The notes beneath the pieces were generated by a model. The model searched no databases. It was not told where the DNA came from and saw only the letters and a list, made by a program, of their open reading frames with translations. Below, in pieces: positions 1 through 64,000 of a stretch of 64,000 nt of DNA; position 1 is the first letter of the stretch; the number at the start of each line of letters is the position of its first letter. Made by a program: the position numbers and the translations under genes. The stretch comes from Bacteroidota bacterium (lineage in GTDB: Bacteria; Bacteroidota; Ignavibacteria; Ignavibacteriales; Melioribacteraceae): the NCBI GenBank assembly GCA_018818165.1, contig JAHISP010000008.1:1-64000 (forward strand). The letters run 5' to 3'.

Positions 1-196
1 CGACAAGTTTTTAGTCGGAATCTTTTTCATACTCGAGAGATGCCGACCTTTGTCTGCATGACAATTTTTCCCAGCCATCATTCCGAAATGCTTTTTTTCG
101 GAATCTTTTTCGTTCTCAAGAGATGCTGTCATTCGTCAGCATGACAATTTTCCCCAACCGTCATTCCGACAAGTTTTTAGTCGGAATCTTTATTTA
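1..196. repeat. 83-bp tandem repeat, two full copies and a partial third
   Basis: Copies start at 1, 84 and 167, exactly 83 bp apart. Each opens with a small hairpin (arms TCCGAC and GTCGGA around 167-186 on the third copy) followed by GGAATCTTT, and the full copies end with GCATGACAATTTT and a short C-rich stretch. The second copy has the same layout with a different stem. The array is cut by the window edge and its inner end runs into the stop codon of the adjacent gene at 190. It looks like an intergenic palindromic repeat family; it is too short and has no spacers typical of CRISPR. Confidence 0.7.
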
Positions 197-996
197 TTAG
201 CTTTTACTTCAGGCAAATTCCATTTTGTCACTAAATCAAGATATAATTGTTTTGTAAGCTGTATTAGCACGGGACTTTTTGCTGCATCTAACCAAAATGC
301 AATTTCTTTCATTTTTTCAGGAGTCATTGCCGTGCAGCCAGCCATTGTTTCACTTGAATCAGCCCAATTATGAAGAAAAATGCAAGATCCAGAACCCTTT
401 ATAATTGAATCACTATTATGGTCAACCACAACACCTAATTCATAATAAATGCCAGCCGAACACATATCTTCTGAGGAGTTCCAATCAACTTTTTCAATTT
501 TGTCTTTGGAAACAATTTGATTATAATATTCTGATTTTGCATCATCAATACATTCAGACATTTCTGTAATATGATGGTAAGGCATTTTTAAATTTATCAT
601 TTGGTCTAAAGAACTATAGCCAAACACGGAACTTAATTCAAATATTCCAGCTGGACTTCTACCATCGCCTTCAACTTTAATTGGAATATTTGGCAAATCT
701 GCAGCGTTGTGCAATCCAATTCCTAAACCAAGTCCGTTTCTGCCTAAAACAACAGATGTTGGATTGTTTAACCTTTTCCAGACGGATTCAGAATTTGTTC
801 TTTCAAACGTGTACAAATAGCCTTTAGTTGCTGTAACAGAATCTGTTATCATTAAAATCATTTGACTACATGATTCAGGAATGTCATTTTTAGTATTTTC
901 TTCTGCACATGCAAAAACAAGAAACATTAAAAAAATAATCCAATAATTTGAATGCCTTCTAACCAACTTTAAATTTAAGTTCATTGCCATTCCCAT
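190..996 (-). CDS. L,D-transpeptidase (YkuD-like) family lipoprotein
   Basis: A 268-residue protein with a basic start, a hydrophobic stretch at about 18-29 and a lipobox-like VFAC, placing lipidated Cys at residue 30, so it is probably anchored in the envelope. The rest resembles the COG3786/YkuD group: a GDGRSPAGIF segment near 110-119 and a C-terminal core with His209 and a GCT motif at 220-222, matching the family HX(n)GC active site in which Cys is the nucleophile. Family members crosslink peptidoglycan or attach proteins to it; the exact substrate here is unknown. Three in-frame ATGs occur within five codons (996, 990, 984), and the start is not settled. The stop codon lies in the edge of the 83-bp repeat. 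The gene stands alone, without an operon partner in view. Confidence 0.72.
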   Translation of the reverse strand: MGMAMNLNLKLVRRHSNYWIIFLMFLVFACAEENTKNDIPESCSQMILMITDSVTATKGYLYTFERTNSESVWKRLNNPTSVVLGRNGLGLGIGLHNAADLPNIPIKVEGDGRSPAGIFELSSVFGYSSLDQMINLKMPYHHITEMSECIDDAKSEYYNQIVSKDKIEKVDWNSSEDMCSAGIYYELGVVVDHNSDSIIKGSGSCIFLHNWADSSETMAGCTAMTPEKMKEIAFWLDAAKSPVLIQLTKQLYLDLVTKWNLPEVKANK

Positions 997-1232
997 TTAT
1001 TCAAAATAATAATAATTCTAGTTACTAAAAATTTGTTAATAACCTTTGCCATTAACACATTTTTTAACAATTGCTTTAACACGTTTTAGTTTACTGCTGT
1101 TTCTGATAAGCAAAATTTATATTAAAGAACTAAAGTTAATTTATGAAACAACTCCATAATATGCTATAATTAAACTATAAGTATTAAATAGACAACCCTT
1201 TATTGTACATCTGCCAAAATAAAAATAGACAA

Positions 1233-1265
1233 AAACCTCCGATGTTTCCAAAACATCGGAGGTTT
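1233..1265. terminator. Perfect 15-bp hairpin, probable bidirectional terminator
   Basis: Arms at 1233-1247 and 1251-1265 are exact reverse complements around a 3-nt loop, with A/T runs on both sides (AAAAA before, TTTGTATTT after). It sits downstream of the hsd operon, which is transcribed toward it, and upstream of the lipoprotein gene. It would end hsd transcription. Confidence 0.65.
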
Positions 1266-1292
1266 GTATTTATTAGAACATTTTTGCTATTT

Positions 1293-1308
1293 GGGCATCA
1301 CTACGCCC
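1293..1308. repeat. GGGCATCACTACGCCC mini-hairpin, copy 1
   Basis: A 16-bp element with GGGC/GCCC arms, preceded by ATTTTTGCTATTT. A second copy with the same 16 bp and a near-identical preceding stretch lies at 40861-40876 inside an attC-like region. It looks like a dispersed small palindromic repeat. Confidence 0.5.
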
Positions 1309-1600
1309 CTCCATTGTAATCATTTTTTGTAGTGACAAGCCAATACTTGCCACTAAAATATGGCTTTATATTCTATTTTAAGAGCATTAACTTTGAGACA
1401 GTATCTTTAGTAAACGGATTTTAGAAAAACAAAAATTATAATGGCTTTTCCAAAGAAATCTTACAGATAGCCACATTTGGATCATTAAGTTGACAGCATT
1501 GCTGTCTGCTGTGCGTTTGGACAAACACACTCTTTTACAAATTTTGGACTGTGATGCTTGGCTTGCGCGACTTGGCAATTTGTGTTATTGTTGAATGAGT

Positions 1601-4600
1601 TCATTGATTTTGATTTTTCTTAAAGTTTTCTGCCTGTTCAAAAATTTCAACATACACTTCGTCTCTTTCAACTGGTGGATAGCCAAACTCGTCAAGTAAA
1701 AGAATGAGACCAACTTTCAAGGCTGATTTTATGTCGTCTCGTTTGTTCCAGTCGGGGAATTTGGCTTGTCCGTCAACAAGGACTTTCACAGCTTTTGCCA
1801 ATTCAATCATTTTATCGTCAGGGTATTTGAAATCATACTTTATACAAAGCTCTTTCAAAATGTCGTAAAACGCTTTTTCTTCAAAGTCAATTCCTAACTC
1901 GTCACCTGCCGAAAATTCTTTGTGGACTTCCCAAATTAAGTCTGTCAAGGCGTTTGCCATTTCTTCATATACTTCACTTCTCAAAATGTCGTTTGCATCA
2001 CGGTTGTTGTAACGTTCAACAAGTGCTTGCATTTTTTTAGAAAAGTCAATTCCTTTTACACGGTTTACTTTTCTTATTTCTCCAATCACTTTTGCAAGCA
2101 ACTGTTGAAGCAATTTAATTTTTGTATTCGGTAATTTGATTTTATCAATCTTAGCCAAATAATCTTCATCAAAAATATCTTGTTCGGTTTCTGCTTCGTC
2201 ACCGAGTTTGAAAATTTCTTCAACTCCATCACTTTGCAAAGCTTCTTTTATCATTTCCCGAACTTTGGAATTCATTTGTGCTGTGTCGGGTGCATTGCCT
2301 TTAGTGAGTTTGAAAACAATGGAACGAACTGCTAAATAAAAATGAATGTAATCTCTTTCTACCTGCGTCAACTGTTCACTGCCTGCACAAATATCATAAG
2401 CGGCTTTTAGTCGTTTTACTAAACCCATAAAACGGGTTTCATATTCTTTGGTTTTTTGCACAAACTCGGCAGCGAAATTCAAAGTGTTTAACTGCTGAAT
2501 GGTTGTGCCTTTGAAATATTTTGAGTTGTTGAATGTGTGAAACAGTTTAGCCAAAAGGTCTAAATTATTTCTTACAATAATGATGGATTCAGCAATATCC
2601 TCAAAATTGTCTTTGTCGCCTTCGCTGTATTGCTTCAACGCCAAATTCATTTGGTTTTTGATGCCTATATAATCTACTACCAAACCTTTGTTCTTACCTT
2701 TAAAATTGCGATTTACACGTGAAATGGTCTGAATTAAATTGTGTCGCTGTATCGGTTTGTCTATGTAAATACTATCCAAGAAAGGCACATCAAAACCGGT
2801 GAGCCACATATCTACCACAATAGCAATTTTGAAATTCGATTTTTCGTTTTTGAATTGTCGGTCTAATTCTTTGCGGTGCTCTTTTGTTCCTAATATATCA
2901 AACATTTCCTTAGGGTCGTCTTGTCCTCTTGTGGCAATTAGTTTGATTCGTTCAATGGGCTTCAGTTCCCGCTTGTCTTTTTCGGTAAGTTCCGCTCCTA
3001 CTTCGGATGCTCGTATTTCGTTCCATTCAGGTTTTAATGCAATTATATTTTTATACAACTCGTAAGCAATTTCACGAGTGCTGCACACAAACATTGCTTT
3101 GCCTTTTACGGTTGAACCTTCCGAAACTCTTTTTTCATAATGGTTTACAAAATCCTCTGCAACTGCTTTCAAACGGTCAGGATCGCCAATGATGGCATAC
3201 ATCTGCGCCATTTCTTTTTTACTCTGCTCAATCTGATTTTCATTACTACCCATTTCCGCACATTTGGCGTAATAATCTTCAATCTCTTTGAGTTTGGAAT
3301 TATTTAACAATACTTTGGCTGCCCTGCCTTCATACACAATTCTTACCGTAATTTCATCTTTCACCGACTCAGTCATTGTGTAAGCATCAACCACTTTACC
3401 AAAGACATCAAGCGTTGAATCTATTGGAGTTCCTGTAAAGCCAACAAAAGTCGCGTTGGGTAAGGAATCGTGTAAGTATTTGGCAAATCCAAAAGTTTTG
3501 ATAACACCTTTTTCGGTTACTTTCACTTTTTGGTCAAGATTTACCTGACTTCGGTGTGCTTCGTCTGAAATACAAATCACATTGCTTCTTTCGGTGAGCA
3601 GTTCGGTATCTTCTGTAAACTTGTGAATGGTTGTTAAAAATACGCCACCGCTTTTTCTTCCTCTTAACAAAGTTCGTAACTCCGCTCTGCTTTCTACGCT
3701 GGTAATATTATTGTCACCAATAAACTGTTTGGCATTGGTAAATTGACCCGATAGTTGGTCATCTAAATCCGTTCGGTCGGTTATCAATACAATGGTAGGA
3801 CTTTCAAAGTATTCGCTTTTCATTAACAACCTTGTGAGATAAAGCATTGTAAAACTCTTTCCACTTCCTGTTGCACCAAAGTATGTACCGCCTTTTCCGT
3901 TTCCATCGGGCTTTTGGACTTTCTTTATATTGTCATACAAGGCACGTGCTGCATAGTATTGCGGATAGCGACAAACAATTTTCTCGTCTTTCTTAGAACT
4001 ATCGGGTATGTAAATAAAGTTGCGAATAATATCACGTAAACGGTTTTTATGAAACATTCCCTGAATGAGTGTAAACATACTGTTAATACCGTCTACTTCC
4101 TTAGCAAGGCCTTCTACTCTTCGCCAACCATAGAAAAATTCGTAAGGGGCAAAGAACGAACCTGCTTTGTTGTTTACACCATCACTGATAACGCAAAACG
4201 CATTGTATTTAAACAGTTCGGAAATATCTCTGCGGTAACGAACAGTTAATTGTTTAAACGCATCAAAAATTGTGGCTTCTTCACGAATGGCACTTTTAAA
4301 TTCAAAAACTACTAAAGGCAAACCATTGATATACAAAATACCATCAGGAATACGTTTTTCCGTACCTACAATTTCCAATTGATTAACAAACTTATAAATA
4401 TTATTGTCTTTGCTATATTCTGATTTTACTTCTGCCACAATTGAAATCAATTGTTCTTCTTCGGGTTGTCGGTGTTTGTTCAGTCCCGAATAATTGATAA
4501 GCTGAATGTAAATGTCTTTTTGGTTGCGATCTTCCCGTTTCAGAATAAAACCGTCTGAAAGCATTTTTAAAAATGTTTTGTTGCTCTTGTATAGGTCGGA

Positions 4601-4816
4601 AGCGGGAAGAGTTTTAAGTTGAAGAATTATAGATTTGACTTCGTTTACGGTAATGCCCTGACTGGCGTATTGAGTAAGTAAAAAGCTCTGCAAATCTTCT
4701 TCAATCAATACTTCATCGGCATTTCGGGCAATTGTATTGCCCAAATGGTGTACAAATCCTTCTTGTTCCAATAACTCGGTAAATGCTTTTTCTAATTTTT
4801 CTTCGGTGAACTTCAT
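1601..4816 (-). CDS. hsdR: Type I restriction enzyme, R subunit
   Basis: A 1071-residue motor and nuclease subunit of a type I restriction system; with HsdM and HsdS it translocates and cuts unmodified DNA. Visible motifs in order: the PD-(D/E)xK nuclease residues Asp158, Glu172 and Lys174 (PDGILY...EFK), Walker A GATGSGKS at 314-321, DEAH at 418-421, the helicase GFTGTP segment near 458, and a late QTISRVNRNFKGK motif VI. The length is normal and the frame is intact. The start ATG (4814-4816) overlaps the stop of abiEii as ATGA, so translation is probably coupled. It is the last gene of the operon. Relics of its first 5-18 codons are found at three upstream junctions (see 6592-6645, 7643-7681, 7952-7969). 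Confidence 0.95.
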   Translation of the reverse strand: MKFTEEKLEKAFTELLEQEGFVHHLGNTIARNADEVLIEEDLQSFLLTQYASQGITVNEVKSIILQLKTLPASDLYKSNKTFLKMLSDGFILKREDRNQKDIYIQLINYSGLNKHRQPEEEQLISIVAEVKSEYSKDNNIYKFVNQLEIVGTEKRIPDGILYINGLPLVVFEFKSAIREEATIFDAFKQLTVRYRRDISELFKYNAFCVISDGVNNKAGSFFAPYEFFYGWRRVEGLAKEVDGINSMFTLIQGMFHKNRLRDIIRNFIYIPDSSKKDEKIVCRYPQYYAARALYDNIKKVQKPDGNGKGGTYFGATGSGKSFTMLYLTRLLMKSEYFESPTIVLITDRTDLDDQLSGQFTNAKQFIGDNNITSVESRAELRTLLRGRKSGGVFLTTIHKFTEDTELLTERSNVICISDEAHRSQVNLDQKVKVTEKGVIKTFGFAKYLHDSLPNATFVGFTGTPIDSTLDVFGKVVDAYTMTESVKDEITVRIVYEGRAAKVLLNNSKLKEIEDYYAKCAEMGSNENQIEQSKKEMAQMYAIIGDPDRLKAVAEDFVNHYEKRVSEGSTVKGKAMFVCSTREIAYELYKNIIALKPEWNEIRASEVGAELTEKDKRELKPIERIKLIATRGQDDPKEMFDILGTKEHRKELDRQFKNEKSNFKIAIVVDMWLTGFDVPFLDSIYIDKPIQRHNLIQTISRVNRNFKGKNKGLVVDYIGIKNQMNLALKQYSEGDKDNFEDIAESIIIVRNNLDLLAKLFHTFNNSKYFKGTTIQQLNTLNFAAEFVQKTKEYETRFMGLVKRLKAAYDICAGSEQLTQVERDYIHFYLAVRSIVFKLTKGNAPDTAQMNSKVREMIKEALQSDGVEEIFKLGDEAETEQDIFDEDYLAKIDKIKLPNTKIKLLQQLLAKVIGEIRKVNRVKGIDFSKKMQALVERYNNRDANDILRSEVYEEMANALTDLIWEVHKEFSAGDELGIDFEEKAFYDILKELCIKYDFKYPDDKMIELAKAVKVLVDGQAKFPDWNKRDDIKSALKVGLILLLDEFGYPPVERDEVYVEIFEQAENFKKNQNQ

Positions 4817-5802
4817 TGCTTGATTTCAATTTTTATTATCCAAGAAATTGCTTTTATTCTTTCCTGAATCATTTTTAAAGTTTCCAAAACATCTCCCTCT
4901 TTAGGTAATTCTCCATATACCAGATTTCTGAAACTACTTGTGTAAGTAACCTTCAACTCATTCCATACATTTTCCAAGTCTTTAAAAATAAGGGCTTCGT
5001 TCGGATGATGCACCAACCACTTATTGTTGTTTTTAAAACTTGCTTCATCATCATTGGCTACTTTTAAAAGCATTTCATCAAAATCCGTTGAGTGAAAGAA
5101 ATTTAAGAACACATCTTGATTAAGCAGCTGATGTAAATCGTAGATATGTCTTATCTTTTTCTTTAAATCATCCATAGGATTTTCGCCATAAGAAAAACGA
5201 ACCAAACTCATTATTTTTTCGCAAATGGTTCTTATGGGTTCTAATGCCAACAAGTTAAAAGGAAGGAGTATATTTTCTTTTGCAATATCAAACTGATTAT
5301 TATCCATCATCATTTGACCAACAAATGAAACAATGCTTTTGGTGGTAAAGGGTTCATAATATCCCAGCCAAGTTGATTCCAGTATGATAACATCTTTTAC
5401 CAGACCATAATCACCTTTAAATTCCTTGTTGTAGGTGTGTGCTGTTTTACGGTTCATTCCCATTTTATAGGTAATGCCTTCAATGGGAACTTCGGGTAAT
5501 ACGGTTTCTACAACCGTGCTTACTGCCTTTAATTTTGATTTTAACTTACTGTCGGTTTCTCCTTCACGCCTTAATAACACCAGGTCAATATCTTCTGAAA
5601 AGCGTTCTATCATATTGTAACACTTGGATAGAGCTGTTCCGCCTTTAAATACAGTGTCTTTTCCAATTTCATTATTAAAAATGGTAAATAGGGCATAGGT
5701 CACCCAATAGTCTTTTTCGACATATTCGGGTTGCAGGTTCATTTGCTGGGCAGTAAACCGAATGGCATCTCTGTAAAGCGATATGTTTTCGTGCAGCTTC
5801 AT
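4813..5802 (-). CDS. AbiEii-type nucleotidyltransferase toxin
   Basis: Belongs to the AbiEii/AbiGii family, the toxin half of type IV AbiE systems that cause abortive phage infection. The signature FKGGTALSK (about 56-64) followed by RFSEDIDL (71-78) is the nucleotidyltransferase GS...DxD core. AbiE toxins are proposed to transfer a nucleotide to an RNA target; the target here is unknown. I choose the ATG at 5802 (MKLHEN) because it overlaps the upstream antitoxin stop as ATGA; a longer frame starts at 5814. Its own stop overlaps the hsdR start as ATGA. The protein of about 329 residues appears complete. The position inside an hsd operon suggests it was added as a cargo pair with abiEi. Confidence 0.85.
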   Translation of the reverse strand: MKLHENISLYRDAIRFTAQQMNLQPEYVEKDYWVTYALFTIFNNEIGKDTVFKGGTALSKCYNMIERFSEDIDLVLLRREGETDSKLKSKLKAVSTVVETVLPEVPIEGITYKMGMNRKTAHTYNKEFKGDYGLVKDVIILESTWLGYYEPFTTKSIVSFVGQMMMDNNQFDIAKENILLPFNLLALEPIRTICEKIMSLVRFSYGENPMDDLKKKIRHIYDLHQLLNQDVFLNFFHSTDFDEMLLKVANDDEASFKNNNKWLVHHPNEALIFKDLENVWNELKVTYTSSFRNLVYGELPKEGDVLETLKMIQERIKAISWIIKIEIKQ

Positions 5803-6527
5803 TCGATGTACCATTTTGATTTAGTGGGCAACTCGGTTTCCTTTAATCCCAATTTGATTGCAGTGAGTGGGTTCAGGCTCTCTTTCAGTTTTTCCAAACC
5901 TTTTGTGTTTTGGCTATTATTCTCCAAAACTGCCCCTACCAATGCCCTTACTCTTGGGGGATAAACCAGAGAATATTTGAGTAAGGCTTCGGTTTGTTTT
6001 TCGTTGAGTTCTTTTACTATGGCACTTAATCTACGGACTGCCTGAGCTACCGGACAATCTGGAATGCGTTTGATGTCCTTAAAAGCATCCAGCAATCCTA
6101 AAATCTCGTAATTACGGTCGGTAACTTCGGCATAGCTTTTCACGGCATCCGCTTTCAAGGTTCCACTATTAATATTGATGCGTTTTCCCCTGCTGGCAAT
6201 TTTGATACGAAACGCCATTTGGGTGGTAAGTCCCAAGCGGTTGTAGAGCGATGTTCCTGTTTCGTATGCCACTCTGTTACCATTTTCGAACAGGTAAGGG
6301 CGAAGCAGTTCGCTATAGTCGGGCATTAATTCACCAAAAACAGTTTGCTCGGGTTTGTAAAACACCCCTTTTGAAACTTTTTTAATCAATCCCTTTTTTT
6401 GCAAGCGTTCCAGAGCTTTAGCGGCTGTGGTATAGTCTTCTTTGGCAATACGCAAATCGTCATACCCAAAGGTTTTGCCTTTGGGTAACTGCTTTATTCT
6501 ATTTCGTATTTGCGTTGCTAAATTCAT
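5799..6527 (-). CDS. DUF6088/AbiEi-type antitoxin
   Basis: A 242-residue partner of the downstream nucleotidyltransferase. The N-terminal 65 residues (RNRIKQLPKGKTFGYDDL... KKGLIKKVSKGVFYKP) form a winged-helix domain like AbiEi antitoxin domains, and the remainder matches the DUF6088 type seen beside AbiEii toxins in Bacteroidota. AbiEi proteins neutralise the toxin and repress their own promoter by binding inverted repeats; the dyad at 6554-6587, just upstream, fits that role. The stop overlaps the abiEii start by 4 bp. A -7-like TATCTTTA sits only a few bases before the ATG, suggesting an internal promoter with a very short leader. Confidence 0.8.
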   Translation of the reverse strand: MNLATQIRNRIKQLPKGKTFGYDDLRIAKEDYTTAAKALERLQKKGLIKKVSKGVFYKPEQTVFGELMPDYSELLRPYLFENGNRVAYETGTSLYNRLGLTTQMAFRIKIASRGKRININSGTLKADAVKSYAEVTDRNYEILGLLDAFKDIKRIPDCPVAQAVRRLSAIVKELNEKQTEALLKYSLVYPPRVRALVGAVLENNSQNTKGLEKLKESLNPLTAIKLGLKETELPTKSKWYIE

Positions 6528-6553
6528 ATTGTAAAGATAGTTATATTTTTTAT

Positions 6554-6587
6554 AATGTCAAGTTTATGGCGCAGAAAACTTGACATT
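6554..6587 (-). promoter_or_regulatory. Inverted-repeat operator upstream of abiE
   Basis: Perfect 12-bp arms AATGTCAAGTTT (6554-6565) and AAACTTGACATT (6576-6587) separated by 10 bp, 27 bp upstream of the abiEi ATG. On the minus strand one arm contains TTGACA, and TATCTTTA lies about 18 bp further on, so the dyad overlaps a plausible promoter. AbiEi antitoxins are known to bind such repeats for autorepression. A role as a terminator for the upstream genes is less likely because no U-run follows. Confidence 0.6.
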
Positions 6588-6591
6588 GATA

Positions 6592-6645
6592 TTGCCCCAA
6601 CAACTCGGCAAATGTTCTTTCTAATTTTTCTTCTGTGAATTTCAT
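6592..6645 (-). pseudogene. Relic of hsdR 5' end, copy 1 (about 18 codons)
   Basis: Reading from the ATG at 6645, the minus strand encodes MKFTEEKLERTFAELLGQ, which matches the first 18 residues of HsdR (MKFTEEKLEKAFTELLEQ) with four changes. At DNA level the differences are mainly transitions. Homology ends there and a short frame runs on to a stop near 6553, entering the abiE operator. The ATG overlaps the stop of the upstream rhuM-like gene as ATGA, the same junction that the real hsdR makes with abiEii. I read it as the start of a former hsdR that was displaced when the abiE pair and the present hsdR arrived. Confidence 0.8.
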
Positions 6646-7646
6646 TTTTTTAACTTACTCAATTTTTTGATGTCTTCCTCAATCTCTTTTAAACTCTGCT
6701 CTTTTTCATTCTCTTTTTGGGCAATCTTATATTTTTTAAACTCTGCTTCTGATTTTTTCAAAGACATTTCGTGGCTTATTTTTCCTGCGTGCGTTAGTAA
6801 TTCTCTGCCATTTAATTGCATAATAGTGTCCAACCGATTAATCCAATCTTTCATATACATTGGGGTGCGTTGCTGTGCCATAGTTTCGGCAAAGGCAAGA
6901 TATTGTTCCACCAAAAGCCCAAGTAATTTAATTTCAACTTCATTGAGGTAGTTTTTGGCTATGCTTATATCCGATTTTTTTATTGAAACAGAATTTTTCT
7001 TATCAAATGACTGCATACCTAACAATGGCAAACTAGCATCTACTCTTCGATACACTAATTCGGCTGCAGTCTGTTTGCTTATAGCCCATAGGAGTTTGTT
7101 TTGTACCACCTTAAAAAATTCAATTGTCTTTTCGTCCTTGGTATTATAATCTATGCTTGTAGTGTAAATGTCTTTTATTTTCTGATAGAAAAAGCGTTCC
7201 GAAAGTCGTATTTCCCTAATGCGTTCTTGCAATTCGTTGAAATAGTTCATTGAAGTGCCCGACTTAAAGCGGTCGTCATTAAGGGCAAAACCTTTGATAA
7301 TGTATTCTTTAAGCCGTTGTGTAGCCCAAATACGGAACTGAGTGCCCTGGGGCGATTTTACTCGATAGCCTACAGAAATTATTACATCAAGATTGTAGTG
7401 ATCTATCTCCCTTTCTACCTCTCTACTACCTTCTTGCCGAACCTGTCGGAATTTCCGACAAGTTCGATTTTGCTCTAATTCACCTTCCTCAAATACATTC
7501 CCAATATGTTCGGCTATTGTACTTCTGCCTTTGCCAAACAAAGTTGCCATTTGTTCCTGAGTAAGCCAAACAGTTTCTTCCTCTAGGCGAACATCAATTT
7601 TGATGTTGCCTTCGGGGTTTTGGTATATTATTATTTCGCCGCTCAT
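6642..7646 (-). CDS. RhuM-family protein, second copy
   Basis: A 334-residue protein of the RhuM/COG3943 family: an N-terminal helix-turn-helix-like segment (VWLTQEQMATLFGKGRSTI, about 27-45), then the family hallmark YNLDVIISVGYRVKSPQGTQ and FRIWATQRLKEYI. The C-terminal third is a charged, coiled-coil-like tail. RhuM-like proteins are common inside type I restriction operons; their biochemical role is not established. It starts at an ATG that overlaps the stop of the hsdR relic at 7643-7681 (ATATGAGC) and ends overlapping the next relic as ATGA, so it is translationally embedded in the operon. It shares the family fold with the rhuM copy at 11752-12618 but has a different C-terminus. Confidence 0.8.
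   Translation of the reverse strand: MSGEIIIYQNPEGNIKIDVRLEEETVWLTQEQMATLFGKGRSTIAEHIGNVFEEGELEQNRTCRKFRQVRQEGSREVEREIDHYNLDVIISVGYRVKSPQGTQFRIWATQRLKEYIIKGFALNDDRFKSGTSMNYFNELQERIREIRLSERFFYQKIKDIYTTSIDYNTKDEKTIEFFKVVQNKLLWAISKQTAAELVYRRVDASLPLLGMQSFDKKNSVSIKKSDISIAKNYLNEVEIKLLGLLVEQYLAFAETMAQQRTPMYMKDWINRLDTIMQLNGRELLTHAGKISHEMSLKKSEAEFKKYKIAQKENEKEQSLKEIEEDIKKLSKLKK
7441..7463 (-). repeat. Near-perfect palindrome inside rhuM copy 2
   Basis: Arms of 11 bp (7441-7451 and 7453-7463) around a single central base, with one mismatch, core TCGGAATTTCCGA. It encodes the CRKFRQ segment just before the conserved YNLDVIISVGYR motif. The other rhuM gene has a perfect palindrome at the equivalent codons (12405-12431). 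Confidence 0.6.
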
Positions 7647-7681
7647 ATCGCTTTTCCTAATTTTTCTTCTGTGAATTTCAT
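7643..7681 (-). pseudogene. Relic of hsdR 5' end, copy 2 (about 11 codons)
   Basis: From the ATG at 7681 the minus strand reads MKFTEEKLGKAI then a stop. The first 11 residues match HsdR MKFTEEKLEKA with one change. The ATG overlaps the stop of the truncated gene upstream (ATGA), and the mini-frame's own stop overlaps the start of rhuM copy 2. It may now act as a translational relay between the two genes. Its codons AAA TTC ACA are shared with the other relics, whereas the current hsdR uses AAG TTC ACC. Confidence 0.8.
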
Positions 7682-7953
7682 ACTTTAACTTTAATTATCC
7701 ATTGACCAGTTGTTTCATCAGCTGTTTTTGAATACATGATAACTTCTACACCACCATTCATTTCTTTAATATCCGGTTCAGGAAGTCCTGCTTCTTTACA
7801 GGCAGTTATAATTTTCAGTGTACCACGACCCCATGTATCAATATAACCGGCCATAAAACATGCATTGGCAAAACCGCATACCCATTTCAGGGAATAATCG
7901 TGCCAGCTTTGCTTGTATTCTATATTTTGTTTTTCAGTCATTTTGTAATACAT
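7678..7953 (-). pseudogene. AlbA_2/Schlafen-type ATP-binding protein with large internal deletion
   Basis: Only 87-91 codons remain of a family usually several hundred residues long (RecG-like helicase-related, AlbA_2 domain proteins, COG2865). The N-terminus MTEKQNIEYKQSW...KWVCGFANA is the start of the AlbA_2 domain, and it runs directly into CFMAGYIDTWGRGTLKII...CKEAGLPEP, which normally lies near the end. The join falls at ANA, a word likely present in both halves, suggesting an in-frame deletion at microhomology. The C-terminal extension is short. The frame is still open and may start at 7941 (MTEKQN, the usual family start) or 7953. It ends overlapping an hsdR relic as ATGA. Probably non-functional, though a small product could still be made. 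Confidence 0.75.
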
Positions 7954-7969
7954 CTTCTGTGAATTTCAT
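7952..7969 (-). pseudogene. Relic of hsdR 5' end, copy 3 (5-6 codons)
   Basis: The minus strand reads ATGAAATTCACAGAAGAT, coding MKFTED, 6 bp after the stop of the RloC-like gene. The first five codons equal those of relics 1 and 2. Homology ends where the truncated AlbA_2-type gene begins. On its own this would be too short to call; its identity with the other two relics and its position at a gene junction support it. Confidence 0.65.
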
Positions 7970-7975
7970 TTTCAA

Positions 7976-10561
7976 TTATATGTCTGAATGAATGAATGTT
8001 CTGTGTCTTGTCTTAAAGTTGTTTTTCCAATTCATATAGTCTCGAATATCTTGTTCAATTATGCTTTTCGTTGGTAATTGTGGAATTGTTGATGTGCCTC
8101 CATCGTGTTCAGCTATTGAATACTTGCCGAATAAGCCTAATAAAAAATCCACATCACTTTGTTCAACTACAATAAAACTGGATAAATTACTTTTCTTAAG
8201 GTGAATGTTTTTTGAAAATCGTTCATATGTTTTGTTAGCTAAAACTTCTTCAACACTTCTTTCAATTAAAAATCTAAATCTTTTTCTTGCAGAATCTAGT
8301 TTTGTTTCACGACCATGTGCCTCGGCGATATTCAGAGCATCATGTTCTCTTAATATTCTTCTTATAGATTCTACTCTTTCATCCACATTTTTGGCCAAAT
8401 ATGGAATTTCATCTGTTATGATTCCGCTTATCCCATTGAATTTATCAATTCCAATAATGTGACAATCTGTTGTAATCAGTGTTTTGTGAGTATCAATTAG
8501 CAAACGCAAAAATGACAAATCGTGTGTTAGTACAATTATCTGCCTATCCCTTGATAATTCAACTATTTTAGTGGCAATTAAATCTCGATAATCCATATCT
8601 AATGAAGTAACAGGGTCGTCAAATACAATACTATTCTTCCGATTATCAATTGTGCAGTCAGCCAAGAAATTTGAAAGTGCTATAACTTTTTTTTCTCCTT
8701 CACTTAAAACAGAATCTATTGAATGTGCAATGCCATTTAAACCACATTTTTGGAAAGTACTGCCGTCAGTTGTTCTGGTTTTTGAAATAAGAACTTTTGT
8801 TGATAAATCTTGATTGAAGAAACTTAGGTGATTTATAAACTCTTGATGCTGTAGGGTTACAGCTTGTACTTCCATAAACTCCCCGATTTTTCTTGAAACA
8901 TTAATATTAAGTTTTGACTTACATATATTAATCCGTTCTTTATATTTATATTCATCAAAATACTGTAAAATTATCGGCTTATTGTTAAATAAAAATTCAT
9001 TTACAACTAACTCATTATATTCATTTACTAAAGCATCTCTATTAGTTAGTAGTTGAATATTTTGGTCTAATTGAACAGCAATATTGGGCAACAAACTTTC
9101 AATTAGAGTGGAGATAGAATTTAAAGCTACGTTTATCTCACCGCCATTCTGTAAATAATTTAAAATGGCAGTTTTTGCTAAATTTAGTGATGTATTAAAT
9201 ACTCCAAATTGATTTTGGAAATCAGTAAGAAACTGTTCTAACTCTGCGAAATTTTCGAATGGTGCAACAACTAAATTATTATAGTCAGTAGTTTTCTGTT
9301 CAATTTCTCTTTGAATTGCACTCAGCTGGGTTGAAATATCATTCAATATGAATCTGCTAAAACCAAGCAATCTTTGCTTTGCAGATTCATCCAAATCTTG
9401 TTGACAGAATACGCATTTTTCTATTGATGCAGCAGATGGGAAACTTTGGCCATCAGTCATTCCGTTACTTTTTGCGAAATTTTTGGCTGCATCCCAAAGC
9501 GTTCTCCAAGGATTTGTTCCAAAACCAGCAATAGTATTCAAGCCGCTAAGTTCATTAGTTGCAATATCATAAGCCAATTTTACACTTTCATATCTACTTC
9601 TAAGACTTCTTACTTTTTGAATTTCAGTATCTTTGAACCGTTCTTCTATTCTTTTAAACTGTTGTATATAATTTTCTATTCTAGCTTTTAGAGAAGTTAG
9701 GTTCTGAATGTTTTGCTGAGGATTTTGAGAATTTAATAAGGCGAAAAGTTTCTGCTTCCTTGCCGATTCCGTTGGACTAAATTGAATATTGCTTTCTATT
9801 TCTTCTCTTATTTTTGATTCAATAATAGAATACCATTGGCTAGAATTCGTGTCAATTAAAGATTGGTCTACTACTGGCTTTTGTGTGTTGTAAGCAGTTA
9901 TTTCTGAACTTAATTTTTGTGAAATTTCATTCAAAACAGGAATTAACCTTTCCAGAACATCAATTCCAATCGGTTTATATTGGGTTGGATTTTCATTATT
10001 TACATAAATATTCCCACAATCATTATCATATACAAAAATTGAACTTAATGCAGAATGTGTCGAAGAATTTTCTAGCCATTGAAAAGGTATATTTGTTCCG
10101 TTAACCTCAACGATAAAATCAACTTTTTGTTGAGATGTGGAAGGAGAAAAAACATTTTTCTTTAATTCTATGTCCGAGTTTCTGCTCCAACATAGTTTTC
10201 TAAGAATTCTTGAATAGCTTGATTTGCCTGAACCATTATTTCCATAAACAACGGTCAAACCGGTATTTGGAAATTGCAGATGTCCTTGATTGTGTAAAGC
10301 ACAAATATTTATTGGGTCTTTAATACTGATTAATTTAGGGTATACTGTTCCGGTACCTATAGTTGTAGGAATATGAGTATTGTCAATTGGAATTGCATTT
10401 AAAGTAACTGAAGTGTCGCCATTTTCTTTTTTCAATAGCAAAACAAGCTCGTCAATGTCGTTTTGGCTTAGGGTTGTGCTTGAGATAATTCTCCTCAATG
10501 CATCTTTTAAAAACACTGGCTTATTGTTAGCCCAAATTAATATTTCATTATAAATAGCCAT
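7976..10561 (-). CDS. RloC-like SMC/ABC-type ATPase with zinc-hook motif
   Basis: An 861-residue protein with a split ABC ATPase: Walker A GNNGSGKSS at 107-115, a long coiled-coil middle, signature LSEGEKK at 619-625, Walker B IVFDDPVTSLD at 645-655 and a switch LTHD at 678-681. A single CVFC (Cys383, Cys386) in the middle of the coil is a zinc-hook motif, as in RloC and Rad50. RloC proteins (COG4694) are anticodon nucleases linked to phage defence and often sit beside restriction systems. A C-terminal ERSVEEV (Arg768, Glu772) plus His787 or His819 could be a nuclease site, but I cannot align it to the PrrC/RloC triad with confidence. It starts 4 bp after hsdS and is followed by relic 3. General ATPase assignment is firm, the nuclease function is inference. 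Confidence 0.75.
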   Translation of the reverse strand: MAIYNEILIWANNKPVFLKDALRRIISSTTLSQNDIDELVLLLKKENGDTSVTLNAIPIDNTHIPTTIGTGTVYPKLISIKDPINICALHNQGHLQFPNTGLTVVYGNNGSGKSSYSRILRKLCWSRNSDIELKKNVFSPSTSQQKVDFIVEVNGTNIPFQWLENSSTHSALSSIFVYDNDCGNIYVNNENPTQYKPIGIDVLERLIPVLNEISQKLSSEITAYNTQKPVVDQSLIDTNSSQWYSIIESKIREEIESNIQFSPTESARKQKLFALLNSQNPQQNIQNLTSLKARIENYIQQFKRIEERFKDTEIQKVRSLRSRYESVKLAYDIATNELSGLNTIAGFGTNPWRTLWDAAKNFAKSNGMTDGQSFPSAASIEKCVFCQQDLDESAKQRLLGFSRFILNDISTQLSAIQREIEQKTTDYNNLVVAPFENFAELEQFLTDFQNQFGVFNTSLNLAKTAILNYLQNGGEINVALNSISTLIESLLPNIAVQLDQNIQLLTNRDALVNEYNELVVNEFLFNNKPIILQYFDEYKYKERINICKSKLNINVSRKIGEFMEVQAVTLQHQEFINHLSFFNQDLSTKVLISKTRTTDGSTFQKCGLNGIAHSIDSVLSEGEKKVIALSNFLADCTIDNRKNSIVFDDPVTSLDMDYRDLIATKIVELSRDRQIIVLTHDLSFLRLLIDTHKTLITTDCHIIGIDKFNGISGIITDEIPYLAKNVDERVESIRRILREHDALNIAEAHGRETKLDSARKRFRFLIERSVEEVLANKTYERFSKNIHLKKSNLSSFIVVEQSDVDFLLGLFGKYSIAEHDGGTSTIPQLPTKSIIEQDIRDYMNWKNNFKTRHRTFIHSDI

Positions 10562-10565
10562 GCTT

Positions 10566-11765
10566 CTAATTTTCTACTGTTGCTAATTTGGAAAGTAAAA
10601 TATTCTTCAATTTGTTGAGTATTTTATTTTCATTGAATACTAAATCCAAATGTACCCCTATGGGCTTGACTTTTCTCGAAAAAGAATTTTGAATTTCAAT
10701 TGGAGGTATAATGAATGATAAAGTATTAAATGCTGTATGTGTTAAATCAAATTGAGCAGATGAACCTGACGCAAGTTCAACCATTGAATTAAATGTGTTC
10801 AGTTGACGAAGAAACCAATATAGATACTCTTTATGAACGAGGTTCTCAATTGGAGCAATTTTAAAGCAGTTATTATAAACAACACCCTCCTTATTTCGAA
10901 AAACTAACCCAACTTGTCCCGTCCTTGTGATAATAATATCTTCCTTTTTTGCAATATTCTTTTTGGTAACAGACTCATCAATAAAAATTTCTTTCGTATC
11001 ATTTATCAAATCAGTAATTCTAAGTAATGGAATACCTGTAGATTTTATTAAATGATTGGTCGTTGCGTTTACTACTAAGCCTTGGCTCAATTTTACATAA
11101 CTACCAATTTTATCATATTTCCAATTGTTTGGAACGGCACCTAATTCACCATCAACCATTTCCCCACCACTACTTTTATAAGGTTTGCCATTTTCATCAG
11201 GAAATTCAAACTCCACAAACCACTGCTTATAAATAGCTTGTGCGGTTTCTTCCAGTTTTTGTATCAGTTGTTTGTTTAGGGCTATGCGGTTTTGGATGAC
11301 GTTATATTCTTTTACTATTTCTCTTTGTTTGTCGGGGTGGGGAATGGGTAATTGCAAATTTTCAAAATCTTCCCATTCCAAACTTCCTCTTACACCGCCA
11401 ACAGCGTGAAAACAAGCCTCACGGTCAAACTCGGAACGAGTAAACCACATCATTAAATATTGGGGCAAAAGTTCTTTTTCATCTTTTACTTCAAAAATAG
11501 GATAGGCTTGTGAGATAATGGCTTCATCAACTTCCCGCAACAAAGCCAAAGGCATTTTTTTATCACGCCTTACTTGCATTGTGCTGCAAGCAAATTGATT
11601 TTTGCGAATGATTTTATAATTCTCCATATCCGTTCCAATGATATTGGCAACAGATGGAATAAACTGTTTCGAAATGCTTAATCCCAAAAGCTGTTTTACT
11701 TTCAGCCCTTTGTTTCGTTCATCTACAAGCTGAATAAAATTTCCTAAACGTCTATAATTTTTCAT
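10566..11765 (-). CDS. hsdS: Type I restriction-modification specificity subunit
   Basis: A 399-residue DNA-recognition subunit that directs HsdM and HsdR to a bipartite site. Two target-recognition halves are visible: the first ends near LEWEDFENLQLPIPHPDKQREIV (residues about 129-151), a hallmark of HsdS, followed by a conserved helix (NRIALNKQLIQKLEETAQAI), and the second starts near 210 (GELGAVPNNWKYDKIGSYV) and ends with FIIPPIEIQNSF. Length and two-repeat structure are normal. The start overlaps the upstream rhuM by 14 bp, and the RloC-like gene follows 4 bp downstream. Recognition sequence cannot be read from sequence. Confidence 0.9.
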   Translation of the reverse strand: MKNYRRLGNFIQLVDERNKGLKVKQLLGLSISKQFIPSVANIIGTDMENYKIIRKNQFACSTMQVRRDKKMPLALLREVDEAIISQAYPIFEVKDEKELLPQYLMMWFTRSEFDREACFHAVGGVRGSLEWEDFENLQLPIPHPDKQREIVKEYNVIQNRIALNKQLIQKLEETAQAIYKQWFVEFEFPDENGKPYKSSGGEMVDGELGAVPNNWKYDKIGSYVKLSQGLVVNATTNHLIKSTGIPLLRITDLINDTKEIFIDESVTKKNIAKKEDIIITRTGQVGLVFRNKEGVVYNNCFKIAPIENLVHKEYLYWFLRQLNTFNSMVELASGSSAQFDLTHTAFNTLSFIIPPIEIQNSFSRKVKPIGVHLDLVFNENKILNKLKNILLSKLATVEN

Positions 11766-12618
11766 TTACTTCTCTTTTCAGCTTGTTTATAATTTCGCTG
11801 GCAAAGCCTTCAATCTTGGTAAAAGCAAACCATTTTTTTCCTAAATCTTTAATGCTTGCACCAATATGATACACAACCGAATTGTCAATAATCAAAAACC
11901 GGTCATGGGCATTTTTAAAGATTTTAATTTCTATTGCAGGGTATTGTCCATTATGTTTTTCAATATCGAGTTTTAGTTGTTTGCTAATGTTTTGAGTGTA
12001 AATGCATGCAGATACATCATTGGTTCTTTTTCCTAATAAAACCAACACGCTATCATTAACATAATTATCTATCAAATCAATCGATTTTTTTGCTGTTCGA
12101 ACAATATCAGCAACAAAAGTATAGGCATCGAAAATTTGTCCATTAAAAAAAATTCCCTGTGTGGGTGGAAGAGATGAATTTATTTGCAAATCAATTCTGT
12201 CAATTTTTTCGCTAAGAGCAAATACGTTATCTTCTAATCGGTTTATGCGATTATTTACGGAATAACCTTTAAGTAAATAGTCTTTCAATATATTATTTGC
12301 CCAAATACGAAACTGAGTGCCTCTTATAGAATTAACCCTATATCCAACAGATATGATAACATCTAAATTATAGTGCTTTACATTGTAATTTTTCCCATCG
12401 GAGGCAGTTGTTCGGAAATTCCGAACAACTGAAATCTTATCCAATTCTCCCAAAATAAATATGTTTTTGAGGTGCTCACTTATATTTGCTTTGCTACTAT
12501 CAAACAACTCCACAATTTGCTGTTGTGAAAGCCAGATGGTTTCATCTGCAATATTTACCTCAATTTTGATGGAAGTGTTGTTTGCCTGAAATATTACTAT
12601 TTCGCTTTTAGATTTCAT
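11752..12618 (-). CDS. RhuM-like DNA-binding protein with C-terminal PLD-like region
   Basis: A 288-residue protein. The N-terminal half has the RhuM/ORF6N-like pattern: TIWLSQQQIVELFDSSKANI (about 27-46) and YNLDVIISVGYRVNSIRGTQ then FRIWANNILKDYL. The C-terminal half (about 155-285) carries HDRFLIID followed by VYHIGASIKDLGKKWFAF, a pattern seen in many such restriction-associated proteins and resembling a phospholipase-D-type HxKx4D motif with Arg in place of Lys. Its role in type I systems is unknown. It overlaps hsdM by 11 bp and hsdS by 14 bp, so it is an integral part of the hsdM-hsdS transcript. A perfect 27-bp palindrome lies in its coding sequence at 12405-12431. Confidence 0.8.
   Translation of the reverse strand: MKSKSEIVIFQANNTSIKIEVNIADETIWLSQQQIVELFDSSKANISEHLKNIFILGELDKISVVRNFRTTASDGKNYNVKHYNLDVIISVGYRVNSIRGTQFRIWANNILKDYLLKGYSVNNRINRLEDNVFALSEKIDRIDLQINSSLPPTQGIFFNGQIFDAYTFVADIVRTAKKSIDLIDNYVNDSVLVLLGKRTNDVSACIYTQNISKQLKLDIEKHNGQYPAIEIKIFKNAHDRFLIIDNSVVYHIGASIKDLGKKWFAFTKIEGFASEIINKLKREVNEKL
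12405..12431 (-). repeat. Perfect 27-bp palindrome inside rhuM copy 1
   Basis: Arms CAGTTGTTCGGAA (12405-12417) and its exact reverse complement (12419-12431) around one central base. It encodes the VVRNFRTT segment before YNLDVIISVGYR. The second rhuM copy has a closely similar palindrome at the same codons (7441-7463). It could be an intragenic operator, a hairpin acting in mRNA, or a constrained palindrome of unknown purpose. Confidence 0.65.
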
Positions 12619-14158
12619 ACCCCAACTCTTTAAAAACTTTTAATAAATCTTTTTTTGATTGTTCTTCGGCTTTTATCAGTTCGGCAAATTCATTTTTTAG
12701 AGTTTGCATTTTTTCATCAAAGTCAATGTTCTCATCACGGTTTACAAATTCTATGTACTTGCTCGGTACCAACGAAAAATCTTTCTTTTCTATTTCTTCA
12801 ATCTTTGCAGAATAACAGAACTCGGGAATATTTTCAATTTCCTTGGTTTGCCATTGGTGATACGTGCCAGTTATTTTGCTTATATCTTCTTCTGAAAACT
12901 GTATGTATTTTTTCTCAAATGGAATACCCATTTGTCGCAAATCCATAAAAAGGATTTCTGTTGAACGGTCACGGTAGTTGCGGGTATCATCACCTACTTT
13001 TTTCGTATGTGGTTTTTTGTTCTTGTTAAGAATCCAAAGCGTAACACTGATGTTAGTAGTGTAAAACATATCTTGTGGCAATACCAAAATGGCTTCTACC
13101 AAATTATTTTCAATCAGCTTTCTGCGTATTTTGTATTCTTCGCCACCGCCACTCAAAGCACCGTTTGCCAATATAAAACCTGCCACACCGTTGTCGCTTA
13201 GTTTGCTCACCATATTCAAAATCCAACCGTAGTTGGCGTTACTTTTGGGCGGCACATCATAACCTTGCCAACGTGGGTCGTCCATCAATTCGGTTGCTCC
13301 TCTCCAATCTTTCTGATTAAAAGGTGGATTTGCCATTATGTAATCGGCTTTCAGGTCTTTGTGCTGGTCGTCGGCAAAAGTGTTTGCTGCTTTTTCGCCC
13401 AGGTTACCGCTAATGCCGCGAATGGCAAGATTCATTTTTGCCAGTTTGTAGGTAGTGTTGGTGTATTCCTGTCCGTAAATAGAAACTTCTTTTTGGTTGC
13501 CATGATGTGCTTCAATAAACTTAATGGATTGCACAAACATTCCGCCCGAACCACATGCAGGGTCATAGATAATGCCTTTGTATGGTTCAATCATTTCGGC
13601 AATAAGATTTACAATGCTTTTTGGCGTGTAAAATTCACCTTTACCTTTTCCTTCTGCCAATGCAAATTTTGAAAGGAAGTATTCATACACTTTTCCCACG
13701 ACATCTTGTTTGGGGTCTTTGGTGGTGTCAATATCGTTAATTGTGTCAAGCAAAGAAGAGAGTTTGGTTACATCCAAACCCAAACGAGAAAAGTAATTAT
13801 CGGGTAATGCGCCTTTTAGTGCTTTGTTGTTTTTTTCAATGGTGTGCAGGGCAGTATCAATAAGTAGTGCAATATCATTTTGCTTCGATTTTTTTATCAG
13901 ATAACTCCAACGGCTCGATTCTTCCAAGAAGAAAACATTGTTCATGTTGTAGAAGTCAGCCATCTCAATGTATTTCGCTTTTCCCTCGGCAATCAGTTTG
14001 GCTCGGTGTTCTTCAAATTTGTCGCTGGCAAATTTTAAGAAAATCAGTCCTAATACTACATGTTTGTATTCGGCAGGCTCAACACTGCCTCGTAATTTAT
14101 TTGCTGCTTCCCAAAGTGTTACTTCAATTGCTTTTTCGTTTCCGTTCTTTTTTGCCAT
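12608..14158 (-). CDS. hsdM: Type I restriction-modification DNA methyltransferase subunit
   Basis: A 516-residue N6-adenine methyltransferase. An N-terminal helical domain (1-160) precedes the catalytic domain with GEFYTPKSIVNLI (174-186), the SAM-binding motif DPACGSGGMF (199-208) and the catalytic NPPF (277-280). The last 40 residues are a charged helix typical for HsdM, where it contacts HsdS. It protects host DNA and is the first gene of the operon. The start is at the ATG at 14158 (MAKKNGNEKA). A TATCTTTG promoter-like element lies about 32 bp upstream. Overlaps the next gene by 11 bp. Sequence looks less AT-rich than the flanking genome, consistent with transfer. Confidence 0.93.
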   Translation of the reverse strand: MAKKNGNEKAIEVTLWEAANKLRGSVEPAEYKHVVLGLIFLKFASDKFEEHRAKLIAEGKAKYIEMADFYNMNNVFFLEESSRWSYLIKKSKQNDIALLIDTALHTIEKNNKALKGALPDNYFSRLGLDVTKLSSLLDTINDIDTTKDPKQDVVGKVYEYFLSKFALAEGKGKGEFYTPKSIVNLIAEMIEPYKGIIYDPACGSGGMFVQSIKFIEAHHGNQKEVSIYGQEYTNTTYKLAKMNLAIRGISGNLGEKAANTFADDQHKDLKADYIMANPPFNQKDWRGATELMDDPRWQGYDVPPKSNANYGWILNMVSKLSDNGVAGFILANGALSGGGEEYKIRRKLIENNLVEAILVLPQDMFYTTNISVTLWILNKNKKPHTKKVGDDTRNYRDRSTEILFMDLRQMGIPFEKKYIQFSEEDISKITGTYHQWQTKEIENIPEFCYSAKIEEIEKKDFSLVPSKYIEFVNRDENIDFDEKMQTLKNEFAELIKAEEQSKKDLLKVFKELGYEI

Positions 14159-14189
14159 TATAATCTGTAAGTCCTTAAATTAAAAATCC

Positions 14190-14197
14190 CAAAGATA
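14190..14197 (-). promoter_or_regulatory. Candidate -7 element of the hsd operon promoter
   Basis: On the minus strand the sequence TATCTTTG matches the Bacteroidota TAnnTTTG -7 consensus, 32 bp upstream of the hsdM ATG. I did not find a convincing TTTG -33 element at the usual spacing, so the call is tentative. Confidence 0.4.
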
Positions 14198-15069
14198 CAT
14201 ATATCCGTGGATGTGTCGGCAAGAAAACAACTTTTTTGCAAACTTCGGTTGTGAGTCGGCTTATGCGGTTTGTCCCGATAAAAATCTGGATGTTGTTTTG
14301 TGCATTGGATGTTCATTATTTCATTTTTCTTTTTCTGTCTTAATGTAGCAAATTGTCCGCTGTGTCGTTTTTTTTCACTTGGCGGTAACTTGTTTATATG
14401 TTCCACAAAACCAGATATATACAACAAATATTTAGCTGCATATGTCTCATAAAAGTGGGTGTTTATTTGTGCAAAGTTAAACAAATAATTTTTATAAATA
14501 ATCAAAAGGAGATTTTATTTTTTTTGTTTAATTAGTTTCGCTTCCCAATTCATAACAACAGCTTTGCCAGCTTACTTACCTAATAATTATAAGCAATTAA
14601 TTCGCTATTGAATTTTAAAAATTACAATCCAATTAATTATCGGTCATTTAAATTTATGTATGAGTCTACTATAAAAAGGTTCTATTGAATAATGTCATTG
14701 CGAGCGGAGCGAAGCAATCTGCCGAATTTAGCGCAAAATCAAAAGATTGCTTCGTCACTCCGTTCCTCGCAATAACGGGAAATACCTTTTTAGACCAGAC
14801 TCATGTATAACGTTTAACAAAATATTGTAACAATAATAAGAATATTTTAGTAAAAATTTCATATTAATTTAAAATTGCGGGCACAAATAAAGCTGATTAA
14901 AACCAGTTAATAAAAATGTTACTTTTAAGACAGCCCCAGTGGTCCTAGCGAGCAACTGAACAAAATGTGATTTATTTTTCCCTTTAAAGTAGAAGTTAAT
15001 TCTTTTACTTTTAATATAGGTCAGTTTATAAAAAGTGCGAAATGTAACACAAAAATAAAGGATTCCATC
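14198..15069. other. Intergenic region between hsdM and the C25-like gene
   Basis: About 870 bp of mostly very AT-rich sequence between divergent genes. It contains the palindromic MITE-like element at 14654-14810 and nothing else I can identify. A 115-codon reading frame at 14158-14505 on the minus strand has no family resemblance and is probably not a gene. Promoters for both flanking genes should lie here. Confidence 0.5.
14654..14810. mobile_element. MITE-like palindromic element, about 157 bp
   Basis: The two ends are inverted copies: TTATGTATGAGTCT (14654-14667) against AGACTCATGTATAA (14797-14810), with two mismatches. The symmetry continues inward through TAAAAAGGT and then ATTGCGAGCGGAGCGAAG (14697-14714), mirrored by the CTTCG...CTCGCAAT side (14750-14773). 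The inner ATTGCGAGC...GAAGCAATCT type is a common dispersed repeat in this group. The element has no coding capacity. A 14-bp fragment of the same core (GAGCGAAGCAATCT) appears at 60662-60675. Confidence 0.6.
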
Positions 15070-16512
15070 ATGGCACTATTAAAATTATTCATTTTATTTA
15101 CATTTATTTCAATTACAATTCAATCACAAAGTCTTTCATTACGAAATCAAACTAATAAATATGATTTTGTAATAATTACTGTTGATGAGTTTGTACCTAT
15201 TTGTCAGCAATTTGCTGAACATAAAAACAATTCTAAGGGAATAAAGACGCTTGTAACAACAAAGAGTAGTATTCTGGCAGAATTTGGTGATTCTTCATTG
15301 TTACAAGATAATATTCGTGAATTTATTAGCTTTGCAGGAACAAGTTGGGCAGAACCACAACCAAAATATTTCATGTTTGCTGGTGATATATCAAGTTTGC
15401 CAAATTATAGTTTTGAAACTTTTCCAAATACAGAGTTTTACGATATTGCTAAATCTGATTACTTTTATGGAATTAATGTTCTTGCTGAAGATACAACAAA
15501 ACTTAGTTTTGCAATAGGAAGAATTTCTGCAAGAACCGAAACGGAGCTTTCTAATTATTTTAATAAAGTGATTAACTACGAAAATGATGAATTAGTATAT
15601 GACTGGAATAATAATTCGCTTTTTTTAGCAGATGATGGCAAAAGCGGATTAGAAGATACACTGCTTAATAGCAACATTTTTGAGGGAATAGCAACATCTG
15701 TAAGCGAAGGCACTCAAAATTATATAAATCATAAGTATTTTTTCCAATCGGATTCATCAGATTATTATGGAACGACCGATTCTGTAATAAATTTTGTTAA
15801 TGAATTTGGTATTTCATCAATTTATTTCTGCGGTTATGGAAATGATACAATATATACTCAAGAGGCTTTACTTAGTATTGGGGATATAAATAGATTTGAA
15901 AACAAGAACAAACCGTTCTTTGCAAGTTTTAGTCATAAACAGTCTTTTTCAGATAAAAATACTTCCTCAATGTTAGCACAAATGCTCGTTTCAACTGATG
16001 GGGCATTAATTGGATTTGCTCCCGTTGTTAGCGCATATGTATCTATAAATGGAAATATAAACAGATCTATCTGGAGTGAGTTATATACTCAGAAAAATCT
16101 TGGAGATATTTTGTTAAGTACATTAAATGGAAATCCTGCTATAGAAAATAATAAATATAACCTATTTGGAGATCCGACAATTGTGCTAAAATATAGTCCA
16201 TTTGCTGATATTGTCTCTAATCCAGAAAATTTACCAAAAGAGTTTTCGCTTGCACAGAATTATCCAAATCCATTTAACCCAAGCACAAAAATTGCATATA
16301 GCATTCCAGAAAATTTAATAGGTGAACAAAATGTTAAGTTATCTATATTTAATATTTTAGGACAGGAAATTGAAGTTTTAGTAAACGCTGTTCAAAGTGC
16401 AGGAAACTATGAGGTTGAATTTAACGCTTCGCATTTATCAAGTGGCACATATCTATACCAACTAAAATCGGGTTCGTTTGTAATGACAAGCAAAATGCTA
16501 TTATTGAAATAA
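15070..16512 (+). CDS. C25 (gingipain)-like protein, catalytic residues missing, T9SS sorting domain
   Basis: A 480-residue secreted protein: signal peptide (1-20), a C25-like domain (about 30-380) ending in the family NLFGDPTIVL, and a T9SS type A sorting domain (about 395-480) starting at FSLAQNYPNPFNPST. In active C25 enzymes the catalytic His lies in a GHG motif and the Cys in a following TC/SC segment. Here the first site reads CGYGND (Tyr256 in place of His) and the second FASFSHK (Ser in place of Cys), so peptidase activity is unlikely. It may be a binding or scaffold protein exported through the outer membrane and processed by the T9SS. It stands alone and faces argH, sharing a terminator. 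Confidence 0.7.
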   Translation: MALLKLFILFTFISITIQSQSLSLRNQTNKYDFVIITVDEFVPICQQFAEHKNNSKGIKTLVTTKSSILAEFGDSSLLQDNIREFISFAGTSWAEPQPKYFMFAGDISSLPNYSFETFPNTEFYDIAKSDYFYGINVLAEDTTKLSFAIGRISARTETELSNYFNKVINYENDELVYDWNNNSLFLADDGKSGLEDTLLNSNIFEGIATSVSEGTQNYINHKYFFQSDSSDYYGTTDSVINFVNEFGISSIYFCGYGNDTIYTQEALLSIGDINRFENKNKPFFASFSHKQSFSDKNTSSMLAQMLVSTDGALIGFAPVVSAYVSINGNINRSIWSELYTQKNLGDILLSTLNGNPAIENNKYNLFGDPTIVLKYSPFADIVSNPENLPKEFSLAQNYPNPFNPSTKIAYSIPENLIGEQNVKLSIFNILGQEIEVLVNAVQSAGNYEVEFNASHLSSGTYLYQLKSGSFVMTSKMLLLK

Positions 16513-16520
16513 ATTTAATA

Positions 16521-16548
16521 GTTGAGGATTAAAAATTTAATCCTCAAC
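16521..16548. terminator. Bidirectional terminator overlapping the 3' end of argH
   Basis: Perfect 13-bp arms GTTGAGGATTAAA (16521-16533) and TTTAATCCTCAAC (16536-16548) with a 2-bp centre, flanked by A/T runs. It lies between convergent genes. The right arm is also coding: the last argH codons (Val-Glu-Asp-stop) are inside the hairpin. Confidence 0.75.
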
Positions 16549-17916
16549 ACTTAACAATAATTTCCACTTATTTATTTCATCTTTTACAAAATTTGGATTT
16601 GGTGAACCAAATGTTTTTTTGCGATAGAGGGCATCTTCCACTTTAAATACTTCAAGTGCTGTTTTATCAAAAATTGGATTGATTTTTTGTAATTGCTCTA
16701 ATGAAAGTTGGTGCAATTTAGAATTATTTTCTTCGGCAAGTTTAACAACTTCGCCAACAATGTGATGCGATTCTCTAAACGGAATTCCTTTAACAACAAG
16801 CCATTCGGCAAGCTCGGTTGAAAAAATAAAATCGCCTTCTAATTCATTTACAAATCTATTTTTGTTAACATTAAGCGTGCTAATCATTCCAATCATCATA
16901 GAAAGAGCATGAAAATAGTTGTTAAATGAATCAAAAACTGGCTCTTTATCTTCTTGCATATCACGATTGTAACTTAAAGGCAATCCTTTCATCATAGTGG
17001 AAACGGCTGTATAATTTCCATAAACTCTGCCTGTTTTACCTCTACTTAGCTCTGCCATATCGGGATTTTTCTTTTGTGGCATTAGTGAAGAGCCAGTTGT
17101 AAAAGAATCACCCAGCTTAATAAAATTAAATTCGGAAGTTGACCAGATAATTAACTCTTCAGAAAGGCGGCTTATATGCATCATTCCAATATTACATGCG
17201 TTTAAGAAATCGAGGACAAAATCCCTATCCGAAATTGCGTCCAAAGCGTTTGAAGCAGGTTTGTTAAAATCCAGTTTTTCGGTTGTCATATTTCTATCAA
17301 GCGGAAGTGTAGAGCCAGCAAGAGCTCCACAACCAAGTGGAGAAATGTTGGTTTCCTCAAAAACAAATTTTAGGCGATTTTTATCTCTTTCGAGCATTTC
17401 AACATAAGCAAGCAAATGAAATGCAAACGAAATTGGTTGAGCGCGTTGAAAATGCGTGTATCCAGGCATTATGGTTTCTGTATGCAGGTCACTCAATGAT
17501 AATAAGGCTTTTTGGAAAGCTGATAATTGTTCGGATAAATTATTAATTGCCTTTTTTGTCCAAAGTCTAAATCCGGTTGCAACTTGGTCATTTCTGCTTC
17601 TTCCTGTATGAAGTTTACCAGCAGTTTCACCAATTAGTTCAAAAAGCTTTGCCTCAACTGTGGAGTGAATATCCTCAAATTCAAATTCTTCTGGTTTCCA
17701 TTCATTATTATTATATAGTTTTAGGATAGAATTTAGTCCGTTTACAATTTTTATGGATTCATCTTCGGAAATAATATTTACGGAAGCCAACATTTCTGCA
17801 TGTGCAATGCTAACTTTAATATCTTCAGCAATTAAATTAATATCAAACGAAAGCGATGAAGAAAACTCCATCGCATTATTGTTTAGTTTGTCTTTAAATC
17901 TTCCACCCCAAAGCAT
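16537..17916 (-). CDS. argH: Argininosuccinate lyase
   Basis: A 459-residue enzyme that splits argininosuccinate into arginine and fumarate, the last step of arginine synthesis. Typical start MLWGGRFKDK, the family signature GSSLMPQKKNPD (about 270-281) with its mobile serine loop, and the TGRSRNDQVATGFR segment (about 102-115) confirm it. Length is normal. It lies downstream of argG, separated by a 290-bp stretch holding a MITE-like element, so it may have its own promoter or be transcribed through. Its last codons form one arm of the terminator at 16521-16548. Confidence 0.96.
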   Translation of the reverse strand: MLWGGRFKDKLNNNAMEFSSSLSFDINLIAEDIKVSIAHAEMLASVNIISEDESIKIVNGLNSILKLYNNNEWKPEEFEFEDIHSTVEAKLFELIGETAGKLHTGRSRNDQVATGFRLWTKKAINNLSEQLSAFQKALLSLSDLHTETIMPGYTHFQRAQPISFAFHLLAYVEMLERDKNRLKFVFEETNISPLGCGALAGSTLPLDRNMTTEKLDFNKPASNALDAISDRDFVLDFLNACNIGMMHISRLSEELIIWSTSEFNFIKLGDSFTTGSSLMPQKKNPDMAELSRGKTGRVYGNYTAVSTMMKGLPLSYNRDMQEDKEPVFDSFNNYFHALSMMIGMISTLNVNKNRFVNELEGDFIFSTELAEWLVVKGIPFRESHHIVGEVVKLAEENNSKLHQLSLEQLQKINPIFDKTALEVFKVEDALYRKKTFGSPNPNFVKDEINKWKLLLSVED

Positions 17917-17944
17917 AGTTGTGTTTCCTTATTATTTTAGAAAT

Positions 17945-18187
17945 AAGAAAAGAGATATGAGATACAAGACAAAACACGGAGTAAATCCTCTTCTGTTCTA
18001 TTGTGCGTCACATTTGTAATGTCATTTAAATCCCCGTCCCGACGTGTCTGGATTGTCGGGGGGAGAAATCTTAACCACGCATATATTGATATTTCTTAGT
18101 CACATAAAACGCTCCTTCGAAATTACAATCATAGCATTTACGACATATAATTGTTGACTTGACACTAGTATCTTATATCTTTCTTCT
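17945..18187. mobile_element. MITE-like inverted-repeat element between argG and argH
   Basis: The ends are imperfect inverted repeats: AAGAAAAGAGATATGAGATA near 17945-17964 is mirrored by TATCTTATATCTTTCTTCTT near 18168-18187, and the match extends inward through the ACAAGAC/GTCAAG words. The inside holds a G/C-rich hairpin (CCCCGTCCCGAC ... GTCGGGGGG, about 18032-18061) and no gene. It splits argH from the rest of the arginine cluster. Confidence 0.5.
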
Positions 18188-18205
18188 TGTGTCTATTGTC
18201 TAGAT

Positions 18206-19405
18206 TTATTTGTTTCTAACTTGACTAGCAGTTTTAAATGGTAGTCCATAAAGATGAATAAACCCAATAGAAGCAGCATGGTCAAATCTATCACCATCAG
18301 AGTATGTTGCCAATTCTTCATTGTAAAGGCTAAACTCAGAATCTCTTGAAAGCACTTTTAGAGTTCCTTTATAAAGTTCAATTTTAACATTTCCAGAAAT
18401 ATATTCTTGAGTTGAATCAACAAAAGCCATAAGTGAATTGAACAAAGGAGTGAACCATAATCCATCATAAATCATATTAGCTACTTGGTTTGAAACACCT
18501 TGTTTATATCTGAATGTGTCTTTATCCATAACTAATTTTTCAAGTTCATTATGTGCTTTATGTAAAATGGTTGCTGCTGGTGCTTCATAAATTTCTCTTG
18601 ATTTAATTCCAACAACTCTATTTTCAATAATGTCTAATCTACCAATTCCGTGTTTTGATCCAAGCGTATTTAGTTCAACAACCAAATCAACTGGGGATTT
18701 AGTTTCTCCATTAAGAGCAACTGGAATACCTTTTGTAAAAGAAATTGTAATTGTTTCAGCTTCATCTGGAGCATTTTTAGGATCTGTTGTAATTTGATAT
18801 GCATCTGCTGGAGGTGCCACTGTTGGATCTTCTAAAACACCGCACTCAACAGAAATTCCAAAAAGATTTTCATCTATGGAATATGGTGATTCTTTTGTTG
18901 CTTGAACTGGAATGTTGTGTAGTTTGGCATATTCAATTTCTTGTCCTCTAGTTTTGAACTCCCACGTTCTTAGTGGAGCTAAAATATTTAAGTGAGGAGC
19001 AAGAGCCTGGATGCCAACTTCAAATCTTACTTGATCATTTCCTTTGCCTGTTGCGCCATGAGCAACTGTATCAGCACCTTCTTTAATTGCAACATCAACG
19101 AGCATTTTTGCAAGCAAAGGTCTACCAATTGAACATCCCATTGGATATTCGTTTTCGTAAAGAGCCCCAGCTTTTAGTGCTCTAAAAGCATACTCTTTAA
19201 TAAATTCTTCTTTTAAATCAATAACGTGAACTTTTGAAGCTCCAGTTTTTAATGCTTTTTCTTCTAAGCCAACTAATTCGCCCTTTTGACCTAAATCCCC
19301 AGTAACAGCAATAATTTCAGCGTCATATTTTTCGCTTAACCATTTTACCATTACTGATGTATCAAGTCCACCAGAATAAGCAACAACAATTTTCTTTGGA
19401 TTCAT
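18206..19405 (-). CDS. argG: Argininosuccinate synthase
   Basis: A 399-residue ligase joining citrulline and aspartate at the cost of ATP. The ATP-binding VAYSGGLDTSVMV lies at residues about 7-19, and HGATGKGNDQVRFE (about 113-126) and EYPMGCSIGRP are family hallmarks. I place the start at the ATG at 19405 (MNPKKIVV) because GGAG precedes it by a good distance; the open frame extends 12 codons further upstream to 19441. It follows argR by about 36 bp in the same direction. Confidence 0.96.
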   Translation of the reverse strand: MNPKKIVVAYSGGLDTSVMVKWLSEKYDAEIIAVTGDLGQKGELVGLEEKALKTGASKVHVIDLKEEFIKEYAFRALKAGALYENEYPMGCSIGRPLLAKMLVDVAIKEGADTVAHGATGKGNDQVRFEVGIQALAPHLNILAPLRTWEFKTRGQEIEYAKLHNIPVQATKESPYSIDENLFGISVECGVLEDPTVAPPADAYQITTDPKNAPDEAETITISFTKGIPVALNGETKSPVDLVVELNTLGSKHGIGRLDIIENRVVGIKSREIYEAPAATILHKAHNELEKLVMDKDTFRYKQGVSNQVANMIYDGLWFTPLFNSLMAFVDSTQEYISGNVKIELYKGTLKVLSRDSEFSLYNEELATYSDGDRFDHAASIGFIHLYGLPFKTASQVRNK

Positions 19406-19441
19406 AATTTTCTCCTTACGAGTCCACGTTAGTAGACTCAA

Positions 19442-19897
19442 TTAATAATGTGTTTTTGTAATCATGTTTTTAATCATTCTAATAATAGCGGGAATGTTCT
19501 TTGCTCTATCGGGAACAACCAGAACAGTATCGTCGCCACCAACAGTACCAAGAACTTCTTGTTTGTTCAAGCGGTCAATGTAATGCGCCACACCTTGTGC
19601 TCTACCTGCAAGAGTTCTAAGTACAATTAATTGTTCGTTACTTTCAATAGAAATAATTTCGTAACTAACCAATTTCCCAATTTGTTTGCCAGCTTCATCA
19701 CTATTTAAAATGTATCTAATTCCATTTTCTGTAATTGTGCGAACAACGCCAAGTTCAGCAAAATCACGACTTAATGTCGCCTGTGTAGCCGAAACTTCCT
19801 TCTTCAAAAGTAATCTGGCTAACTCTTCCTGGCTACCTATTACTTTTGTATTTAGCAAGTCTTTAATAAGACTTTGTCTGTTTGCTTTAGCTGACAT
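19442..19897 (-). CDS. argR: Arginine repressor
   Basis: A 151-residue regulator: N-terminal winged helix (about 5-68, with SQEELARLLLKKEVSATQATLSRDF) and a C-terminal oligomerisation and arginine-binding domain ending in GTVGGDDTVLVV (about 117-128), whose GxxGGDD segment contacts arginine in known ArgR proteins. With arginine bound it represses arginine synthesis genes. The start is the ATG at 19897 because GGAGG precedes it; a TTG four codons upstream would overlap that ribosome site. Located between argD and argG, so it is probably autoregulated with the operon. Candidate operators are at 24348-24423. Confidence 0.92.
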   Translation of the reverse strand: MSAKANRQSLIKDLLNTKVIGSQEELARLLLKKEVSATQATLSRDFAELGVVRTITENGIRYILNSDEAGKQIGKLVSYEIISIESNEQLIVLRTLAGRAQGVAHYIDRLNKQEVLGTVGGDDTVLVVPDRAKNIPAIIRMIKNMITKTHY

Positions 19898-19915
19898 GCC
19901 AACCTCCAATATTAA

Positions 19916-21097
19916 TTAATTTGTATTGGCAATATCCGAACTTCCATGTGAAAAAGAAAACATTAAAAGGACGGAAGTGAATATTTTTACAAAATAATGA
20001 ATATCATCTTTTGTGATAATAAATGGTGGAAGTAGCCGTAAAACGGAATCTCCTGAGTTTCCAACTACAATACCTTCGTTCAAAAGTTCTTTTGCAATTG
20101 TTTTTGCAATTGGTTTGGTAAATTCAACTCCAATAAGTAATCCTTTTCCTCTAACCGTTTTTACTAATGGATTTTTTAATAACAAAATAGCTTCTTGAAT
20201 TTGCACACCAGCATTAGTAATATAGTTTAGCTGCAATTCTGTTAACAAACCTATTACATTATTTGCAGCAGCAATTGCTACGGGATTTCCACCAAAAGTT
20301 GAACCATGATCGCCCGGTTTTATTACATCCGATACTTTTTTTGCACAAATAGTTGCGCCTAAAGGTAATCCATTTGCAATCCCTTTTGCGGATGTTAAAA
20401 TGTCTGGAACAATATCAAAGTATTGATGAGCAAATAACTTTCCAGTTCTTCCAATACCAGTTTGTACTTCATCCAATATTAGAAGCAGATTATTTTCATC
20501 ACAAATTTTTCTTAACTCAACTAAATAGTTTTCATCTGGAACAATTACACCACTTTCACCCTGAATTGGTTCAACCATTATAGCACAAGTTAATTCATCA
20601 ATACTGTTTTTAATTTGCTCAATATTACTATAATCTACGAACTTAAATCCAGGAAGCATTGGAGCAAAACCCTCCCACAATTTACTTTGACCAGTCGCAG
20701 AAAGACTTCCCATTGTTCTTCCGTGAAAACCGCCATTTGCCGCAATTATTGTTTTTCTTTCGCCACCCCATTTTCTAACAAATTTTATTGCGGCTTCATT
20801 TGCTTCACTTCCAGAATTACAAAAGAAAACAGAATCCATTCCTGTTGCCTTTGTTAATTTTTCAGCTAGTTCTTCTTGTGGTGTTGCTTCAAACAAATTA
20901 GAGACGTGCCATAATTTATTTAGCTGTTTGTTCGCTGCGTCAGTAATTGTTGCGTGCTGATGCCCAAATCCAGTAACTGCAATTCCAGAAAGAAAATCGA
21001 GATATTCTTTCCCGTTTTTATCGTAAAGGATACTTCCTTTTCCTTTTACAAACTCTACTGGATATCTGTTATAGTTTTGTAACAATGAGCTTTTCAT
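19916..21097 (-). CDS. argD: Acetylornithine aminotransferase
   Basis: A 393-residue PLP-dependent class III aminotransferase that converts N-acetylglutamate semialdehyde to N-acetylornithine. Visible family motifs: NSGSEANEAAIKF (about 94-106), GGFHGRT, the DEVQTGIGRTG segment (about 204-214) and the PLP lysine in SAKGIANGLPLG. The start ATG shares a base with the argB stop (TAATG), so it is coupled. The last 20 residues after KIFTSVLL are unusually hydrophobic and ragged but do not suggest truncation. Confidence 0.92.
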   Translation of the reverse strand: MKSSLLQNYNRYPVEFVKGKGSILYDKNGKEYLDFLSGIAVTGFGHQHATITDAANKQLNKLWHVSNLFEATPQEELAEKLTKATGMDSVFFCNSGSEANEAAIKFVRKWGGERKTIIAANGGFHGRTMGSLSATGQSKLWEGFAPMLPGFKFVDYSNIEQIKNSIDELTCAIMVEPIQGESGVIVPDENYLVELRKICDENNLLLILDEVQTGIGRTGKLFAHQYFDIVPDILTSAKGIANGLPLGATICAKKVSDVIKPGDHGSTFGGNPVAIAAANNVIGLLTELQLNYITNAGVQIQEAILLLKNPLVKTVRGKGLLIGVEFTKPIAKTIAKELLNEGIVVGNSGDSVLRLLPPFIITKDDIHYFVKIFTSVLLMFSFSHGSSDIANTN

Positions 21098-21888
21098 TAT
21101 ATAGCCACCCTTTTGGATTCAACAATCCAGGTACCACCCATATCATTTAGTAATGCGGATTTAAATTTTAATCTTGTTGGATTATTACCTATCCATACTT
21201 TTTTAACTGCGTTGTTTAGTAATTCAACACTGCTTTCAAGTTTTGGAATCATTCCATCTGTAATATGTCCGTTTGCAATTCCGAATTTAACATCAAGTTC
21301 GGTCATTTCGGACATATCCAAACCATCAATTTTTACAGCATCTACATCCGAAACAAAAATAACCGTATCAACAGATAAAGCAATTGCTAATTCCTTTGCA
21401 AACAAATCGGCATTTACATTCATTAAATTTCCATCAACATCTCTACAAACCGATGAATATACAGGAATTACTCCGCTTTTAATTAAATCTTTTAACCATG
21501 TTATATCTCCATTTAACTTTGGAAGCCCTACAAAACCAAGGTCTTTATCAAGGTAATCGGCAATAAATAAATTTCTATCAATTCCATTTAATCCTGTTGC
21601 ATCAAAACCTTTTGCATGAAGAAAACTTGTAATAGTTGAATTTGTTAACCCACCTTGAACAGCCGATACAACATCCATAATATCTTTAGTTGTTTTTCTG
21701 TGACCATTAACAAACGATGATGCAAGATTCATTGCGGATGACCATTCGGTAATCATTTTACCAGCACCGTGAACTATAATAATTCCATCATAATTTTCTT
21801 TAAGTTCATTCATCATTTCAATATAACTATGATTTGTTGTGAACTCGCTTAGTGCTTTGCCACTCAATTTTAATAAAACTATTTTCAT
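21097..21888 (-). CDS. argB: Acetylglutamate kinase
   Basis: Phosphorylates N-acetylglutamate. It has the amino-acid-kinase N-terminus MKIVLLKLSGKAL, a VHGAGKMI glycine loop (about 44-51), FVNGHRKTT and the nucleotide-site segments VNADLFAKELAIAL and FVSDVDAV. I start at the ATG at 21888 (MKIVLLK), five codons inside the longest frame at 21903. About 263 residues, slightly short but within the family. It lies between argJ and argD with a one-base overlap. The substrate could in principle be a succinylated variant as in some Bacteroidota, but argJ next door argues for the acetyl route. Confidence 0.88.
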   Translation of the reverse strand: MKIVLLKLSGKALSEFTTNHSYIEMMNELKENYDGIIIVHGAGKMITEWSSAMNLASSFVNGHRKTTKDIMDVVSAVQGGLTNSTITSFLHAKGFDATGLNGIDRNLFIADYLDKDLGFVGLPKLNGDITWLKDLIKSGVIPVYSSVCRDVDGNLMNVNADLFAKELAIALSVDTVIFVSDVDAVKIDGLDMSEMTELDVKFGIANGHITDGMIPKLESSVELLNNAVKKVWIGNNPTRLKFKSALLNDMGGTWIVESKRVAI

Positions 21889-21912
21889 TTTATTTACTCT
21901 CAATTCTTTAGT

Positions 21913-23124
21913 TTATGATCTGTATGTTGCATTTATTTTTATATAATTTTCTGTAAAATCGCATGTCCACCAAGTTGAGCTTCCACTTCCAGCATTTAGA
22001 TTTACAGAAATCTTGATTTCTTTTTTGGATAAAATTACAGTTGCTTCTTCTTCGTCAAACTCATGCTCGTAATTTTTTCCAAGAATTACCATATCGTCAA
22101 ATTTTATCTCAACTAATGAGGGATCAAAATCAACTCCGCTTTTCCCGACTGCTGAAAGAATTCTGCCCCAATTAGCATCACTTCCGTAAATTGCTGTTTT
22201 AACTAGTGGCGAGTTTGAAATTGATCTTGCAATTGTATTTGCGTCATCATCATTGTTACAACCAGTAATTGCAATTTCAATAAGTTTTGTAGCTCCTTCA
22301 CCATCAACAACAATCATTTTTGCTAGTTCAATAGAAATTGCTTGAAGAGCTTCAAAGAATAATTCTTCATTTTCAGTATTTTCTTCCACTTTAATTTTTG
22401 AAACTCCGTTTGCCATAAGTACAACCATATCGTTTGTGCTTGTGTCTCCATCAACTGAAATTTTATTAAAAGAGTTATTAACACTATTTAATAATAATTT
22501 CTTTAGGAAATTTGTTTCTATCTCAGCATCTGTTGTCATAAAAGAAAGCATTGTAGCCATGTTTGGCATAATCATTCCACTTCCCTTTGCAATTCCACCA
22601 ATTGTTACTTCTCCAGTTGTTAACTGAACTTTCACAGCAAATGATTTTTCAACTAAATCTGTAGTCATAATTGCTTTTGCTGCCTTAATTCCATCAGTGT
22701 AATTTAACAGTCCAATAATTGAATTAATTCCAGTTTTTATTATATGCATTGGCATGTATTGACCAATTACGCCTGTTGAACTAATAACAACTTCTGATTG
22801 ATCAATTCCTAATTTTTCAGCACAATATTTTTGCGATTCCAACGCGTCACTTAATCCTCTATCGCCAGTGCAAGCATTTGCATTGCCAGAGTTGACTAAA
22901 ATTGCTCTTACTTTTCCACCTTTATTAATTAGTTCTTGCGAAACCAATAATGGAGCAGCTTTTACTTTATTTAATGTAAATGTTCCAGCTACATTGCACG
23001 GTTCATCAGAAACGATTAATGCTAAATCTTTTCTTTTTCTTTTTATACCTGCATGTATGCCAGATGCTTTTATTCCAGCAACCGAGGTAACTGAACCATT
23101 TTCAATAAATTTGAACATTTTCAA
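21913..23124 (-). CDS. argJ: Bifunctional glutamate N-acetyltransferase / ornithine acetyltransferase
   Basis: A 403-residue N-terminal-nucleophile protein that recycles the acetyl group from acetylornithine to glutamate. The self-cleavage site is GSGMIMPNMATML (about 181-193), where the Thr of ATML becomes the nucleophile of the beta chain, and INATYRS-like ends are typical. Whether it also makes acetylglutamate from acetyl-CoA cannot be read here, but no argA is in the window. It begins 6 bp after argC; an ATG at 23118 (MFKFIENG) is an alternative start. Confidence 0.93.
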   Translation of the reverse strand: MKMFKFIENGSVTSVAGIKASGIHAGIKRKRKDLALIVSDEPCNVAGTFTLNKVKAAPLLVSQELINKGGKVRAILVNSGNANACTGDRGLSDALESQKYCAEKLGIDQSEVVISSTGVIGQYMPMHIIKTGINSIIGLLNYTDGIKAAKAIMTTDLVEKSFAVKVQLTTGEVTIGGIAKGSGMIMPNMATMLSFMTTDAEIETNFLKKLLLNSVNNSFNKISVDGDTSTNDMVVLMANGVSKIKVEENTENEELFFEALQAISIELAKMIVVDGEGATKLIEIAITGCNNDDDANTIARSISNSPLVKTAIYGSDANWGRILSAVGKSGVDFDPSLVEIKFDDMVILGKNYEHEFDEEEATVILSKKEIKISVNLNAGSGSSTWWTCDFTENYIKINATYRS

Positions 23125-23130
23125 AATTCC

Positions 23131-24150
23131 TTAATTGTTGTTTTTATTTAATAATCCTAAAGTTTCATTCCAACCAAACATTTTATTCATATTTTGAATT
23201 GCTTGTCCCGAAGCACCTTTAATTAAATTATCTATTGTTGATGTTATTATAACCGTTTTATTTTTTGCGGAAATATTGATATCGCAAAAGTTTGTGTTTA
23301 CAACCCATTTTAATTCTGGAGGAACATTTCTCATTCTCACAAATTTGCAGTTTGCATATTCTTTTAAATACTTTTCTGAAATTTCCTCTTCGCTAATTGC
23401 ATAATTTAAATGAATAGTGGAAGTTGAATAAATTCCTCTCGCTATTGGAAGAAGATGAGTTGTAAAAGCAAAAGGAGAATTCATTCCATACTTTTTTAAT
23501 TCTTGCTCAATTTCTGGTTGATGTCTATGTTTATTAACGTTATAAGCTTTCACATTTCCGTCAAGTTCAGAAAGAAGAAGTTCGGTTTTTGGTGATTTAC
23601 CAGCACCGCTTGCTCCAGAATAAGAAACCGAACTAATACTAATAATATTGTTAGAGTAATATTTTAATAGTGGAATTAATGCTAATTGTATTGAAGTAGG
23701 ATAACATCCTGGATTTGCAATAAATTCAGAGTTTAGTATTTTTCCGTTATTAATATCCGCTAATCCATACACTTTTGTCGCTAGCAAATCAGCAGAAGTG
23801 TGATCAAATTGGTACCACTCTTTATACAGTTTTTCAGAATCAAGTCTGTAATCACCACCCAAATCAATTACTTTAATACCTTTTTCAAGCAATAAAGGAA
23901 CATATTTTAATGATTCTCCATGAGGAAGAGAGATAAAGTACAAATCATGTGAATAAGAAAGACTATCTACAGATTCAATGGTTTGGTTTTCTATAACTCC
24001 TAAAAGTTCTGGGAAAACATCCAACAATTGACTTCCGGCACTATTATTTGCATAAATAGTGTAATCAGAAACATTTTCATGCTTTTGAATAAATTCTAAT
24101 AAATATTTTCCGGTATAACCAGTACCACCGATGATTCCCACTGAAATCAT
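23131..24150 (-). CDS. argC: N-acetyl-gamma-glutamyl-phosphate reductase
   Basis: A 339-residue NADPH-dependent reductase. The nucleotide loop GIIGGTGYTGKYLLEF is at residues 5-20, and the catalytic Cys149 lies in IANPGCYPTSIQLAL. A His in the HRHQPEIEQEL segment (about 202-212) is the conserved second active-site region. First gene of the arginine cluster, divergent from the his operon, with the shared upstream region holding candidate ArgR sites. Confidence 0.95.
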   Translation of the reverse strand: MISVGIIGGTGYTGKYLLEFIQKHENVSDYTIYANNSAGSQLLDVFPELLGVIENQTIESVDSLSYSHDLYFISLPHGESLKYVPLLLEKGIKVIDLGGDYRLDSEKLYKEWYQFDHTSADLLATKVYGLADINNGKILNSEFIANPGCYPTSIQLALIPLLKYYSNNIISISSVSYSGASGAGKSPKTELLLSELDGNVKAYNVNKHRHQPEIEQELKKYGMNSPFAFTTHLLPIARGIYSTSTIHLNYAISEEEISEKYLKEYANCKFVRMRNVPPELKWVVNTNFCDINISAKNKTVIITSTIDNLIKGASGQAIQNMNKMFGWNETLGLLNKNNN

Positions 24151-24347
24151 TTTTTTAATCCTTTTAATTGATAATTTTTTTTGCTAAGTATGTGCTATTT
24201 AAAATAAATAGATTATTATTACCCCTGAAGGGGGCGACGACGAGAGCGACTATGTAACTCGTTTGAGCTAATTGAAATGATAATATTTAGTAGATTTAAA
24301 TTCATGATGCTAACCTATGAAGTATCTGCAATTTTGTCAAACACCTA

Positions 24348-24423
24348 ATGCATAAATTTACATAAACTGGCCGTTATATGCATGTATATTCCAAATAGGT
24401 GAATATAAATGAATATGTATGCA
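24348..24423 (-). promoter_or_regulatory. Candidate ArgR operator region upstream of argC
   Basis: Three AT-rich partly palindromic words resemble ARG boxes (TGMATwwwwATKCA): ATGCATAAATTTACAT (24348-24363), TATATGCATGTATATT (24375-24390) and a stretch at 24401-24423 with GAATATAAATGAATATG. They lie 200-270 bp upstream of argC. Spacing of two sites by about 27 bp and the presence of argR in the operon support the idea. A nearby CCCCTGAAGGGG hairpin (24222-24233) is closer to argC and could be part of its leader. Tentative. Confidence 0.4.
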
Positions 24424-24502
24424 AACGGACAAACAAAATTATATTTTTATTTGATTTGTAATGGGAATAACTTTATAATTACATCATTAAAATATAAAAA
24501 TT

Positions 24503-24580
24503 ATGAAAAACGCTTATAACATATTAAACATCCACGTAAATCACCATCATCATATTTTGATTGTGTACGCGGGTAATTAA
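24503..24580 (+). CDS. hisL: His-rich leader peptide of the his operon
   Basis: A 25-codon frame, ATG at 24503, stop TAA at 24578-24580, coding MKNAYNILNIHVNHHHHILI then VYAGN. It holds five histidines, four of them consecutive (codons at 24542-24553), which is far above chance for this short frame. It lies just upstream of a rho-independent terminator and hisG. In enteric bacteria such leaders make ribosomes stall at His codons when charged tRNA-His is scarce, which prevents terminator formation. The peptide itself probably has no other function. It is too short for standard gene callers. Confidence 0.88.
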   Translation: MKNAYNILNIHVNHHHHILIVYAGN

Positions 24581-24639
24581 TAATTATTATTTTATATATA
24601 AGAAAAAGTTTATTAACCCCGAAAATTTCGGGGTTTTTT
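24569..24639 (+). promoter_or_regulatory. Transcription attenuator of the his operon
   Basis: Terminator: AACCCCGA (24615-24622) pairs with TCGGGGTT (24628-24635), followed by a T-run to 24639. Alternative pairing: GGG and TTAATAA around the leader stop (24571-24583) can pair with TTATTAACCC (24610-24619), which would remove the left arm of the terminator. A ribosome at the leader stop covers the first segment and lets the terminator form; one stalled at the His codons leaves it free. This fits classical histidine attenuation. Structure drawn by eye, not computed. Confidence 0.78.
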
Positions 24640-24656
24640 GTTTTAAAGGAGAAAAG

Positions 24657-25520
24657 ATGGAAACAAATATTTTAAGATTGGCGATTCAGAAAAAAGGGAG
24701 ATTGGCTGATAATTCACTTGAACTATTAAAATCAGCCGGAATTAGAATTGATAATTACTCCCAACAATTATTAATTAAAGCAAATAACTTTGATTTAGAG
24801 CTTTTATTTATCCGTGACGATGATATTCCGGAATATGTGCAGGATGGAATTGCAGATATTGGAATTGTTGGCGAAAATGTAATTTTAGAATCTGGAAAAG
24901 AGTTAACTACTGTCGAAAAGTTGGGATTTGGGAAATGCCGAATGTCTATTGCAATTCCTAAAATGGATAGCTTTAATTCCATTACAGATTTGGAAGGCAA
25001 AAACATTGCTACTACATATCCTAAAATATTAAATAACTTTTTAGATGCAAATAATATTAATGCGAAAGTACATTATATAAGTGGCTCGGTAGAAATTACT
25101 CCAAACATAAATCTTGCAGATGCAATATTTGATATAGTAAGTACTGGAAGCACATTAATTAGTAATGGATTAAAAGAGGTTGAAACTGTTTTGAAATCTG
25201 AAGCAGTATTAGTTTCAAACAATGACCTTTCAGAAAGTAAAAAGTTGCTATTAGAGCAAATTCTTTTTAGAATACGTGCTGTAAACAAAGCTAAAAACAA
25301 TAAATATATTCTTTTAAATGCTCCAAATGAAGCAATAGAAAATATTATAGAAATGTTGCCTGGAGTAAAAAGTCCTACAATAATGCCACTTGCAATTGAA
25401 GGATGGAGCTCTGTTCATACTGTAATAAGTGAAGATGATTTTTGGAACAAGATTGAAAATCTTAAAAATGCTGGTGCACAAGGAATTCTTGTTTTACCAA
25501 TTGAAAAAATTATTGTTTAA
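24657..25520 (+). CDS. hisG: ATP phosphoribosyltransferase, long form
   Basis: A 287-residue enzyme catalysing the first step of histidine synthesis (ATP plus PRPP). Start ATG at 24657 is preceded by AAAGGAG; a longer frame begins at 24561, but it would run through the terminator and is rejected. Family segments LRLAIQKKGRL at the N-terminus, GIADIGIVGENV (about 62-73), the PRPP loop DIVSTGSTLI (about 155-164), and a C-terminal regulatory domain (about 210-287, VKSPTIMPL) show the long HisG form that is feedback-inhibited by histidine and needs no HisZ. First structural gene after the attenuator. Confidence 0.95.
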   Translation: METNILRLAIQKKGRLADNSLELLKSAGIRIDNYSQQLLIKANNFDLELLFIRDDDIPEYVQDGIADIGIVGENVILESGKELTTVEKLGFGKCRMSIAIPKMDSFNSITDLEGKNIATTYPKILNNFLDANNINAKVHYISGSVEITPNINLADAIFDIVSTGSTLISNGLKEVETVLKSEAVLVSNNDLSESKKLLLEQILFRIRAVNKAKNNKYILLNAPNEAIENIIEMLPGVKSPTIMPLAIEGWSSVHTVISEDDFWNKIENLKNAGAQGILVLPIEKIIV

Positions 25521-25529
25521 GAGGTTGAA

Positions 25530-26807
25530 GTGAAAACAATTAAATATCCCGATTTAGCAGAAATTAAAGATATATTAAAACGACCATTATTTGAAAACGA
25601 AATAATTAAAGAAAGTGTTTTATCAATAATTAATGAAGTGAAACTGAATGGCGACAAAGCTTTAATAGAGTTTACTCAAAAATTTGATGGAATTGAACTT
25701 GACAAATTACATGTTTCAGAAAGTGAAATAAACGAAGCCGATAAAGTAATAGACAGCAACTTGAACAATGCAATTGAGATTGCAAGAAAGAATATTTATA
25801 AATTTCATAAATCTCAAGTTAATACAATTTCAAAAATTGAGATAGAAGAAGGAATAACATGTTGGCGAAAAGATGTGCCAATTCAAAAAGTTGGGCTGTA
25901 TATTCCAGGAGGAAGCTCGCCATTATTTTCAACGTTGCTTATGCTTGCAATTCCAGCCCAAATTGCTGGTTGTGACGAAATAATAATATGCACTCCACCA
26001 CAAAAAAATGGAAATGTTGCACCTTCAATTTTATTTGTCGCAAAATTGTTAGGAATTAAAAAGATATTTAAAGTCGGCGGCGCTCAAGCAATTGCAGCAA
26101 TGGCTTTTGGAACTGAGACAATACCGAAGGTTGATAAAATATTTGGACCTGGGAACCAGTGGGTAACCGCTGCTAAACAAATTGTAAATTCATTTGGAGT
26201 TGCAATTGATATGCCAGCTGGACCATCGGAAGTGCTTGTTATTGCTGATGATTCTGCAAACGCAAAATTTGTTGCTTCCGATTTGCTTTCGCAAGCTGAA
26301 CACGGTGCTGATAGTCAAGTGATTTTAATATCAACAAGTGAAAAATTAATTACCAAAGTAGAAGATGAAGTGAATATTTTAACAAATCAACTTTCGAGAA
26401 AAATGATTATTGAGCAATCATTAAATAATTGTGTTATAATTTTAGTCAATAATTTAGATGAGGCAATTGCTATTTCAAACATTTATGCTCCAGAACATTT
26501 AATATTAGCAGTTGAAAATTCCGAAATGTTAGCCGAAAAAGTTGTTAATGCTGGCTCAGTATTTCTTGGAAATTATTCACCAGAATCTGCAGGTGATTAT
26601 GCAACTGGCACAAATCATACCTTGCCAACAAATGGATTTGCATCAACTTATAGTGGCGTTTCGCTTGGTAGTTTTATGAAAAAGATTACATTCCAAAAAT
26701 TAACGAAGTCAGGCTTGGACAAAATTGCTTTTGCAATAGAAGCAATGGCTGACGCAGAAGGTTTGGACGCACATAAATTAGCTGTGACAATAAGGAGATT
26801 TGAGTAA
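25530..26807 (+). CDS. hisD: Histidinol dehydrogenase
   Basis: A 425-residue enzyme that oxidises histidinol to histidine in two NAD-dependent steps. Family motifs: VGLYIPGGSSPLFSTLLMLA (about 113-132), FGPGNQWVTAAKQ, DMPAGPSEVLVIAD and the YAPEHLIL segment with a catalytic Glu-His pair. It begins with GTG at 25530 after GAGGTTGAA, 9 bp past hisG. Ends directly against hisC (TAAATG). Confidence 0.95.
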   Translation: MKTIKYPDLAEIKDILKRPLFENEIIKESVLSIINEVKLNGDKALIEFTQKFDGIELDKLHVSESEINEADKVIDSNLNNAIEIARKNIYKFHKSQVNTISKIEIEEGITCWRKDVPIQKVGLYIPGGSSPLFSTLLMLAIPAQIAGCDEIIICTPPQKNGNVAPSILFVAKLLGIKKIFKVGGAQAIAAMAFGTETIPKVDKIFGPGNQWVTAAKQIVNSFGVAIDMPAGPSEVLVIADDSANAKFVASDLLSQAEHGADSQVILISTSEKLITKVEDEVNILTNQLSRKMIIEQSLNNCVIILVNNLDEAIAISNIYAPEHLILAVENSEMLAEKVVNAGSVFLGNYSPESAGDYATGTNHTLPTNGFASTYSGVSLGSFMKKITFQKLTKSGLDKIAFAIEAMADAEGLDAHKLAVTIRRFE

Positions 26808-27863
26808 ATGATTGACATAAATAAATTGTTACGAAAAAATATTCGTGAATTAAAACCATATTCTTCTGCGCGTGATGAATATACTGGAAGTATCGGAATA
26901 TTTTTGGATGCAAATGAAAATTCATTTGGCTCAATTCCAGAAGGAAAATTGAACCGTTATCCTGATCCACATCAGAGCGAAATAAAAGATAAATTGGCTA
27001 AAATGAAAGAAACAAATCCTGATAACATTTTTATCGGAAATGGAAGTGACGAAGCAATTGATATTGTTATAAGAGCATTTTGCGAGCCTGGCAAAGATTC
27101 TGTTTTAATTATGCCACCGACTTATGGAATGTATAAAGTGGCAGCGGATATAAATGATGTTCAAACAATTGATATTCCACTTACAGAAGAATTCCAAATT
27201 GAAACTGATAAAGTAATTAGTGCAATTACTGAATTCACAAAAATTATTTTCATTTGTTCACCAAACAATCCAAGTGGAAATTTACTTGATAGAAATTCAA
27301 TAAATTTAATTTTAAGAACTTTTAATGGAATTGTAGTTGTTGACGAAGCTTACATTGATTTTTCAAACGAAGCAAGTTGGATAAAAAAATTAGATAATTT
27401 TAATAATCTTGTAGTGTTGCAAACTTTTTCTAAAGCTTGGGGATTAGCCAATATTCGCGTAGGAATGGCATTCGGTAACTCAGAAGTTATTTCGGTTATG
27501 AATAAAATAAAATATCCATATAATGTTAATGGAGTTAGCCAAAAAATCATAATAGAGGCTTTGGATAACGAAGTGAAGAAGAATACGGTTGTCAAAAGCA
27601 TCAACACTGAAAGAGAAAAACTGATTAAAGAATTGCACAATTTCAGTTTAATAGAATATGTTTATAAATCAGATGCAAATTTTTTGTTAGCTAAGGTAAA
27701 TAATGCAAATAAAATTTATAATTATCTCTTAGAAAATAAAATAATTGTGAGAAATCGTTCAAATATGATTCACTGCAAAGACTGTTTAAGATTTACCATT
27801 GGAACAGAATATGAGAACACAAAGTTAATAGAAACGCTAAAAAGGTACGAAGAGGAAAAATGA
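26808..27863 (+). CDS. hisC: Histidinol-phosphate aminotransferase
   Basis: A 351-residue PLP enzyme of class I/II aminotransferases converting imidazole-acetol phosphate to histidinol phosphate. LDANENSFG near the N-terminus, the FIGNGSDEAID loop (about 64-74), SPNNPSGN, VVDEAYIDF and the PLP lysine in TFSKAWGLANIRVG are all present. It starts immediately after the hisD stop and overlaps hisB by 4 bp (ATGA). Confidence 0.95.
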   Translation: MIDINKLLRKNIRELKPYSSARDEYTGSIGIFLDANENSFGSIPEGKLNRYPDPHQSEIKDKLAKMKETNPDNIFIGNGSDEAIDIVIRAFCEPGKDSVLIMPPTYGMYKVAADINDVQTIDIPLTEEFQIETDKVISAITEFTKIIFICSPNNPSGNLLDRNSINLILRTFNGIVVVDEAYIDFSNEASWIKKLDNFNNLVVLQTFSKAWGLANIRVGMAFGNSEVISVMNKIKYPYNVNGVSQKIIIEALDNEVKKNTVVKSINTEREKLIKELHNFSLIEYVYKSDANFLLAKVNNANKIYNYLLENKIIVRNRSNMIHCKDCLRFTIGTEYENTKLIETLKRYEEEK

Positions 27864-28951
27864 AAAAAGTATTATTCATAGATAGAGACGGGACAATAAT
27901 AATTGAGCCAGAAGATGAGCAAATAGATTCGCTTGAAAAATTAGAGTTTTATCCAAAAGCAATTTCGGTTCTTGCTAAAATTGCAAAGGAGCTTGATTAC
28001 GAATTGGTCATGGTTACTAATCAAGATGGATTAGGCACAGAATCGTTTCCAGAGAATACTTTCTACCCAGCACAGAACAAAATGTTGACAACATTAAAAA
28101 ATGAAGGTGTTGAGTTTGCGGAAATTATAATAGATAAATCATTTCCACATGAAAATCTTCCAACACGGAAACCTGGAATAGCTTTACTTAGTAAATACAT
28201 AAGTGGCGATTATGATTTAGCAAATAGCTACGTAATTGGCGATAGAACTACAGATGTGCAATTAGCAAAAAATTTGGGAACAAAATCAATATTTCTGAAC
28301 AATCAATTCAATACAGAAGCTACGTTAACAACTCTTGATTGGGATGAAATATTTGCAGAAATAAATAGAGATTATCGCACAGCAATAATTGTTCGGAAGA
28401 CAAAGGAAACTGAGATAAAAGTTGAATTAAATCTTGATGGTAAAGGAAAACATTCTATAAATACTGGATTGCATTTTTTTGATCACATGCTTGCTCAATT
28501 GTCACAACATTCACTTTGCGATTTAAATATTAATGTAATTGGCGATTTAGAAGTTGATGAACATCACACAATAGAAGATACAGCAATTGCTCTTGGTGAG
28601 GCATTTTTGTCTGCTCTTGGAAACAAAAAGAAAATTGAAAGATATGGATTTATGTTACCAATGGATGATGTAATTGCCTCAGCTGCTATTGATTTCTCTG
28701 GGAGAAGTTGGCTTCAGTGGAAAGTTAAATTCAAAAGGGAATTCGTTGGAGATGTGCCAACAGAAATGTTTTTCCATTTTTTTAAATCTTTTTCTGATGC
28801 TGCAAAATGTAATCTTTATATAAAAGCAAAAGGTGAAAACGAGCATCATAAAATTGAAGCAATTTTTAAGGCATTTGGTCGCTCGATAAAACAAGCTGTA
28901 AGTAAAAATACATCTAATGCCGATGTGCCCAGTACAAAAGGAGTAATATAA
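27860..28951 (+). CDS. hisB: Bifunctional histidinol-phosphatase / imidazoleglycerol-phosphate dehydratase
   Basis: A 363-residue fusion. Residues 1-165 are a HAD phosphatase (FIDRDGTII nucleophile motif at 6-14, VTNQDG, GDRTTDVQLAKNLG); residues about 175-363 are the dehydratase with the metal-binding signatures HFFDHMLAQL and DEHHTIEDTAIALG and a later GENEHHKIEAIFKAFGRS. The fused form is shared with Gammaproteobacteria and parts of Bacteroidota. It supplies both missing steps so no separate hisN is needed. Followed by a 130-bp gap with an inverted repeat. Confidence 0.95.
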   Translation: MKKVLFIDRDGTIIIEPEDEQIDSLEKLEFYPKAISVLAKIAKELDYELVMVTNQDGLGTESFPENTFYPAQNKMLTTLKNEGVEFAEIIIDKSFPHENLPTRKPGIALLSKYISGDYDLANSYVIGDRTTDVQLAKNLGTKSIFLNNQFNTEATLTTLDWDEIFAEINRDYRTAIIVRKTKETEIKVELNLDGKGKHSINTGLHFFDHMLAQLSQHSLCDLNINVIGDLEVDEHHTIEDTAIALGEAFLSALGNKKKIERYGFMLPMDDVIASAAIDFSGRSWLQWKVKFKREFVGDVPTEMFFHFFKSFSDAAKCNLYIKAKGENEHHKIEAIFKAFGRSIKQAVSKNTSNADVPSTKGVI

Positions 28952-28957
28952 AAGTAT

Positions 28958-29040
28958 ATTGTTAAATTGTTGGGAAAAATATTTAAGGAGTCGCATTACA
29001 GTAATCTTTTAACAATTTAGCAATAGAACAATTTAACAAT
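28958..29040. repeat. 83-bp inverted-repeat insertion between hisB and hisH
   Basis: Exact 14-bp arms ATTGTTAAATTGTT (28958-28971) and AACAATTTAACAAT (29027-29040) enclose about 55 bp, which includes a third partial copy (AACAATTTAG near 29010). It occupies almost the whole gap in an operon whose other genes mostly abut or overlap. It may be a small MITE or an mRNA hairpin that separates the two halves of the operon. Confidence 0.5.
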
Positions 29041-29084
29041 TATAAATGTTCACATGTAGAATCTAATAATTACAAAGTAAAATT

Positions 29085-29669
29085 ATGAAAATAGTTATAA
29101 TAAAATACAACGCTGGTAATGTTTATTCCGTTGCTGCTGCACTTAAAAGAATTGGATATAGTTCTGTAATATCCAGTGATTTAGAAGAAATAAAATCTGC
29201 TGATAAAATTATTTTTCCTGGAGTTGGTGAAGCAAGTAGCGCTATGAAATTTATTAGCAAGATTGGCTTGGACAGAATAATATCCGAACTAAAGCAACCA
29301 TTTCTTGGTGTTTGCTTGGGCTTGCAATTGTTGTGCGATTATTCAGAGGAACGTGACACAAAGTGTTTGGGAGTTTTTAATGAAAGAGTTAAACTATTTT
29401 CTGGAAATGAAAAGGTGCCACACATGGGTTGGAACTCAATTAGTTTTAATGAACACAAATTATTTACGGATGTTAAAAATGGATCGTTTGTTTATTTTGT
29501 GCATAGCTATTATGCCGGTTTGAACAAATACACTATAGCAGAAACAAATTATATACAACCATTTAGTGCAGCATTGCACAAAGATAATTTTTACGCCCTT
29601 CAGTTTCATCCCGAAAAGAGTGGATTAGTTGGAGAACAAATTCTTAAAAATTTTATTGAGTTAATATGA
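29085..29669 (+). CDS. hisH: Imidazole glycerol phosphate synthase, glutaminase subunit
   Basis: A 194-residue class I glutamine amidotransferase that supplies ammonia to HisF. The catalytic Cys is in FLGVCLGLQLL (about 73-83) and the His/Glu pair in LQFHPEKSG (about 170-178). Oxyanion-strand PGVGEA is present near 46-51. It overlaps hisA by 4 bp (ATGA). Confidence 0.95.
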   Translation: MKIVIIKYNAGNVYSVAAALKRIGYSSVISSDLEEIKSADKIIFPGVGEASSAMKFISKIGLDRIISELKQPFLGVCLGLQLLCDYSEERDTKCLGVFNERVKLFSGNEKVPHMGWNSISFNEHKLFTDVKNGSFVYFVHSYYAGLNKYTIAETNYIQPFSAALHKDNFYALQFHPEKSGLVGEQILKNFIELI

Positions 29670-30385
29670 TTAAAATAATTCCAGCCATTGATATTATTGA
29701 TGGCAAATGTGTTCGCCTTACAAAAGGTGATTATTCACAAAAAATAATTTATAATGAAAATCCTTTAGAAGTTGCTAAAGAGTTTGAAGATAATGGAATT
29801 AAATATTTGCATCTTGTTGATTTAGACGGAGCTAAAGCAAAACAAATTATTAATTGGAGTATTCTGGAATCAATTTCACAGGAGACTAAATTGGAAATTG
29901 ATTTTGGTGGCGGAATTAGATCAAAAGAGGATTTACGAATTGCTTTCCAAAGTGGTGCAACAAAAATTACTGCTGGAAGTATTGCTGTAAAGGAAAGAGA
30001 TTTAGTAATATCGTGGATTGACAAATATAAAGAAAAAGTAATTTTAGGAGCTGACACAAAGAATGAAATGATTTCAATAAACGCGTGGGAAGTTACTACC
30101 GACATACCTTTAATTGAATATATAAAAGGTTATTGGTCGTTGGGAATAAAGGAAGCGATTGTGACTGATATTTCTCGTGATGGGGTGCTTTTGGGTCCCG
30201 CATTTGATTTGTATAAAAAAATCCAAACAGAAATTCCTGCCTTACAATTAATTGCCAGTGGCGGAGTTTCAAAAATAGAGGATGTGGATAAACTGAATGA
30301 ACAAAATATTAATGGCGTTATTATTGGTAAAGCTATCTATGAAGGCAGAATAAAAATGAAAGAATTAAAGAGATATTTATGCTAA
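29666..30385 (+). CDS. hisA: Phosphoribosylformimino-AICAR-P isomerase
   Basis: A 239-residue TIM barrel with the paired phosphate-binding sites typical of His[10 protein letters not shown] (about 72-80) and [13 protein letters not shown] (about 195-207), and the catalytic Asp residues in [14 protein letters not shown] (near 8) and [13 protein letters not shown] (near 170). Overlaps both neighbours by a few bases. Confidence 0.95.
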
Positions 30386-31134
30386 CGAAAAGAATTATAC
30401 CATGTTTAGATATTAAAGATGGTAAGACTGTAAAAGGTATTAATTTCATTAATTTGAAAGATGCTGGCGATCCAGTAGAACTTGGAATAAAATACGCTGA
30501 ACTTGGTGCAGACGAACTTGTGTTTCTTGATATTACCGCAACAGTTGAGAAACGAAAAACACTTGTGGAATTAGTGAAAAGAATTGCTCAAAACATAAAT
30601 ATTCCTTTCACAGTTGGTGGTGGAATAAATGATGTTGATGCAGTGGATGCATTACTCAATTCAGGAGCAGATAAAATTACAGTTAATTCATCAGCCGTAA
30701 ATAATCCATTTTTGATTGATGAACTAGCAAATAGATTTGGCAGTCAATGTGTTGTGTTGTCAATTGACACAAAATTAATTGGCAATATCCACAAAATATT
30801 TACAAATGGTGGAAGAACAGAAACTAACAAAGAACTCGTTGCGTGGGCAACTGAAGCTGTAAATCGTGGAGTTGGTGAAATTCTTTTAACATCAATGGAC
30901 CACGATGGAACAAAGGATGGATTTGCTATTGAGATAACGAAGAAGTTATCCGAGATGCTTCCAGTTCCAGTGGTTGCTTCTGGAGGAGCTGGAAACATGG
31001 AACATTTTGTAGATGTATTTCGCAAAGGCAAAGCTGATGCGGCATTAGCTGCAAGCATTTTCCATTTTGGTGAAATAGGAATTCCAGAACTAAAAAAATA
31101 TTTACGAAACAATAATATCCAGGTGAGATTATGA
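30379..31134 (+). CDS. hisF: Imidazole glycerol phosphate synthase, cyclase subunit
   Basis: A 251-residue TIM barrel. [16 protein letters not shown] (5-20) holds the first catalytic Asp, [14 protein letters not shown] (about 173-186) the second, and IPFTVGGGI and [13 protein letters not shown] are the phosphate sites. It works as a complex with HisH to make the imidazole ring and AICAR. Overlaps hisA by 7 bp and hisIE by 4 bp. Confidence 0.95.
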
Positions 31135-31727
31135 ACATAGATTTTGATAAAAGCAATGGATTAGTGCCAGCAATAATTCAACATTACAAAACAAATACTG
31201 TGCTAATGTTGGGTTATATGAATGAAGAAGCGTATCTAAAAACTAAGGAATTAGGTAAAGCAACATTCTACAGCCGTTCAAAAGAAAGACTTTGGACTAA
31301 AGGAGAAACTTCTGGAAATTATTTAATAGTAAAAGATATTTTAATTGATTGCGATCAGGATACTATTCTTATAAAAGCCGAACCAATTGGTCCAACGTGC
31401 CATACTGGAAATGATACTTGCTTCAATGAAGTTGTGGAAGAAAAGAATGATTTTCTTTACGAACTTGAAAAGATAATATCAGACAGAAAGAACAATCCAA
31501 CAGATGAATCTTACACTGCGTCTTTGTTTAAGAAAGGCATTAACAAAATTGCTCAAAAAGTAGGCGAAGAAGCTACTGAAGTTATTATTGAAGCAATGGA
31601 TAATAATCTTGATTTACTAAAAGAGGAAACTTCCGATTTAATTTACCACTTATTAGTGCTGCTTGCTGAAAAGAATATTTCATTAAATGAAATTAGCGAA
31701 GTGCTTAGAAAAAGACATCAGAAATAA
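31131..31727 (+). CDS. hisI: Bifunctional phosphoribosyl-AMP cyclohydrolase / phosphoribosyl-ATP pyrophosphatase
   Basis: A 198-residue HisIE fusion. The N-terminal cyclohydrolase (1-105) shows [29 protein letters not shown] and the metal-binding CDQDTILI plus [12 protein letters not shown]; the C-terminal pyrophosphatase (about 110-198) shows [20 protein letters not shown]. It carries out steps 2 and 3 of the pathway and closes the operon. A T-rich stretch follows but I see no strong terminator hairpin before the next gene 86 bp on. Confidence 0.95.
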
Positions 31728-31812
31728 AATTGTATTACATCCTAAAATAAGTTTGTTTTGTCATAAAAACATTTTATTTTTTCAAATAATTTAATCTAAT
31801 TTTGAGGAAATA

Positions 31813-33699
31813 ATGATACGACTTTTGTTAATAGCTTTTTTAATTTTTGCAGCGAACATATATTCACAAAAATCTTCTCTATTCATACCATTGGAAGTGC
31901 AAGCAGCTTATGAAAATGGAACAAGAACATATGATGGAACAGTTAGTAATAAGTATTGGATAAACCAAACTGACTATAAAATTAATGCCGAATTATTTCC
32001 TGATAGTAATTTATTGGTTGGTGACACAAAAATTATATACAATAATTATAGTCCCGATTCACTAAGAAATATAGTATTTCGTTTATACCAAAACATTTTC
32101 AAACCAGGTTCGGTCAGAGATTGGAACGTACCTGATTCCTATTTAGGTGAAGGAATTAAAATTACTTCCCTTAAAATAATGGGAAATATAATTGACGTAA
32201 ATTCTTCAAAGGTTAGTACAGCTGGAACAAATCTGAAAATTGCTTTGGAAAAACCATTATGCCCTAATGAAAATCTGGAAATAGAAATTAGCTGGGAATT
32301 TAATTTTTCTAAATTTCCAATGAGAATGGGTAATTATGCGGGTGATTATTTTATTGCATATTGGTACCCACAAATAGCTGTTTATGATGATGTTAACGAC
32401 TGGGATGAATTACAATATTCTGGAACCGCGGAATTTTACAATGATTTCAATAATTATGAACTGAATTTTAAAGTTCCAAGCAACTACGTTGTTTGGTCAA
32501 CAGGCGACTTATTGAATAGCAAAGATGTTTTTCAAAACAACATAATTGAAAAAATTATTGAAGCTAATAAATCCGATAAAACAGTTAACATAATTACGGC
32601 TTTGGATTATAAAAATGGTAAAGTAACCAACAATAACTCCAGCGGAAAAAATATTTGGAAGTTTGAGGCTAAAAAAGTTCCAGATGTGGCTTGGGTAGCG
32701 AGCAATAATTATAACTGGGATGCTTCAAGTGTTGAGGTTGAAGAGGGACGACGAGTTTTAACGGCTGCTATTTATCCCGATAGCATTAAGCAATATCGTA
32801 ATTCTGCCAAATATGCTAACGAAACAATAAAATATATGTCCGAAGTTTCACCAGGCATTCCTTATCCATGGTCGCATACAACAGCTTTTACAAATAAAGC
32901 AAAGAGTGGCGGAATGGAATTTCCAATGATGCAAAATAATGGCGCTCCCAAAACAGAAAGTGGTAATGCTGGATTAATTTTCCATGAAATATCACACAGT
33001 TATTTGCCATTTTATATGGGCACAGATGAAAGACGCGCTGCTTGGATGGATGAAGGTTGGGCATCATTATTATCGCAGAATATTGTTGATAAATATGATA
33101 CATCCTCTGGTCCTAAATATTATGAACGCAGAGTTTCGGATTACGTCCGTATTGCTGGAACGTTACAAGATATGCCAATGATATTGCCAAGTTATATGAT
33201 GACTCATGGTGAATCAAGAAATAATTTTTACAATCGTCCAAATGTTGCTTATGAAGAACTTCGTCAACTATTAGGTGATGAACTATTTCATAAAGCACTA
33301 AGAGAGTATATGAACCGTTGGCATGAAAAACATCCAATTGCATACGATTTCTTTTTTACATTCAATGAAGTTGTTGGTGAGGATTTATCTTGGTTTTGGA
33401 AGCCTTGGTTTTTTGAACTTGGATATCCAGACTTGGCAATTGATGATATAAAAGTTGATGGCGAAAATATTGCAATATCATTATCCAAGGTTGGAAATAT
33501 TCCAACAAGAGTTGAAATAACTATTTTATATGAGGATGGAACGTTTGAAGTGTTAAATGCCTCTGTATCAGCTTGGAAAGAAAAATCAAAAATAGAAGTG
33601 AAACACAAATCCAATAAAAAAATCAAATCTGTAAAATTAGGCAGTACGACAATTCCTGATGTGAACAGAGAAAACAATGTTTTTGTTTTTAGCAAATAA
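31813..33699 (+). CDS. Secreted M1-family zinc metallopeptidase
   Basis: A 628-residue protein with a signal peptide (1-18) and the gluzincin motif HEISH (391-395) with Glu414 eighteen residues on (DEGWASLL), the M1 zinc site. The usual GxMEN exopeptidase motif is GGMEF here (366-370), a change of the Asn that in aminopeptidases helps bind the substrate amino end. The N-terminal 200 residues form beta-rich domains of the M1 type. It probably acts in the periplasm or outside the cell on peptides. Single gene, ending at a shared bidirectional terminator. Confidence 0.85.
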   Translation: MIRLLLIAFLIFAANIYSQKSSLFIPLEVQAAYENGTRTYDGTVSNKYWINQTDYKINAELFPDSNLLVGDTKIIYNNYSPDSLRNIVFRLYQNIFKPGSVRDWNVPDSYLGEGIKITSLKIMGNIIDVNSSKVSTAGTNLKIALEKPLCPNENLEIEISWEFNFSKFPMRMGNYAGDYFIAYWYPQIAVYDDVNDWDELQYSGTAEFYNDFNNYELNFKVPSNYVVWSTGDLLNSKDVFQNNIIEKIIEANKSDKTVNIITALDYKNGKVTNNNSSGKNIWKFEAKKVPDVAWVASNNYNWDASSVEVEEGRRVLTAAIYPDSIKQYRNSAKYANETIKYMSEVSPGIPYPWSHTTAFTNKAKSGGMEFPMMQNNGAPKTESGNAGLIFHEISHSYLPFYMGTDERRAAWMDEGWASLLSQNIVDKYDTSSGPKYYERRVSDYVRIAGTLQDMPMILPSYMMTHGESRNNFYNRPNVAYEELRQLLGDELFHKALREYMNRWHEKHPIAYDFFFTFNEVVGEDLSWFWKPWFFELGYPDLAIDDIKVDGENIAISLSKVGNIPTRVEITILYEDGTFEVLNASVSAWKEKSKIEVKHKSNKKIKSVKLGSTTIPDVNRENNVFVFSK

Positions 33700-33705
33700 A
33701 ATTGT

Positions 33706-33751
33706 AAAAATGAATACTATTAAACAATAATATTTTTTAGTATTCATTTTT
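33706..33751. terminator. Bidirectional terminator between convergent genes
   Basis: Perfect 14-bp arms AAAAATGAATACTA (33706-33719) and TAGTATTCATTTTT (33738-33751) around an 18-bp AT-rich loop, with T-runs on both outer sides. It lies between the M1 peptidase gene and the esterase gene. Confidence 0.7.
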
Positions 33752-33766
33752 TACTTAAACTACTTA

Positions 33767-34939
33767 TTAATTACTAGATTCCACCCGTTCCAAATTTTGT
33801 TTGAATATATTCAGATTGCCATCGTTATTTAAAGAGCCTAGTTTCACAGCCATTTTGTAGTTTTCTAGTGCTAAATCTTTCATCCCTGATTTTTCCATTG
33901 CTTCACCGCAGCTATCATAAACATTTGCTGAGTTAGGATATAGCTTAATATTGTACTTAAAAAACCATAAAGCTTTTTCATTTTCACCCTTTCCTAAATA
34001 CTGATAACCAAGAGCATTAATTACAACTTCTGTTGGCTTTACTTCAAATCCATATTTATCACTCAAATTAGAATAGTGTTTTTTTACAGCTTCTAACCCT
34101 TTCTCAATTATTTCATTACTCAACTGCCAACCAGAGTATATAAATTCAAGTCCGTCATAAAAACTTTTTAGCGGAATTGAAGCATGATTTTCGCCTTCGC
34201 GTTTACTCGTTTTCCAATACAAACTCTCTGTTCCACTTGATAAAATTTCTTCCAAACGAGTGATGCTTTCCATGTATTCTGGTTCATCACCAATTGTTAT
34301 ATATAAACACTTGTTTAAATTCTTCTGTTCTGTGATAATGGAATCCACTCTATTAACAACATATTGATTATCATATTGTAAATAGGGACTAACAGCAATG
34401 AATGAATTAAACATTTCAGGTTTTTCAAAAAGTGTATAAATGGCAAACATTCCACACAGCGAATGCCCAAATAATGTACGATATGATTCTGTTCTATAAT
34501 TATTGTCAATATATGGAATCAACTCTTCCTTCATAAAATCCAAAAATTTATCCGCCCCTCCAGAGGTCTTGCTTTCTTGTACATGAGTTGGGGTAAAGTC
34601 TCTTGTCCTATCTGTATTTGGGATTCCAACAACAATACTTCTTGGCATTCTCTGAATTCGAGACAGAAAATTTGAAATAGCCATAGCAAAAGTAAAATTT
34701 CCTCTACCATCCAATATATATATTACTGGATACTTCTCTTGCGATTGCTTGTAGCCAACAGGAAGATAAACAAAAATGTCTCTATCCTCGTTTAATACTT
34801 TTGAGTTGAGTGTGATTATCTTTCCTAGTTCAATATTTTTATCAGTGGTTTGTGCATTGCACTCTATCTGTAAAAAAATAGTTAGGAAAAATAGTAGAAT
34901 TAAATTTTTCTTAATTGAATAATTAGTATGCTGTTTCAT
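33767..34939 (-). CDS. Esterase of the BesA/COG2819 type with C-terminal TPR-like repeats
   Basis: A 390-residue exported protein (signal peptide about 1-29, ending near NAQ). Residues 35-280 are an alpha/beta hydrolase of the putative-esterase family: VIYILDGRGNF, then FGHSLCGMFAIY with the nucleophile Ser in GHSLCG, and a His near GENHASIP. The last 90 residues (EVVINALGYQYLGKGENEK... NVYDSCGEAMEK) look like two TPR units. Related enzymes hydrolyse siderophore or simple esters; the substrate here is not known. Confidence 0.75.
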   Translation of the reverse strand: MKQHTNYSIKKNLILLFFLTIFLQIECNAQTTDKNIELGKIITLNSKVLNEDRDIFVYLPVGYKQSQEKYPVIYILDGRGNFTFAMAISNFLSRIQRMPRSIVVGIPNTDRTRDFTPTHVQESKTSGGADKFLDFMKEELIPYIDNNYRTESYRTLFGHSLCGMFAIYTLFEKPEMFNSFIAVSPYLQYDNQYVVNRVDSIITEQKNLNKCLYITIGDEPEYMESITRLEEILSSGTESLYWKTSKREGENHASIPLKSFYDGLEFIYSGWQLSNEIIEKGLEAVKKHYSNLSDKYGFEVKPTEVVINALGYQYLGKGENEKALWFFKYNIKLYPNSANVYDSCGEAMEKSGMKDLALENYKMAVKLGSLNNDGNLNIFKQNLERVESSN

Positions 34940-34984
34940 AATTATTTTCCTTTTTCTATTATGATAGTTTATCCTAAAAAAATG

Positions 34985-37045
34985 CTATCGTATTAAAAGC
35001 ATTTTTCTAGCTGAAGAATATTGATCCGCAGTAATTTTGTAAATATAAAATCCCGAGGAAAGGAAAGAAGCATCAAATTTAACACTGTGTTTCCCAGACG
35101 TTTGCTCTTCATTTACAAGTGTTGCTAATTCGCGTCCAAGAATATCATAGATTTTTAATGTTACAAATACGCTACTTACATTATTACCAGTTGCAACTGT
35201 GTATTGAATAATTGTACTAGGATTAAATGGATTTGGATAGTTTTGATACAATTTAAATTCATTTGGTTGGTTTGTTTCATATGATGCTTCTTTAACATTT
35301 ACTAAAGAGTTATAATCAATCCCAAAATCATATTGAGCACCAATAATTTCACCATTATTGACGTTTGATGATAAATCCAAAATCATTTCACCAGTTCCTT
35401 CATTCAAATTCCAATAGGCAACAAGGCTATCTTCACTCCCGTTCAAATATTTAAATCTGTTTAAATCCAATTCTTCTTTATTTAATGCACGATTCCAAAT
35501 TCGTATTTCATCCATGTTCCCAGTAAATGAGCGCAGACCTGTAATATTGTTTCCTATCAAAAGTGTATCACTTTCATTATCCTTAATGGGTTTTGCAAAA
35601 ATGGAAGTTAAATCAACATTTAACTCTTGAAGTTTTCCATCAATAAATATTTCCATTTTTTGTTTTGAATAGCTATAGGATAATGCAATATGCTGCCATT
35701 TTCTCAATGTTAACGAGCTATCCAGTGTTGTAAATCGAATACTCGAATTATCTTCTTGTATGAGTTTTACAACTAAACTATTGTCTTCTAATCCATTAGC
35801 ACGCTTATTCGTATAAATAGAAACAGAGCTTTTATCTATAATATATTTTCCCATCAGATTTCTCGGATTTATCCATGCTTCAAACGTCCATTCATCTTTC
35901 AAATTTAACCTTGATGTCGGTGAAACTTTTACAATTGATTTAACACTTAAAAAATTCAATGAGCTTTCACCATTAAACACACAAATTGAATCTTCAAGAA
36001 TTATGGATTTTGTTAGGGAGTCAGAAATTAAATTTACTTTAATTTTATAAACTCCAGCATCTTTATATTCCCATTCGGGATTTTGTTCGTACGAATCAAT
36101 AATTCCATCATTGTCAAAATCCCATTCCCACTTATTTATTTTAGGACTCGAGCTAGAAAGATCTGCAAATTTGATAATTAATGGAGCATTTCCAGTATTG
36201 TTACTTACTTCAATTTTAGGAAATAAATAAGTTGCTGGCATTTTAATAAAAACAACAGTATCACCTCTAAAACTAGGAACAGCAAGTACATTGTCTTTTA
36301 TATTATAATCAAGTCCGGCAGGTTCCTCAATTCCCACATAAATTAGCTCGCCTGGCTTTGAAAAATCGTTATCATATTTATAAATTTCCCCTAGTCCTTG
36401 ATTTTGGGTTACATAAATATTTCCATATTGATCAATTGTAATTCCATCAGCAAATCCAGCAGTATTTTCAGCGACAGTTGTCATCACAGAATCATCGAGA
36501 GTTACTGCCAATATTGATGAATTTGCGTGCCATTGACAAGCCAATAATCTATTTTGAAATCTGTCATAGATTAAGTCCTGTGGAAATGTACCAAATCCCG
36601 AGGCTACAAAAACAGAATGGACTTTTGTCTTTATATTAACTTTGTAAATTTTCTTTTGTATTGTTGCCAATACATAAAGATTTCCATTATCGTCATAAGT
36701 TATTCCATCAAACTGTTGAACTCCTGGAATAGAAACGCTAAAAACATCTTCGGCGGTAAATACATTTAATCCTCTAATTTTTGAACCACCAGTAACGTAT
36801 AAAACTGAATCAATTATACAATTACCAAATGCACCGATACTTTCTTTAAAAATTGATTGATTTCCATTCTTATCAATTGAAATTATTTTGCTATTATTTA
36901 AGCTACTAACCAAATATCGGTTGTTTAGTGAATCATAAGCAACACTTTCTGCGCCATCAATATAATTTTGTGAAAATATATTAACGCTAGAAAATAAAAT
37001 TGAAATAAGAAGCATTAAAAAATAGTACTTGTTAACTTTGTTCAT
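34985..37045 (-). CDS. Secreted NHL/SMP-30-like propeller, PKD and LamG protein with T9SS sorting domain
   Basis: A 686-residue exported protein. After a signal peptide (1-25) come beta-propeller repeats (about 30-270, with GITYDDNGNLYVLA, DGITIDQYGNIYVTQ), a PKD domain (about 285-350, WEWDFDNDGIID), a LamG/concanavalin-like domain (about 365-555, DEWTFEAWINPRNL and MDEIRIWNRAL), and a T9SS type A sorting domain (about 605-686, LYQNYPNPFNPST). It is probably delivered to the cell surface and may bind carbohydrate or protein. No catalytic motif is visible. It faces away from the two-component genes. Confidence 0.8.
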   Translation of the reverse strand: MNKVNKYYFLMLLISILFSSVNIFSQNYIDGAESVAYDSLNNRYLVSSLNNSKIISIDKNGNQSIFKESIGAFGNCIIDSVLYVTGGSKIRGLNVFTAEDVFSVSIPGVQQFDGITYDDNGNLYVLATIQKKIYKVNIKTKVHSVFVASGFGTFPQDLIYDRFQNRLLACQWHANSSILAVTLDDSVMTTVAENTAGFADGITIDQYGNIYVTQNQGLGEIYKYDNDFSKPGELIYVGIEEPAGLDYNIKDNVLAVPSFRGDTVVFIKMPATYLFPKIEVSNNTGNAPLIIKFADLSSSSPKINKWEWDFDNDGIIDSYEQNPEWEYKDAGVYKIKVNLISDSLTKSIILEDSICVFNGESSLNFLSVKSIVKVSPTSRLNLKDEWTFEAWINPRNLMGKYIIDKSSVSIYTNKRANGLEDNSLVVKLIQEDNSSIRFTTLDSSLTLRKWQHIALSYSYSKQKMEIFIDGKLQELNVDLTSIFAKPIKDNESDTLLIGNNITGLRSFTGNMDEIRIWNRALNKEELDLNRFKYLNGSEDSLVAYWNLNEGTGEMILDLSSNVNNGEIIGAQYDFGIDYNSLVNVKEASYETNQPNEFKLYQNYPNPFNPSTIIQYTVATGNNVSSVFVTLKIYDILGRELATLVNEEQTSGKHSVKFDASFLSSGFYIYKITADQYSSARKMLLIR

Positions 37046-37198
37046 TTCATTACCTATTCTGTTATTGAGTGATTCAAAAATCCAATATTAATTCCACTTT
37101 TTGAATTGCAATTCGATTAGTGGTTATATTTTTCGACAAGTGGTTTGTTTATGAAAGTAATTTTTATTTATTTACTCTTGGAATTGAAAATTATAATT

Positions 37199-38263
37199 AT
37201 GAATACAAGAAAAAACAAAAAGCTATTTTGGAAACTACAAATATCGGGTTGGATTCTATTATTTTTTATTTATTTACTGCTGTATTATAGAACCAAATTT
37301 GACAATTCTGATGTGCTTATAGGGCTTTCGGTAACTTATTTTTCTGGATTTTTCGTAACACTTCTCCTTAGAAAAGTTTATCAATTTACCAACTATAAAA
37401 CTCGCTCAATAAAATCAATTTCAATAATTATTATTATTGGAACTGTTATTACTGCCAATGTCTGGTTTTGGCTTGATACCGCTCTTAGTCATTTAGCACT
37501 TGGAAATGTACAGGCTTTGGCAACGTTAAATTTTAACAGATATTTAAGCTGGATCTGGTCAAACTCTTTTGTAGTATTTCTTTGGAGTGCACTATATTTT
37601 AGTATAAAACTTTGGGATGAATGGCTAAGTGAAAAATTACGTGCTGAAAAAGCAAACTCGCTTGCTCATAAAGCCCAACTTCAAATGCTTAGATATCAAC
37701 TTAATCCACATTTTTTATTTAACTCGCTCAATTCAATACGTGCATTAATTGAGGAAGACAAAAGTAGAGCAAAATCAATGATAACAGAGCTGTCAGAGTT
37801 TTTGCGATACTCACTTCTCAATAAAAATCTTTCTGACGTGCCTTTGAGAAACGAACTTGAAGCAATGAAACATTACTTTTCTATTGAAAAAACTCGTTTT
37901 GAGGAAAAACTGGAGGTTACATTTCAAGTTGATTTAGAAACAGAAAATTTAATTGTTCCAAGTTTTTTAATTCATCCTCTTATTGAAAATGCCATAAAAT
38001 ATGGAATGAAAACAACATCACTTCCACTGAAAATATTAATTAAAGCTAGTTTAGAAATCAATAATTTATGTATCGAAGTCTGTAATTCTGGAAATTGGAT
38101 TGAATCTAAACAAGATAACAATAGCACAGGCACTGGACTTGAAAATGTGAAACAACGTCTGGAAAATGCTTATCCAAACAACCACTCTTTTGAAATTGTT
38201 AAGAACAGTAATTCAGTTTGTGTGAAAATTACAATAATGAATATTGAGGGTAATCATGAATAA
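37199..38263 (+). CDS. LytS/YehU-type sensor histidine kinase
   Basis: About 354 residues from the ATG at 37199 (MNTRKNKKLF); the longest frame starts at 37145. Four membrane segments in the first 140 residues lead to a His_kinase domain with the phospho-acceptor in LNPHFLFNSLNSI, then an ATPase with IHPLIENAIKYGM and GTGLENVKQRLE. No periplasmic sensor domain is evident, so it may sense through the membrane. It overlaps the downstream regulator by 8 bp and the two surely form one system. Targets unknown. Confidence 0.88.
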   Translation: MNTRKNKKLFWKLQISGWILLFFIYLLLYYRTKFDNSDVLIGLSVTYFSGFFVTLLLRKVYQFTNYKTRSIKSISIIIIIGTVITANVWFWLDTALSHLALGNVQALATLNFNRYLSWIWSNSFVVFLWSALYFSIKLWDEWLSEKLRAEKANSLAHKAQLQMLRYQLNPHFLFNSLNSIRALIEEDKSRAKSMITELSEFLRYSLLNKNLSDVPLRNELEAMKHYFSIEKTRFEEKLEVTFQVDLETENLIVPSFLIHPLIENAIKYGMKTTSLPLKILIKASLEINNLCIEVCNSGNWIESKQDNNSTGTGLENVKQRLENAYPNNHSFEIVKNSNSVCVKITIMNIEGNHE

Positions 38264-38978
38264 AATAAAGGCATTAGTTGTGGACGATGAGCGGCTTGCT
38301 CGCAAAGAATTGATTTTAATGCTTAAAGATTTTGAAAACATTATTGTTGTTTCGGAAGCAGATAGTGTTAACTCAGCTTTAATGGAAATAAAGAAACACA
38401 ATCCCGATGTAATTTTTCTAGATATTCAAATGCCTGGCAAATCTGGTTTTGATTTACTTGAATCTGCAGACATAACTGCAAAAATAATTTTCGTGACGGC
38501 ATTTGATGAATTTGCAATTAGAGCCTTTGAAGTAAATGCCCTCGATTATCTACTAAAACCAATCAATCCAGAACGTTTACAAATTGCACTTGAACGATTA
38601 CAAAAAAATGGAATGGAAATAGAAAGTAGTTTTAATGCTCTTAAATATGATGATCATCTTTTTCTAAATGTAAATAATAAATTAAAGTTTATTAAAATTA
38701 ATTCTATCGTTTCTATAACAGCTGCGGGGGATTATTCCAATATTATTTGTGTGGATGGAAAAAAGGGATTGACTTTAAAGACAATGAAGGAATGGGAAAA
38801 CCGACTTCCAAAAAATAATTTTTGTAGAATTCACCGTTCAAATATTGTAAATCTAAATTACGTAGATTCACTCGAAGAGTGGTTCAATAATTCTTATAAA
38901 GTATATCTTAAAAATATTTCTGAACCACTAATAATGAGCAGAAGATATGTTTCAAATTTGAAAAGTAAAATGGGTTAA
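38256..38978 (+). CDS. LytTR-family response regulator
   Basis: About 240 residues. Receiver domain with DDE (ALVVDDERLARKE), phospho-acceptor Asp in DVIFLDIQMPG (about 53) and Lys in YLLKPI; C-terminal LytTR DNA-binding domain (about 130-240, FCRIHRSNIVNLNYV). The ATG at 38256 lies inside the kinase stop (ATGAATAA); the longer frame from 38244 would begin with TTG. Its stop codon is 6 bp from the edge of the first cassette array. Confidence 0.9.
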   Translation: MNKIKALVVDDERLARKELILMLKDFENIIVVSEADSVNSALMEIKKHNPDVIFLDIQMPGKSGFDLLESADITAKIIFVTAFDEFAIRAFEVNALDYLLKPINPERLQIALERLQKNGMEIESSFNALKYDDHLFLNVNNKLKFIKINSIVSITAAGDYSNIICVDGKKGLTLKTMKEWENRLPKNNFCRIHRSNIVNLNYVDSLEEWFNNSYKVYLKNISEPLIMSRRYVSNLKSKMG

Positions 38979-38983
38979 ATTGT

Positions 38984-39135
38984 ATTTAACTTAAGCAAAT
39001 AAAAATTCCTACTACACAAAAATATTTTGCAAATTGCAAATAGTAGCTGCGGCTCAGCTCTCTCAAAGTGATCCCTTCGGGAAACACCGGACTATACCTC
39101 AGCTCCGTTAGGCATAAATCCTTATAACGTTACAC
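38984..39135 (-). other. attC-like site 1 (end of array 1)
   Basis: On the minus strand it runs from GTGTAAC (39129-39135) to GTTAAAT (38984-38990, fits GTTRRRY). The inside is not the spacer seen in sites 2 and 4 but an element with GAGCTGAGG ... GAGCTGAGCCGCAGC words, closely related to the inside of attC-like site 6 at 61824-61910. Arms pair only weakly by eye. Confidence 0.45.
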
Positions 39136-39144
39136 GGCATTAGT

Positions 39145-39468
39145 TTACTTTTTTTGCACTTGAATAAATTCAATCGGTGCACCGTTCTCTTCGATAAAAG
39201 CAACAATATTTCCCTCTGACGGACTATTCGGCTCAATTATAACTTTTTTACCTTTTATTGCCTCATAAATATTGTCCACTTCAAAAGCAATGTGCGGCAC
39301 TGTCTTTACTATTTCAGGTAACGTACATTCTTTTTCGTATCGCATCCACTCAATACCGTATTCACTCTGTTCATACCCACAATGATAAACTTTATAGTCT
39401 TTTAAATAAGATTCGCCTTCCATAGTTTTATTAGTTGGTATTCCAATGTGATGATACTTTAGATTCAT
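39145..39468 (-). CDS. Small VOC/glyoxalase-like protein (cassette gene)
   Basis: About 107 residues from the ATG at 39468, which has GGAG upstream; the longer frame starts with TTG at 39483. YHHIGIPTNK near the start, PHIAFEVDNIYEAIKGKKVI in the middle and FIEENGAPIEFIQV at the end fit a single vicinal-oxygen-chelate module, with His and Glu residues of the type used for metal binding. Substrate unknown. It starts about 35 bp from the core of attC-like site 2, and its stop lies 10 bp from site 1, the compact spacing expected for a gene cassette. Confidence 0.65.
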   Translation of the reverse strand: MNLKYHHIGIPTNKTMEGESYLKDYKVYHCGYEQSEYGIEWMRYEKECTLPEIVKTVPHIAFEVDNIYEAIKGKKVIIEPNSPSEGNIVAFIEENGAPIEFIQVQKK

Positions 39469-39502
39469 TTTTACTCCATTCAAATAACAAAATATTATTG
39501 CT

Positions 39503-39687
39503 ACCTAACAGCTAATGCATAAAGCTAAGCAGTTGAAAGAACTCACTTAACGCATACGCCTAAATTTATTAATTAAAGATTTAACTTACTAACTTGAACT
39601 ACTTTTCAAAAACAACAAACAATAAACCACTTTCAAAACACGAAAAGACCTAGCAAAACTGCAGTTAACTAGAGCATTTGGTTATAC
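39503..39687 (-). other. attC-like site 2
   Basis: Left core GTATAAC and right core GTTAGGT (a GTTRRRY match) on the minus strand, with inner arms ending AACTGCAGTT and AACTGCTTAGC. The roughly 120-bp spacer, which contains GCTAGGTCTTTTCG and GGCGTATGCGTTAAG, is nearly the same as that of site 4. Confidence 0.65.
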
Positions 39688-39691
39688 ATTT

Positions 39692-40774
39692 TTAATGAAA
39701 CCTATAATTTATTATTAAATTAAATGTGTTAAAATTATCCCAATCACCAATGAAATTTCCGTGAGACGGTTGTGGTAAGTTTACATAGTCTATTTTGATG
39801 GACATTGGAAATTGATTGTTTAAATAATGTTCAAGATTAAGATTAAAACCAAAACCATACGTAAACTCTTCAAGAAGAATTTCATCAAAGTAACTACTCT
39901 TTACTCCAAGGGTTTCATGATAATAACCAAATCGCAAATAGACCACATCAAGAATAGATAGTTCACCACCAAATTTATAAGCTGTTCTGTAATCCGAGTT
40001 TAAAACATTCTGATATTCAAATCCAGTTGTTAAACCTATCAGATGAGAGTGTTTATATATTTTTTTATCAAAGTATTCTACAACATTAGATATTCCAATT
40101 CTAAATATTGATGGTAAGTATCCAACTTCACTATCTTGGCTAACATCAGATTTATAAGTAATTGATTGATTAAAAATATTTTTTAATTGAGTGCCAATTG
40201 TAACATCATCTCTAATCAGTGTGTTCTCTATTAAATTAAATGATTTTAATAACCCAACTTCAAAGAACGTTCCGATGGGATTGTTTTCCCATCCCATAGT
40301 TTGATTTAGAAGATTAACGTTTATACCCAATGAAAACCAATTGTAAATAGTGTTTGAATATGTAAGTGTATATAATTGGTCCGTAACTCGGAAAACACCG
40401 TCTTCTATTGGGCCATATTGATTGATTGTTGTTTTAGTAAATTCACCCAAATCTATATATTGCACATTAAATGCAAATGCTCCAATGTTTTCTTTTTTGT
40501 ATGACACACCTCCACAATAATAATTCAAATCATCAAAGAAATATAGACGTGAGCTTTGTGAATAAAAAATGGAGATACCTTCTGTAGACATTAGCGATGC
40601 TGGATTTGATTGGGTTAAAAAATTATTATCATAACCCAAAGTTAATATTCTGCCCATTGATTCTGTTTTTGCACTCGGATGCCGACCAAAAAATATCCGA
40701 CTAGCAGTTTCGTTGTAATCTTGTGCATTTAGAAACGAAGCAAATACAACTAAAACTATAATTATTTTTTTCAT
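39692..40774 (-). CDS. PorV-like outer-membrane barrel protein (cassette gene)
   Basis: About 360 residues from the ATG at 40774 (MKKIIIVLVVFASFLNAQ), which gives a clean signal peptide; the longest frame (40804) would run into the attC core. After the signal comes ETASRIFFGRHPSAKTESMG and NPASLMS, a pattern of the PorV/UPF0164 family of beta-barrels, then alternating strands to a terminal aromatic NYRFH. PorV family proteins assist T9SS or transport. Large for a cassette but its ends (18 bp from site 3 and 5 bp from site 2) are typical. Confidence 0.65.
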   Translation of the reverse strand: MKKIIIVLVVFASFLNAQDYNETASRIFFGRHPSAKTESMGRILTLGYDNNFLTQSNPASLMSTEGISIFYSQSSRLYFFDDLNYYCGGVSYKKENIGAFAFNVQYIDLGEFTKTTINQYGPIEDGVFRVTDQLYTLTYSNTIYNWFSLGINVNLLNQTMGWENNPIGTFFEVGLLKSFNLIENTLIRDDVTIGTQLKNIFNQSITYKSDVSQDSEVGYLPSIFRIGISNVVEYFDKKIYKHSHLIGLTTGFEYQNVLNSDYRTAYKFGGELSILDVVYLRFGYYHETLGVKSSYFDEILLEEFTYGFGFNLNLEHYLNNQFPMSIKIDYVNLPQPSHGNFIGDWDNFNTFNLIINYRFH

Positions 40775-40791
40775 ATCAAATTTTCCTGATT

Positions 40792-40935
40792 GTATAACGT
40801 TCACAAAGCGCCGCAGTAAACAACTACTATCAATATGTAAAAGAATATTTTTGATAGTTGGGGCATCACTACGCCCTTTTATAAAACTTTTATCGTCAAT
40901 TTTTTATTGACTTTAACCGGAATAACTGGTTATAC
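40792..40935 (-). other. attC-like site 3 (imperfect)
   Basis: The right half CTGCGGCGCTTTGTG then AACGTTATAC nearly equals that of site 4 (CTGCGGTGCTTTGTGCAACG). The left core is taken at 40929-40935 because the adjoining minus-strand AAACGGTATAAC is the exact complement of the cassette's 5' edge next to site 4. The left arm does not pair well, and the GGGC...GCCC mini-repeat (40861-40876) lies inside. Confidence 0.5.
40861..40876. repeat. GGGCATCACTACGCCC mini-hairpin, copy 2
   Basis: Identical 16 bp to 1293-1308, preceded by a similar ATTTTTGATAGTT. It lies within attC-like site 3 next to a second imperfect hairpin (CAACTACTATCAATAT against ATATTTTTGATAGTTG). Confidence 0.5.
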
Positions 40936-41023
40936 CGTTTTTACTTTATTTAACCACCACCTATGTAACCAGCACATTTCTTTGACTAATTATATAGAAA
41001 AAAGATTTCTTTTAATATATATA

Positions 41024-41512
41024 TCAGCGTTTAGGTTTAGTTTGTGACCAATGAGAACTTATTAGCTTCCAATCTCCTTCAATCAGTTTGTATACTTCAG
41101 TTGTATTCCAATAGTCTTTGCTACCATCCACCATAAATCCAATAAAGTTAAAAGTAAGGATAACAACATCCCCATGCATTTGAACCTGCGGATCAAGCAA
41201 TTCATAATTGGTAAGGCTGAATGTCCCGTTAAAAGCGGCAATCCAGTTATGAAACTCTGTTTTACCTGTACAGCGTTTTTCCAAGCCTGGATCAAAATAG
41301 GTTATTTCTTCGGAGGCTGCCTCAATGAATCCGAATGTATCGCCGGTTATCCAACGGTTTAGAATTGCTTTTTCTTGTCCAATTATTATTTCTTGAGGTG
41401 TCATTTGTGTTGAATCTCCTTTGGAATAATAGAAATCAGAATTATTTGCTATAAGTACTATGGATGAAATTACAACTATAAAACTAATTACAGCCATTTT
41501 TTTAACAAACAT
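41024..41512 (-). CDS. Exported DUF4440/SnoaL-like (NTF2 fold) protein (cassette gene)
   Basis: About 162 residues from the ATG at 41512 with GGAG upstream (the longer frame begins GTG at 41524). An N-terminal hydrophobic stretch (8-24) suggests export. The rest is a single NTF2-like domain: QEKAILNRWITGDTFGFIEA, TYFDPG, and a C-terminal TEVYKLIEGDWKLISSHWS, the usual ending of DUF4440 proteins. Enzymes and binding proteins share the fold; function unknown. Lies between attC-like sites 4 and 3. Confidence 0.65.
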   Translation of the reverse strand: MFVKKMAVISFIVVISSIVLIANNSDFYYSKGDSTQMTPQEIIIGQEKAILNRWITGDTFGFIEAASEEITYFDPGLEKRCTGKTEFHNWIAAFNGTFSLTNYELLDPQVQMHGDVVILTFNFIGFMVDGSKDYWNTTEVYKLIEGDWKLISSHWSQTKPKR

Positions 41513-41609
41513 AACTATCTCCACGTTTTTAACAGATATACTATCAACTCTTTTGTTAGCTTATTTTTAATTTTGTATCTATCTAAAATTATCCTATTCG
41601 TTTCAAACG

Positions 41610-41789
41610 GTATAACGTTGCACAAAGCACCGCAGTTTAACGAACTTGCTTAACGCATACGCCAAATTTATTAATTAAAAATTTAACTTACTAATTTGAA
41701 TTACCTTTCAAAAACTACAAACTCTAACCTAATCTCAGAAAACGAAAAGACCTAGCGTAACTGCGGTCGTCTTGGCACGTTGGTTAGGT
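41610..41789 (-). other. attC-like site 4 (best example)
   Basis: Reading the minus strand: ACCTAAC (RYYYAAC) at the left, arm AACGTGCC..GACCGCAGTT, a 120-bp spacer, then arm AACTGCGGTGCTTTGTGCAA and core GTTATAC. The arms are complementary with a few bulged bases, as in known attC hairpins. The adjacent cassette edge TTAAATTGTG is nearly complementary to the left core flank CACAACCTAA. Confidence 0.75.
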
Positions 41790-41801
41790 TGTGTCTTAAA
41801 T

Positions 41802-42446
41802 TCACAAATAATATAATTCTATTGCATAGACGAGAAAAAACAAAGCCACGAGTAAAATTATGTATAATAATCTTCGATAGTTTTTTATCTCATTCCTTGG
41901 AATTCCTCTAAAATGGAATATGCTTGTAAGCACATTCATTGTGACACCAAATGCTGTTTTAGTTAATTCTTTATCATCATTTAATAAATCTTCCAGCGGT
42001 TTAATTTTATCTGGATTTTTCTTAGCATATTCTTGAAAGGTTGAACTGTCCTTGTTCGTTTTAAATGATTCCCCCAAGTTTTTTAAGTGAGAAATAAAAC
42101 TGTCATTGAATTTTTCATACTTTTTAAATTCTTCTCCTTTAAGTTTTCCTTTATCAACCATAGACCGTCCTTGATCATTGGCTTTTTCATATGTATCATA
42201 ATATGATTGTAATTGTTTCCAATATTGTATGTACCTTAATGAATAGCAGAATATTAATGCAAAGTCGAATACTTTAATTATTAGAAACCAGTAATTTTTA
42301 CTTGATATATATGGCAAAGGAGCAAAGAAAGCTGCAAGAATAATAGCCCAATCGAAATGTTTTTCATATAAGAATCTATATACAGAGTTCTTTAACTTTC
42401 TGTCCGATTTTAAACCATCTTTCAAATAATTTTTTGATTTTCTCAT
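41802..42446 (-). CDS. Unknown membrane protein with three hydrophobic segments (cassette gene)
   Basis: A 214-residue protein I do not recognise. Two hydrophobic segments near 33-48 (DWAIILAAFFAPLPYI) and 52-72, a charged, helical, cytosolic-looking middle (about 75-185, rich in Lys, Asp and Glu), and a C-terminal membrane anchor (about 193-214). The gene starts 12 bp from the core of attC-like site 5 and ends 13 bp before site 4. No enzymatic motif is visible. Confidence 0.6.
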   Translation of the reverse strand: MRKSKNYLKDGLKSDRKLKNSVYRFLYEKHFDWAIILAAFFAPLPYISSKNYWFLIIKVFDFALIFCYSLRYIQYWKQLQSYYDTYEKANDQGRSMVDKGKLKGEEFKKYEKFNDSFISHLKNLGESFKTNKDSSTFQEYAKKNPDKIKPLEDLLNDDKELTKTAFGVTMNVLTSIFHFRGIPRNEIKNYRRLLYIILLVALFFLVYAIELYYL

Positions 42447-42457
42447 TATATTTCACA

Positions 42458-42642
42458 ATTTAACGGCTTGGTTGCTAAGACGCAGCCCAAAACAACACGG
42501 CCGAATTTATTAAACAACTTTAATTTATCACTAAACTTACATTTACAAATACAGCCGAACAGCAAAGCATAAACGGAAATACAAATAAAATTGCACAAAT
42601 ACCGAATGCGAAAACGCTTTCTGCTTGAGGCACTTGTTATAT
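42458..42642 (-). other. attC-like site 5
   Basis: Minus strand: ATATAAC at the left, followed by AAGTGCCTCAAGCAG (very like the start of Vibrio cholerae VCR repeats), and at the right CTGCGTCTTAGCAACC then core GTTAAAT (GTTRRRY). The spacer is different from that of sites 2 and 4. Confidence 0.65.
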
Positions 42643-42680
42643 GCGTTTTAATTGAATTATAAATCATTCCACATTATGGA

Positions 42681-43937
42681 CTAATTTACACCCATTCTAT
42701 AATTCCACTTTCCAATAAAGCTTACTAAATCTGTAACACATAAATTCATTAAATATGTTAAGTAAGCAAAATCAACAAGAGACTTCTCTTTAAATATATC
42801 TTTCTTTTTAAGATCCGTATATGGATAATATTTTATTAATTGTTCGACGATATAGTATTCTGTTTTATTGTGACCAATGGAGTTTCTTATTTGGCTATCT
42901 AATAGAGAGCGGAAGTATTTTTGCAATAAAGGTACTTTTGAGATAATATCTTTTTTATTACCATTATTCATATTATAAAACTCTGTTAAATTTGACAAAC
43001 TAGAAATATCTGAGAAATTATTTGGATCGTTGTTTCTTAAGTAATTCGAGAAACCTATATAAACAATGGAAGCACGAGCTAATAGTTCAAACGAATCCTT
43101 GTAAATGTCTCTCAATTCCTCAAAGGAAAATGTTGTGATTAGAAATTCGTCATTAAAAACAGCATCAAATCCTTTACCGTAACTTAACCCAATAACGGGT
43201 AAATATGATTCAAGATTTATTATAAAATTTAGACAAATTTTTAGTGCAATAACAAATTCTCTATCCACATTTATATACGTATTTAATTCCGTATCTAATC
43301 TATCAAGAACTACTTTATCCTTTTGAATATTGGTTAATGTGGCTTTATACAAAAAACGAATCGTATAAGAATGTTCGTAATTAGTAGGTATCGCTTTATT
43401 TATGAACCCTCTTATAATTTGACTTACTAAGTGAAAACTCAATTCTTTGTTTTTAATTAGATTGTTAGATAACTCTGGGAAAAAATTATTTTTTGCTTCA
43501 CTAAATACGTAATCCCACTTTTTATTGTGTGTTAATTCGATTAAAGTCTCTAGTGACATCAAATATTTTTCTCGATAATTTCTGAATTCCAAATATCTAT
43601 CTCTAAAAATATTAAGTGGGATGATACCAGTTAAAGCGATGAATGGACTTAATGAAAATCCAAAATTATTTTTTGCATTTGCAGTTTGCTTCAATATTGG
43701 CAATTCAGTAGAGAGTGAAAATATTTCAGCATTAGCTTCAGCTGAAACATGTCCATATTCAGCATTTTCAAAGCTAACCGAATAATCAGGAGCATTCTGG
43801 TAAATTGTTCCTTTAATTAAACTTTTACATTTTGGACAACCCAATCTTATGTTGGCTTTTTCTACATAGCCAAGTTGTACTTTCGTGATAAAAACATAAT
43901 TACATACTTTACACTTAATATCATATCTAACATTCAT
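42681..43937 (-). CDS. Unknown protein with N-terminal zinc ribbon (probable cassette gene)
   Basis: A 418-residue protein of no family I can name. Residues 1-45 contain two CxxC pairs (CKVCNYVF near 9-16 and CPKCKSL near 34-40), a zinc-ribbon arrangement. The remaining 370 residues are mostly helical with few charged clusters and no transmembrane segment strong enough to call (one weak stretch near 95-110). A late RNSIGHNKTEYY segment recalls HEPN-like or DUF families, but I cannot support that. It ends 39 bp before site 5. Role unknown. Confidence 0.55.
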   Translation of the reverse strand: MNVRYDIKCKVCNYVFITKVQLGYVEKANIRLGCPKCKSLIKGTIYQNAPDYSVSFENAEYGHVSAEANAEIFSLSTELPILKQTANAKNNFGFSLSPFIALTGIIPLNIFRDRYLEFRNYREKYLMSLETLIELTHNKKWDYVFSEAKNNFFPELSNNLIKNKELSFHLVSQIIRGFINKAIPTNYEHSYTIRFLYKATLTNIQKDKVVLDRLDTELNTYINVDREFVIALKICLNFIINLESYLPVIGLSYGKGFDAVFNDEFLITTFSFEELRDIYKDSFELLARASIVYIGFSNYLRNNDPNNFSDISSLSNLTEFYNMNNGNKKDIISKVPLLQKYFRSLLDSQIRNSIGHNKTEYYIVEQLIKYYPYTDLKKKDIFKEKSLVDFAYLTYLMNLCVTDLVSFIGKWNYRMGVN

Positions 43938-44433
43938 CTATATTTATTCCCATTAGTATATATTATTGAAACAACTATCTGAACTAAGCACCTAACTTTA
44001 AAGAATTTTATCTGGAAATGAGCAAAAAAACATAAGCCAATTATCGTTCATTTCATTTACTGATAAAATTTTGTTGTGTGAAACCATCTTATGGGTGTTT
44101 AATTTGGTTTCTATTTTATTATTTAAGTTATTTTGCATTCTAAATTTTTATTATTGCAAGTTATCATGTAACCTATGCAACATAACATTCTTTTCTAATT
44201 ATCTATATAAAATTAATGTATAATAACCACGGCTCAATTCAAATCCCCACAAATCATTCCTCACATAAATCACCATGATATATTTCTTACCAAGCAAATT
44301 AAATAAAAGGACTGGGAAATCCAATTGGTTTTGACAATTAAAACATAAATATATTAAGTGATATGTGCAATAGTAGTTTTTGGTAATGGCAAACCCTCGC
44401 AATCTGCTTTGAGAATGTAATTCTAAAAGCAAA
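43938..44433. other. Intergenic, AT-rich, no supported gene
   Basis: About 500 bp. The minus-strand core GTTAGGT at 43990-43996 might be the upstream edge of cassette array 1. An 84-codon frame at 44199-44453 has no recognisable features. The rest is low-complexity AT-rich DNA. Confidence 0.5.
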
Positions 44434-44461
44434 AAAGGGAGTTGAAAAATCAACTCCCTTT
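44434..44461. terminator. Terminator downstream of the blaR1-like gene
   Basis: Perfect 12-bp arms AAAGGGAGTTGA (44434-44445) and TCAACTCCCTTT (44450-44461) with an AAAA loop and A-run before, which reads as a U-run on the minus-strand transcript. Confidence 0.75.
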
Positions 44462-44503
44462 CTTTACAGTCATGTTTAATTAGTTACAAAAGCTAATAAT
44501 CTA

Positions 44504-46399
44504 TTATCTGTGAATTTTAAACTCATCATCCAAATCTTTTCCGTAGTGTTCTTTGTACATTTCAAGGTATTTTTGATGTAGGTTATCCGGCAAGCGCTCA
44601 CCATTTACCACCATTTTTGACTTACTTAATTTTAGGCTATAATCCTCATCTTCATCATTAATATATCCATCAGAAACTAATTCACTTTTCATATCCTGCA
44701 TAAAAAGCTTTAATACTTTCATTTCCTTTTTTAAGCTGGTCATTTCAACCTTCAAATTTTCCATATCAAAGTCAAAATCACCTAAATCAATTTTAATCTT
44801 CTTTAGTTCCTCATTTAATGCATCAACGTCGAAATCGATATCAATATTTATATTCAGGTCTTTAAGTTCTTCCAAGCCTTTTTTAAGCTCACACTTCATT
44901 TGCTTCATTGATTCTTTGAAATCCTCTGCATCAAAATCAATTTTAATGTTTTTCAAACCACTTAAATCAGACTTTAATTGCTTCAAGTTTATTTTTAATT
45001 CATCCATGTCAACTTCAAAATCAGCCATATCTTCCTGATATTCTTCATATCGTTTATCAACAAAATCTTTATATTCTGCAAGTTCATCATCAGTTAAACG
45101 AGTGTCATCTTTGAATAGTTCAACTAATTTACCTTCTTCAAAATAGGCTTTCCATTTTGCACCTTTTGCATGGAAATTGAATTTTTTACGTTTGCTTTCA
45201 GTTGCATTTCCTCTCATCACATTTTCGGAAGACCTTTCTTCCATTTTTGTAATATCCATTTCTAGCTTTTCGATACTTTCAATATCCTCAAGTTGTGTAA
45301 TTGACTCAAACTCAGATGGAATATTTAGTCCATTCTTATTTATATCCTCTGCTGTTGAACAAGCCAAAAGAATAGTAAATAGTAAAAAAGGTATTATTAG
45401 TAAAGCCATACCAAGCTGTTTTTGTTTTTGTTTTTGATTTTCCTGTTTCATTCTCTTAATCCTCCCCATTAAAGAATTGTTGTTTCCTATTGCAGACATA
45501 GCAATATTTATTTTTGTGTTCCCATTTTCGTGTAAAGTAATTAATGCATTTGCAAGATTTGTTGAATTTCCACAACTAATAACTGCCAGATCATCACATA
45601 AAAACTCTCTTTCTTTTCTTATCTGATTTGAGATTAACCAAACTGCTGGATTAAAGAAGAAAAATACTTCTATTATCGACTGCAGAATGTTCAATAAATA
45701 ATCTGCTCGTTTAATGTGAGCAAGTTCGTGAGCTAAAACAATTTCTAATTGATCTTGCGGAATTCCGGAGAGTAATTCAACAGGTAACAAAATTATTGGT
45801 TTAAAATGCCCGATTGTTAAAGGTGTTTTAATATATTTTGATTGCATCAAGTCAATCTTTTTTTCAATCTGTAATTTGTTTTTCAGCGACTTTAACTTAT
45901 GATTCCAAAATTGACTAACTGGATACACCTCGCGTTTTTTTAAGCGTTGTGCATAAAGTAAACCTCCTAACAATTTTATGGATAAAGCAAATATTCCTAA
46001 AAACCATAAAAAAACAATAGTTTTCATATTTGCAGAAATAAATGATTTAATTGTTATTAAATATTCAAAAGAAATACTTTTAAAATCCAAAGACGCCAAT
46101 GGTATGCTAGAATTTTCGCGTTGAACTTCGTGTGAAGAATTGATTAGTAATTCACTTTTAGTGGAAGTTTCCACAATATTCACATTATCTGTGCGCATGT
46201 CTGAGTATGTTCGTATTGAAAGCGCAACTAGAACCAATAAAGCAGAATATGATAGCAATGAGCGTACTTGCGAGTTTCTTTTGTTAATTAATGATAGAAG
46301 AAACATTAGCAGTAATGCAATAACAAAACCTTGCCATATTGAGTGGACTAAAGTCCAGCCTAATGTCGTAAATGCTGTTTCTGAAAAAAGATTAAACAT
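44504..46399 (-). CDS. BlaR1/M56-type membrane metallopeptidase with long coiled-coil tail
   Basis: About 631 residues from the ATG at 46399 (MFNLFSETAF), which follows GGAGG; the longest frame starts at 46480. Four membrane segments in the N-terminal 300 residues and a zinc site VLAHELAHIKRAD with a second FLCDD segment mark an M56 protease as in BlaR1/MecR1, which cleaves the partner repressor. The extracytoplasmic part (about 365-631) is not a penicillin-binding domain but an acidic, heptad-rich region (MDELKINLKQLKSDLSGL repeated in style). So it probably does not sense beta-lactams. It starts right after blaI. Confidence 0.82.
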   Translation of the reverse strand: MFNLFSETAFTTLGWTLVHSIWQGFVIALLLMFLLSLINKRNSQVRSLLSYSALLVLVALSIRTYSDMRTDNVNIVETSTKSELLINSSHEVQRENSSIPLASLDFKSISFEYLITIKSFISANMKTIVFLWFLGIFALSIKLLGGLLYAQRLKKREVYPVSQFWNHKLKSLKNKLQIEKKIDLMQSKYIKTPLTIGHFKPIILLPVELLSGIPQDQLEIVLAHELAHIKRADYLLNILQSIIEVFFFFNPAVWLISNQIRKEREFLCDDLAVISCGNSTNLANALITLHENGNTKINIAMSAIGNNNSLMGRIKRMKQENQKQKQKQLGMALLIIPFLLFTILLACSTAEDINKNGLNIPSEFESITQLEDIESIEKLEMDITKMEERSSENVMRGNATESKRKKFNFHAKGAKWKAYFEEGKLVELFKDDTRLTDDELAEYKDFVDKRYEEYQEDMADFEVDMDELKINLKQLKSDLSGLKNIKIDFDAEDFKESMKQMKCELKKGLEELKDLNINIDIDFDVDALNEELKKIKIDLGDFDFDMENLKVEMTSLKKEMKVLKLFMQDMKSELVSDGYINDEDEDYSLKLSKSKMVVNGERLPDNLHQKYLEMYKEHYGKDLDDEFKIHR

Positions 46400-46400
46400 T

Positions 46401-46799
46401 TTAAACCTCCTCATTCTCCAAATCATTAAGGAATTTTTTAATCTCACTAATCTCTTTTTTTGAAGCTTTATTTTGTCCAAGCGCTTGCATTACCAATTTA
46501 CTTGCTGAACCGGCAAAAACTGTCTGCAATACTTTATCCAGAAGCATGTTTTTTGTCTCATTTTCTTTTATTAGAGCCACATAAGTGTGGCTTCTGCCAG
46601 AACGCTCACGTCCTAATAATTTTTTTTCAAACATAATCTGCATAGTTTTAAGTGTGGTTGTGTAACCAACAGAGCGGAGTTTGTTCAACTCGTCATTTAC
46701 ATCTTTTACCGTGGAATATCCCGATTTCCACAAAATTTGTAAAATCTCTAATTCAGAATCAGTGGGTTTAATATTATTGTTTTGCATAGTTTTTCTCAT
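46401..46799 (-). CDS. BlaI/MecI-family repressor
   Basis: About 128-132 residues. Winged-helix domain: TDSELEILQILWKSGYSTVK and GYTTTLKTMQIMFEKKLLGRE, the family pattern, followed by SHTYVALI with the cleavage region, and a C-terminal dimerisation helix. Starts at 46799 or 46787 (MQNNNIKP). Represses its own operon until cleaved after M56 protease activation. The dyad at 46825-46840 is its likely operator. Confidence 0.88.
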   Translation of the reverse strand: MRKTMQNNNIKPTDSELEILQILWKSGYSTVKDVNDELNKLRSVGYTTTLKTMQIMFEKKLLGRERSGRSHTYVALIKENETKNMLLDKVLQTVFAGSASKLVMQALGQNKASKKEISEIKKFLNDLENEEV

Positions 46800-46824
46800 T
46801 ATGTGCCCTTAGGACGAATCTATT

Positions 46825-46840
46825 TACGAAAGGTTTCGTA
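46825..46840. promoter_or_regulatory. Dyad operator for the BlaI-like repressor
   Basis: Arms TACGAAA and TTTCGTA around GG, 26 bp upstream of the blaI ATG. BlaI-type repressors bind TACA/TGTA-like dyads, and this one has the same type of layout. The half-word GGACGAATC at 46812-46820 may be part of a second, weaker site. Confidence 0.6.
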
Positions 46841-46961
46841 GTTAAGAATTAAATCTTATTGTTTTTTATAAAATGGGTTATAAGGAATGAATTTTGAAAA
46901 CAATTCAATTAGGAGGGAAATAATAAATTAATCAGAAGGTATGAATCAGAACTAAAGTTAT

Positions 46962-48092
46962 TTAATCCATTCTCTTTTTAAATCGCAACGAACTTAATGT
47001 TAATACGGTTACACCAATTAAAAATAGCATAAATAACTCAAACCAAACTTCATAAAATCCAACACCTTTTAAGATTATTCCACGAATAATTGTCATAAAA
47101 TATCTGAGAGGAATTATATATGTAATTGCTTGAATTATTTGGGGCATGTTTTCAATTGGAAATGCAAAACCCGAAAGGAAAATCATTGGCATTAAAACTA
47201 CAAATATTGCAAGCATCATTGCTTGTTGTTGTGTTTTTGAAACAGTTGATACAAACAATCCCAAACCCAAAGTTGAAAGAATATAAAGGAATGTTGAAAG
47301 AAAGAGAAATAAAATACTGCCTCGTGGAGTTATTCCAAAAATAAAAGTCATTGCTAAAAGTACAATTATAACAGCCACAAAACCCAATATTGCAAAGGGA
47401 ATTAGTTTACCTAAAATTAGTTGAATTGGTTTTATTGGCGTTACAATAATTTGCTCAAGAGTTCCAATTTCGCGTTCTTTAACAATGGCAAGCGATGTTA
47501 AAATTAGCGTAATAATTGAAAGCAATAATCCAACAATTCCGGGAATCATATAAACTCTTGTTGATAACTCTGGATTATACCAAGCTCTTATTTCTGGTGT
47601 AACTTGTCCAATTGGAATAATATTTTTTCCACCTTTTTGTATTCTACTTTTTATAATTTTAATGGAATATTCCCCAACAATTTTTTGCAAATAACCCGCT
47701 GTGATTGAGGCTTTGTTTCCATCCGAACCATCAAATATAGCTTGGATACTAATTGGTTTATTTAGTTGTAATTTTTTTTCAAAATTATTTGGAATTACCA
47801 AAGCCAGCGAAGCAGTTCCATTGTCAATATTGTTCTGTAAATCGTTATAATTGTCAACATAATCAACAAACTCAAAATATCTGTTTCCACTAAGGTTATT
47901 CAAAAAATCCCGACTTACAATTGTTTTATCCTGATTAAAAACTACGGTAGCCACTTTTTCAACATCCATATTAACAGCATATCCTAAAAATGTTAATTGA
48001 ATTACTGGAGCAATTAAAATTATTGCAAACATTTTGGGGTCGCGTTTTAGCTGCAATAGTTCTTTAATTATTATATATAAAATGGTTTTCAT
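46962..48092 (-). CDS. ABC-2 type efflux permease (YbhR/YhhJ-like)
   Basis: A 376-residue inner-membrane permease: one N-terminal segment (near 22-42), a long periplasmic region (about 45-170), then five C-terminal segments (about 175-370). KEREIGTLEQIIVTPIKP (about 207-224) is the conserved coupling region of this family. It starts next to the upstream permease (1 bp apart) and pairs with it to form the transmembrane part of an exporter. Last gene of the operon. Confidence 0.88.
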   Translation of the reverse strand: MKTILYIIIKELLQLKRDPKMFAIILIAPVIQLTFLGYAVNMDVEKVATVVFNQDKTIVSRDFLNNLSGNRYFEFVDYVDNYNDLQNNIDNGTASLALVIPNNFEKKLQLNKPISIQAIFDGSDGNKASITAGYLQKIVGEYSIKIIKSRIQKGGKNIIPIGQVTPEIRAWYNPELSTRVYMIPGIVGLLLSIITLILTSLAIVKEREIGTLEQIIVTPIKPIQLILGKLIPFAILGFVAVIIVLLAMTFIFGITPRGSILFLFLSTFLYILSTLGLGLFVSTVSKTQQQAMMLAIFVVLMPMIFLSGFAFPIENMPQIIQAITYIIPLRYFMTIIRGIILKGVGFYEVWFELFMLFLIGVTVLTLSSLRFKKRMD

Positions 48093-49228
48093 TATGCTTT
48101 TTTTAGTGACTTGTTATAAATTATTATTGAAAGAATTAGGAAAAATGACGAAAACAAAAGCAAATAAATCCACTGTTCCCAAAAGGCGTTTAAGCCAACC
48201 CCTTTTATAATTATTCCACGAAGAACAACTATAAAATACTTTGCTGGAGTAATGTTTGTTAAAACTTGGATTATCGGTGGCATTGAGTCAATTGGAAAAA
48301 TAAATCCCGATAAAATTGTTGACGGCAAAAGTGAAACAAATGTTGCTATTGAAAATGCAACTTGCTGCGAATTTGCAATTACAGAAATAAAAATTCCAAT
48401 TGAAGTTGATGCAAATAGAAATAATAGGGTTGAAATAATTAACAATGCGTAACTTCCATTGACGATAACTCCAAAAAGAATATAGCCCGCCAATAGAATA
48501 ACAGATGCATTTATAAAAGATATGACCAAATATGGAAAGAGTTTTCCGACAAGAAGTTCTAAAATTCTAACGGAAGAAACATTAATTTGTTCAATTGTGC
48601 CACGCTCTTTTTCGCGGACAAATGAAAGCGAAATTGCAATTACCGCTGTTACAATAAGAATTAAAGCTATTAATCCTGGAATGAGATAGATTGTGGTTTG
48701 AAGTTCTGGATTAAACCAAAATCGCGATTGCACATCTATTGGCGTTTCAAAATTAACTCCAATTTTTGAAGTTGCCATTTTATTTAACTTTTTATTGAAT
48801 GATAAAATTGCCGCAAGTGAATAATTTTGAATTATTGTAGCGGTATTTCCATCAACGCCATCAAGTAAAATTTGAATTTTTACATCTTTTTTTGCGGAAT
48901 ATATTTCTTTCTCAAATCCGATTGGTATAATTAAAATACCTTTTGCAATTCCTTCGTTTAATATTGTATTGGCGCGTTCATTATTGTCATAATATTCTAC
49001 AACTTCAAAATAGGACGAACTGGAAATTGTGCTAATTAAATCACGACTTAGTGCCGACTTATCGTTATCCCGCACGGCAATTTTAATATTTTCAACATCA
49101 AAGTTTACGGCATATCCAAAAATTATCAGCAAAAATACAGGAAAGAAAAAAATTACAAACATCATTCTTTTATCGCGAATGAGTTGCTTAATTTCCTTTT
49201 TTGATATGGCAGCAATTCTATTTAACAT
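48092..49228 (-). CDS. ABC-2 type efflux permease (YbhS/YhhJ-like)
   Basis: About 378 residues from the ATG at 49228 (MLNRIAAISKKEIK); the longer frame from 49279 would extend into the ATPase gene. Same layout as the next gene: N-terminal segment, periplasmic domain, five C-terminal segments, and the coupling motif REKERGTIEQINVSSVR. The start overlaps the ATPase gene by about 11 bp, so they are co-translated. Confidence 0.88.
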   Translation of the reverse strand: MLNRIAAISKKEIKQLIRDKRMMFVIFFFPVFLLIIFGYAVNFDVENIKIAVRDNDKSALSRDLISTISSSSYFEVVEYYDNNERANTILNEGIAKGILIIPIGFEKEIYSAKKDVKIQILLDGVDGNTATIIQNYSLAAILSFNKKLNKMATSKIGVNFETPIDVQSRFWFNPELQTTIYLIPGLIALILIVTAVIAISLSFVREKERGTIEQINVSSVRILELLVGKLFPYLVISFINASVILLAGYILFGVIVNGSYALLIISTLLFLFASTSIGIFISVIANSQQVAFSIATFVSLLPSTILSGFIFPIDSMPPIIQVLTNITPAKYFIVVLRGIIIKGVGLNAFWEQWIYLLLFSSFFLILSIIIYNKSLKKA

Positions 49229-50147
49229 TTCTTCTCTGTTCCAAAAGGTGAATAAAAACATCTTCCAATGTAGGAACAATTTTATTTACGCTTTTAACTT
49301 TATTGTTTTCCATTATGGAATAAATTTGATTAAAATCTTCCAAATATTTATTAACACTAATGTGAATATTATTTCCAAAAATTGAAGTTTCTTCAACATA
49401 ATTTTGCTTTTCTAACAATTCAAGTCCAGCAATAACGTTTTCGCATTCAATTTCCAGAATATCATTTTTTAGATATTTCTCTTTCATTTCTTTCGATGAA
49501 CCGCTCGCGATAATATCGCCGGCATCTATTAAAATAATGTTATTGCAATATTCAGCTTCTTCGAGATAGTGCGTTGTAACCAAAACTGTAACACCTTCGG
49601 AAGAAAGATTTTGGATTAATTCCCAAAACAGTCGGCGCGAAATTGGATCAACACCACTTGTTGGTTCATCCAAAAATACAATTTGTGGCTTGTGAATAAC
49701 AGCCGTTCCGAGAGCCAAACGTTGCTTTATTCCTCCAGGCAAAGAGCCAGTTAGAATTTTTTGCTCATTTTTTAAGTTCGCAATTTCAAGAACCCATTCT
49801 TTCCTTTTTGCCAATTCTCTTCGCGAAAGTCCGTAAACACCACCAAAAAAATCAATATTTTCACCAACCGATAAATCGTTATAAAGCGAAAAGTGTTGTG
49901 ACATATATCCAATATTGAGTTTTACCTTATTTGGTTCATTTGCAATACTAAATCCACCAATTAAAGCATCGCCAGAAGTTGGCTGTAAAATTCCGCACAT
50001 CATTTTTATTGCAGTTGTTTTTCCAGCACCATTTGCTCCAAGAAATCCAAATATTTCACCCTTTTTAACATTAAAGGAAATACCATTTACGGCAGTAAAA
50101 TTTCCAAATTCCTTACGCAAATTTTTTACTTCAATCGAAAACATCAA
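49218..50147 (-). CDS. ABC exporter ATPase (YbhF half, second)
   Basis: A 309-residue nucleotide-binding protein with Walker A GANGAGKT (about 38-45), signature LPGGIKQRLAL, Walker B IVFLDEPTSGVDP and switch TTHYLEE. Powers the ABC-2 permeases. In E. coli YbhF two such ATPases are fused; here they are separate genes with the TolC-like gene between them. Overlaps the TolC-like stop by 4 bp. Confidence 0.92.
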   Translation of the reverse strand: MMFSIEVKNLRKEFGNFTAVNGISFNVKKGEIFGFLGANGAGKTTAIKMMCGILQPTSGDALIGGFSIANEPNKVKLNIGYMSQHFSLYNDLSVGENIDFFGGVYGLSRRELAKRKEWVLEIANLKNEQKILTGSLPGGIKQRLALGTAVIHKPQIVFLDEPTSGVDPISRRLFWELIQNLSSEGVTVLVTTHYLEEAEYCNNIILIDAGDIIASGSSKEMKEKYLKNDILEIECENVIAGLELLEKQNYVEETSIFGNNIHISVNKYLEDFNQIYSIMENNKVKSVNKIVPTLEDVFIHLLEQRRNVK

Positions 50148-51442
50148 TAAATTTTCCTTCCAATTGAATTGTATAATTGCAAGAGACCGAGTTTATAATC
50201 AATTTGCGAATTAATTAGCTTAATTTTGGCTTCAGTTAAAATTGCACTCGCTTCGGTAAGTTCGGTTGCGGTAACAATTTGTGATTCAAATTTGTTGTTT
50301 GTAATTCTAAAATTCTCAGAAGCACTTTCAACAATTAACTTATTTAATTCAATTTTTTGTGCAAAGCTTTGCAAATTTAGCAGGTTGGAATAAACTTCTA
50401 ATTGAATTTTTTCTTTTAATAACTCATTTGCAATTTCAATTTTGTTATATTCTTGAATAGCAACATCTGCATTAGAGGAAGTTTTCCACCAATCCCAAAT
50501 ATTCCATTTTGCATTAATTCCTACCATCCAAAAGTTGTTTAAATCATCATTTAACATGCTTGAACCACTAAGTTGCAAATAATAATATGAGCCAAAAGCA
50601 CTAATTTGTGGAAACCAACTTGATTTAGCAATTGTGATTTTTTCGTCAGCTGCCTTTTTGCGATAATTATTTGTGGTTAAATCTATATTTGAGTTGATAG
50701 CTTCGTTTAGTAAAGAGTTAAAATCAAACTCAATGATTTTTTCATCCAAATCTGTTGGAATAATTTGAGTATTATTACTAATATTTAGTCCAATAACGCG
50801 ATTAAAATTTGCTTTTGCCAATTTCATTTGATTTTGTGCTTCAATAATTTTTGATTTTATTTCTGCTTCTTTTACCTTTATTTTGAGTAGATCGTTTTCT
50901 GAAGACATTTCATTTTTGTTAAAATTTGAAACATTTTCGACTTGTAAACTAACAACTTTTAAGTTTTCTTCTAAAATATCCACCAATTTAATTGCTTTAA
51001 AGTAATTCCAAAATGCAAAATTGATTTCAAGCGCTTTGTTGTTTTTTACTTTGTTGTTTTCCATAACAGTTGCTTTTTTGTTATAAAAGGCTGCATTTTT
51101 AACTGCTAACAATTTAAAACCAGTAAATAACGGCTGTTCAATAGTTGCGTTTGAATACATTGCATTTAAAACTTCACCAGATGAAGCTGGCAAGAATGGA
51201 AGTTGAAGCTGAATAGGCATTTCTGAAATATGATTGTATGTAAATCCCAAAGATATTTGAGGCAAAAGATTTGACCAGGCATTTGTTACTAATGCGTCTG
51301 AAATTAGTGTATCTGACATTGAAATTTTGATTTCCTTGCTATTATTTAATCCAAGCTCGATGCTTTTTTGGAGACTTAAAATACCAGTTTGTGCGTTCAC
51401 TGTTGTTAAACGTAATAAAATTATAAAAATTATCTTTTTCAT
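50144..51442 (-). CDS. TolC-like outer-membrane efflux protein
   Basis: About 432 residues from the ATG at 51442 (MKKIIFIILLRLTTVNAQ), giving a signal peptide; the longest frame starts at 51463. Two outer-membrane factor repeats with the usual long helices and conserved tail SQIDYKLGLLQLYNSIG. It supplies the outer-membrane exit of the pump. Ends overlapping the ATPase gene. Confidence 0.85.
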   Translation of the reverse strand: MKKIIFIILLRLTTVNAQTGILSLQKSIELGLNNSKEIKISMSDTLISDALVTNAWSNLLPQISLGFTYNHISEMPIQLQLPFLPASSGEVLNAMYSNATIEQPLFTGFKLLAVKNAAFYNKKATVMENNKVKNNKALEINFAFWNYFKAIKLVDILEENLKVVSLQVENVSNFNKNEMSSENDLLKIKVKEAEIKSKIIEAQNQMKLAKANFNRVIGLNISNNTQIIPTDLDEKIIEFDFNSLLNEAINSNIDLTTNNYRKKAADEKITIAKSSWFPQISAFGSYYYLQLSGSSMLNDDLNNFWMVGINAKWNIWDWWKTSSNADVAIQEYNKIEIANELLKEKIQLEVYSNLLNLQSFAQKIELNKLIVESASENFRITNNKFESQIVTATELTEASAILTEAKIKLINSQIDYKLGLLQLYNSIGRKIY

Positions 51443-51478
51443 ACAATTCTCTGTTCTTTTCATTTTAAACTGTAAAAA

Positions 51479-52381
51479 TCACGATTTTAATTTTTTCATT
51501 AAATAGATAAACAAATTTTCAAGAGATGGTGTAACAACTCGTTTATCGATTATTTTAATGGAATTTTGTTCTAATATTGACTCAATTTGTGGATAATCAT
51601 CATTAAAATCATTAATCACCAAATTGATTCTATCACCAAATAGCTGAACATCAAACAGTTCTTTAAGAATTTTACCAGCTTTGGGTATCTCATTACACAC
51701 AATTTCTAAAATTTGACCTTTCATTTTCAATTTTAATTCACTCGGTGTTCCAATGTCCATAATTTTCCCCTCATTCATAAATGCAATTCGTGTGCATCTT
51801 TCGGCTTCGTCTAAATAAGGAGTTGTAAGAACGATAGTTATTCCATCTTTTTTCAAATTTGCTAATATTTTCCAAAAATCCCTTCGTGAAACTGGATCGA
51901 CTCCAGTTGTTGGCTCATCCAAAAATAGAATTTTGGGTTTATGAATTAAACTACAAGCCAATGCAAGTTTTTGCTTCATTCCACCAGAAAGATTATTTGC
52001 CAACCTATTTCGAAAAGGAATTAGTTTTGTGAATTCAAGCAATTCATCACGTCGGTTATGATAATCTTTAATATTGTGAATATTAGCAAAAAACTCGATA
52101 TTCTCGTCAACAGTCAAATCGCCATAAAGACTAAAATTCTGTGACAAATAACCTATACTTTTTTGAATAATGGATCTTTCGGAAACGGTATTTTTTTTCA
52201 TTAAAAATGAATTTCCAGATGTCGCATTCAACAATCCGCACAAAATGCGAATAGTTGTTGTTTTTCCAGCTCCATCGGGACCAATAATCCCAAACATTTC
52301 GCCTGAATTTATTTGGAGAGAAATGCCTTTTAAAGCTTCAACTTTATTATAATTTTTATAAAGATTTTCAATTTTTATCAT
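51479..52381 (-). CDS. ABC exporter ATPase (YbhF half, first)
   Basis: A 300-residue ATPase. Walker A GPDGAGKTT (about 34-42), signature LSGGMKQKLALA, Walker B ILFLDEPTTGVDP, but the switch reads TTPYLDE instead of TTHYLEE: the conserved switch His is replaced by Pro. That suggests this half is a degenerate ATPase site. It starts 3 bp after the HlyD-type gene. Confidence 0.9.
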   Translation of the reverse strand: MIKIENLYKNYNKVEALKGISLQINSGEMFGIIGPDGAGKTTTIRILCGLLNATSGNSFLMKKNTVSERSIIQKSIGYLSQNFSLYGDLTVDENIEFFANIHNIKDYHNRRDELLEFTKLIPFRNRLANNLSGGMKQKLALACSLIHKPKILFLDEPTTGVDPVSRRDFWKILANLKKDGITIVLTTPYLDEAERCTRIAFMNEGKIMDIGTPSELKLKMKGQILEIVCNEIPKAGKILKELFDVQLFGDRINLVINDFNDDYPQIESILEQNSIKIIDKRVVTPSLENLFIYLMKKLKS

Positions 52382-52384
52382 TTT

Positions 52385-53350
52385 TTAATCTGCTAAATTA
52401 ATAACTGCATCAGCAGGCATTCCAGATTTTAGAATTTTATCGGGATTGTCCATTTTTATTTTTACGGCAAAGACTAACTTTGTCCTTTCGTCCTTTGTTT
52501 GAATACTTTTAGGAGTAAATTCCGCTTCTGGCGAAATAAATGCAATTTTACCTGGAAACGATTTGTCATCAAAAGCATCAATATTTATGTTTACAGATTG
52601 TCCCAATTGAATAAATGCCAATTCTGTTTCGGGAACATAAATTGTTAATTCGGCTTTGGTTAAGTCAATAATATTAAATAATGAAGTCATGTATGTAACT
52701 ATTTCGCCCTTTTCAATAAATCTATTAACAATTTGTCCTGAAATATTTGCAGTAATATAACAATCGTTTCGTGATTTTTTCAAAAGCGAAATGGATGCAT
52801 TTGCTTGTTCTAAGTTTGCGTTTAGTTGCTCAATCTGTTCGGGACGAGATGACTTACTCTTAGTAACATTCTGTTTTGCGGAATTATACATAGAATTTGC
52901 AATATCAAAAGCCAAATTTGCATCATCAAATTGTTTTTTAGTTATCGATTTTGATTCAAACAATGAGTTCATTCTATTTTTATTTGCTTTTGCCACTTCA
53001 TAATTTGCTTCGGCTTGTTTTAACGATTCATCTGCTAAATTTTTATCTTCTTTTCTTGCCCCAACTTTTAGCATTTTAATTTGTGCCAAAATTGCATTTT
53101 TTGCAGCTTCTGCCTGTACTATTTGTAAGTCCAATTTTTCATGTTCAATTATGGCTAATGTATCTCCCTTTTTTACAATATCGCCTTCATCTAAAAACAG
53201 AGCTTCAATTTTTCCCATCGATTGCGAACTTATAATCAAGTTATTGCACTCAATGTTGCCAGAATATTCTAATTTCTCGATTTTGTCACTATCGCAAGAA
53301 ATAAGAACGATAGTTATAAGGAAAATTATCATTAATGTTATTTTTTTCAT
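52385..53350 (-). CDS. HlyD-family membrane-fusion lipoprotein (YbhG-like)
   Basis: A 321-residue periplasmic adaptor. Signal peptide with lipobox VLISC, Cys19 lipidated; a biotinyl-lipoyl-like half (GKIEALFLDEGDIVKKGDTL, about 48-67), a helical hairpin with repeats (about 75-190), the second half GQIVNRFIEKGEIV (about 205-218), and a beta-barrel tail. It bridges the permeases and the TolC-like protein. Follows tetR by 12 bp. Confidence 0.9.
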   Translation of the reverse strand: MKKITLMIIFLITIVLISCDSDKIEKLEYSGNIECNNLIISSQSMGKIEALFLDEGDIVKKGDTLAIIEHEKLDLQIVQAEAAKNAILAQIKMLKVGARKEDKNLADESLKQAEANYEVAKANKNRMNSLFESKSITKKQFDDANLAFDIANSMYNSAKQNVTKSKSSRPEQIEQLNANLEQANASISLLKKSRNDCYITANISGQIVNRFIEKGEIVTYMTSLFNIIDLTKAELTIYVPETELAFIQLGQSVNINIDAFDDKSFPGKIAFISPEAEFTPKSIQTKDERTKLVFAVKIKMDNPDKILKSGMPADAVINLAD

Positions 53351-53362
53351 TTTATTTTTCCA

Positions 53363-53956
53363 TTATTGTTTTTCAAATTCTGATTTGCCTTTTTCCGTAA
53401 GAATTCCATTAATAATTATAGCAAATGTTTCCTCAAAGGCTTCACTTGTTGATATATTATTTTTAGTTAAAAATGTTGGGTTAATCACAGCCCTAAGAGC
53501 TGCTAAAATTATGGTGATTATTATTTTGTTTGATTTATCAATTATTAATCCTTCATTTTTACCTTGAGTGACTAATTTATCCCAGATATCTTCTATAATG
53601 ATGGTTCTAAAACCGTCTATTTTTATCCAAAGCTCTGGTTCATGATTTAAAAAATCGCTTAAAACTTTTTTGTTAATTCTAAGTAAAAACTTTGCAAAAA
53701 ATGAACTCACTAATTTCAATTTTTCAATTAGGCATTTGTCGCTATCAACAATCTCATCAAGTTCGGTTTTCAATTTTTTTTGAAATACAATTATAACTTT
53801 TTCTAAAAGTGAATATTTTGATGGGAAAAATTTGTAAATAGTCTTTTTGCTTATTTGCATCCCTTTTGCTAATTGATCCATCGTGGTTTTGTAAAACCCA
53901 TTATTTAGGAATTCGTTAGTGGAGTATTCTAGAATGTTTTTCTCTTCTTCTTTCAT
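53363..53956 (-). CDS. TetR-family repressor of the efflux operon
   Basis: About 197 residues from the ATG at 53956 (MKEEEKNILEYS). The longest frame begins at 53992 but those extra codons lie within the operator dyad, so I prefer the inner start. N-terminal TetR helix-turn-helix: ILEYSTNEFLNNGFYKTTMD and LAKGMQISKKTIYKFFPSK. C-terminal ligand domain is mostly helical. First gene of the operon and comparable to CecR upstream of E. coli ybhGFSR. Likely represses by binding the two dyads at 53962-54031. Confidence 0.88.
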   Translation of the reverse strand: MKEEEKNILEYSTNEFLNNGFYKTTMDQLAKGMQISKKTIYKFFPSKYSLLEKVIIVFQKKLKTELDEIVDSDKCLIEKLKLVSSFFAKFLLRINKKVLSDFLNHEPELWIKIDGFRTIIIEDIWDKLVTQGKNEGLIIDKSNKIIITIILAALRAVINPTFLTKNNISTSEAFEETFAIIINGILTEKGKSEFEKQ

Positions 53957-53961
53957 GTCTT

Positions 53962-54031
53962 TGGAAACTATTTTTATTATTATAGTTTCCAATATAATGT
54001 ATGGAAACTAAATAGTCAAGAATAGTTTCCA
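53962..54031. promoter_or_regulatory. Two tandem TetR operator dyads, 40 bp apart
   Basis: TGGAAACTA (53962-53970) and TAGTTTCCA (53983-53991) form one dyad with 12-bp spacing; the same two words repeat exactly 40 bp further at 54002-54010 and 54023-54031. Alternatively the middle pair forms a dyad with 10-bp spacing. They span the gap between tetR and the plus-strand esterase gene, so both promoters might be controlled. Confidence 0.75.
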
Positions 54032-54146
54032 GATATTCTAGAACAACTTAGACTTTAAAACTCTTGATTATTTTGATATATTTACTGGTGCCTATATTAA
54101 AAGAATAGAAATTTAATATTATATATAATCATATTAGAGGCTTATT

Positions 54147-55697
54147 ATGCGTAGAATTACTATTTCTTTTCTTCTTCTCTCTTCTTTTTTTTATGCTCAA
54201 GATTCAAATCGTTATACCGACTCACTTTTCAATATTAATCAATCTGTAACAAATGGCATTTATGCAACAGCGCCAGAAATTAACTCGCCATATCAAGGTG
54301 AAAGTTTAACACATTCAGCTGAATTAAAATTTCATTTGTTCACACCTGTTAATGACACTTTAAAAAACCGTCCAATGCTTATTTGCATTCATGGTGGTGG
54401 ATTTGTTTCTGGTAATAAAGAGCATGATGATATGATGGAATTTTCAAAAATATTTGCCCAACGTGGATATGTTACTGCAACAATTCAATATCGTCTTGGA
54501 ATGAATTTGTTTAGCAGCGTAAGTGCTGAACGCGCGGTTTATCGTGGTTTGCAAGATGGACGAGCAGCGATTAGATATTTCAAAGAAAATTCCGAAACTT
54601 ATGGAATTGATACAAATAACATTTATCTTATTGGAAGTAGTGCTGGTGCTTTTATAGGATTACAAAATATATTTATGAATGAAGAATCAGAAAGACCAGC
54701 TAGCTCTTATTTAATTTCACATTTTCCACCAACCTTAGAAGATGGACCAGACTTGGGTTCACTTGACGCTATAAATTCCACATTAAAATATGGAAGTCAG
54801 CCAAATGGAGTAATTTCACTTTGGGGAGCAATCCAAGACACAACAATAATTAAAGATAGTGATGGCGATATTCCACTGCTATTAATTCATGGAACTGCTG
54901 ATAACATAGTTCCCTTTGATGTTGGTTCGCCTTTTAGTGCTGCATCTTTACCACCAACTTATGGAAGTAAGCCAATTAGCGAGCGATTAAATACACTTTC
55001 CAAAAATGCTGAAACATATTTTGTTACTGGTGAAGGGCATGAATTTTATGGTGTTTCCAACGGTAATTGGAACCCTGCACCAAATGTATATTGGGATACA
55101 GTAGTAACAAAATCAACTAATTTTTTGTGGAATATTCATAAACCCGAAGCAAAATTTGGTTACGATTATATAGAAACGGGTGATAAGATTAGTTTTAATG
55201 ATAGTTCAAAAGGAGCAGTTAAATGGATGTGGGATTTTGACGATGGGACAGTAAGTTATGAGCAGAATCCAATTCATCAATTTCCTCAATGGCGAGCATA
55301 TTTGGTTAAACTTTTAGTCTGGAATTCAATTGAGAGCTGGGATACAACGTCTTCAACGGTGTACACTTTTGAAGTTGGGGTTGATGATCCTCAAGATTTA
55401 CCAATTAACTTTGAGTTAAAGCAAAATTTCCCAAATCCTTTTAATCCAAGTACAAAAATCCAATATTCAATTCCAGCCATAATAACTTCCCTCCCAGTAG
55501 GTGTTAGGGGTGGGTTTGTAACACTCAAAATTTACGATATTCTCGGACAAGAAGTTGCAACACTTATAAATAAGAACCAAACTGCTGGAAGGTATGAAGT
55601 TGAATTCAATGCTGAACAACTTACAAGTGGAGTTTATATTTACCAATTGGTCAGCGGACATTTTGTATCAAGTAAAAAGCTACTTATAATGAAATAA
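54147..55697 (+). CDS. Secreted alpha/beta-hydrolase esterase with PKD and T9SS sorting domain
   Basis: A 516-residue exported protein. Signal peptide (1-17, ending FYA); esterase/lipase domain (about 25-325) with the oxyanion motif ICIHGGGFVSGNKEHDD, nucleophile in LIGSSAGAFIGLQ, a late Asp region (LLIHGTADNIVPFD) and catalytic His in GEGHEFY. A PKD domain follows (about 335-410, WMWDFDDGTVSYEQNP), then a T9SS sorting domain (about 427-516, LKQNFPNPFNPST). The sorting domain has an extra 12-15 residues (SLPVGVRGGF) from an in-frame GC-rich insertion at about 55478-55516. Substrate unknown; enzymes of this fold act on acetylated xylan or other esters. Confidence 0.82.
   Translation: MRRITISFLLLSSFFYAQDSNRYTDSLFNINQSVTNGIYATAPEINSPYQGESLTHSAELKFHLFTPVNDTLKNRPMLICIHGGGFVSGNKEHDDMMEFSKIFAQRGYVTATIQYRLGMNLFSSVSAERAVYRGLQDGRAAIRYFKENSETYGIDTNNIYLIGSSAGAFIGLQNIFMNEESERPASSYLISHFPPTLEDGPDLGSLDAINSTLKYGSQPNGVISLWGAIQDTTIIKDSDGDIPLLLIHGTADNIVPFDVGSPFSAASLPPTYGSKPISERLNTLSKNAETYFVTGEGHEFYGVSNGNWNPAPNVYWDTVVTKSTNFLWNIHKPEAKFGYDYIETGDKISFNDSSKGAVKWMWDFDDGTVSYEQNPIHQFPQWRAYLVKLLVWNSIESWDTTSSTVYTFEVGVDDPQDLPINFELKQNFPNPFNPSTKIQYSIPAIITSLPVGVRGGFVTLKIYDILGQEVATLINKNQTAGRYEVEFNAEQLTSGVYIYQLVSGHFVSSKKLLIMK
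55478..55516 (+). repeat. In-frame GC-rich hairpin insertion in a T9SS sorting domain
   Basis: A short stretch with CCCTCCC (55489-55495) and GGGGTGGG (55507-55514), able to form a G/C hairpin, interrupts the sorting domain between its first and second strands. The two other sorting domains in the window lack a comparable stretch. It keeps the reading frame. It resembles a dispersed palindromic repeat that has become coding. Confidence 0.5.
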
Positions 55698-55720
55698 AGA
55701 TAAGATGCGATTTAAACAAA

Positions 55721-55750
55721 AAGGCGCTTTAAAATAATTAGGAGCGTCTT
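55721..55750 (+). terminator. Probable terminator after the esterase gene
   Basis: Arms AAGGCGCT (55721-55728) and AGCGTCTT (55743-55750) pair with one G-U, followed by ATATTTTT. It lies 24 bp past the esterase stop. Confidence 0.55.
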
Positions 55751-55831
55751 ATATTTTTCTAATCTCACTCATTTAAATTCACAACAAAAAATCCGATATT
55801 GCATCATCGTATTTATAATTATGGAGTTTTT

Positions 55832-57892
55832 ATGAAATTTAGATTTTTCGGAGTGGCTTTTATATTCCTTTTTATATCAGTATTGCTTCAAGCACAGAAA
55901 AAACCTTTCACAATTGAGGATTTATATAAAATTAAATCTATTGGTTCACAAGTGATTTCAAACGATGGTAGTAAAATTGCTTTTACTGTAACCGAATCTG
56001 ACTTGAAAAATGCAAAATCAAATACTGAAATTTATTTGATGAATGTTGATGGCACAAACCAAAAGCAATTGACCAATAATGTTGCTGCTGATTTTAATCC
56101 AATTTGGAAAACTGACGATAGCGGAATTATTTTTACATCAACACGCACTGGCTCATCACAATTATTTTACTTACCAATTTCTGGTGGAGAGGCTAAGCAA
56201 ATTACTGATTATGAACTTGGAATAAATTCGGCAAAATTGTCAAATGATGGAAATTCTGTTATTTTCCAAGCTAATATTTTTCCAGAATGCGGAATTAATG
56301 TAGATTGCAATAGCAAAACTGAAAATGCAATGGAAAATGGCGCTGTTCAAGCTCATATTGCCGACTCACTTTTTGTTCGCCATTGGACAGAATATTGCGA
56401 TGGTCAATACACACACATTTTAAAATATGATTTTGAAACAGAGCAATATAAAGATTTAACTCCAGGATATTTTAATTCGCCAGCTTTTTCTGCTGGTGGA
56501 AGTGATAATTATAATTTTTCACCAGATGGAAATTTTGTAACATTTGATTCTAAACGTGTAAAAAATCCAGCTGCTTCTACCAATAACGATGTTTTTATTG
56601 TTGATATAAATGGCGAAAATCTTATTAATATCACAAAAGAAAACGAAGCTGCTGATTTCAGTCCAAAATATTCACCAGATGGAAAATATATTGCATATTT
56701 AACTCAACTTGTTCCAACTTTTGAATCAGATAGAATTAGATTGGTAATTTATGATGTTAAAAATAAGAGTAACAAAATTTTAACCGATTCATTTGATAAC
56801 TGGGTGAATAGTTTTGAATGGAATTCTGATTCAAAATCAATTTATTTTACTGGATTTGAAAAAGGCTACCTTCCACTATTTAGCATTAATATCGAAACTC
56901 AAAAAATTGAAAAAATAATTGATAAAAAAGTAATTTATTCATTTTCAATTTCCCTTAAAAATGATTTTGTTATTTACACTAATTCTACGGCAAATAAACC
57001 TGTTGAAATGGAGTATTTTAATTTAAATTCCAAAAGAGAACTTGAGTTAACTAAATTTAACAAAGAGATTACTAATAGTATTGAAATGAATCATGCAGAG
57101 CAAGTTTGGGTAAATGGTGCTGATGGAAAACCAGTTCATGTATTTATTGTTAAACCTTTTAATTTTGACCCACAAAAGAAATATCCGCTTATAATTAATG
57201 TTCACGGCGGACCGCAATATCAATGGATGGATTCATTCCGTGGCGATTGGCAAGTTTATCCAGGTTATGGATATGTTGTGGCATTCCTTAATCCGCATGG
57301 TTCAATTGGTTATGGACAAGAATATACAAACGCAATCTCTGATGATTGGGACGGAAAAGTTTACGAAGATGTTATGAAAGTGACCGATTATCTCGAAAAA
57401 CTTGATTACGTGGATGCAAATAAAATGGGTGCAATGGGCTGGAGTTATGGCGGTTATTTTATGAATTTGTTGCAAGCTAAAACTGATAGATTTAAATGCC
57501 TTGCTTCCATGATGGGAATTTATGATTTAAAAGAATTCAAAGATGAAACTGAAGAACTTTGGTTTGCTAATTGGGACTTAAAACGAAACGATTACGAAAA
57601 AATGTCGCCAAGTAAATATGAAGATAATTTCAAAACTCCAACTCTTATAATTTCTGGCGAAAAGGATTATCGAATTCCTTACACACAATCGTTACGATAT
57701 TTTACGGTGTTGCAAAATAAAGGAATTGATTCGCGTCTAATTATTTTCAAAAATGATGGACATTGGCCAAGTAGCTTAAAATCAATGCCACTTTATTATA
57801 ATTCACATTTGGAATGGTTTAATAAATATCTCGGTGGCAAAAAAGCACCTTGGGATAGTAAACAATTATCCAGAAATTTAGTTTTTGATTAA
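55832..57892 (+). CDS. S9-family (prolyl oligopeptidase/DPP) peptidase
   Basis: About 686 residues from the ATG at 55832 (MKFRFFGVAFIF), which gives a clean signal peptide ending LQAQ; the longer frame from 55799 is not used. An N-terminal beta-propeller of TolB/WD40-like repeats (about 25-390, FTSTRTGSSQLFYLPISGG) precedes an alpha/beta hydrolase (about 410-680). Nucleophile Ser in GWSYGGYFMN, Asp in SGEKDYRIPY, His in FKNDGHWPS. It degrades oligopeptides in the periplasm. Overlaps the next frame's longest form but not its probable start. Confidence 0.87.
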   Translation: MKFRFFGVAFIFLFISVLLQAQKKPFTIEDLYKIKSIGSQVISNDGSKIAFTVTESDLKNAKSNTEIYLMNVDGTNQKQLTNNVAADFNPIWKTDDSGIIFTSTRTGSSQLFYLPISGGEAKQITDYELGINSAKLSNDGNSVIFQANIFPECGINVDCNSKTENAMENGAVQAHIADSLFVRHWTEYCDGQYTHILKYDFETEQYKDLTPGYFNSPAFSAGGSDNYNFSPDGNFVTFDSKRVKNPAASTNNDVFIVDINGENLINITKENEAADFSPKYSPDGKYIAYLTQLVPTFESDRIRLVIYDVKNKSNKILTDSFDNWVNSFEWNSDSKSIYFTGFEKGYLPLFSINIETQKIEKIIDKKVIYSFSISLKNDFVIYTNSTANKPVEMEYFNLNSKRELELTKFNKEITNSIEMNHAEQVWVNGADGKPVHVFIVKPFNFDPQKKYPLIINVHGGPQYQWMDSFRGDWQVYPGYGYVVAFLNPHGSIGYGQEYTNAISDDWDGKVYEDVMKVTDYLEKLDYVDANKMGAMGWSYGGYFMNLLQAKTDRFKCLASMMGIYDLKEFKDETEELWFANWDLKRNDYEKMSPSKYEDNFKTPTLIISGEKDYRIPYTQSLRYFTVLQNKGIDSRLIIFKNDGHWPSSLKSMPLYYNSHLEWFNKYLGGKKAPWDSKQLSRNLVFD

Positions 57893-57905
57893 TTTAAGTA
57901 TAGTT

Positions 57906-58712
57906 ATGGGAATTAAAGAAAATAACATTCCAAGCATTTATAATTATTGCGATAGATGGTGCGAAAAATGTGCATTTACTTCGCGCTGCCTTAATTATAA
58001 ATTTGGTGAAAGATTGGAAAAAAGCCTCGATAACCAAGATGAAATAAATAAACTATTTTGGGAATTATTTGATGATAATCTCGAAGATACATATAACGTA
58101 ATTGAAGGAGACGAATCAAAAAGTAGCGAATTTGAAGAAGAAGATGATGATGATGATGATGATGATGATGACGATGAATCTCTTATCGGCAATTATGATT
58201 TTAACATTGAAAATGATGAAGAAGATTCTGGTGATGATTTTAGACTGAAGCATTTAATAGCCGAAAGTAACGAGGCGGCTATTCTTTCAAAAGAATATAT
58301 AAATATAGTTACTAATTGGTTTAAGAATGCAAAAGAAAAAATAGGAGATGAAATAGACGAATTCATTCTGTCGGATGATGCCTTAATAAAATTAAGCGAT
58401 GCAATTGAAGTAATTCAATGGTATCATTTCTTTATATATCCAAAAGTTATGCGGGCTTTACAAGGCAAGGATGAAGATTTGTTTGAAGATGAATTTCCAA
58501 AAGATTCCGACGGTTCGGCAAAAATTGCTTTAATTGCAGTTGAACGCTCAATTAGCGCGTGGGGCTATGTTTATATGAAATTAAATGCTTTTAATGACTC
58601 GGTTTATAGCGTTATTCAACAATTAGTAAATCTTCAACATGCAATAGAAGCCGAATTTCCAAATGCAAGAAATTTTATTAGACCTGGATTTGACGAAATT
58701 AATAATAAATAA
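57906..58712 (+). CDS. Unknown protein with Cys cluster and poly-Asp tract
   Basis: About 268 residues from the ATG at 57906 (MGIKENN). I do not recognise a family with certainty. Residues 15-28 hold Cys in the order YCDRWCEKCAFTSRC, a possible metal site. An acidic linker with eleven consecutive Asp follows, coded by a GAT repeat (58143-58175). The C-terminal 170 residues are helical with VIQWYHFFIYPKVMRALQGK and SISAWGYVYMKL segments. It is 14 bp downstream of the S9 peptidase gene and likely co-transcribed. No signal peptide, so cytosolic. Confidence 0.6.
   Translation: MGIKENNIPSIYNYCDRWCEKCAFTSRCLNYKFGERLEKSLDNQDEINKLFWELFDDNLEDTYNVIEGDESKSSEFEEEDDDDDDDDDDDESLIGNYDFNIENDEEDSGDDFRLKHLIAESNEAAILSKEYINIVTNWFKNAKEKIGDEIDEFILSDDALIKLSDAIEVIQWYHFFIYPKVMRALQGKDEDLFEDEFPKDSDGSAKIALIAVERSISAWGYVYMKLNAFNDSVYSVIQQLVNLQHAIEAEFPNARNFIRPGFDEINNK
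58143..58175 (+). repeat. GAT trinucleotide microsatellite coding poly-Asp
   Basis: Nine GAT codons followed by GAC and GAT give eleven Asp residues. A pure triplet run of this length is prone to slippage, so the number of Asp could vary between strains without frameshift. Confidence 0.8.
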
Positions 58713-58760
58713 TTTTTCCAAAATGGTATTTGAAAACAATGTTTTAAAAATAAGGAAATC

Positions 58761-59420
58761 ATGAAAACAATTATAATTAAAAGCAGTAGCGAAGAAATCA
58801 CGATTGGCAAAGTGGTTTGTGTTGGAAGAAATTATGCAGATCACGCAAAAGAAATGGGAAACGAAATTCCAGATAAATTTCCAATCGTTTTTATGAAAAC
58901 AGCCACTTGTATGATAAATAGTGGCGAAAATGTTGTTCATCCTGATTATTCTGAAAATTTGCACCACGAAATTGAACTGGTTTTGCTTGTTGGAAAGACT
59001 GTGAAAAACGCAACTTTGGAAGAATCGCAAAGTGCTATTGCAGGTTATGCTGTTGGACTTGACATGACGTTGCGTGATTTGCAATTTAAAGCTAAAGACA
59101 AAGGCGAACCTTGGACTTTTGCCAAAATTTTTGATACTTCGGGCGTAATTTCAAATTTTGTTTCGGTTGATGAATATAATTTAACTGGAAATGAACGAAT
59201 TTATCTTTCCGTAAATGGCGAAATTAGACAAGAAGCTACAATTGGACTTATGCTTTTCAATTCTGCCGAAATTATTAAAAATATTTCATCAAGAATGACT
59301 CTTGAAGCGGGAGATTTAATTTTTACTGGAACTCCAGCCGGTGTTAGTCGCGTTATAAAAGGTGATAAACTTTTGGGTGGAATTGAAAACATTGGCGAAA
59401 TTGAAACAACAATTGTTTGA
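58761..59420 (+). CDS. Fumarylacetoacetate hydrolase-family protein
   Basis: A 219-residue enzyme of the FAH family, similar in length to FAHD1 acylpyruvases. VCVGRNYADHAKEMGN at the N-terminus holds the catalytic region, metal-binding acidic residues lie in LHHEIELVLLVGK (about 74-86) and AVGLDMTLRDLQ (about 98-109), and the C-terminus has LIFTGTPAGVSRV. Members cleave C-C bonds in diketo acids (acylpyruvate, oxaloacetate). The precise substrate is not clear. A good AAGGAAATC ribosome site precedes the ATG. Confidence 0.9.
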   Translation: MKTIIIKSSSEEITIGKVVCVGRNYADHAKEMGNEIPDKFPIVFMKTATCMINSGENVVHPDYSENLHHEIELVLLVGKTVKNATLEESQSAIAGYAVGLDMTLRDLQFKAKDKGEPWTFAKIFDTSGVISNFVSVDEYNLTGNERIYLSVNGEIRQEATIGLMLFNSAEIIKNISSRMTLEAGDLIFTGTPAGVSRVIKGDKLLGGIENIGEIETTIV

Positions 59421-59450
59421 TAGCTAATAAAATTCTTCAATTTTATAAAT

Positions 59451-59482
59451 TTCCTTCGAGGTTTCCTAAATCTCGAAGGGAA
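59451..59482 (+). terminator. Hairpin between the FAH and lpxR-like genes
   Basis: CTTCGAG (59454-59460) pairs with CTCGAAG (59472-59478); flanking TTCC/GGGAA extends the stem. An A-run rather than T-run follows, so on the plus strand it is a weak terminator at best. Confidence 0.4.
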
Positions 59483-59513
59483 AAAATAACCGCATTTTAG
59501 GAATTGTAACTAA

Positions 59514-60464
59514 ATGATATTCCATTTTAGAAAAAAGACGATTTATTTATTGTTCATTTTAGTAGGAAATTTGTTTTCACAAAGCCAAAAAGTGGATTCA
59601 ATTTCAACTTTTGAGTTCAAATGGTCAAATGATTTTCAATATAAAACAGACCGGTATTTCACAAATGGTTTTGCTTTTGAAGTTTTTACTGCTATTTTTA
59701 GCAATAATCCAATAAATTCCATTCTTTTGCCAACTAAAAAAGATGATTTTGAGCTTTTTGGTATTTCTTTAACGCAAGATATTTTTACTCCAAAAGATAA
59801 ATTTACTGTGCAAAATCAGCTAAATGGCGATAGACCTTTTGCAGCCTATCTTTTGCTTGGATTTACAAAAAGTAGCTTTAATCCAAATGATGGAATAGTT
59901 TACAATTCACAATTGCAACTTGGAATACTTGGACCGCTGGCTTTTGGCGAAGAAACTCAAAATGGAATTCACAGAAATATTTCAACTTCAGCTAAAGTAA
60001 TTGGTTGGGAAAATCAGATTAAAAATAGCTTGATGATTGATTATTCCGCATCAATCGAAAAGAATTTCTACAACAACAATTGGCTCGAACTTTCTGGAAT
60101 TACTTCGGCAAAAATTGGAGTTCCTTTTACAAATGCAAATGTTGGATTCAAATCAAGAATAGGCGTTTTTGATTCATTCCCAAAGAATTTTGATTTTTTA
60201 TCAACTCAAAAATGGCAATTATTTGTTAATTTATCCGCAAATGTTGACATAATTGGTTATAACGCAACTTTGCAAGGCGGTTTATTTTCCAGCAGCATTT
60301 ATACTTTAAGCAAAATAAACAGATTTGTGGGAAATGCAAGTTTAGGATTTACGGCAATCTACAAGTCGCTTAAATTAGAATACACTCAACACTTTAACAC
60401 AGCAGAATTTCCACAAGCAGATAACCACAGTTGGGGATATTTTTTAATTAAATTCGCTTTTTGA
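59514..60464 (+). CDS. LpxR-type outer-membrane lipid A deacylase (DUF2219)
   Basis: A 316-residue exported protein (signal peptide 1-23, ending LFSQ). FKWSNDFQYKTDRYFTNG (about 33-50) and a downstream NGIHRNISTSAKVIGWENQI are the conserved active-site regions of LpxR, including the Asn-Asp pair and the His. Known LpxR removes the 3'-acyloxyacyl group of lipid A using calcium in the outer membrane. The protein ends in an aromatic (IKFAF) as expected for a barrel. Cassette array 2 begins 22 bp past its stop. Confidence 0.82.
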   Translation: MIFHFRKKTIYLLFILVGNLFSQSQKVDSISTFEFKWSNDFQYKTDRYFTNGFAFEVFTAIFSNNPINSILLPTKKDDFELFGISLTQDIFTPKDKFTVQNQLNGDRPFAAYLLLGFTKSSFNPNDGIVYNSQLQLGILGPLAFGEETQNGIHRNISTSAKVIGWENQIKNSLMIDYSASIEKNFYNNNWLELSGITSAKIGVPFTNANVGFKSRIGVFDSFPKNFDFLSTQKWQLFVNLSANVDIIGYNATLQGGLFSSSIYTLSKINRFVGNASLGFTAIYKSLKLEYTQHFNTAEFPQADNHSWGYFLIKFAF

Positions 60465-60485
60465 CATATAAAACAATATTTTTTA

Positions 60486-60553
60486 TAATAACTTAGCCGT
60501 GTTTGTAAGGGAAATGTGGTATGCAGCCCATTGCCAGAACACGGTTTTATTAG
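60486..60553 (-). other. attC-like site 7, compact (downstream of higBA)
   Basis: About 68 bp. On the minus strand left CTAATAAAAC and right GTTATTA are complementary apart from two extra A, with an inner CCGTGTT/AACACGG stem (60538-60544 with 60497-60503). The right core is the same as that of site 6 (GTTATTA), and the left core complements the cassette edge TTATTAG there. Confidence 0.5.
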
Positions 60554-60576
60554 ATAATGAACTTGTCTGCCTTCTT

Positions 60577-60618
60577 TTGGCAAAAACTGTGGCTTGCTTT
60601 TTTTTGAAATAATCTTCA
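60577..60618. repeat. Direct repeat flanking higBA, downstream copy
   Basis: TTGGCAAAAACTGTGGCTTG and the T-rich stretch after it match 61555-61595 (TTAGCAAAAACTGCGACTTG, then T-rich) at most positions over about 42 bp. The two copies bracket the toxin-antitoxin genes. Confidence 0.55.
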
Positions 60619-60688
60619 CTTTTTTAAAACTAAATGTTCTGTTGCAAGCCAAACAAAAATTGAGCGAAGCAATCTGGTGAAGCACGGG

Positions 60689-61030
60689 CTAGGACTGAGA
60701 ACTTTGAGCCGATGATCCAATGCGATAATTTAATAGATTCGGATTCTCCCGAAGAAGTTCCAAAAGAACCTTTGTTGAACCAGAAGGAGTTCGTTTACCT
60801 TGTTCCCATTGCATTACCGAAGACGAACTTACATTTAATACTTTTGCAAATACGCTTTGACTCAACTTAATTTTCTCTCTTATCTCCTGAATATCTTTTG
60901 CTGTTATTTCAACTTTCGGTATTTCAACTCCAAGCTCTTTCAATTCTTTTGCGGTGAAGGAAGTTTTAATGCCACTTTTTACCAAACCTTGAATGGTTTC
61001 ACCGATAGCATTTTTAATAGTCTCTCTCAT
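60689..61030 (-). CDS. HigA/XRE-type antitoxin (cassette gene)
   Basis: A 113-residue antitoxin with a helix-turn-helix domain: IREKIKLSQSVFAKVLNVSS then VMQWEQGKRTPSGSTKVLLE (about 48-92). N-terminal part (1-45) likely contacts the toxin. It follows the toxin gene by 3 bp, the order of higBA systems. HigA neutralises the toxin and represses the operon. Confidence 0.85.
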   Translation of the reverse strand: MRETIKNAIGETIQGLVKSGIKTSFTAKELKELGVEIPKVEITAKDIQEIREKIKLSQSVFAKVLNVSSSSVMQWEQGKRTPSGSTKVLLELLRENPNLLNYRIGSSAQSSQS

Positions 61031-61033
61031 AAT

Positions 61034-61402
61034 TTATTCCTTTAGGCAAATAAAGTTGCCTTCTTTTTTCATTTCAGCAATTTCTTGATGATTAAGTTTT
61101 AATAAATCTTTTGCCAATTTCTTAAAATACTTTAGCTCGTCCTTGTCTAAATTTTCTTTTTCGTTTTTTGAAAACCCGAAAACGAATATAGCGATTTCAG
61201 ATTCTTTGAATACAACGATAGTTCTAAATCCTCCACTTTTACCTTGCCCCAACTTTGGCATCCTTGTTTTATAAAGTCCGTTCCCCAAATCAGCTGTTCC
61301 AAGGTTGTATGTAATGTTTTCAAGGGTTTTTAGAAGTTCACCATCGCTTACGTTATTCCTTTTCGTCCATTTATCGAACCACTTTGTTTTAAATTTTAGC
61401 AT
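61034..61402 (-). CDS. RelE/HigB-type toxin (cassette gene)
   Basis: About 122 residues from the ATG at 61402 (MLKFKTKWFDKWTK); the longer frame starts at 61417. Of the type II RelE superfamily, HigB/DUF1044-like group: NLGTADLGNGLYKTRMPKLGQGKSGGFRTIV and FVFGFSKNEKENLDKDEL, with Arg and Lys residues that in relatives form the mRNA-cutting site. Placed upstream of its antitoxin. Toxin-antitoxin cassettes are common in integron arrays, where they help keep the array. Confidence 0.85.
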   Translation of the reverse strand: MLKFKTKWFDKWTKRNNVSDGELLKTLENITYNLGTADLGNGLYKTRMPKLGQGKSGGFRTIVVFKESEIAIFVFGFSKNEKENLDKDELKYFKKLAKDLLKLNHQEIAEMKKEGNFICLKE

Positions 61403-61415
61403 AGTTAAATATATC

Positions 61416-61434
61416 ACATTGTGCTATATTGTGC
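61416..61434 (-). promoter_or_regulatory. Direct-repeat operator candidate upstream of higB
   Basis: ATTGTGC occurs at 61418-61424 and 61428-61434, 10 bp apart (one helical turn), just upstream of the higB ATG. The first copy also forms part of the small palindrome CACATTGTG (61415-61423). Suitable for cooperative HigA/HigB binding. Confidence 0.45.
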
Positions 61435-61823
61435 CAAGATAATTTGCATTTATTTAATAAAATATAAAACGGTACGATTTTTAAACCATAGCCTGTAACT
61501 TAAATTTTACTAATTAACGTCTAGTAAACTTATCAAAGCAGTTTTAATTTGGCTTTAGCAAAAACTGCGACTTGCTTTTTTTGAAATATACTTCAATTTT
61601 GGGTTTTTCATGCCTTTAGCATTTGATTGAAGTTCAACTTTTCACTTTTTCATGCTTTTAGCATTTACTCAAAGCACCACTTTTTGCTTGGGCGAACAAT
61701 TATCATTTAATAATTACTTCCTTTTAAACCTAAGAACGTTTTTATATTTATAAAATGCTTCTCTTTTGAGTTGGACAAGCAATTTTCATTTAAATATTTA
61801 ACAAAATGGTTTGCTGGTTGAAC
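61435..61823. other. Non-coding cassette leader between higB and attC-like site 6
   Basis: About 390 bp with no gene. It contains the second direct-repeat copy (61555-61595), a perfect stem GCAGTTTT (61538-61545) / AAAACTGC (61561-61568), and a repeated CTTTAGCATTTGA / CTTTTAGCATTTA pair near 61614-61665. An AACTGC...GTTAATT arrangement at 61511-61545 recalls half an attC site. Possibly the relic of a lost cassette. Confidence 0.5.
61555..61595. repeat. Direct repeat flanking higBA, upstream copy
   Basis: Partner of 60577-60618. The left part of the copy takes part in the GCAGTTTT stem, so it may be a decayed attC spacer. Confidence 0.5.
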
Positions 61824-61910
61824 TAATAACCAAATGTAGTAGCTACGGCTTAGCTCAACACCGGATTATACCTCAGCTTCGTTCGGTATCAATCCTTTAT
61901 AACGTTATGT
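61824..61910 (-). other. attC-like site 6
   Basis: Minus strand: left core ACATAAC (61904-61910), which contains the stop codon TAA of the upstream gene, and right core GTTATTA (61824-61830). The inside (GCTGAGGTATAATCCGGTGT, AGCTAAGCCGTAGCTACTA) is very close to the inside of site 1 in the other array. Pairing of arms is weak by eye. Confidence 0.45.
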
Positions 61911-63125
61911 GCGTTTTATTTCAGATTTCATTTTCTTTTGAAGAACTCCTTTATTTTTTCCAAATAATTTTTCTAAATACACTTGCTCAAAAGTTAATTT
62001 GATAATTTCTGGTCTATATTTACCGAAATATATTATTTCAGATTCCTTAATTTGACTAGATTCTAAATAGGAATCATAGTAATCATTAATTAACGTCTTT
62101 TTCGAAATTGCTCCCTCAACAAATCTATAAGTATCACCAAGATTGGAGTAAAATACATCAACAGTATTTTTAATTCCATTTTGAGAAAACGATCTCATAA
62201 ATTTGAACCCAATTAAGTGTATCTTATTCTTGCCACCAAAGAAGTCATCTTCTTTGTTTGAAGACAATTCAATTGGAAGATATATTTTATGAAAATAAAG
62301 TAAGCGAGCTATTGGAGTACTATTACCTAGAATCTGATATGCAGCTCTCTGGAATAGAAGTGAGCTACTATTTATATGAGAATAGAATTGAAAAACGATT
62401 GGTGAAGTTGAATTTACATTTAGCCCTATTTCAAAATATTTATATTTTTTATAAAAGTTATTAGTTAAAAATGGCTCCAATTCTTTCTTTATTATTCTTA
62501 CATTTTTGGTACTAGTTTTTTGTGGGATTTTCACAACCTTAGAAGCATAAAATATTATATCTGATAAGATTGTTAGATACAGTTTATAAATATCGGAGGA
62601 AGTCAAGATAAATGATTTTTTATCATCATCGTAATACCTTAATACCCCTTGAAATGTAATTTTTAATAAGTGAACAATTGTGGCTATTTCATTCGTAGAG
62701 TTATGTGCTTTGTCATCTATCTCTCTTATCTCGAGATAAGCATTTTGTAGCTCTTTATTATTAACAGGACGATTTTTATAAATTTTAGTAGAATGTTTCT
62801 CTAGGAGTTTATGACACAAGCTCATTATTTCTTTGTTTAATTCTTGAGTTTCTTCAAGCAGTTTAATTATATGATTTTCTTGAAGTTTTTTCTTTAAAAT
62901 TGGAAACCCCCAAAAAATACCTAGTACTAAGCCGCAAATGGTTATTATTTCAGTTATTATTGATAAGTAGTCTTCCAGTGATCTTGTAGTTTCAGACTCA
63001 ATTTTAGTTGTGTCAATGGAATCTGTTGTAGTAATTTGTTTGTCACTATTATTTATGGTTATTTCTTGCGATTGTGCAAAAATTGAAAGAAAAAACATTG
63101 AGAGTAGAATTAGTATTTTCATCAT
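61905..63125 (-). CDS. Unknown membrane-anchored protein (cassette gene)
   Basis: A 406-residue protein not matching a family I know. Signal peptide (1-19), a short Ser/Thr-rich linker, one transmembrane segment (about 57-78), then a helical, Lys-rich domain facing the cytoplasm (about 80-400). No catalytic motif is seen. The stop codon is embedded in the left core of attC-like site 6, and the start is 21 bp from the core of site 8. Layout of small ectodomain, one membrane span and large cytosolic domain is seen in signalling or defence effectors, but this is only analogy. Confidence 0.55.
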   Translation of the reverse strand: MMKILILLSMFFLSIFAQSQEITINNSDKQITTTDSIDTTKIESETTRSLEDYLSIITEIITICGLVLGIFWGFPILKKKLQENHIIKLLEETQELNKEIMSLCHKLLEKHSTKIYKNRPVNNKELQNAYLEIREIDDKAHNSTNEIATIVHLLKITFQGVLRYYDDDKKSFILTSSDIYKLYLTILSDIIFYASKVVKIPQKTSTKNVRIIKKELEPFLTNNFYKKYKYFEIGLNVNSTSPIVFQFYSHINSSSLLFQRAAYQILGNSTPIARLLYFHKIYLPIELSSNKEDDFFGGKNKIHLIGFKFMRSFSQNGIKNTVDVFYSNLGDTYRFVEGAISKKTLINDYYDSYLESSQIKESEIIYFGKYRPEIIKLTFEQVYLEKLFGKNKGVLQKKMKSEIKRT

Positions 63126-63145
63126 AATCCTAATTTAGATTTGAC

Positions 63146-63331
63146 ACATAACGGCGTTGCGTTTAGCCCGCCGCCCAACACAACTATGCGGCAAACATTA
63201 CAGAACATTATTTTATTAATCAGTTTTTTATTACAATCACACTTTAATGAACAACTTACATTGAAAAACTAAACCCGAACAACCAATCGACCGGTTCGCA
63301 AGAAGCGGTCGGGCTGAAACGCTGGTTAGCT
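63146..63331 (-). other. attC-like site 8
   Basis: Minus strand: GCTAACC at left, arm AGCGTTTCAGCCCG, spacer of about 140 bp, arm CGGGCTAAACGCAACGCC, and right core GTTATGT. The arms pair well with a few bulges. The next cassette edge TTATGTG is complementary to that cassette's left core. Confidence 0.7.
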
Positions 63332-63338
63332 AGATTTA

Positions 63339-63977
63339 TTAATATTCATATAAATTCACTTTGTTTTGTAGGAATAGTTTTTTTAATGAATCTATCTGCT
63401 TATCGTATTCTTTTTTCTTTTTCGTATACTGATTTTTAATATTATAATTAGTGCTAATTTCATTCTGCACAACCTTTGTATATGCCAAAAAGTACGATAT
63501 ATATTGAACTAAACTTTGTCGAAGATTCTTATTGTCTTTAGTAACTTTATATTCACTAGCAATAAGATGTTCATTATATAAAGGGACAATATAATTTATA
63601 TTCTCGCATGTTTGTAAATAGCCCATAAATAGATTGTATAAGTCATAATTCAATACATTTAATATGTAGGGATCATTTATAACTAAAAGAATAGAATTTA
63701 TAGACATTTTAGGATATAGTTTCTGAAATGACGAAGTATCACTAAGTATTATTTTTATTTCATAACCATTTCCCTTATTATAATCACATTCTCTTTGCAT
63801 AAATTCAATTTTCGTGATTGCGTCAGTTTCTAATGATAAATCATTTTGATAGTTAGTTAACCAAAATCCCAATAACACACCAAAAACCATAGCTAAAAAA
63901 TTTAGAATATACTCCCATTTTATATTTGAAAATGCTCTTTTAAAATCATCGTAATATTTTTTGATTTTCATATTCAT
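63339..63977 (-). CDS. Unknown small membrane protein (cassette gene)
   Basis: A 212-residue protein with one transmembrane segment near 24-43 (YILNFLAMVFGVLLGFWLTN) and a mostly helical C-terminal part with a Lys-rich coiled-coil tail. A similar layout (short cytosolic start, one span, helical domain) is seen in small Bacteroidota membrane proteins of unknown function. It stops 8 bp before site 8. The ATG at 63977 directly follows the cassette edge TTAGCTAG; an ATG two codons on (MKIKKYY) is an alternative start. Confidence 0.6.
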   Translation of the reverse strand: MNMKIKKYYDDFKRAFSNIKWEYILNFLAMVFGVLLGFWLTNYQNDLSLETDAITKIEFMQRECDYNKGNGYEIKIILSDTSSFQKLYPKMSINSILLVINDPYILNVLNYDLYNLFMGYLQTCENINYIVPLYNEHLIASEYKVTKDNKNLRQSLVQYISYFLAYTKVVQNEISTNYNIKNQYTKKKKEYDKQIDSLKKLFLQNKVNLYEY

Positions 63978-64000
63978 CTAGCTAACCCTGTATTGAGCCG

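Follow-up and report, generated by a model that had tools for sequence, protein, structure and literature searches.

Genes and hsdR relics of the operon

The stretch of DNA analysed here (the window, 64,000 nucleotides) carries a type I restriction-modification operon: proteins with the domains of HsdM (PF02384/PF12161), HsdS (PF01420) and HsdR (PF04313/PF18766/PF11867) are encoded in a single operon, on the minus strand, in the order M-(rhuM)-S-cargo-R. Its features, in the direction of transcription, are as follows:

12608..14158, minus strand: hsdM (PF02384, PF12161)
10566..11765, minus strand: hsdS (PF01420)
7976..10561, minus strand: cargo gene for an RloC/PrrC-like AAA_13 ATPase (PF13166; PADLOC candidate PDC-S06)
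7953..7969, minus strand: relic a, 17 contiguous nt, MKFTE, ATG at 7969, before the AlbA_2-type fragment (below nhmmer listing length)
7678..7941, minus strand: AlbA_2-type gene (PF13749; matches homologues in L028, L042 and L045 over 52 aa)
7649..7681, minus strand: relic b, 33 nt, MKFTEEKLGKA, ATG at 7681, before rhuM (nhmmer E=0.0057)
6642..7646, minus strand: rhuM cargo gene (PF13310; PADLOC candidate PDC-S05)
6592..6645, minus strand: relic c, MKFTEEKLERTFAELLGQ, 52-54 nt, ATG at 6645, before abiEi (nhmmer E=3.8e-12)
6556..6585, minus strand: inverted repeat TGTCAAGTTT..AAACTTGACA upstream of abiEi, left edge of the abiE cassette (read from the sequence)
5799..6527, minus strand: abiEi, antitoxin/regulator (PF19570; PADLOC AbiEi)
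4813..5814, minus strand: abiEii, nucleotidyltransferase toxin (PF08843; PADLOC AbiEii), its stop overlapping hsdR as ATGA
1601..4816, minus strand: hsdR, intact, the anchor of the scars, ATG at 4816 (HSDR_N, SWI2_SNF2, T1RH-like_C; TIGR00348 hsdR, 455 bits)

The inverted repeat is likely to be the AbiEi operator; a similar one precedes abiEi in other loci. The AlbA_2-type gene has probably undergone a large internal deletion that fused its first residues to the HATPase_c_4 part, the L028 homologue having both SLFN_AlbA_2 and HATPase_c_4. No recombinase family was matched by any of the window's nine operon proteins.

A preliminary description of this DNA had proposed that three relics of the hsdR 5' end lie at cargo junctions, and they do: all three, of 17, 33 and 52-54 nt, are situated between hsdS and hsdR. 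The sequence ATGAARTTYACNGARGA occurs four times in the 4,876,841-base genome, at the start of the window's hsdR and in its three relics, and nowhere else. With up to two mismatches allowed there are four matches in the window, against a mean of 0.63 after shuffling (0/100 shuffles reach four); likewise, when the 60 nt that open hsdR are compared with the operon upstream, the best ungapped score is 31, the maximum in 100 shuffles being 15. The ATGA overlap with a preceding stop was also confirmed, for hsdR and for the relics at 6645, where the stop is that of rhuM, and 7681, whose mini-ORF stop in turn overlaps the rhuM start as ATGA. The relic at 7969 has no such overlap; the stop of the RloC-like gene (7978-7976) lies six bases ahead of it. 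The relics do read AAA TTC ACA where hsdR reads AAG TTC ACC, but the allele they represent is merely another one, not an older one as first supposed, since the relic-type start AAATTCACA opens the present-day hsdR of L009, L011, L014 and L024.

Recurrence and polarity of the relics

The preliminary description had looked to related operons for relics of differing length, and this is what they contain: 26 relics in 20 of 78 loci, the window included, a count made with the uncorrected start of L008, itself a relic. Correction of gene starts adds two further relics, in L008 and L018. The 80 related loci from which these come are the best 80 of 115, hence near relatives of the query rather than an even sample; L018 (wrong match start), L076 and L080 (hsdR 5' ends missing) were left out of the relic scans, as were L085-L123 (short flanks). 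Relics are present in 16 of the 49 loci with a visible hsdS and cargo; 33 cargo-bearing loci have no detected relic, or 32 once the L008 start is corrected. Lengths range from 17 to 123 nt, so that joints cluster in the first ~123 nt of a gene of ~3.2 kb, the L018 joint at about nt 370 being the exception. The interpretation of the relics as scars of insertion or fusion is supported by this recurrence with different lengths.

The relics have a marked orientation. In 532 kb upstream of hsdR, 23 plus-strand matches reached a matrix score of at least 20, with none on the minus strand and none to the reversed matrix; downstream there were two, on the plus strand, one being the true hsdR start of L008. 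All 27 upstream nhmmer rows at E<=1 are likewise on the plus strand; one of these, an isolated weak row (L015, 7014), was excluded from the relic count. Matches of the upstream/downstream scan in L039 and L060 were judged false, and two downstream matches proved to be an internal HKFTED codon run. In even draws of genomes exact repeats of the start pattern were seldom seen: among 15 genomes matching the start pattern only the window's own has more than one exact copy, and in another draw 2 of 23 do, the L014 genome and one whose matches lie on different contigs.

Polarity with respect to hsdR is clear. At a score of at least 18, repeats were found for 17 of 68 hsdR 5' ends, and almost never for those of hsdM (0/38), hsdS (0/45) or cargo and other genes (2/262), nor for the 3' ends of hsdS (1/47), hsdM (0/45) or cargo and other genes (1/225).

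That relics are found in relatives disposes of one objection envisaged at the outset, their absence from related operons; the other, that the motif is a general leader sequence, is countered by unrelated HsdR families. Among 80 control hsdR genes, hand-picked from among the matches listed, four have a relic of their own hsdR start, all on the same strand, with none on the opposite strand and none reversed. Five of the 80 (L174, L188, L190, L224, L232) begin in the manner of the window's hsdR, with an MKFTE-like start, that of L232 being identical to the start of L037, and have no relic. A Fusobacteriota plasmid (L241) also carries a relic of its own hsdR start. Relics from unrelated HsdR families are themselves unrelated in sequence; the relic is thus neither a leader nor an attachment site. 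No relic was found in plasmid relatives from Psychrobacter (L234, L235, L239), Klebsiella (L236) and E. coli (L237), nor in L240, L242 and L243; L244, in which hsdR comes first, lay outside the scan. DNA related to the L237 hsdR is present in 1114 of 5426 E. coli genomes, and in three of the type IC matches (L245, L246, L247) the hsdS-hsdR gap is empty, at 121 nt.

These data bear on two explanations that give the relics a function. Were MKFTE.. mini-ORFs kept as leader peptides that couple translation between cargo genes, the ATGA overlap of the mini-ORF with rhuM in the window, L011 and L043, and that before the RAYT-like gene of L011, would be accounted for; but the conserved start, frame and stop overlap that such coupling implies are not kept throughout. 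The start codon is lost in L030, L042 (two relics) and L019 (at 3482), the frame in L046 and L083, the sequence differs between unrelated HsdR families, and abiE cassettes following a relic have a promoter-like region of their own. Translational relay, suggested earlier for the mini-frames, may thus occur at particular junctions but is not general, and as the reason for the relics it is improbable. We consider it highly improbable that cassettes are inserted by a site-specific system attaching at the hsdR start, as the position of cargo start codons, 28-35 nt past the relic start in several cases, might suggest: joints are spread from nt 17 to 123, plus the one at about 370, the target sequences in other HsdR families are unrelated, and of the marks of an integron-like array no fixed attachment site was found, nor, among the window's nine operon proteins, a linked recombinase. 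A RAYT-like transposase, whose cluster is present in 16 loci, was rejected as the driver, the gene being absent from the other relic junctions and from the other-family cases in the drawn maps; in NCBIfam it scores under the curated cut-off, and Pfam gives no match for L033.

Sequences at the joints

Joints fuse unrelated sequence at varying positions. For 9 of 25 relics tested, the 24-nt gene end that precedes the relic also precedes an intact hsdR elsewhere: hsdS in L021/L009 (23/24 nt), AlbA_2 for the window's 7681 relic and L042 (21/24), a UvrD-type helicase in L015/L024 (20/24) and the RAYT-like gene in five loci (19-20/24; L033, L036, L013). The window's 6645 relic gives 17/24, a level reached at 25 of 4123 background positions, real cases counted in. 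The L008 YhcG|hsdR junction was rejected as an intact one when its presumed start proved to be a relic, and the L014/L008 pair, relic against relic, was dropped.

The donor side of a joint can be recognised only in loci with an hsdS tail. The 3' tail of an hsdS directly follows the hsdR piece in L018 (18.5 bits) and L026 (14.1 bits), the control maximum in 1630 windows being 10.4; these are the two clear cases among 29 scars scored, L015 being weak (6.4 bits) and the window's three scars showing none. In L238 the tail lies ~65 nt past the relic, 46/54 nt identical to the tail of its own hsdS, and was found only by comparison with that gene. The tails being on the cargo side, the arriving piece can be part of another type I operon that brings a single cargo gene or more, and position does not reveal which join came first. 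Genes thus need not have been added one by one, as originally proposed, with the newest beside hsdR.

Allele relationships are mixed. The local hsdR is the closest to the relic in 4 of 22 cases tested (L014, L015, L026, L028); in the other 18 the hsdR of another genome is closer, though on average only 28% of the other hsdR genes are closer than the local one. This could also mean local duplication or target-site duplication, in which an insertion machinery copies the resident hsdR start, and L019, where ~134 nt of upstream sequence are repeated together with the relic, fits that scheme. Against it are the variable relic lengths, the 18 relics closer to another genome's hsdR, the hsdS tails of three loci and the lack of a recombinase family among the window's nine operon proteins, and we regard it as distinctly improbable. 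Loci with the same last cargo show no excess of hsdR 5' similarity (for nt 1-150 the value is equalled in 354 of 500 permutations), so that at this depth there is no sign of cargo and hsdR having moved together; too great a divergence between the loci, or too frequent a reshuffling of cargo and hsdR, may have erased such a signal.

The main rival, which we think rather unlikely, invokes tandem operons: a second type I operon would arrive beside the first, and a deletion would then remove the body of hsdR from the first operon and, from the second, hsdM and most of hsdS, leaving an hsdR 5' end fused to an hsdS 3' end. The arrangement found in L018, L026 and L238 (hsdR piece, hsdS 3' piece, cargo, hsdR) would follow from this, as would the differing alleles of relic and hsdR. 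However, no whole-operon tandem pair was recognised in the drawn architectures, contigs often being short, and unbiased deletions would not cluster joints in the first ~123 nt of hsdR unless selection favours compactness.

Proposed joining of operons and known systems

The reading we favour, with a probability of roughly 70%, is that the relics are scars, each recording the fusion of a resident operon with a second type I operon or with a fragment of one. Of the resident operon, sequence would be retained as far as the opening codons of its hsdR; the incoming piece would supply cargo and an hsdR, preceded in some cases by the end of an hsdS. The two would be aligned by homology on the hsdR side and joined illegitimately on the other. 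The product would keep one working M, S and R gene and gain cargo, and of the old hsdR it would retain 5-40 codons from the start, in some cases next to the final codons of the hsdS that came from the donor; each further join would add defence genes in the hsdS-hsdR interval. Homologous recombination on one side and an illegitimate joint on the other, a route already proposed for T6SS and Rhs arrays, is the probable mechanism. Against this reading count the lack of excess hsdR similarity among loci with the same last cargo, the rarity of hsdS tails, the relics closest to the local hsdR, the repeat in L019, the cargo-bearing loci with no detected relic and the scarcity of exact repeats in even draws. 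We infer, as parts of this reading, homologous exchange within hsdR, microhomology at the joint (read by eye), the route of DNA entry and a selection for compact, coupled operons that would keep relics short.

More tentatively, such joining may act as a ratchet: hsdR 5'/hsdS 3' joints would pool the cargo of two operons while one working M-S-R set stays, and each scar would ease further stacking, because cargo that has a relic on one side and hsdR on the other is bordered by hsdR homology at both ends and could then be passed on by ordinary homologous recombination. If true, defence genes would accumulate in this general way in many HsdR families and across phyla.

The hsdS-hsdR hotspot is itself already known. 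Campylobacter hsd loci contain rlo genes, and embedded defence is reportedly treated in a preprint by Payne et al. DarTG2 of EPEC is embedded between hsdS and hsdR, at a site called a potential recombination hotspot (PMC12255303), prrC sits within ecoprrI (PMC12707154), and PrrC-like genes occur with R-M and RhuM genes (PMC3710099); as far as the accessible text of these reports goes, the kind of genomic place and cargo is the same, but hsdR relics or a joining mechanism do not feature.

The preliminary statement that no described mechanism stacks modules in this way was too strong. In V. cholerae, according to the available part of the source, T6SS effector-immunity modules undergo sequential displacement for which homology-facilitated illegitimate recombination (HFIR) has been proposed, as it has for Rhs orphan 3' regions (PMC5361080). 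The likeness would lie in successive addition of modules at one locus, with a conserved anchor, an illegitimate joint opposite and remnants of earlier states. There the remnants, in the same portion of text, are immunity genes or orphaned 3' regions, whereas the hsd relics, situated between defence cargo genes, preserve the opening codons of hsdR and, in some loci, the closing ones of hsdS. HFIR combines homologous exchange at one end with an illegitimate joint at the other, and is described in the accessible text as a process in transformation and conjugation (PMC3240628); the hsd case would share this combination, as deduced from fossil joints. Our literature search, with most subscription journals and preprints outside its coverage, found the hotspot and HFIR arrays and no description of hsdR 5' relics.

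These scars touch an open question, namely why defence genes form clusters and by what route genes come to lie inside other defence operons. As sequence fossils they mark the place of a join, the side of the joint and, in some loci, what was joined, namely another type I operon; they would provide a readable record of defence genes piling up in one place, and allow the filling of the hsdS-hsdR hotspot to be tested genome-wide. They are also a warning to annotators: at least one relic, on a Chryseobacterium plasmid, is annotated as a hypothetical protein (WP_185145883.1).

hsdR relics in the window and at other loci

The type I operon of the window lies on the minus strand, and copies of its hsdR 5' end remain at junctions of the cargo, the defence-type genes carried between hsdS and hsdR.

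Type I operon of the window, hsdM to hsdR
12608-14158, minus strand: hsdM
11752-12618, minus: short second RhuM-family gene, between hsdM and hsdS
10566-11765, minus: hsdS
After hsdS, minus: RloC/PrrC-like ATPase gene (cargo)
7969, minus: hsdR relic, 17 matching bases
7678-7941, minus: deleted AlbA_2-type gene (cargo), after the RloC/PrrC-like gene
7681, minus: hsdR relic, 33 matching bases
Between the AlbA_2-type gene and hsdR, minus: rhuM, then abiEi and abiEii (cargo)
6645, minus: hsdR relic, 52-54 matching bases
1601-4816, minus: hsdR, last gene of the operon

The hsdR start pattern has four matches in the whole genome, all inside one 3.2 kb stretch of the window. An ATGA overlap with the preceding gene is common to hsdR and the relics at 6645 and 7681; the relic at 7969 has no such overlap with the gene before it.

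Recurrence was examined in the best 80 of 115 loci (L numbers) encoding close relatives of the window HsdR, the region upstream of hsdR being scanned in 77 of them, L018, L076 and L080 excluded, and in the window. A 24-nt matrix of the hsdR start gave 23 upstream matches scoring at least 20 on the operon strand (532 kb) and none there on the opposite strand or with the matrix reversed; downstream of hsdR two plus-strand matches reach 20, one of them the true L008 start. With a 240-nt profile of the hsdR start, 27 upstream rows came out at E<=1, every one on the plus strand; the L023 row, which has lost its first 58 nt, and a weak isolated row in L015 were excluded from the relic count. That count stands at 26 relics in 20 of the 78 loci, including the 17-nt relic of the window. 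hsdS is visible on the same contig in 55 loci, 49 of which hold cargo and 16 of these 49 a relic. The hsdR start proved by tblastn to be misplaced in L008 and L018, and its correction yields two further loci with scars: a relic of ~114 nt preceding an AlbA_2-like gene in L008, and an internal hsdR piece, about nt 289 to 370, in L018. Evenly drawn genomes seldom repeat the start pattern exactly: 1 of 15 matching genomes does so in one draw (the window's own) and 2 of 23 in the other.

Specificity to hsdR

Each gene's own 60-nt 5' end was sought upstream, and 3' ends downstream, at a score of at least 18, with the L008 start still misplaced. The 5' end is repeated in 17 of 68 loci for hsdR, in 0/38 for hsdM and 0/45 for hsdS, and in 2/262 cargo or other genes; the 3' end is repeated for hsdS in 1/47 (L026, itself a scar locus), for hsdM in 0/45 and for others in 1/225.

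Relics are also found with other HsdR families. Among 80 control HSDR_N genes, picked among the matches listed in a search of 128 Bacteroidota genomes, four have their own, unrelated hsdR start repeated upstream on the same strand, and none on the opposite strand or with the query reversed. These relics lie before an Abi_2-like gene (L166), a HigB/HigA-like pair (L203) and a Septu-like ATPase/HNH pair (L216), cargo names here being readings of the sequence rather than results of profile search; in L192 little coding sequence follows. Since unrelated families repeat their own, unrelated start, the relics are neither a leader nor an attachment site.

Two finished plasmids carry relics: that of Cetobacterium somerae (Fusobacteriota), with a type IC-like HsdR, carries one of 56 nt directly 5' of its ATPase cargo gene, and that of Chryseobacterium (NZ_CP041688.1) one of 87 nt, annotated as the hypothetical protein WP_185145883.1 (L238:7170-7337). 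No relic was found in the eight other plasmid loci scanned.

Flanks, joints and the origin of the relics

Were a relic an old hsdR start, its upstream flank would be expected ahead of a real hsdR at some other locus. Such a match exists for 9 of the 25 relics tested: the hsdS end of L021 (23/24 nt, to L009), the AlbA_2 end at window 7681 (21/24, L042), a helicase end in L015 (20/24, L024), RAYT-like ends in L011 (8956), L071, L082, L083 and L084 (19-20/24, to L033, L036 or L013) and, more weakly, the rhuM end at window 6645 (17/24). The background for 17 or more is 25 of 4123 positions, true cases among them. A candidate pair, L014/L008, was dropped after the L008 start was corrected by tblastn.

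The joint lies at hsdR nt 26-35 for 12 or 13 relics (L046 being ambiguous, and the window relic at 7969 entered with 29), at nt 44 for one, at 53-57 for six, near 74 and 87, at 120-123 for three, and at about 112-114 in L008. By eye, the hsdR stretches at joints seem to have short words in common with hsdS tails, e.g. GAGTTGTTG.

What follows the hsdR piece is informative at some loci. The final codons of an hsdS gene come immediately after the relic of L026 (nt 1-56) and after the hsdR piece of L018, and less clearly so in L015; an hsdS-tail matrix scores L018 at 18.5 and L026 at 14.1 vs a maximum of 10.4 in 1630 control windows, with L015 at 6.4 and the other scars of the 29 tested below 0 (best 12 of 29 listed). 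On the Chryseobacterium plasmid an hsdS tail, 46/54 nt identical to the plasmid's own hsdS and too distant from the relic for the matrix test to detect, lies ~65 nt past it; a further copy follows hsdS itself. These tails indicate that in L018, L026 and the Chryseobacterium plasmid the incoming DNA was part of another type I operon, in the order hsdS end, cargo, hsdR.

The preliminary description proposed that defence genes were stacked serially at the hsdR start, leaving relics behind; as the origin of these relics, the best fit is homologous recombination on one side with an illegitimate joint on the other. Tandem type I operons followed by deletion give the same scar and are the main alternative, though a less probable one. 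Loci with the same last cargo have hsdR 5' ends no more alike than those of others, which speaks against cargo and hsdR simply moving together. Of the 22 relics tested, 4 have the local hsdR as their nearest match; on average 28% of the other loci's hsdR genes are nearer than the local one. In L019 the flank of the relic matches that of the local hsdR, and ~134 nt from upstream recurs along with the relic: the ~160 nt repeat (463-624 and 3575-3736; upstream gene end plus hsdR start, few mismatches) flanks a block of a RAYT-like gene, an ATPase gene and rloB, and is a fresher or a different kind of event.

The hsdS-hsdR interval is treated as a site of embedded defence genes and possible recombination hotspot in PMC12255303, and PMC5361080 puts forward serial stacking driven by homology-facilitated illegitimate recombination for the T6SS modules of V. 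cholerae and for Rhs loci. hsdR 5' scars were not found described in our literature search; the scars are what would be new here, the hotspot and such stacking elsewhere being already known.

Cargo and its decay

Families adjoining relics include AbiE, RhuM, AlbA_2, GmrSD, AbiH, YobI, YhcG and PDDEXK_3, and systems include a GajA/UvrD (Gabija-type) pair, SIR2-HerA and an ATPase/RloB pair. A RAYT-like gene (REP-associated tyrosine transposase relative) is common cargo directly 5' of hsdR or a relic; its cluster covers 16 loci (e.g. L013, L033, L071), with an NCBIfam match below the curated cut-off. The AlbA_2-type gene of the window (7678-7941) consists of its first residues joined to its own C-terminal part, which suggests that internal deletion, too, erodes cargo genes. 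Start or frame is lost in several relics; where relic mini-ORFs precede rhuM, in the window, L011 and L043, they may couple translation.

AbiEii is 82% and AbiEi only 52% identical between window 4813-6527 and L014:2073-3787, as if toxin and antitoxin had each been exchanged separately. Between hsdM and hsdS, rhuM is found in L056 too and other genes in L046, L047, L054 and L062; with the gene's own 5' end sought upstream, an hsdS-start relic accompanies none of 45 hsdS genes. At least several of the E. coli genomes listed (hits H96-H98, H101-H104) contain partial 3' hsdR pieces annotated 'type I restriction enzyme endonuclease domain-containing protein', which may be scars of a similar sort.
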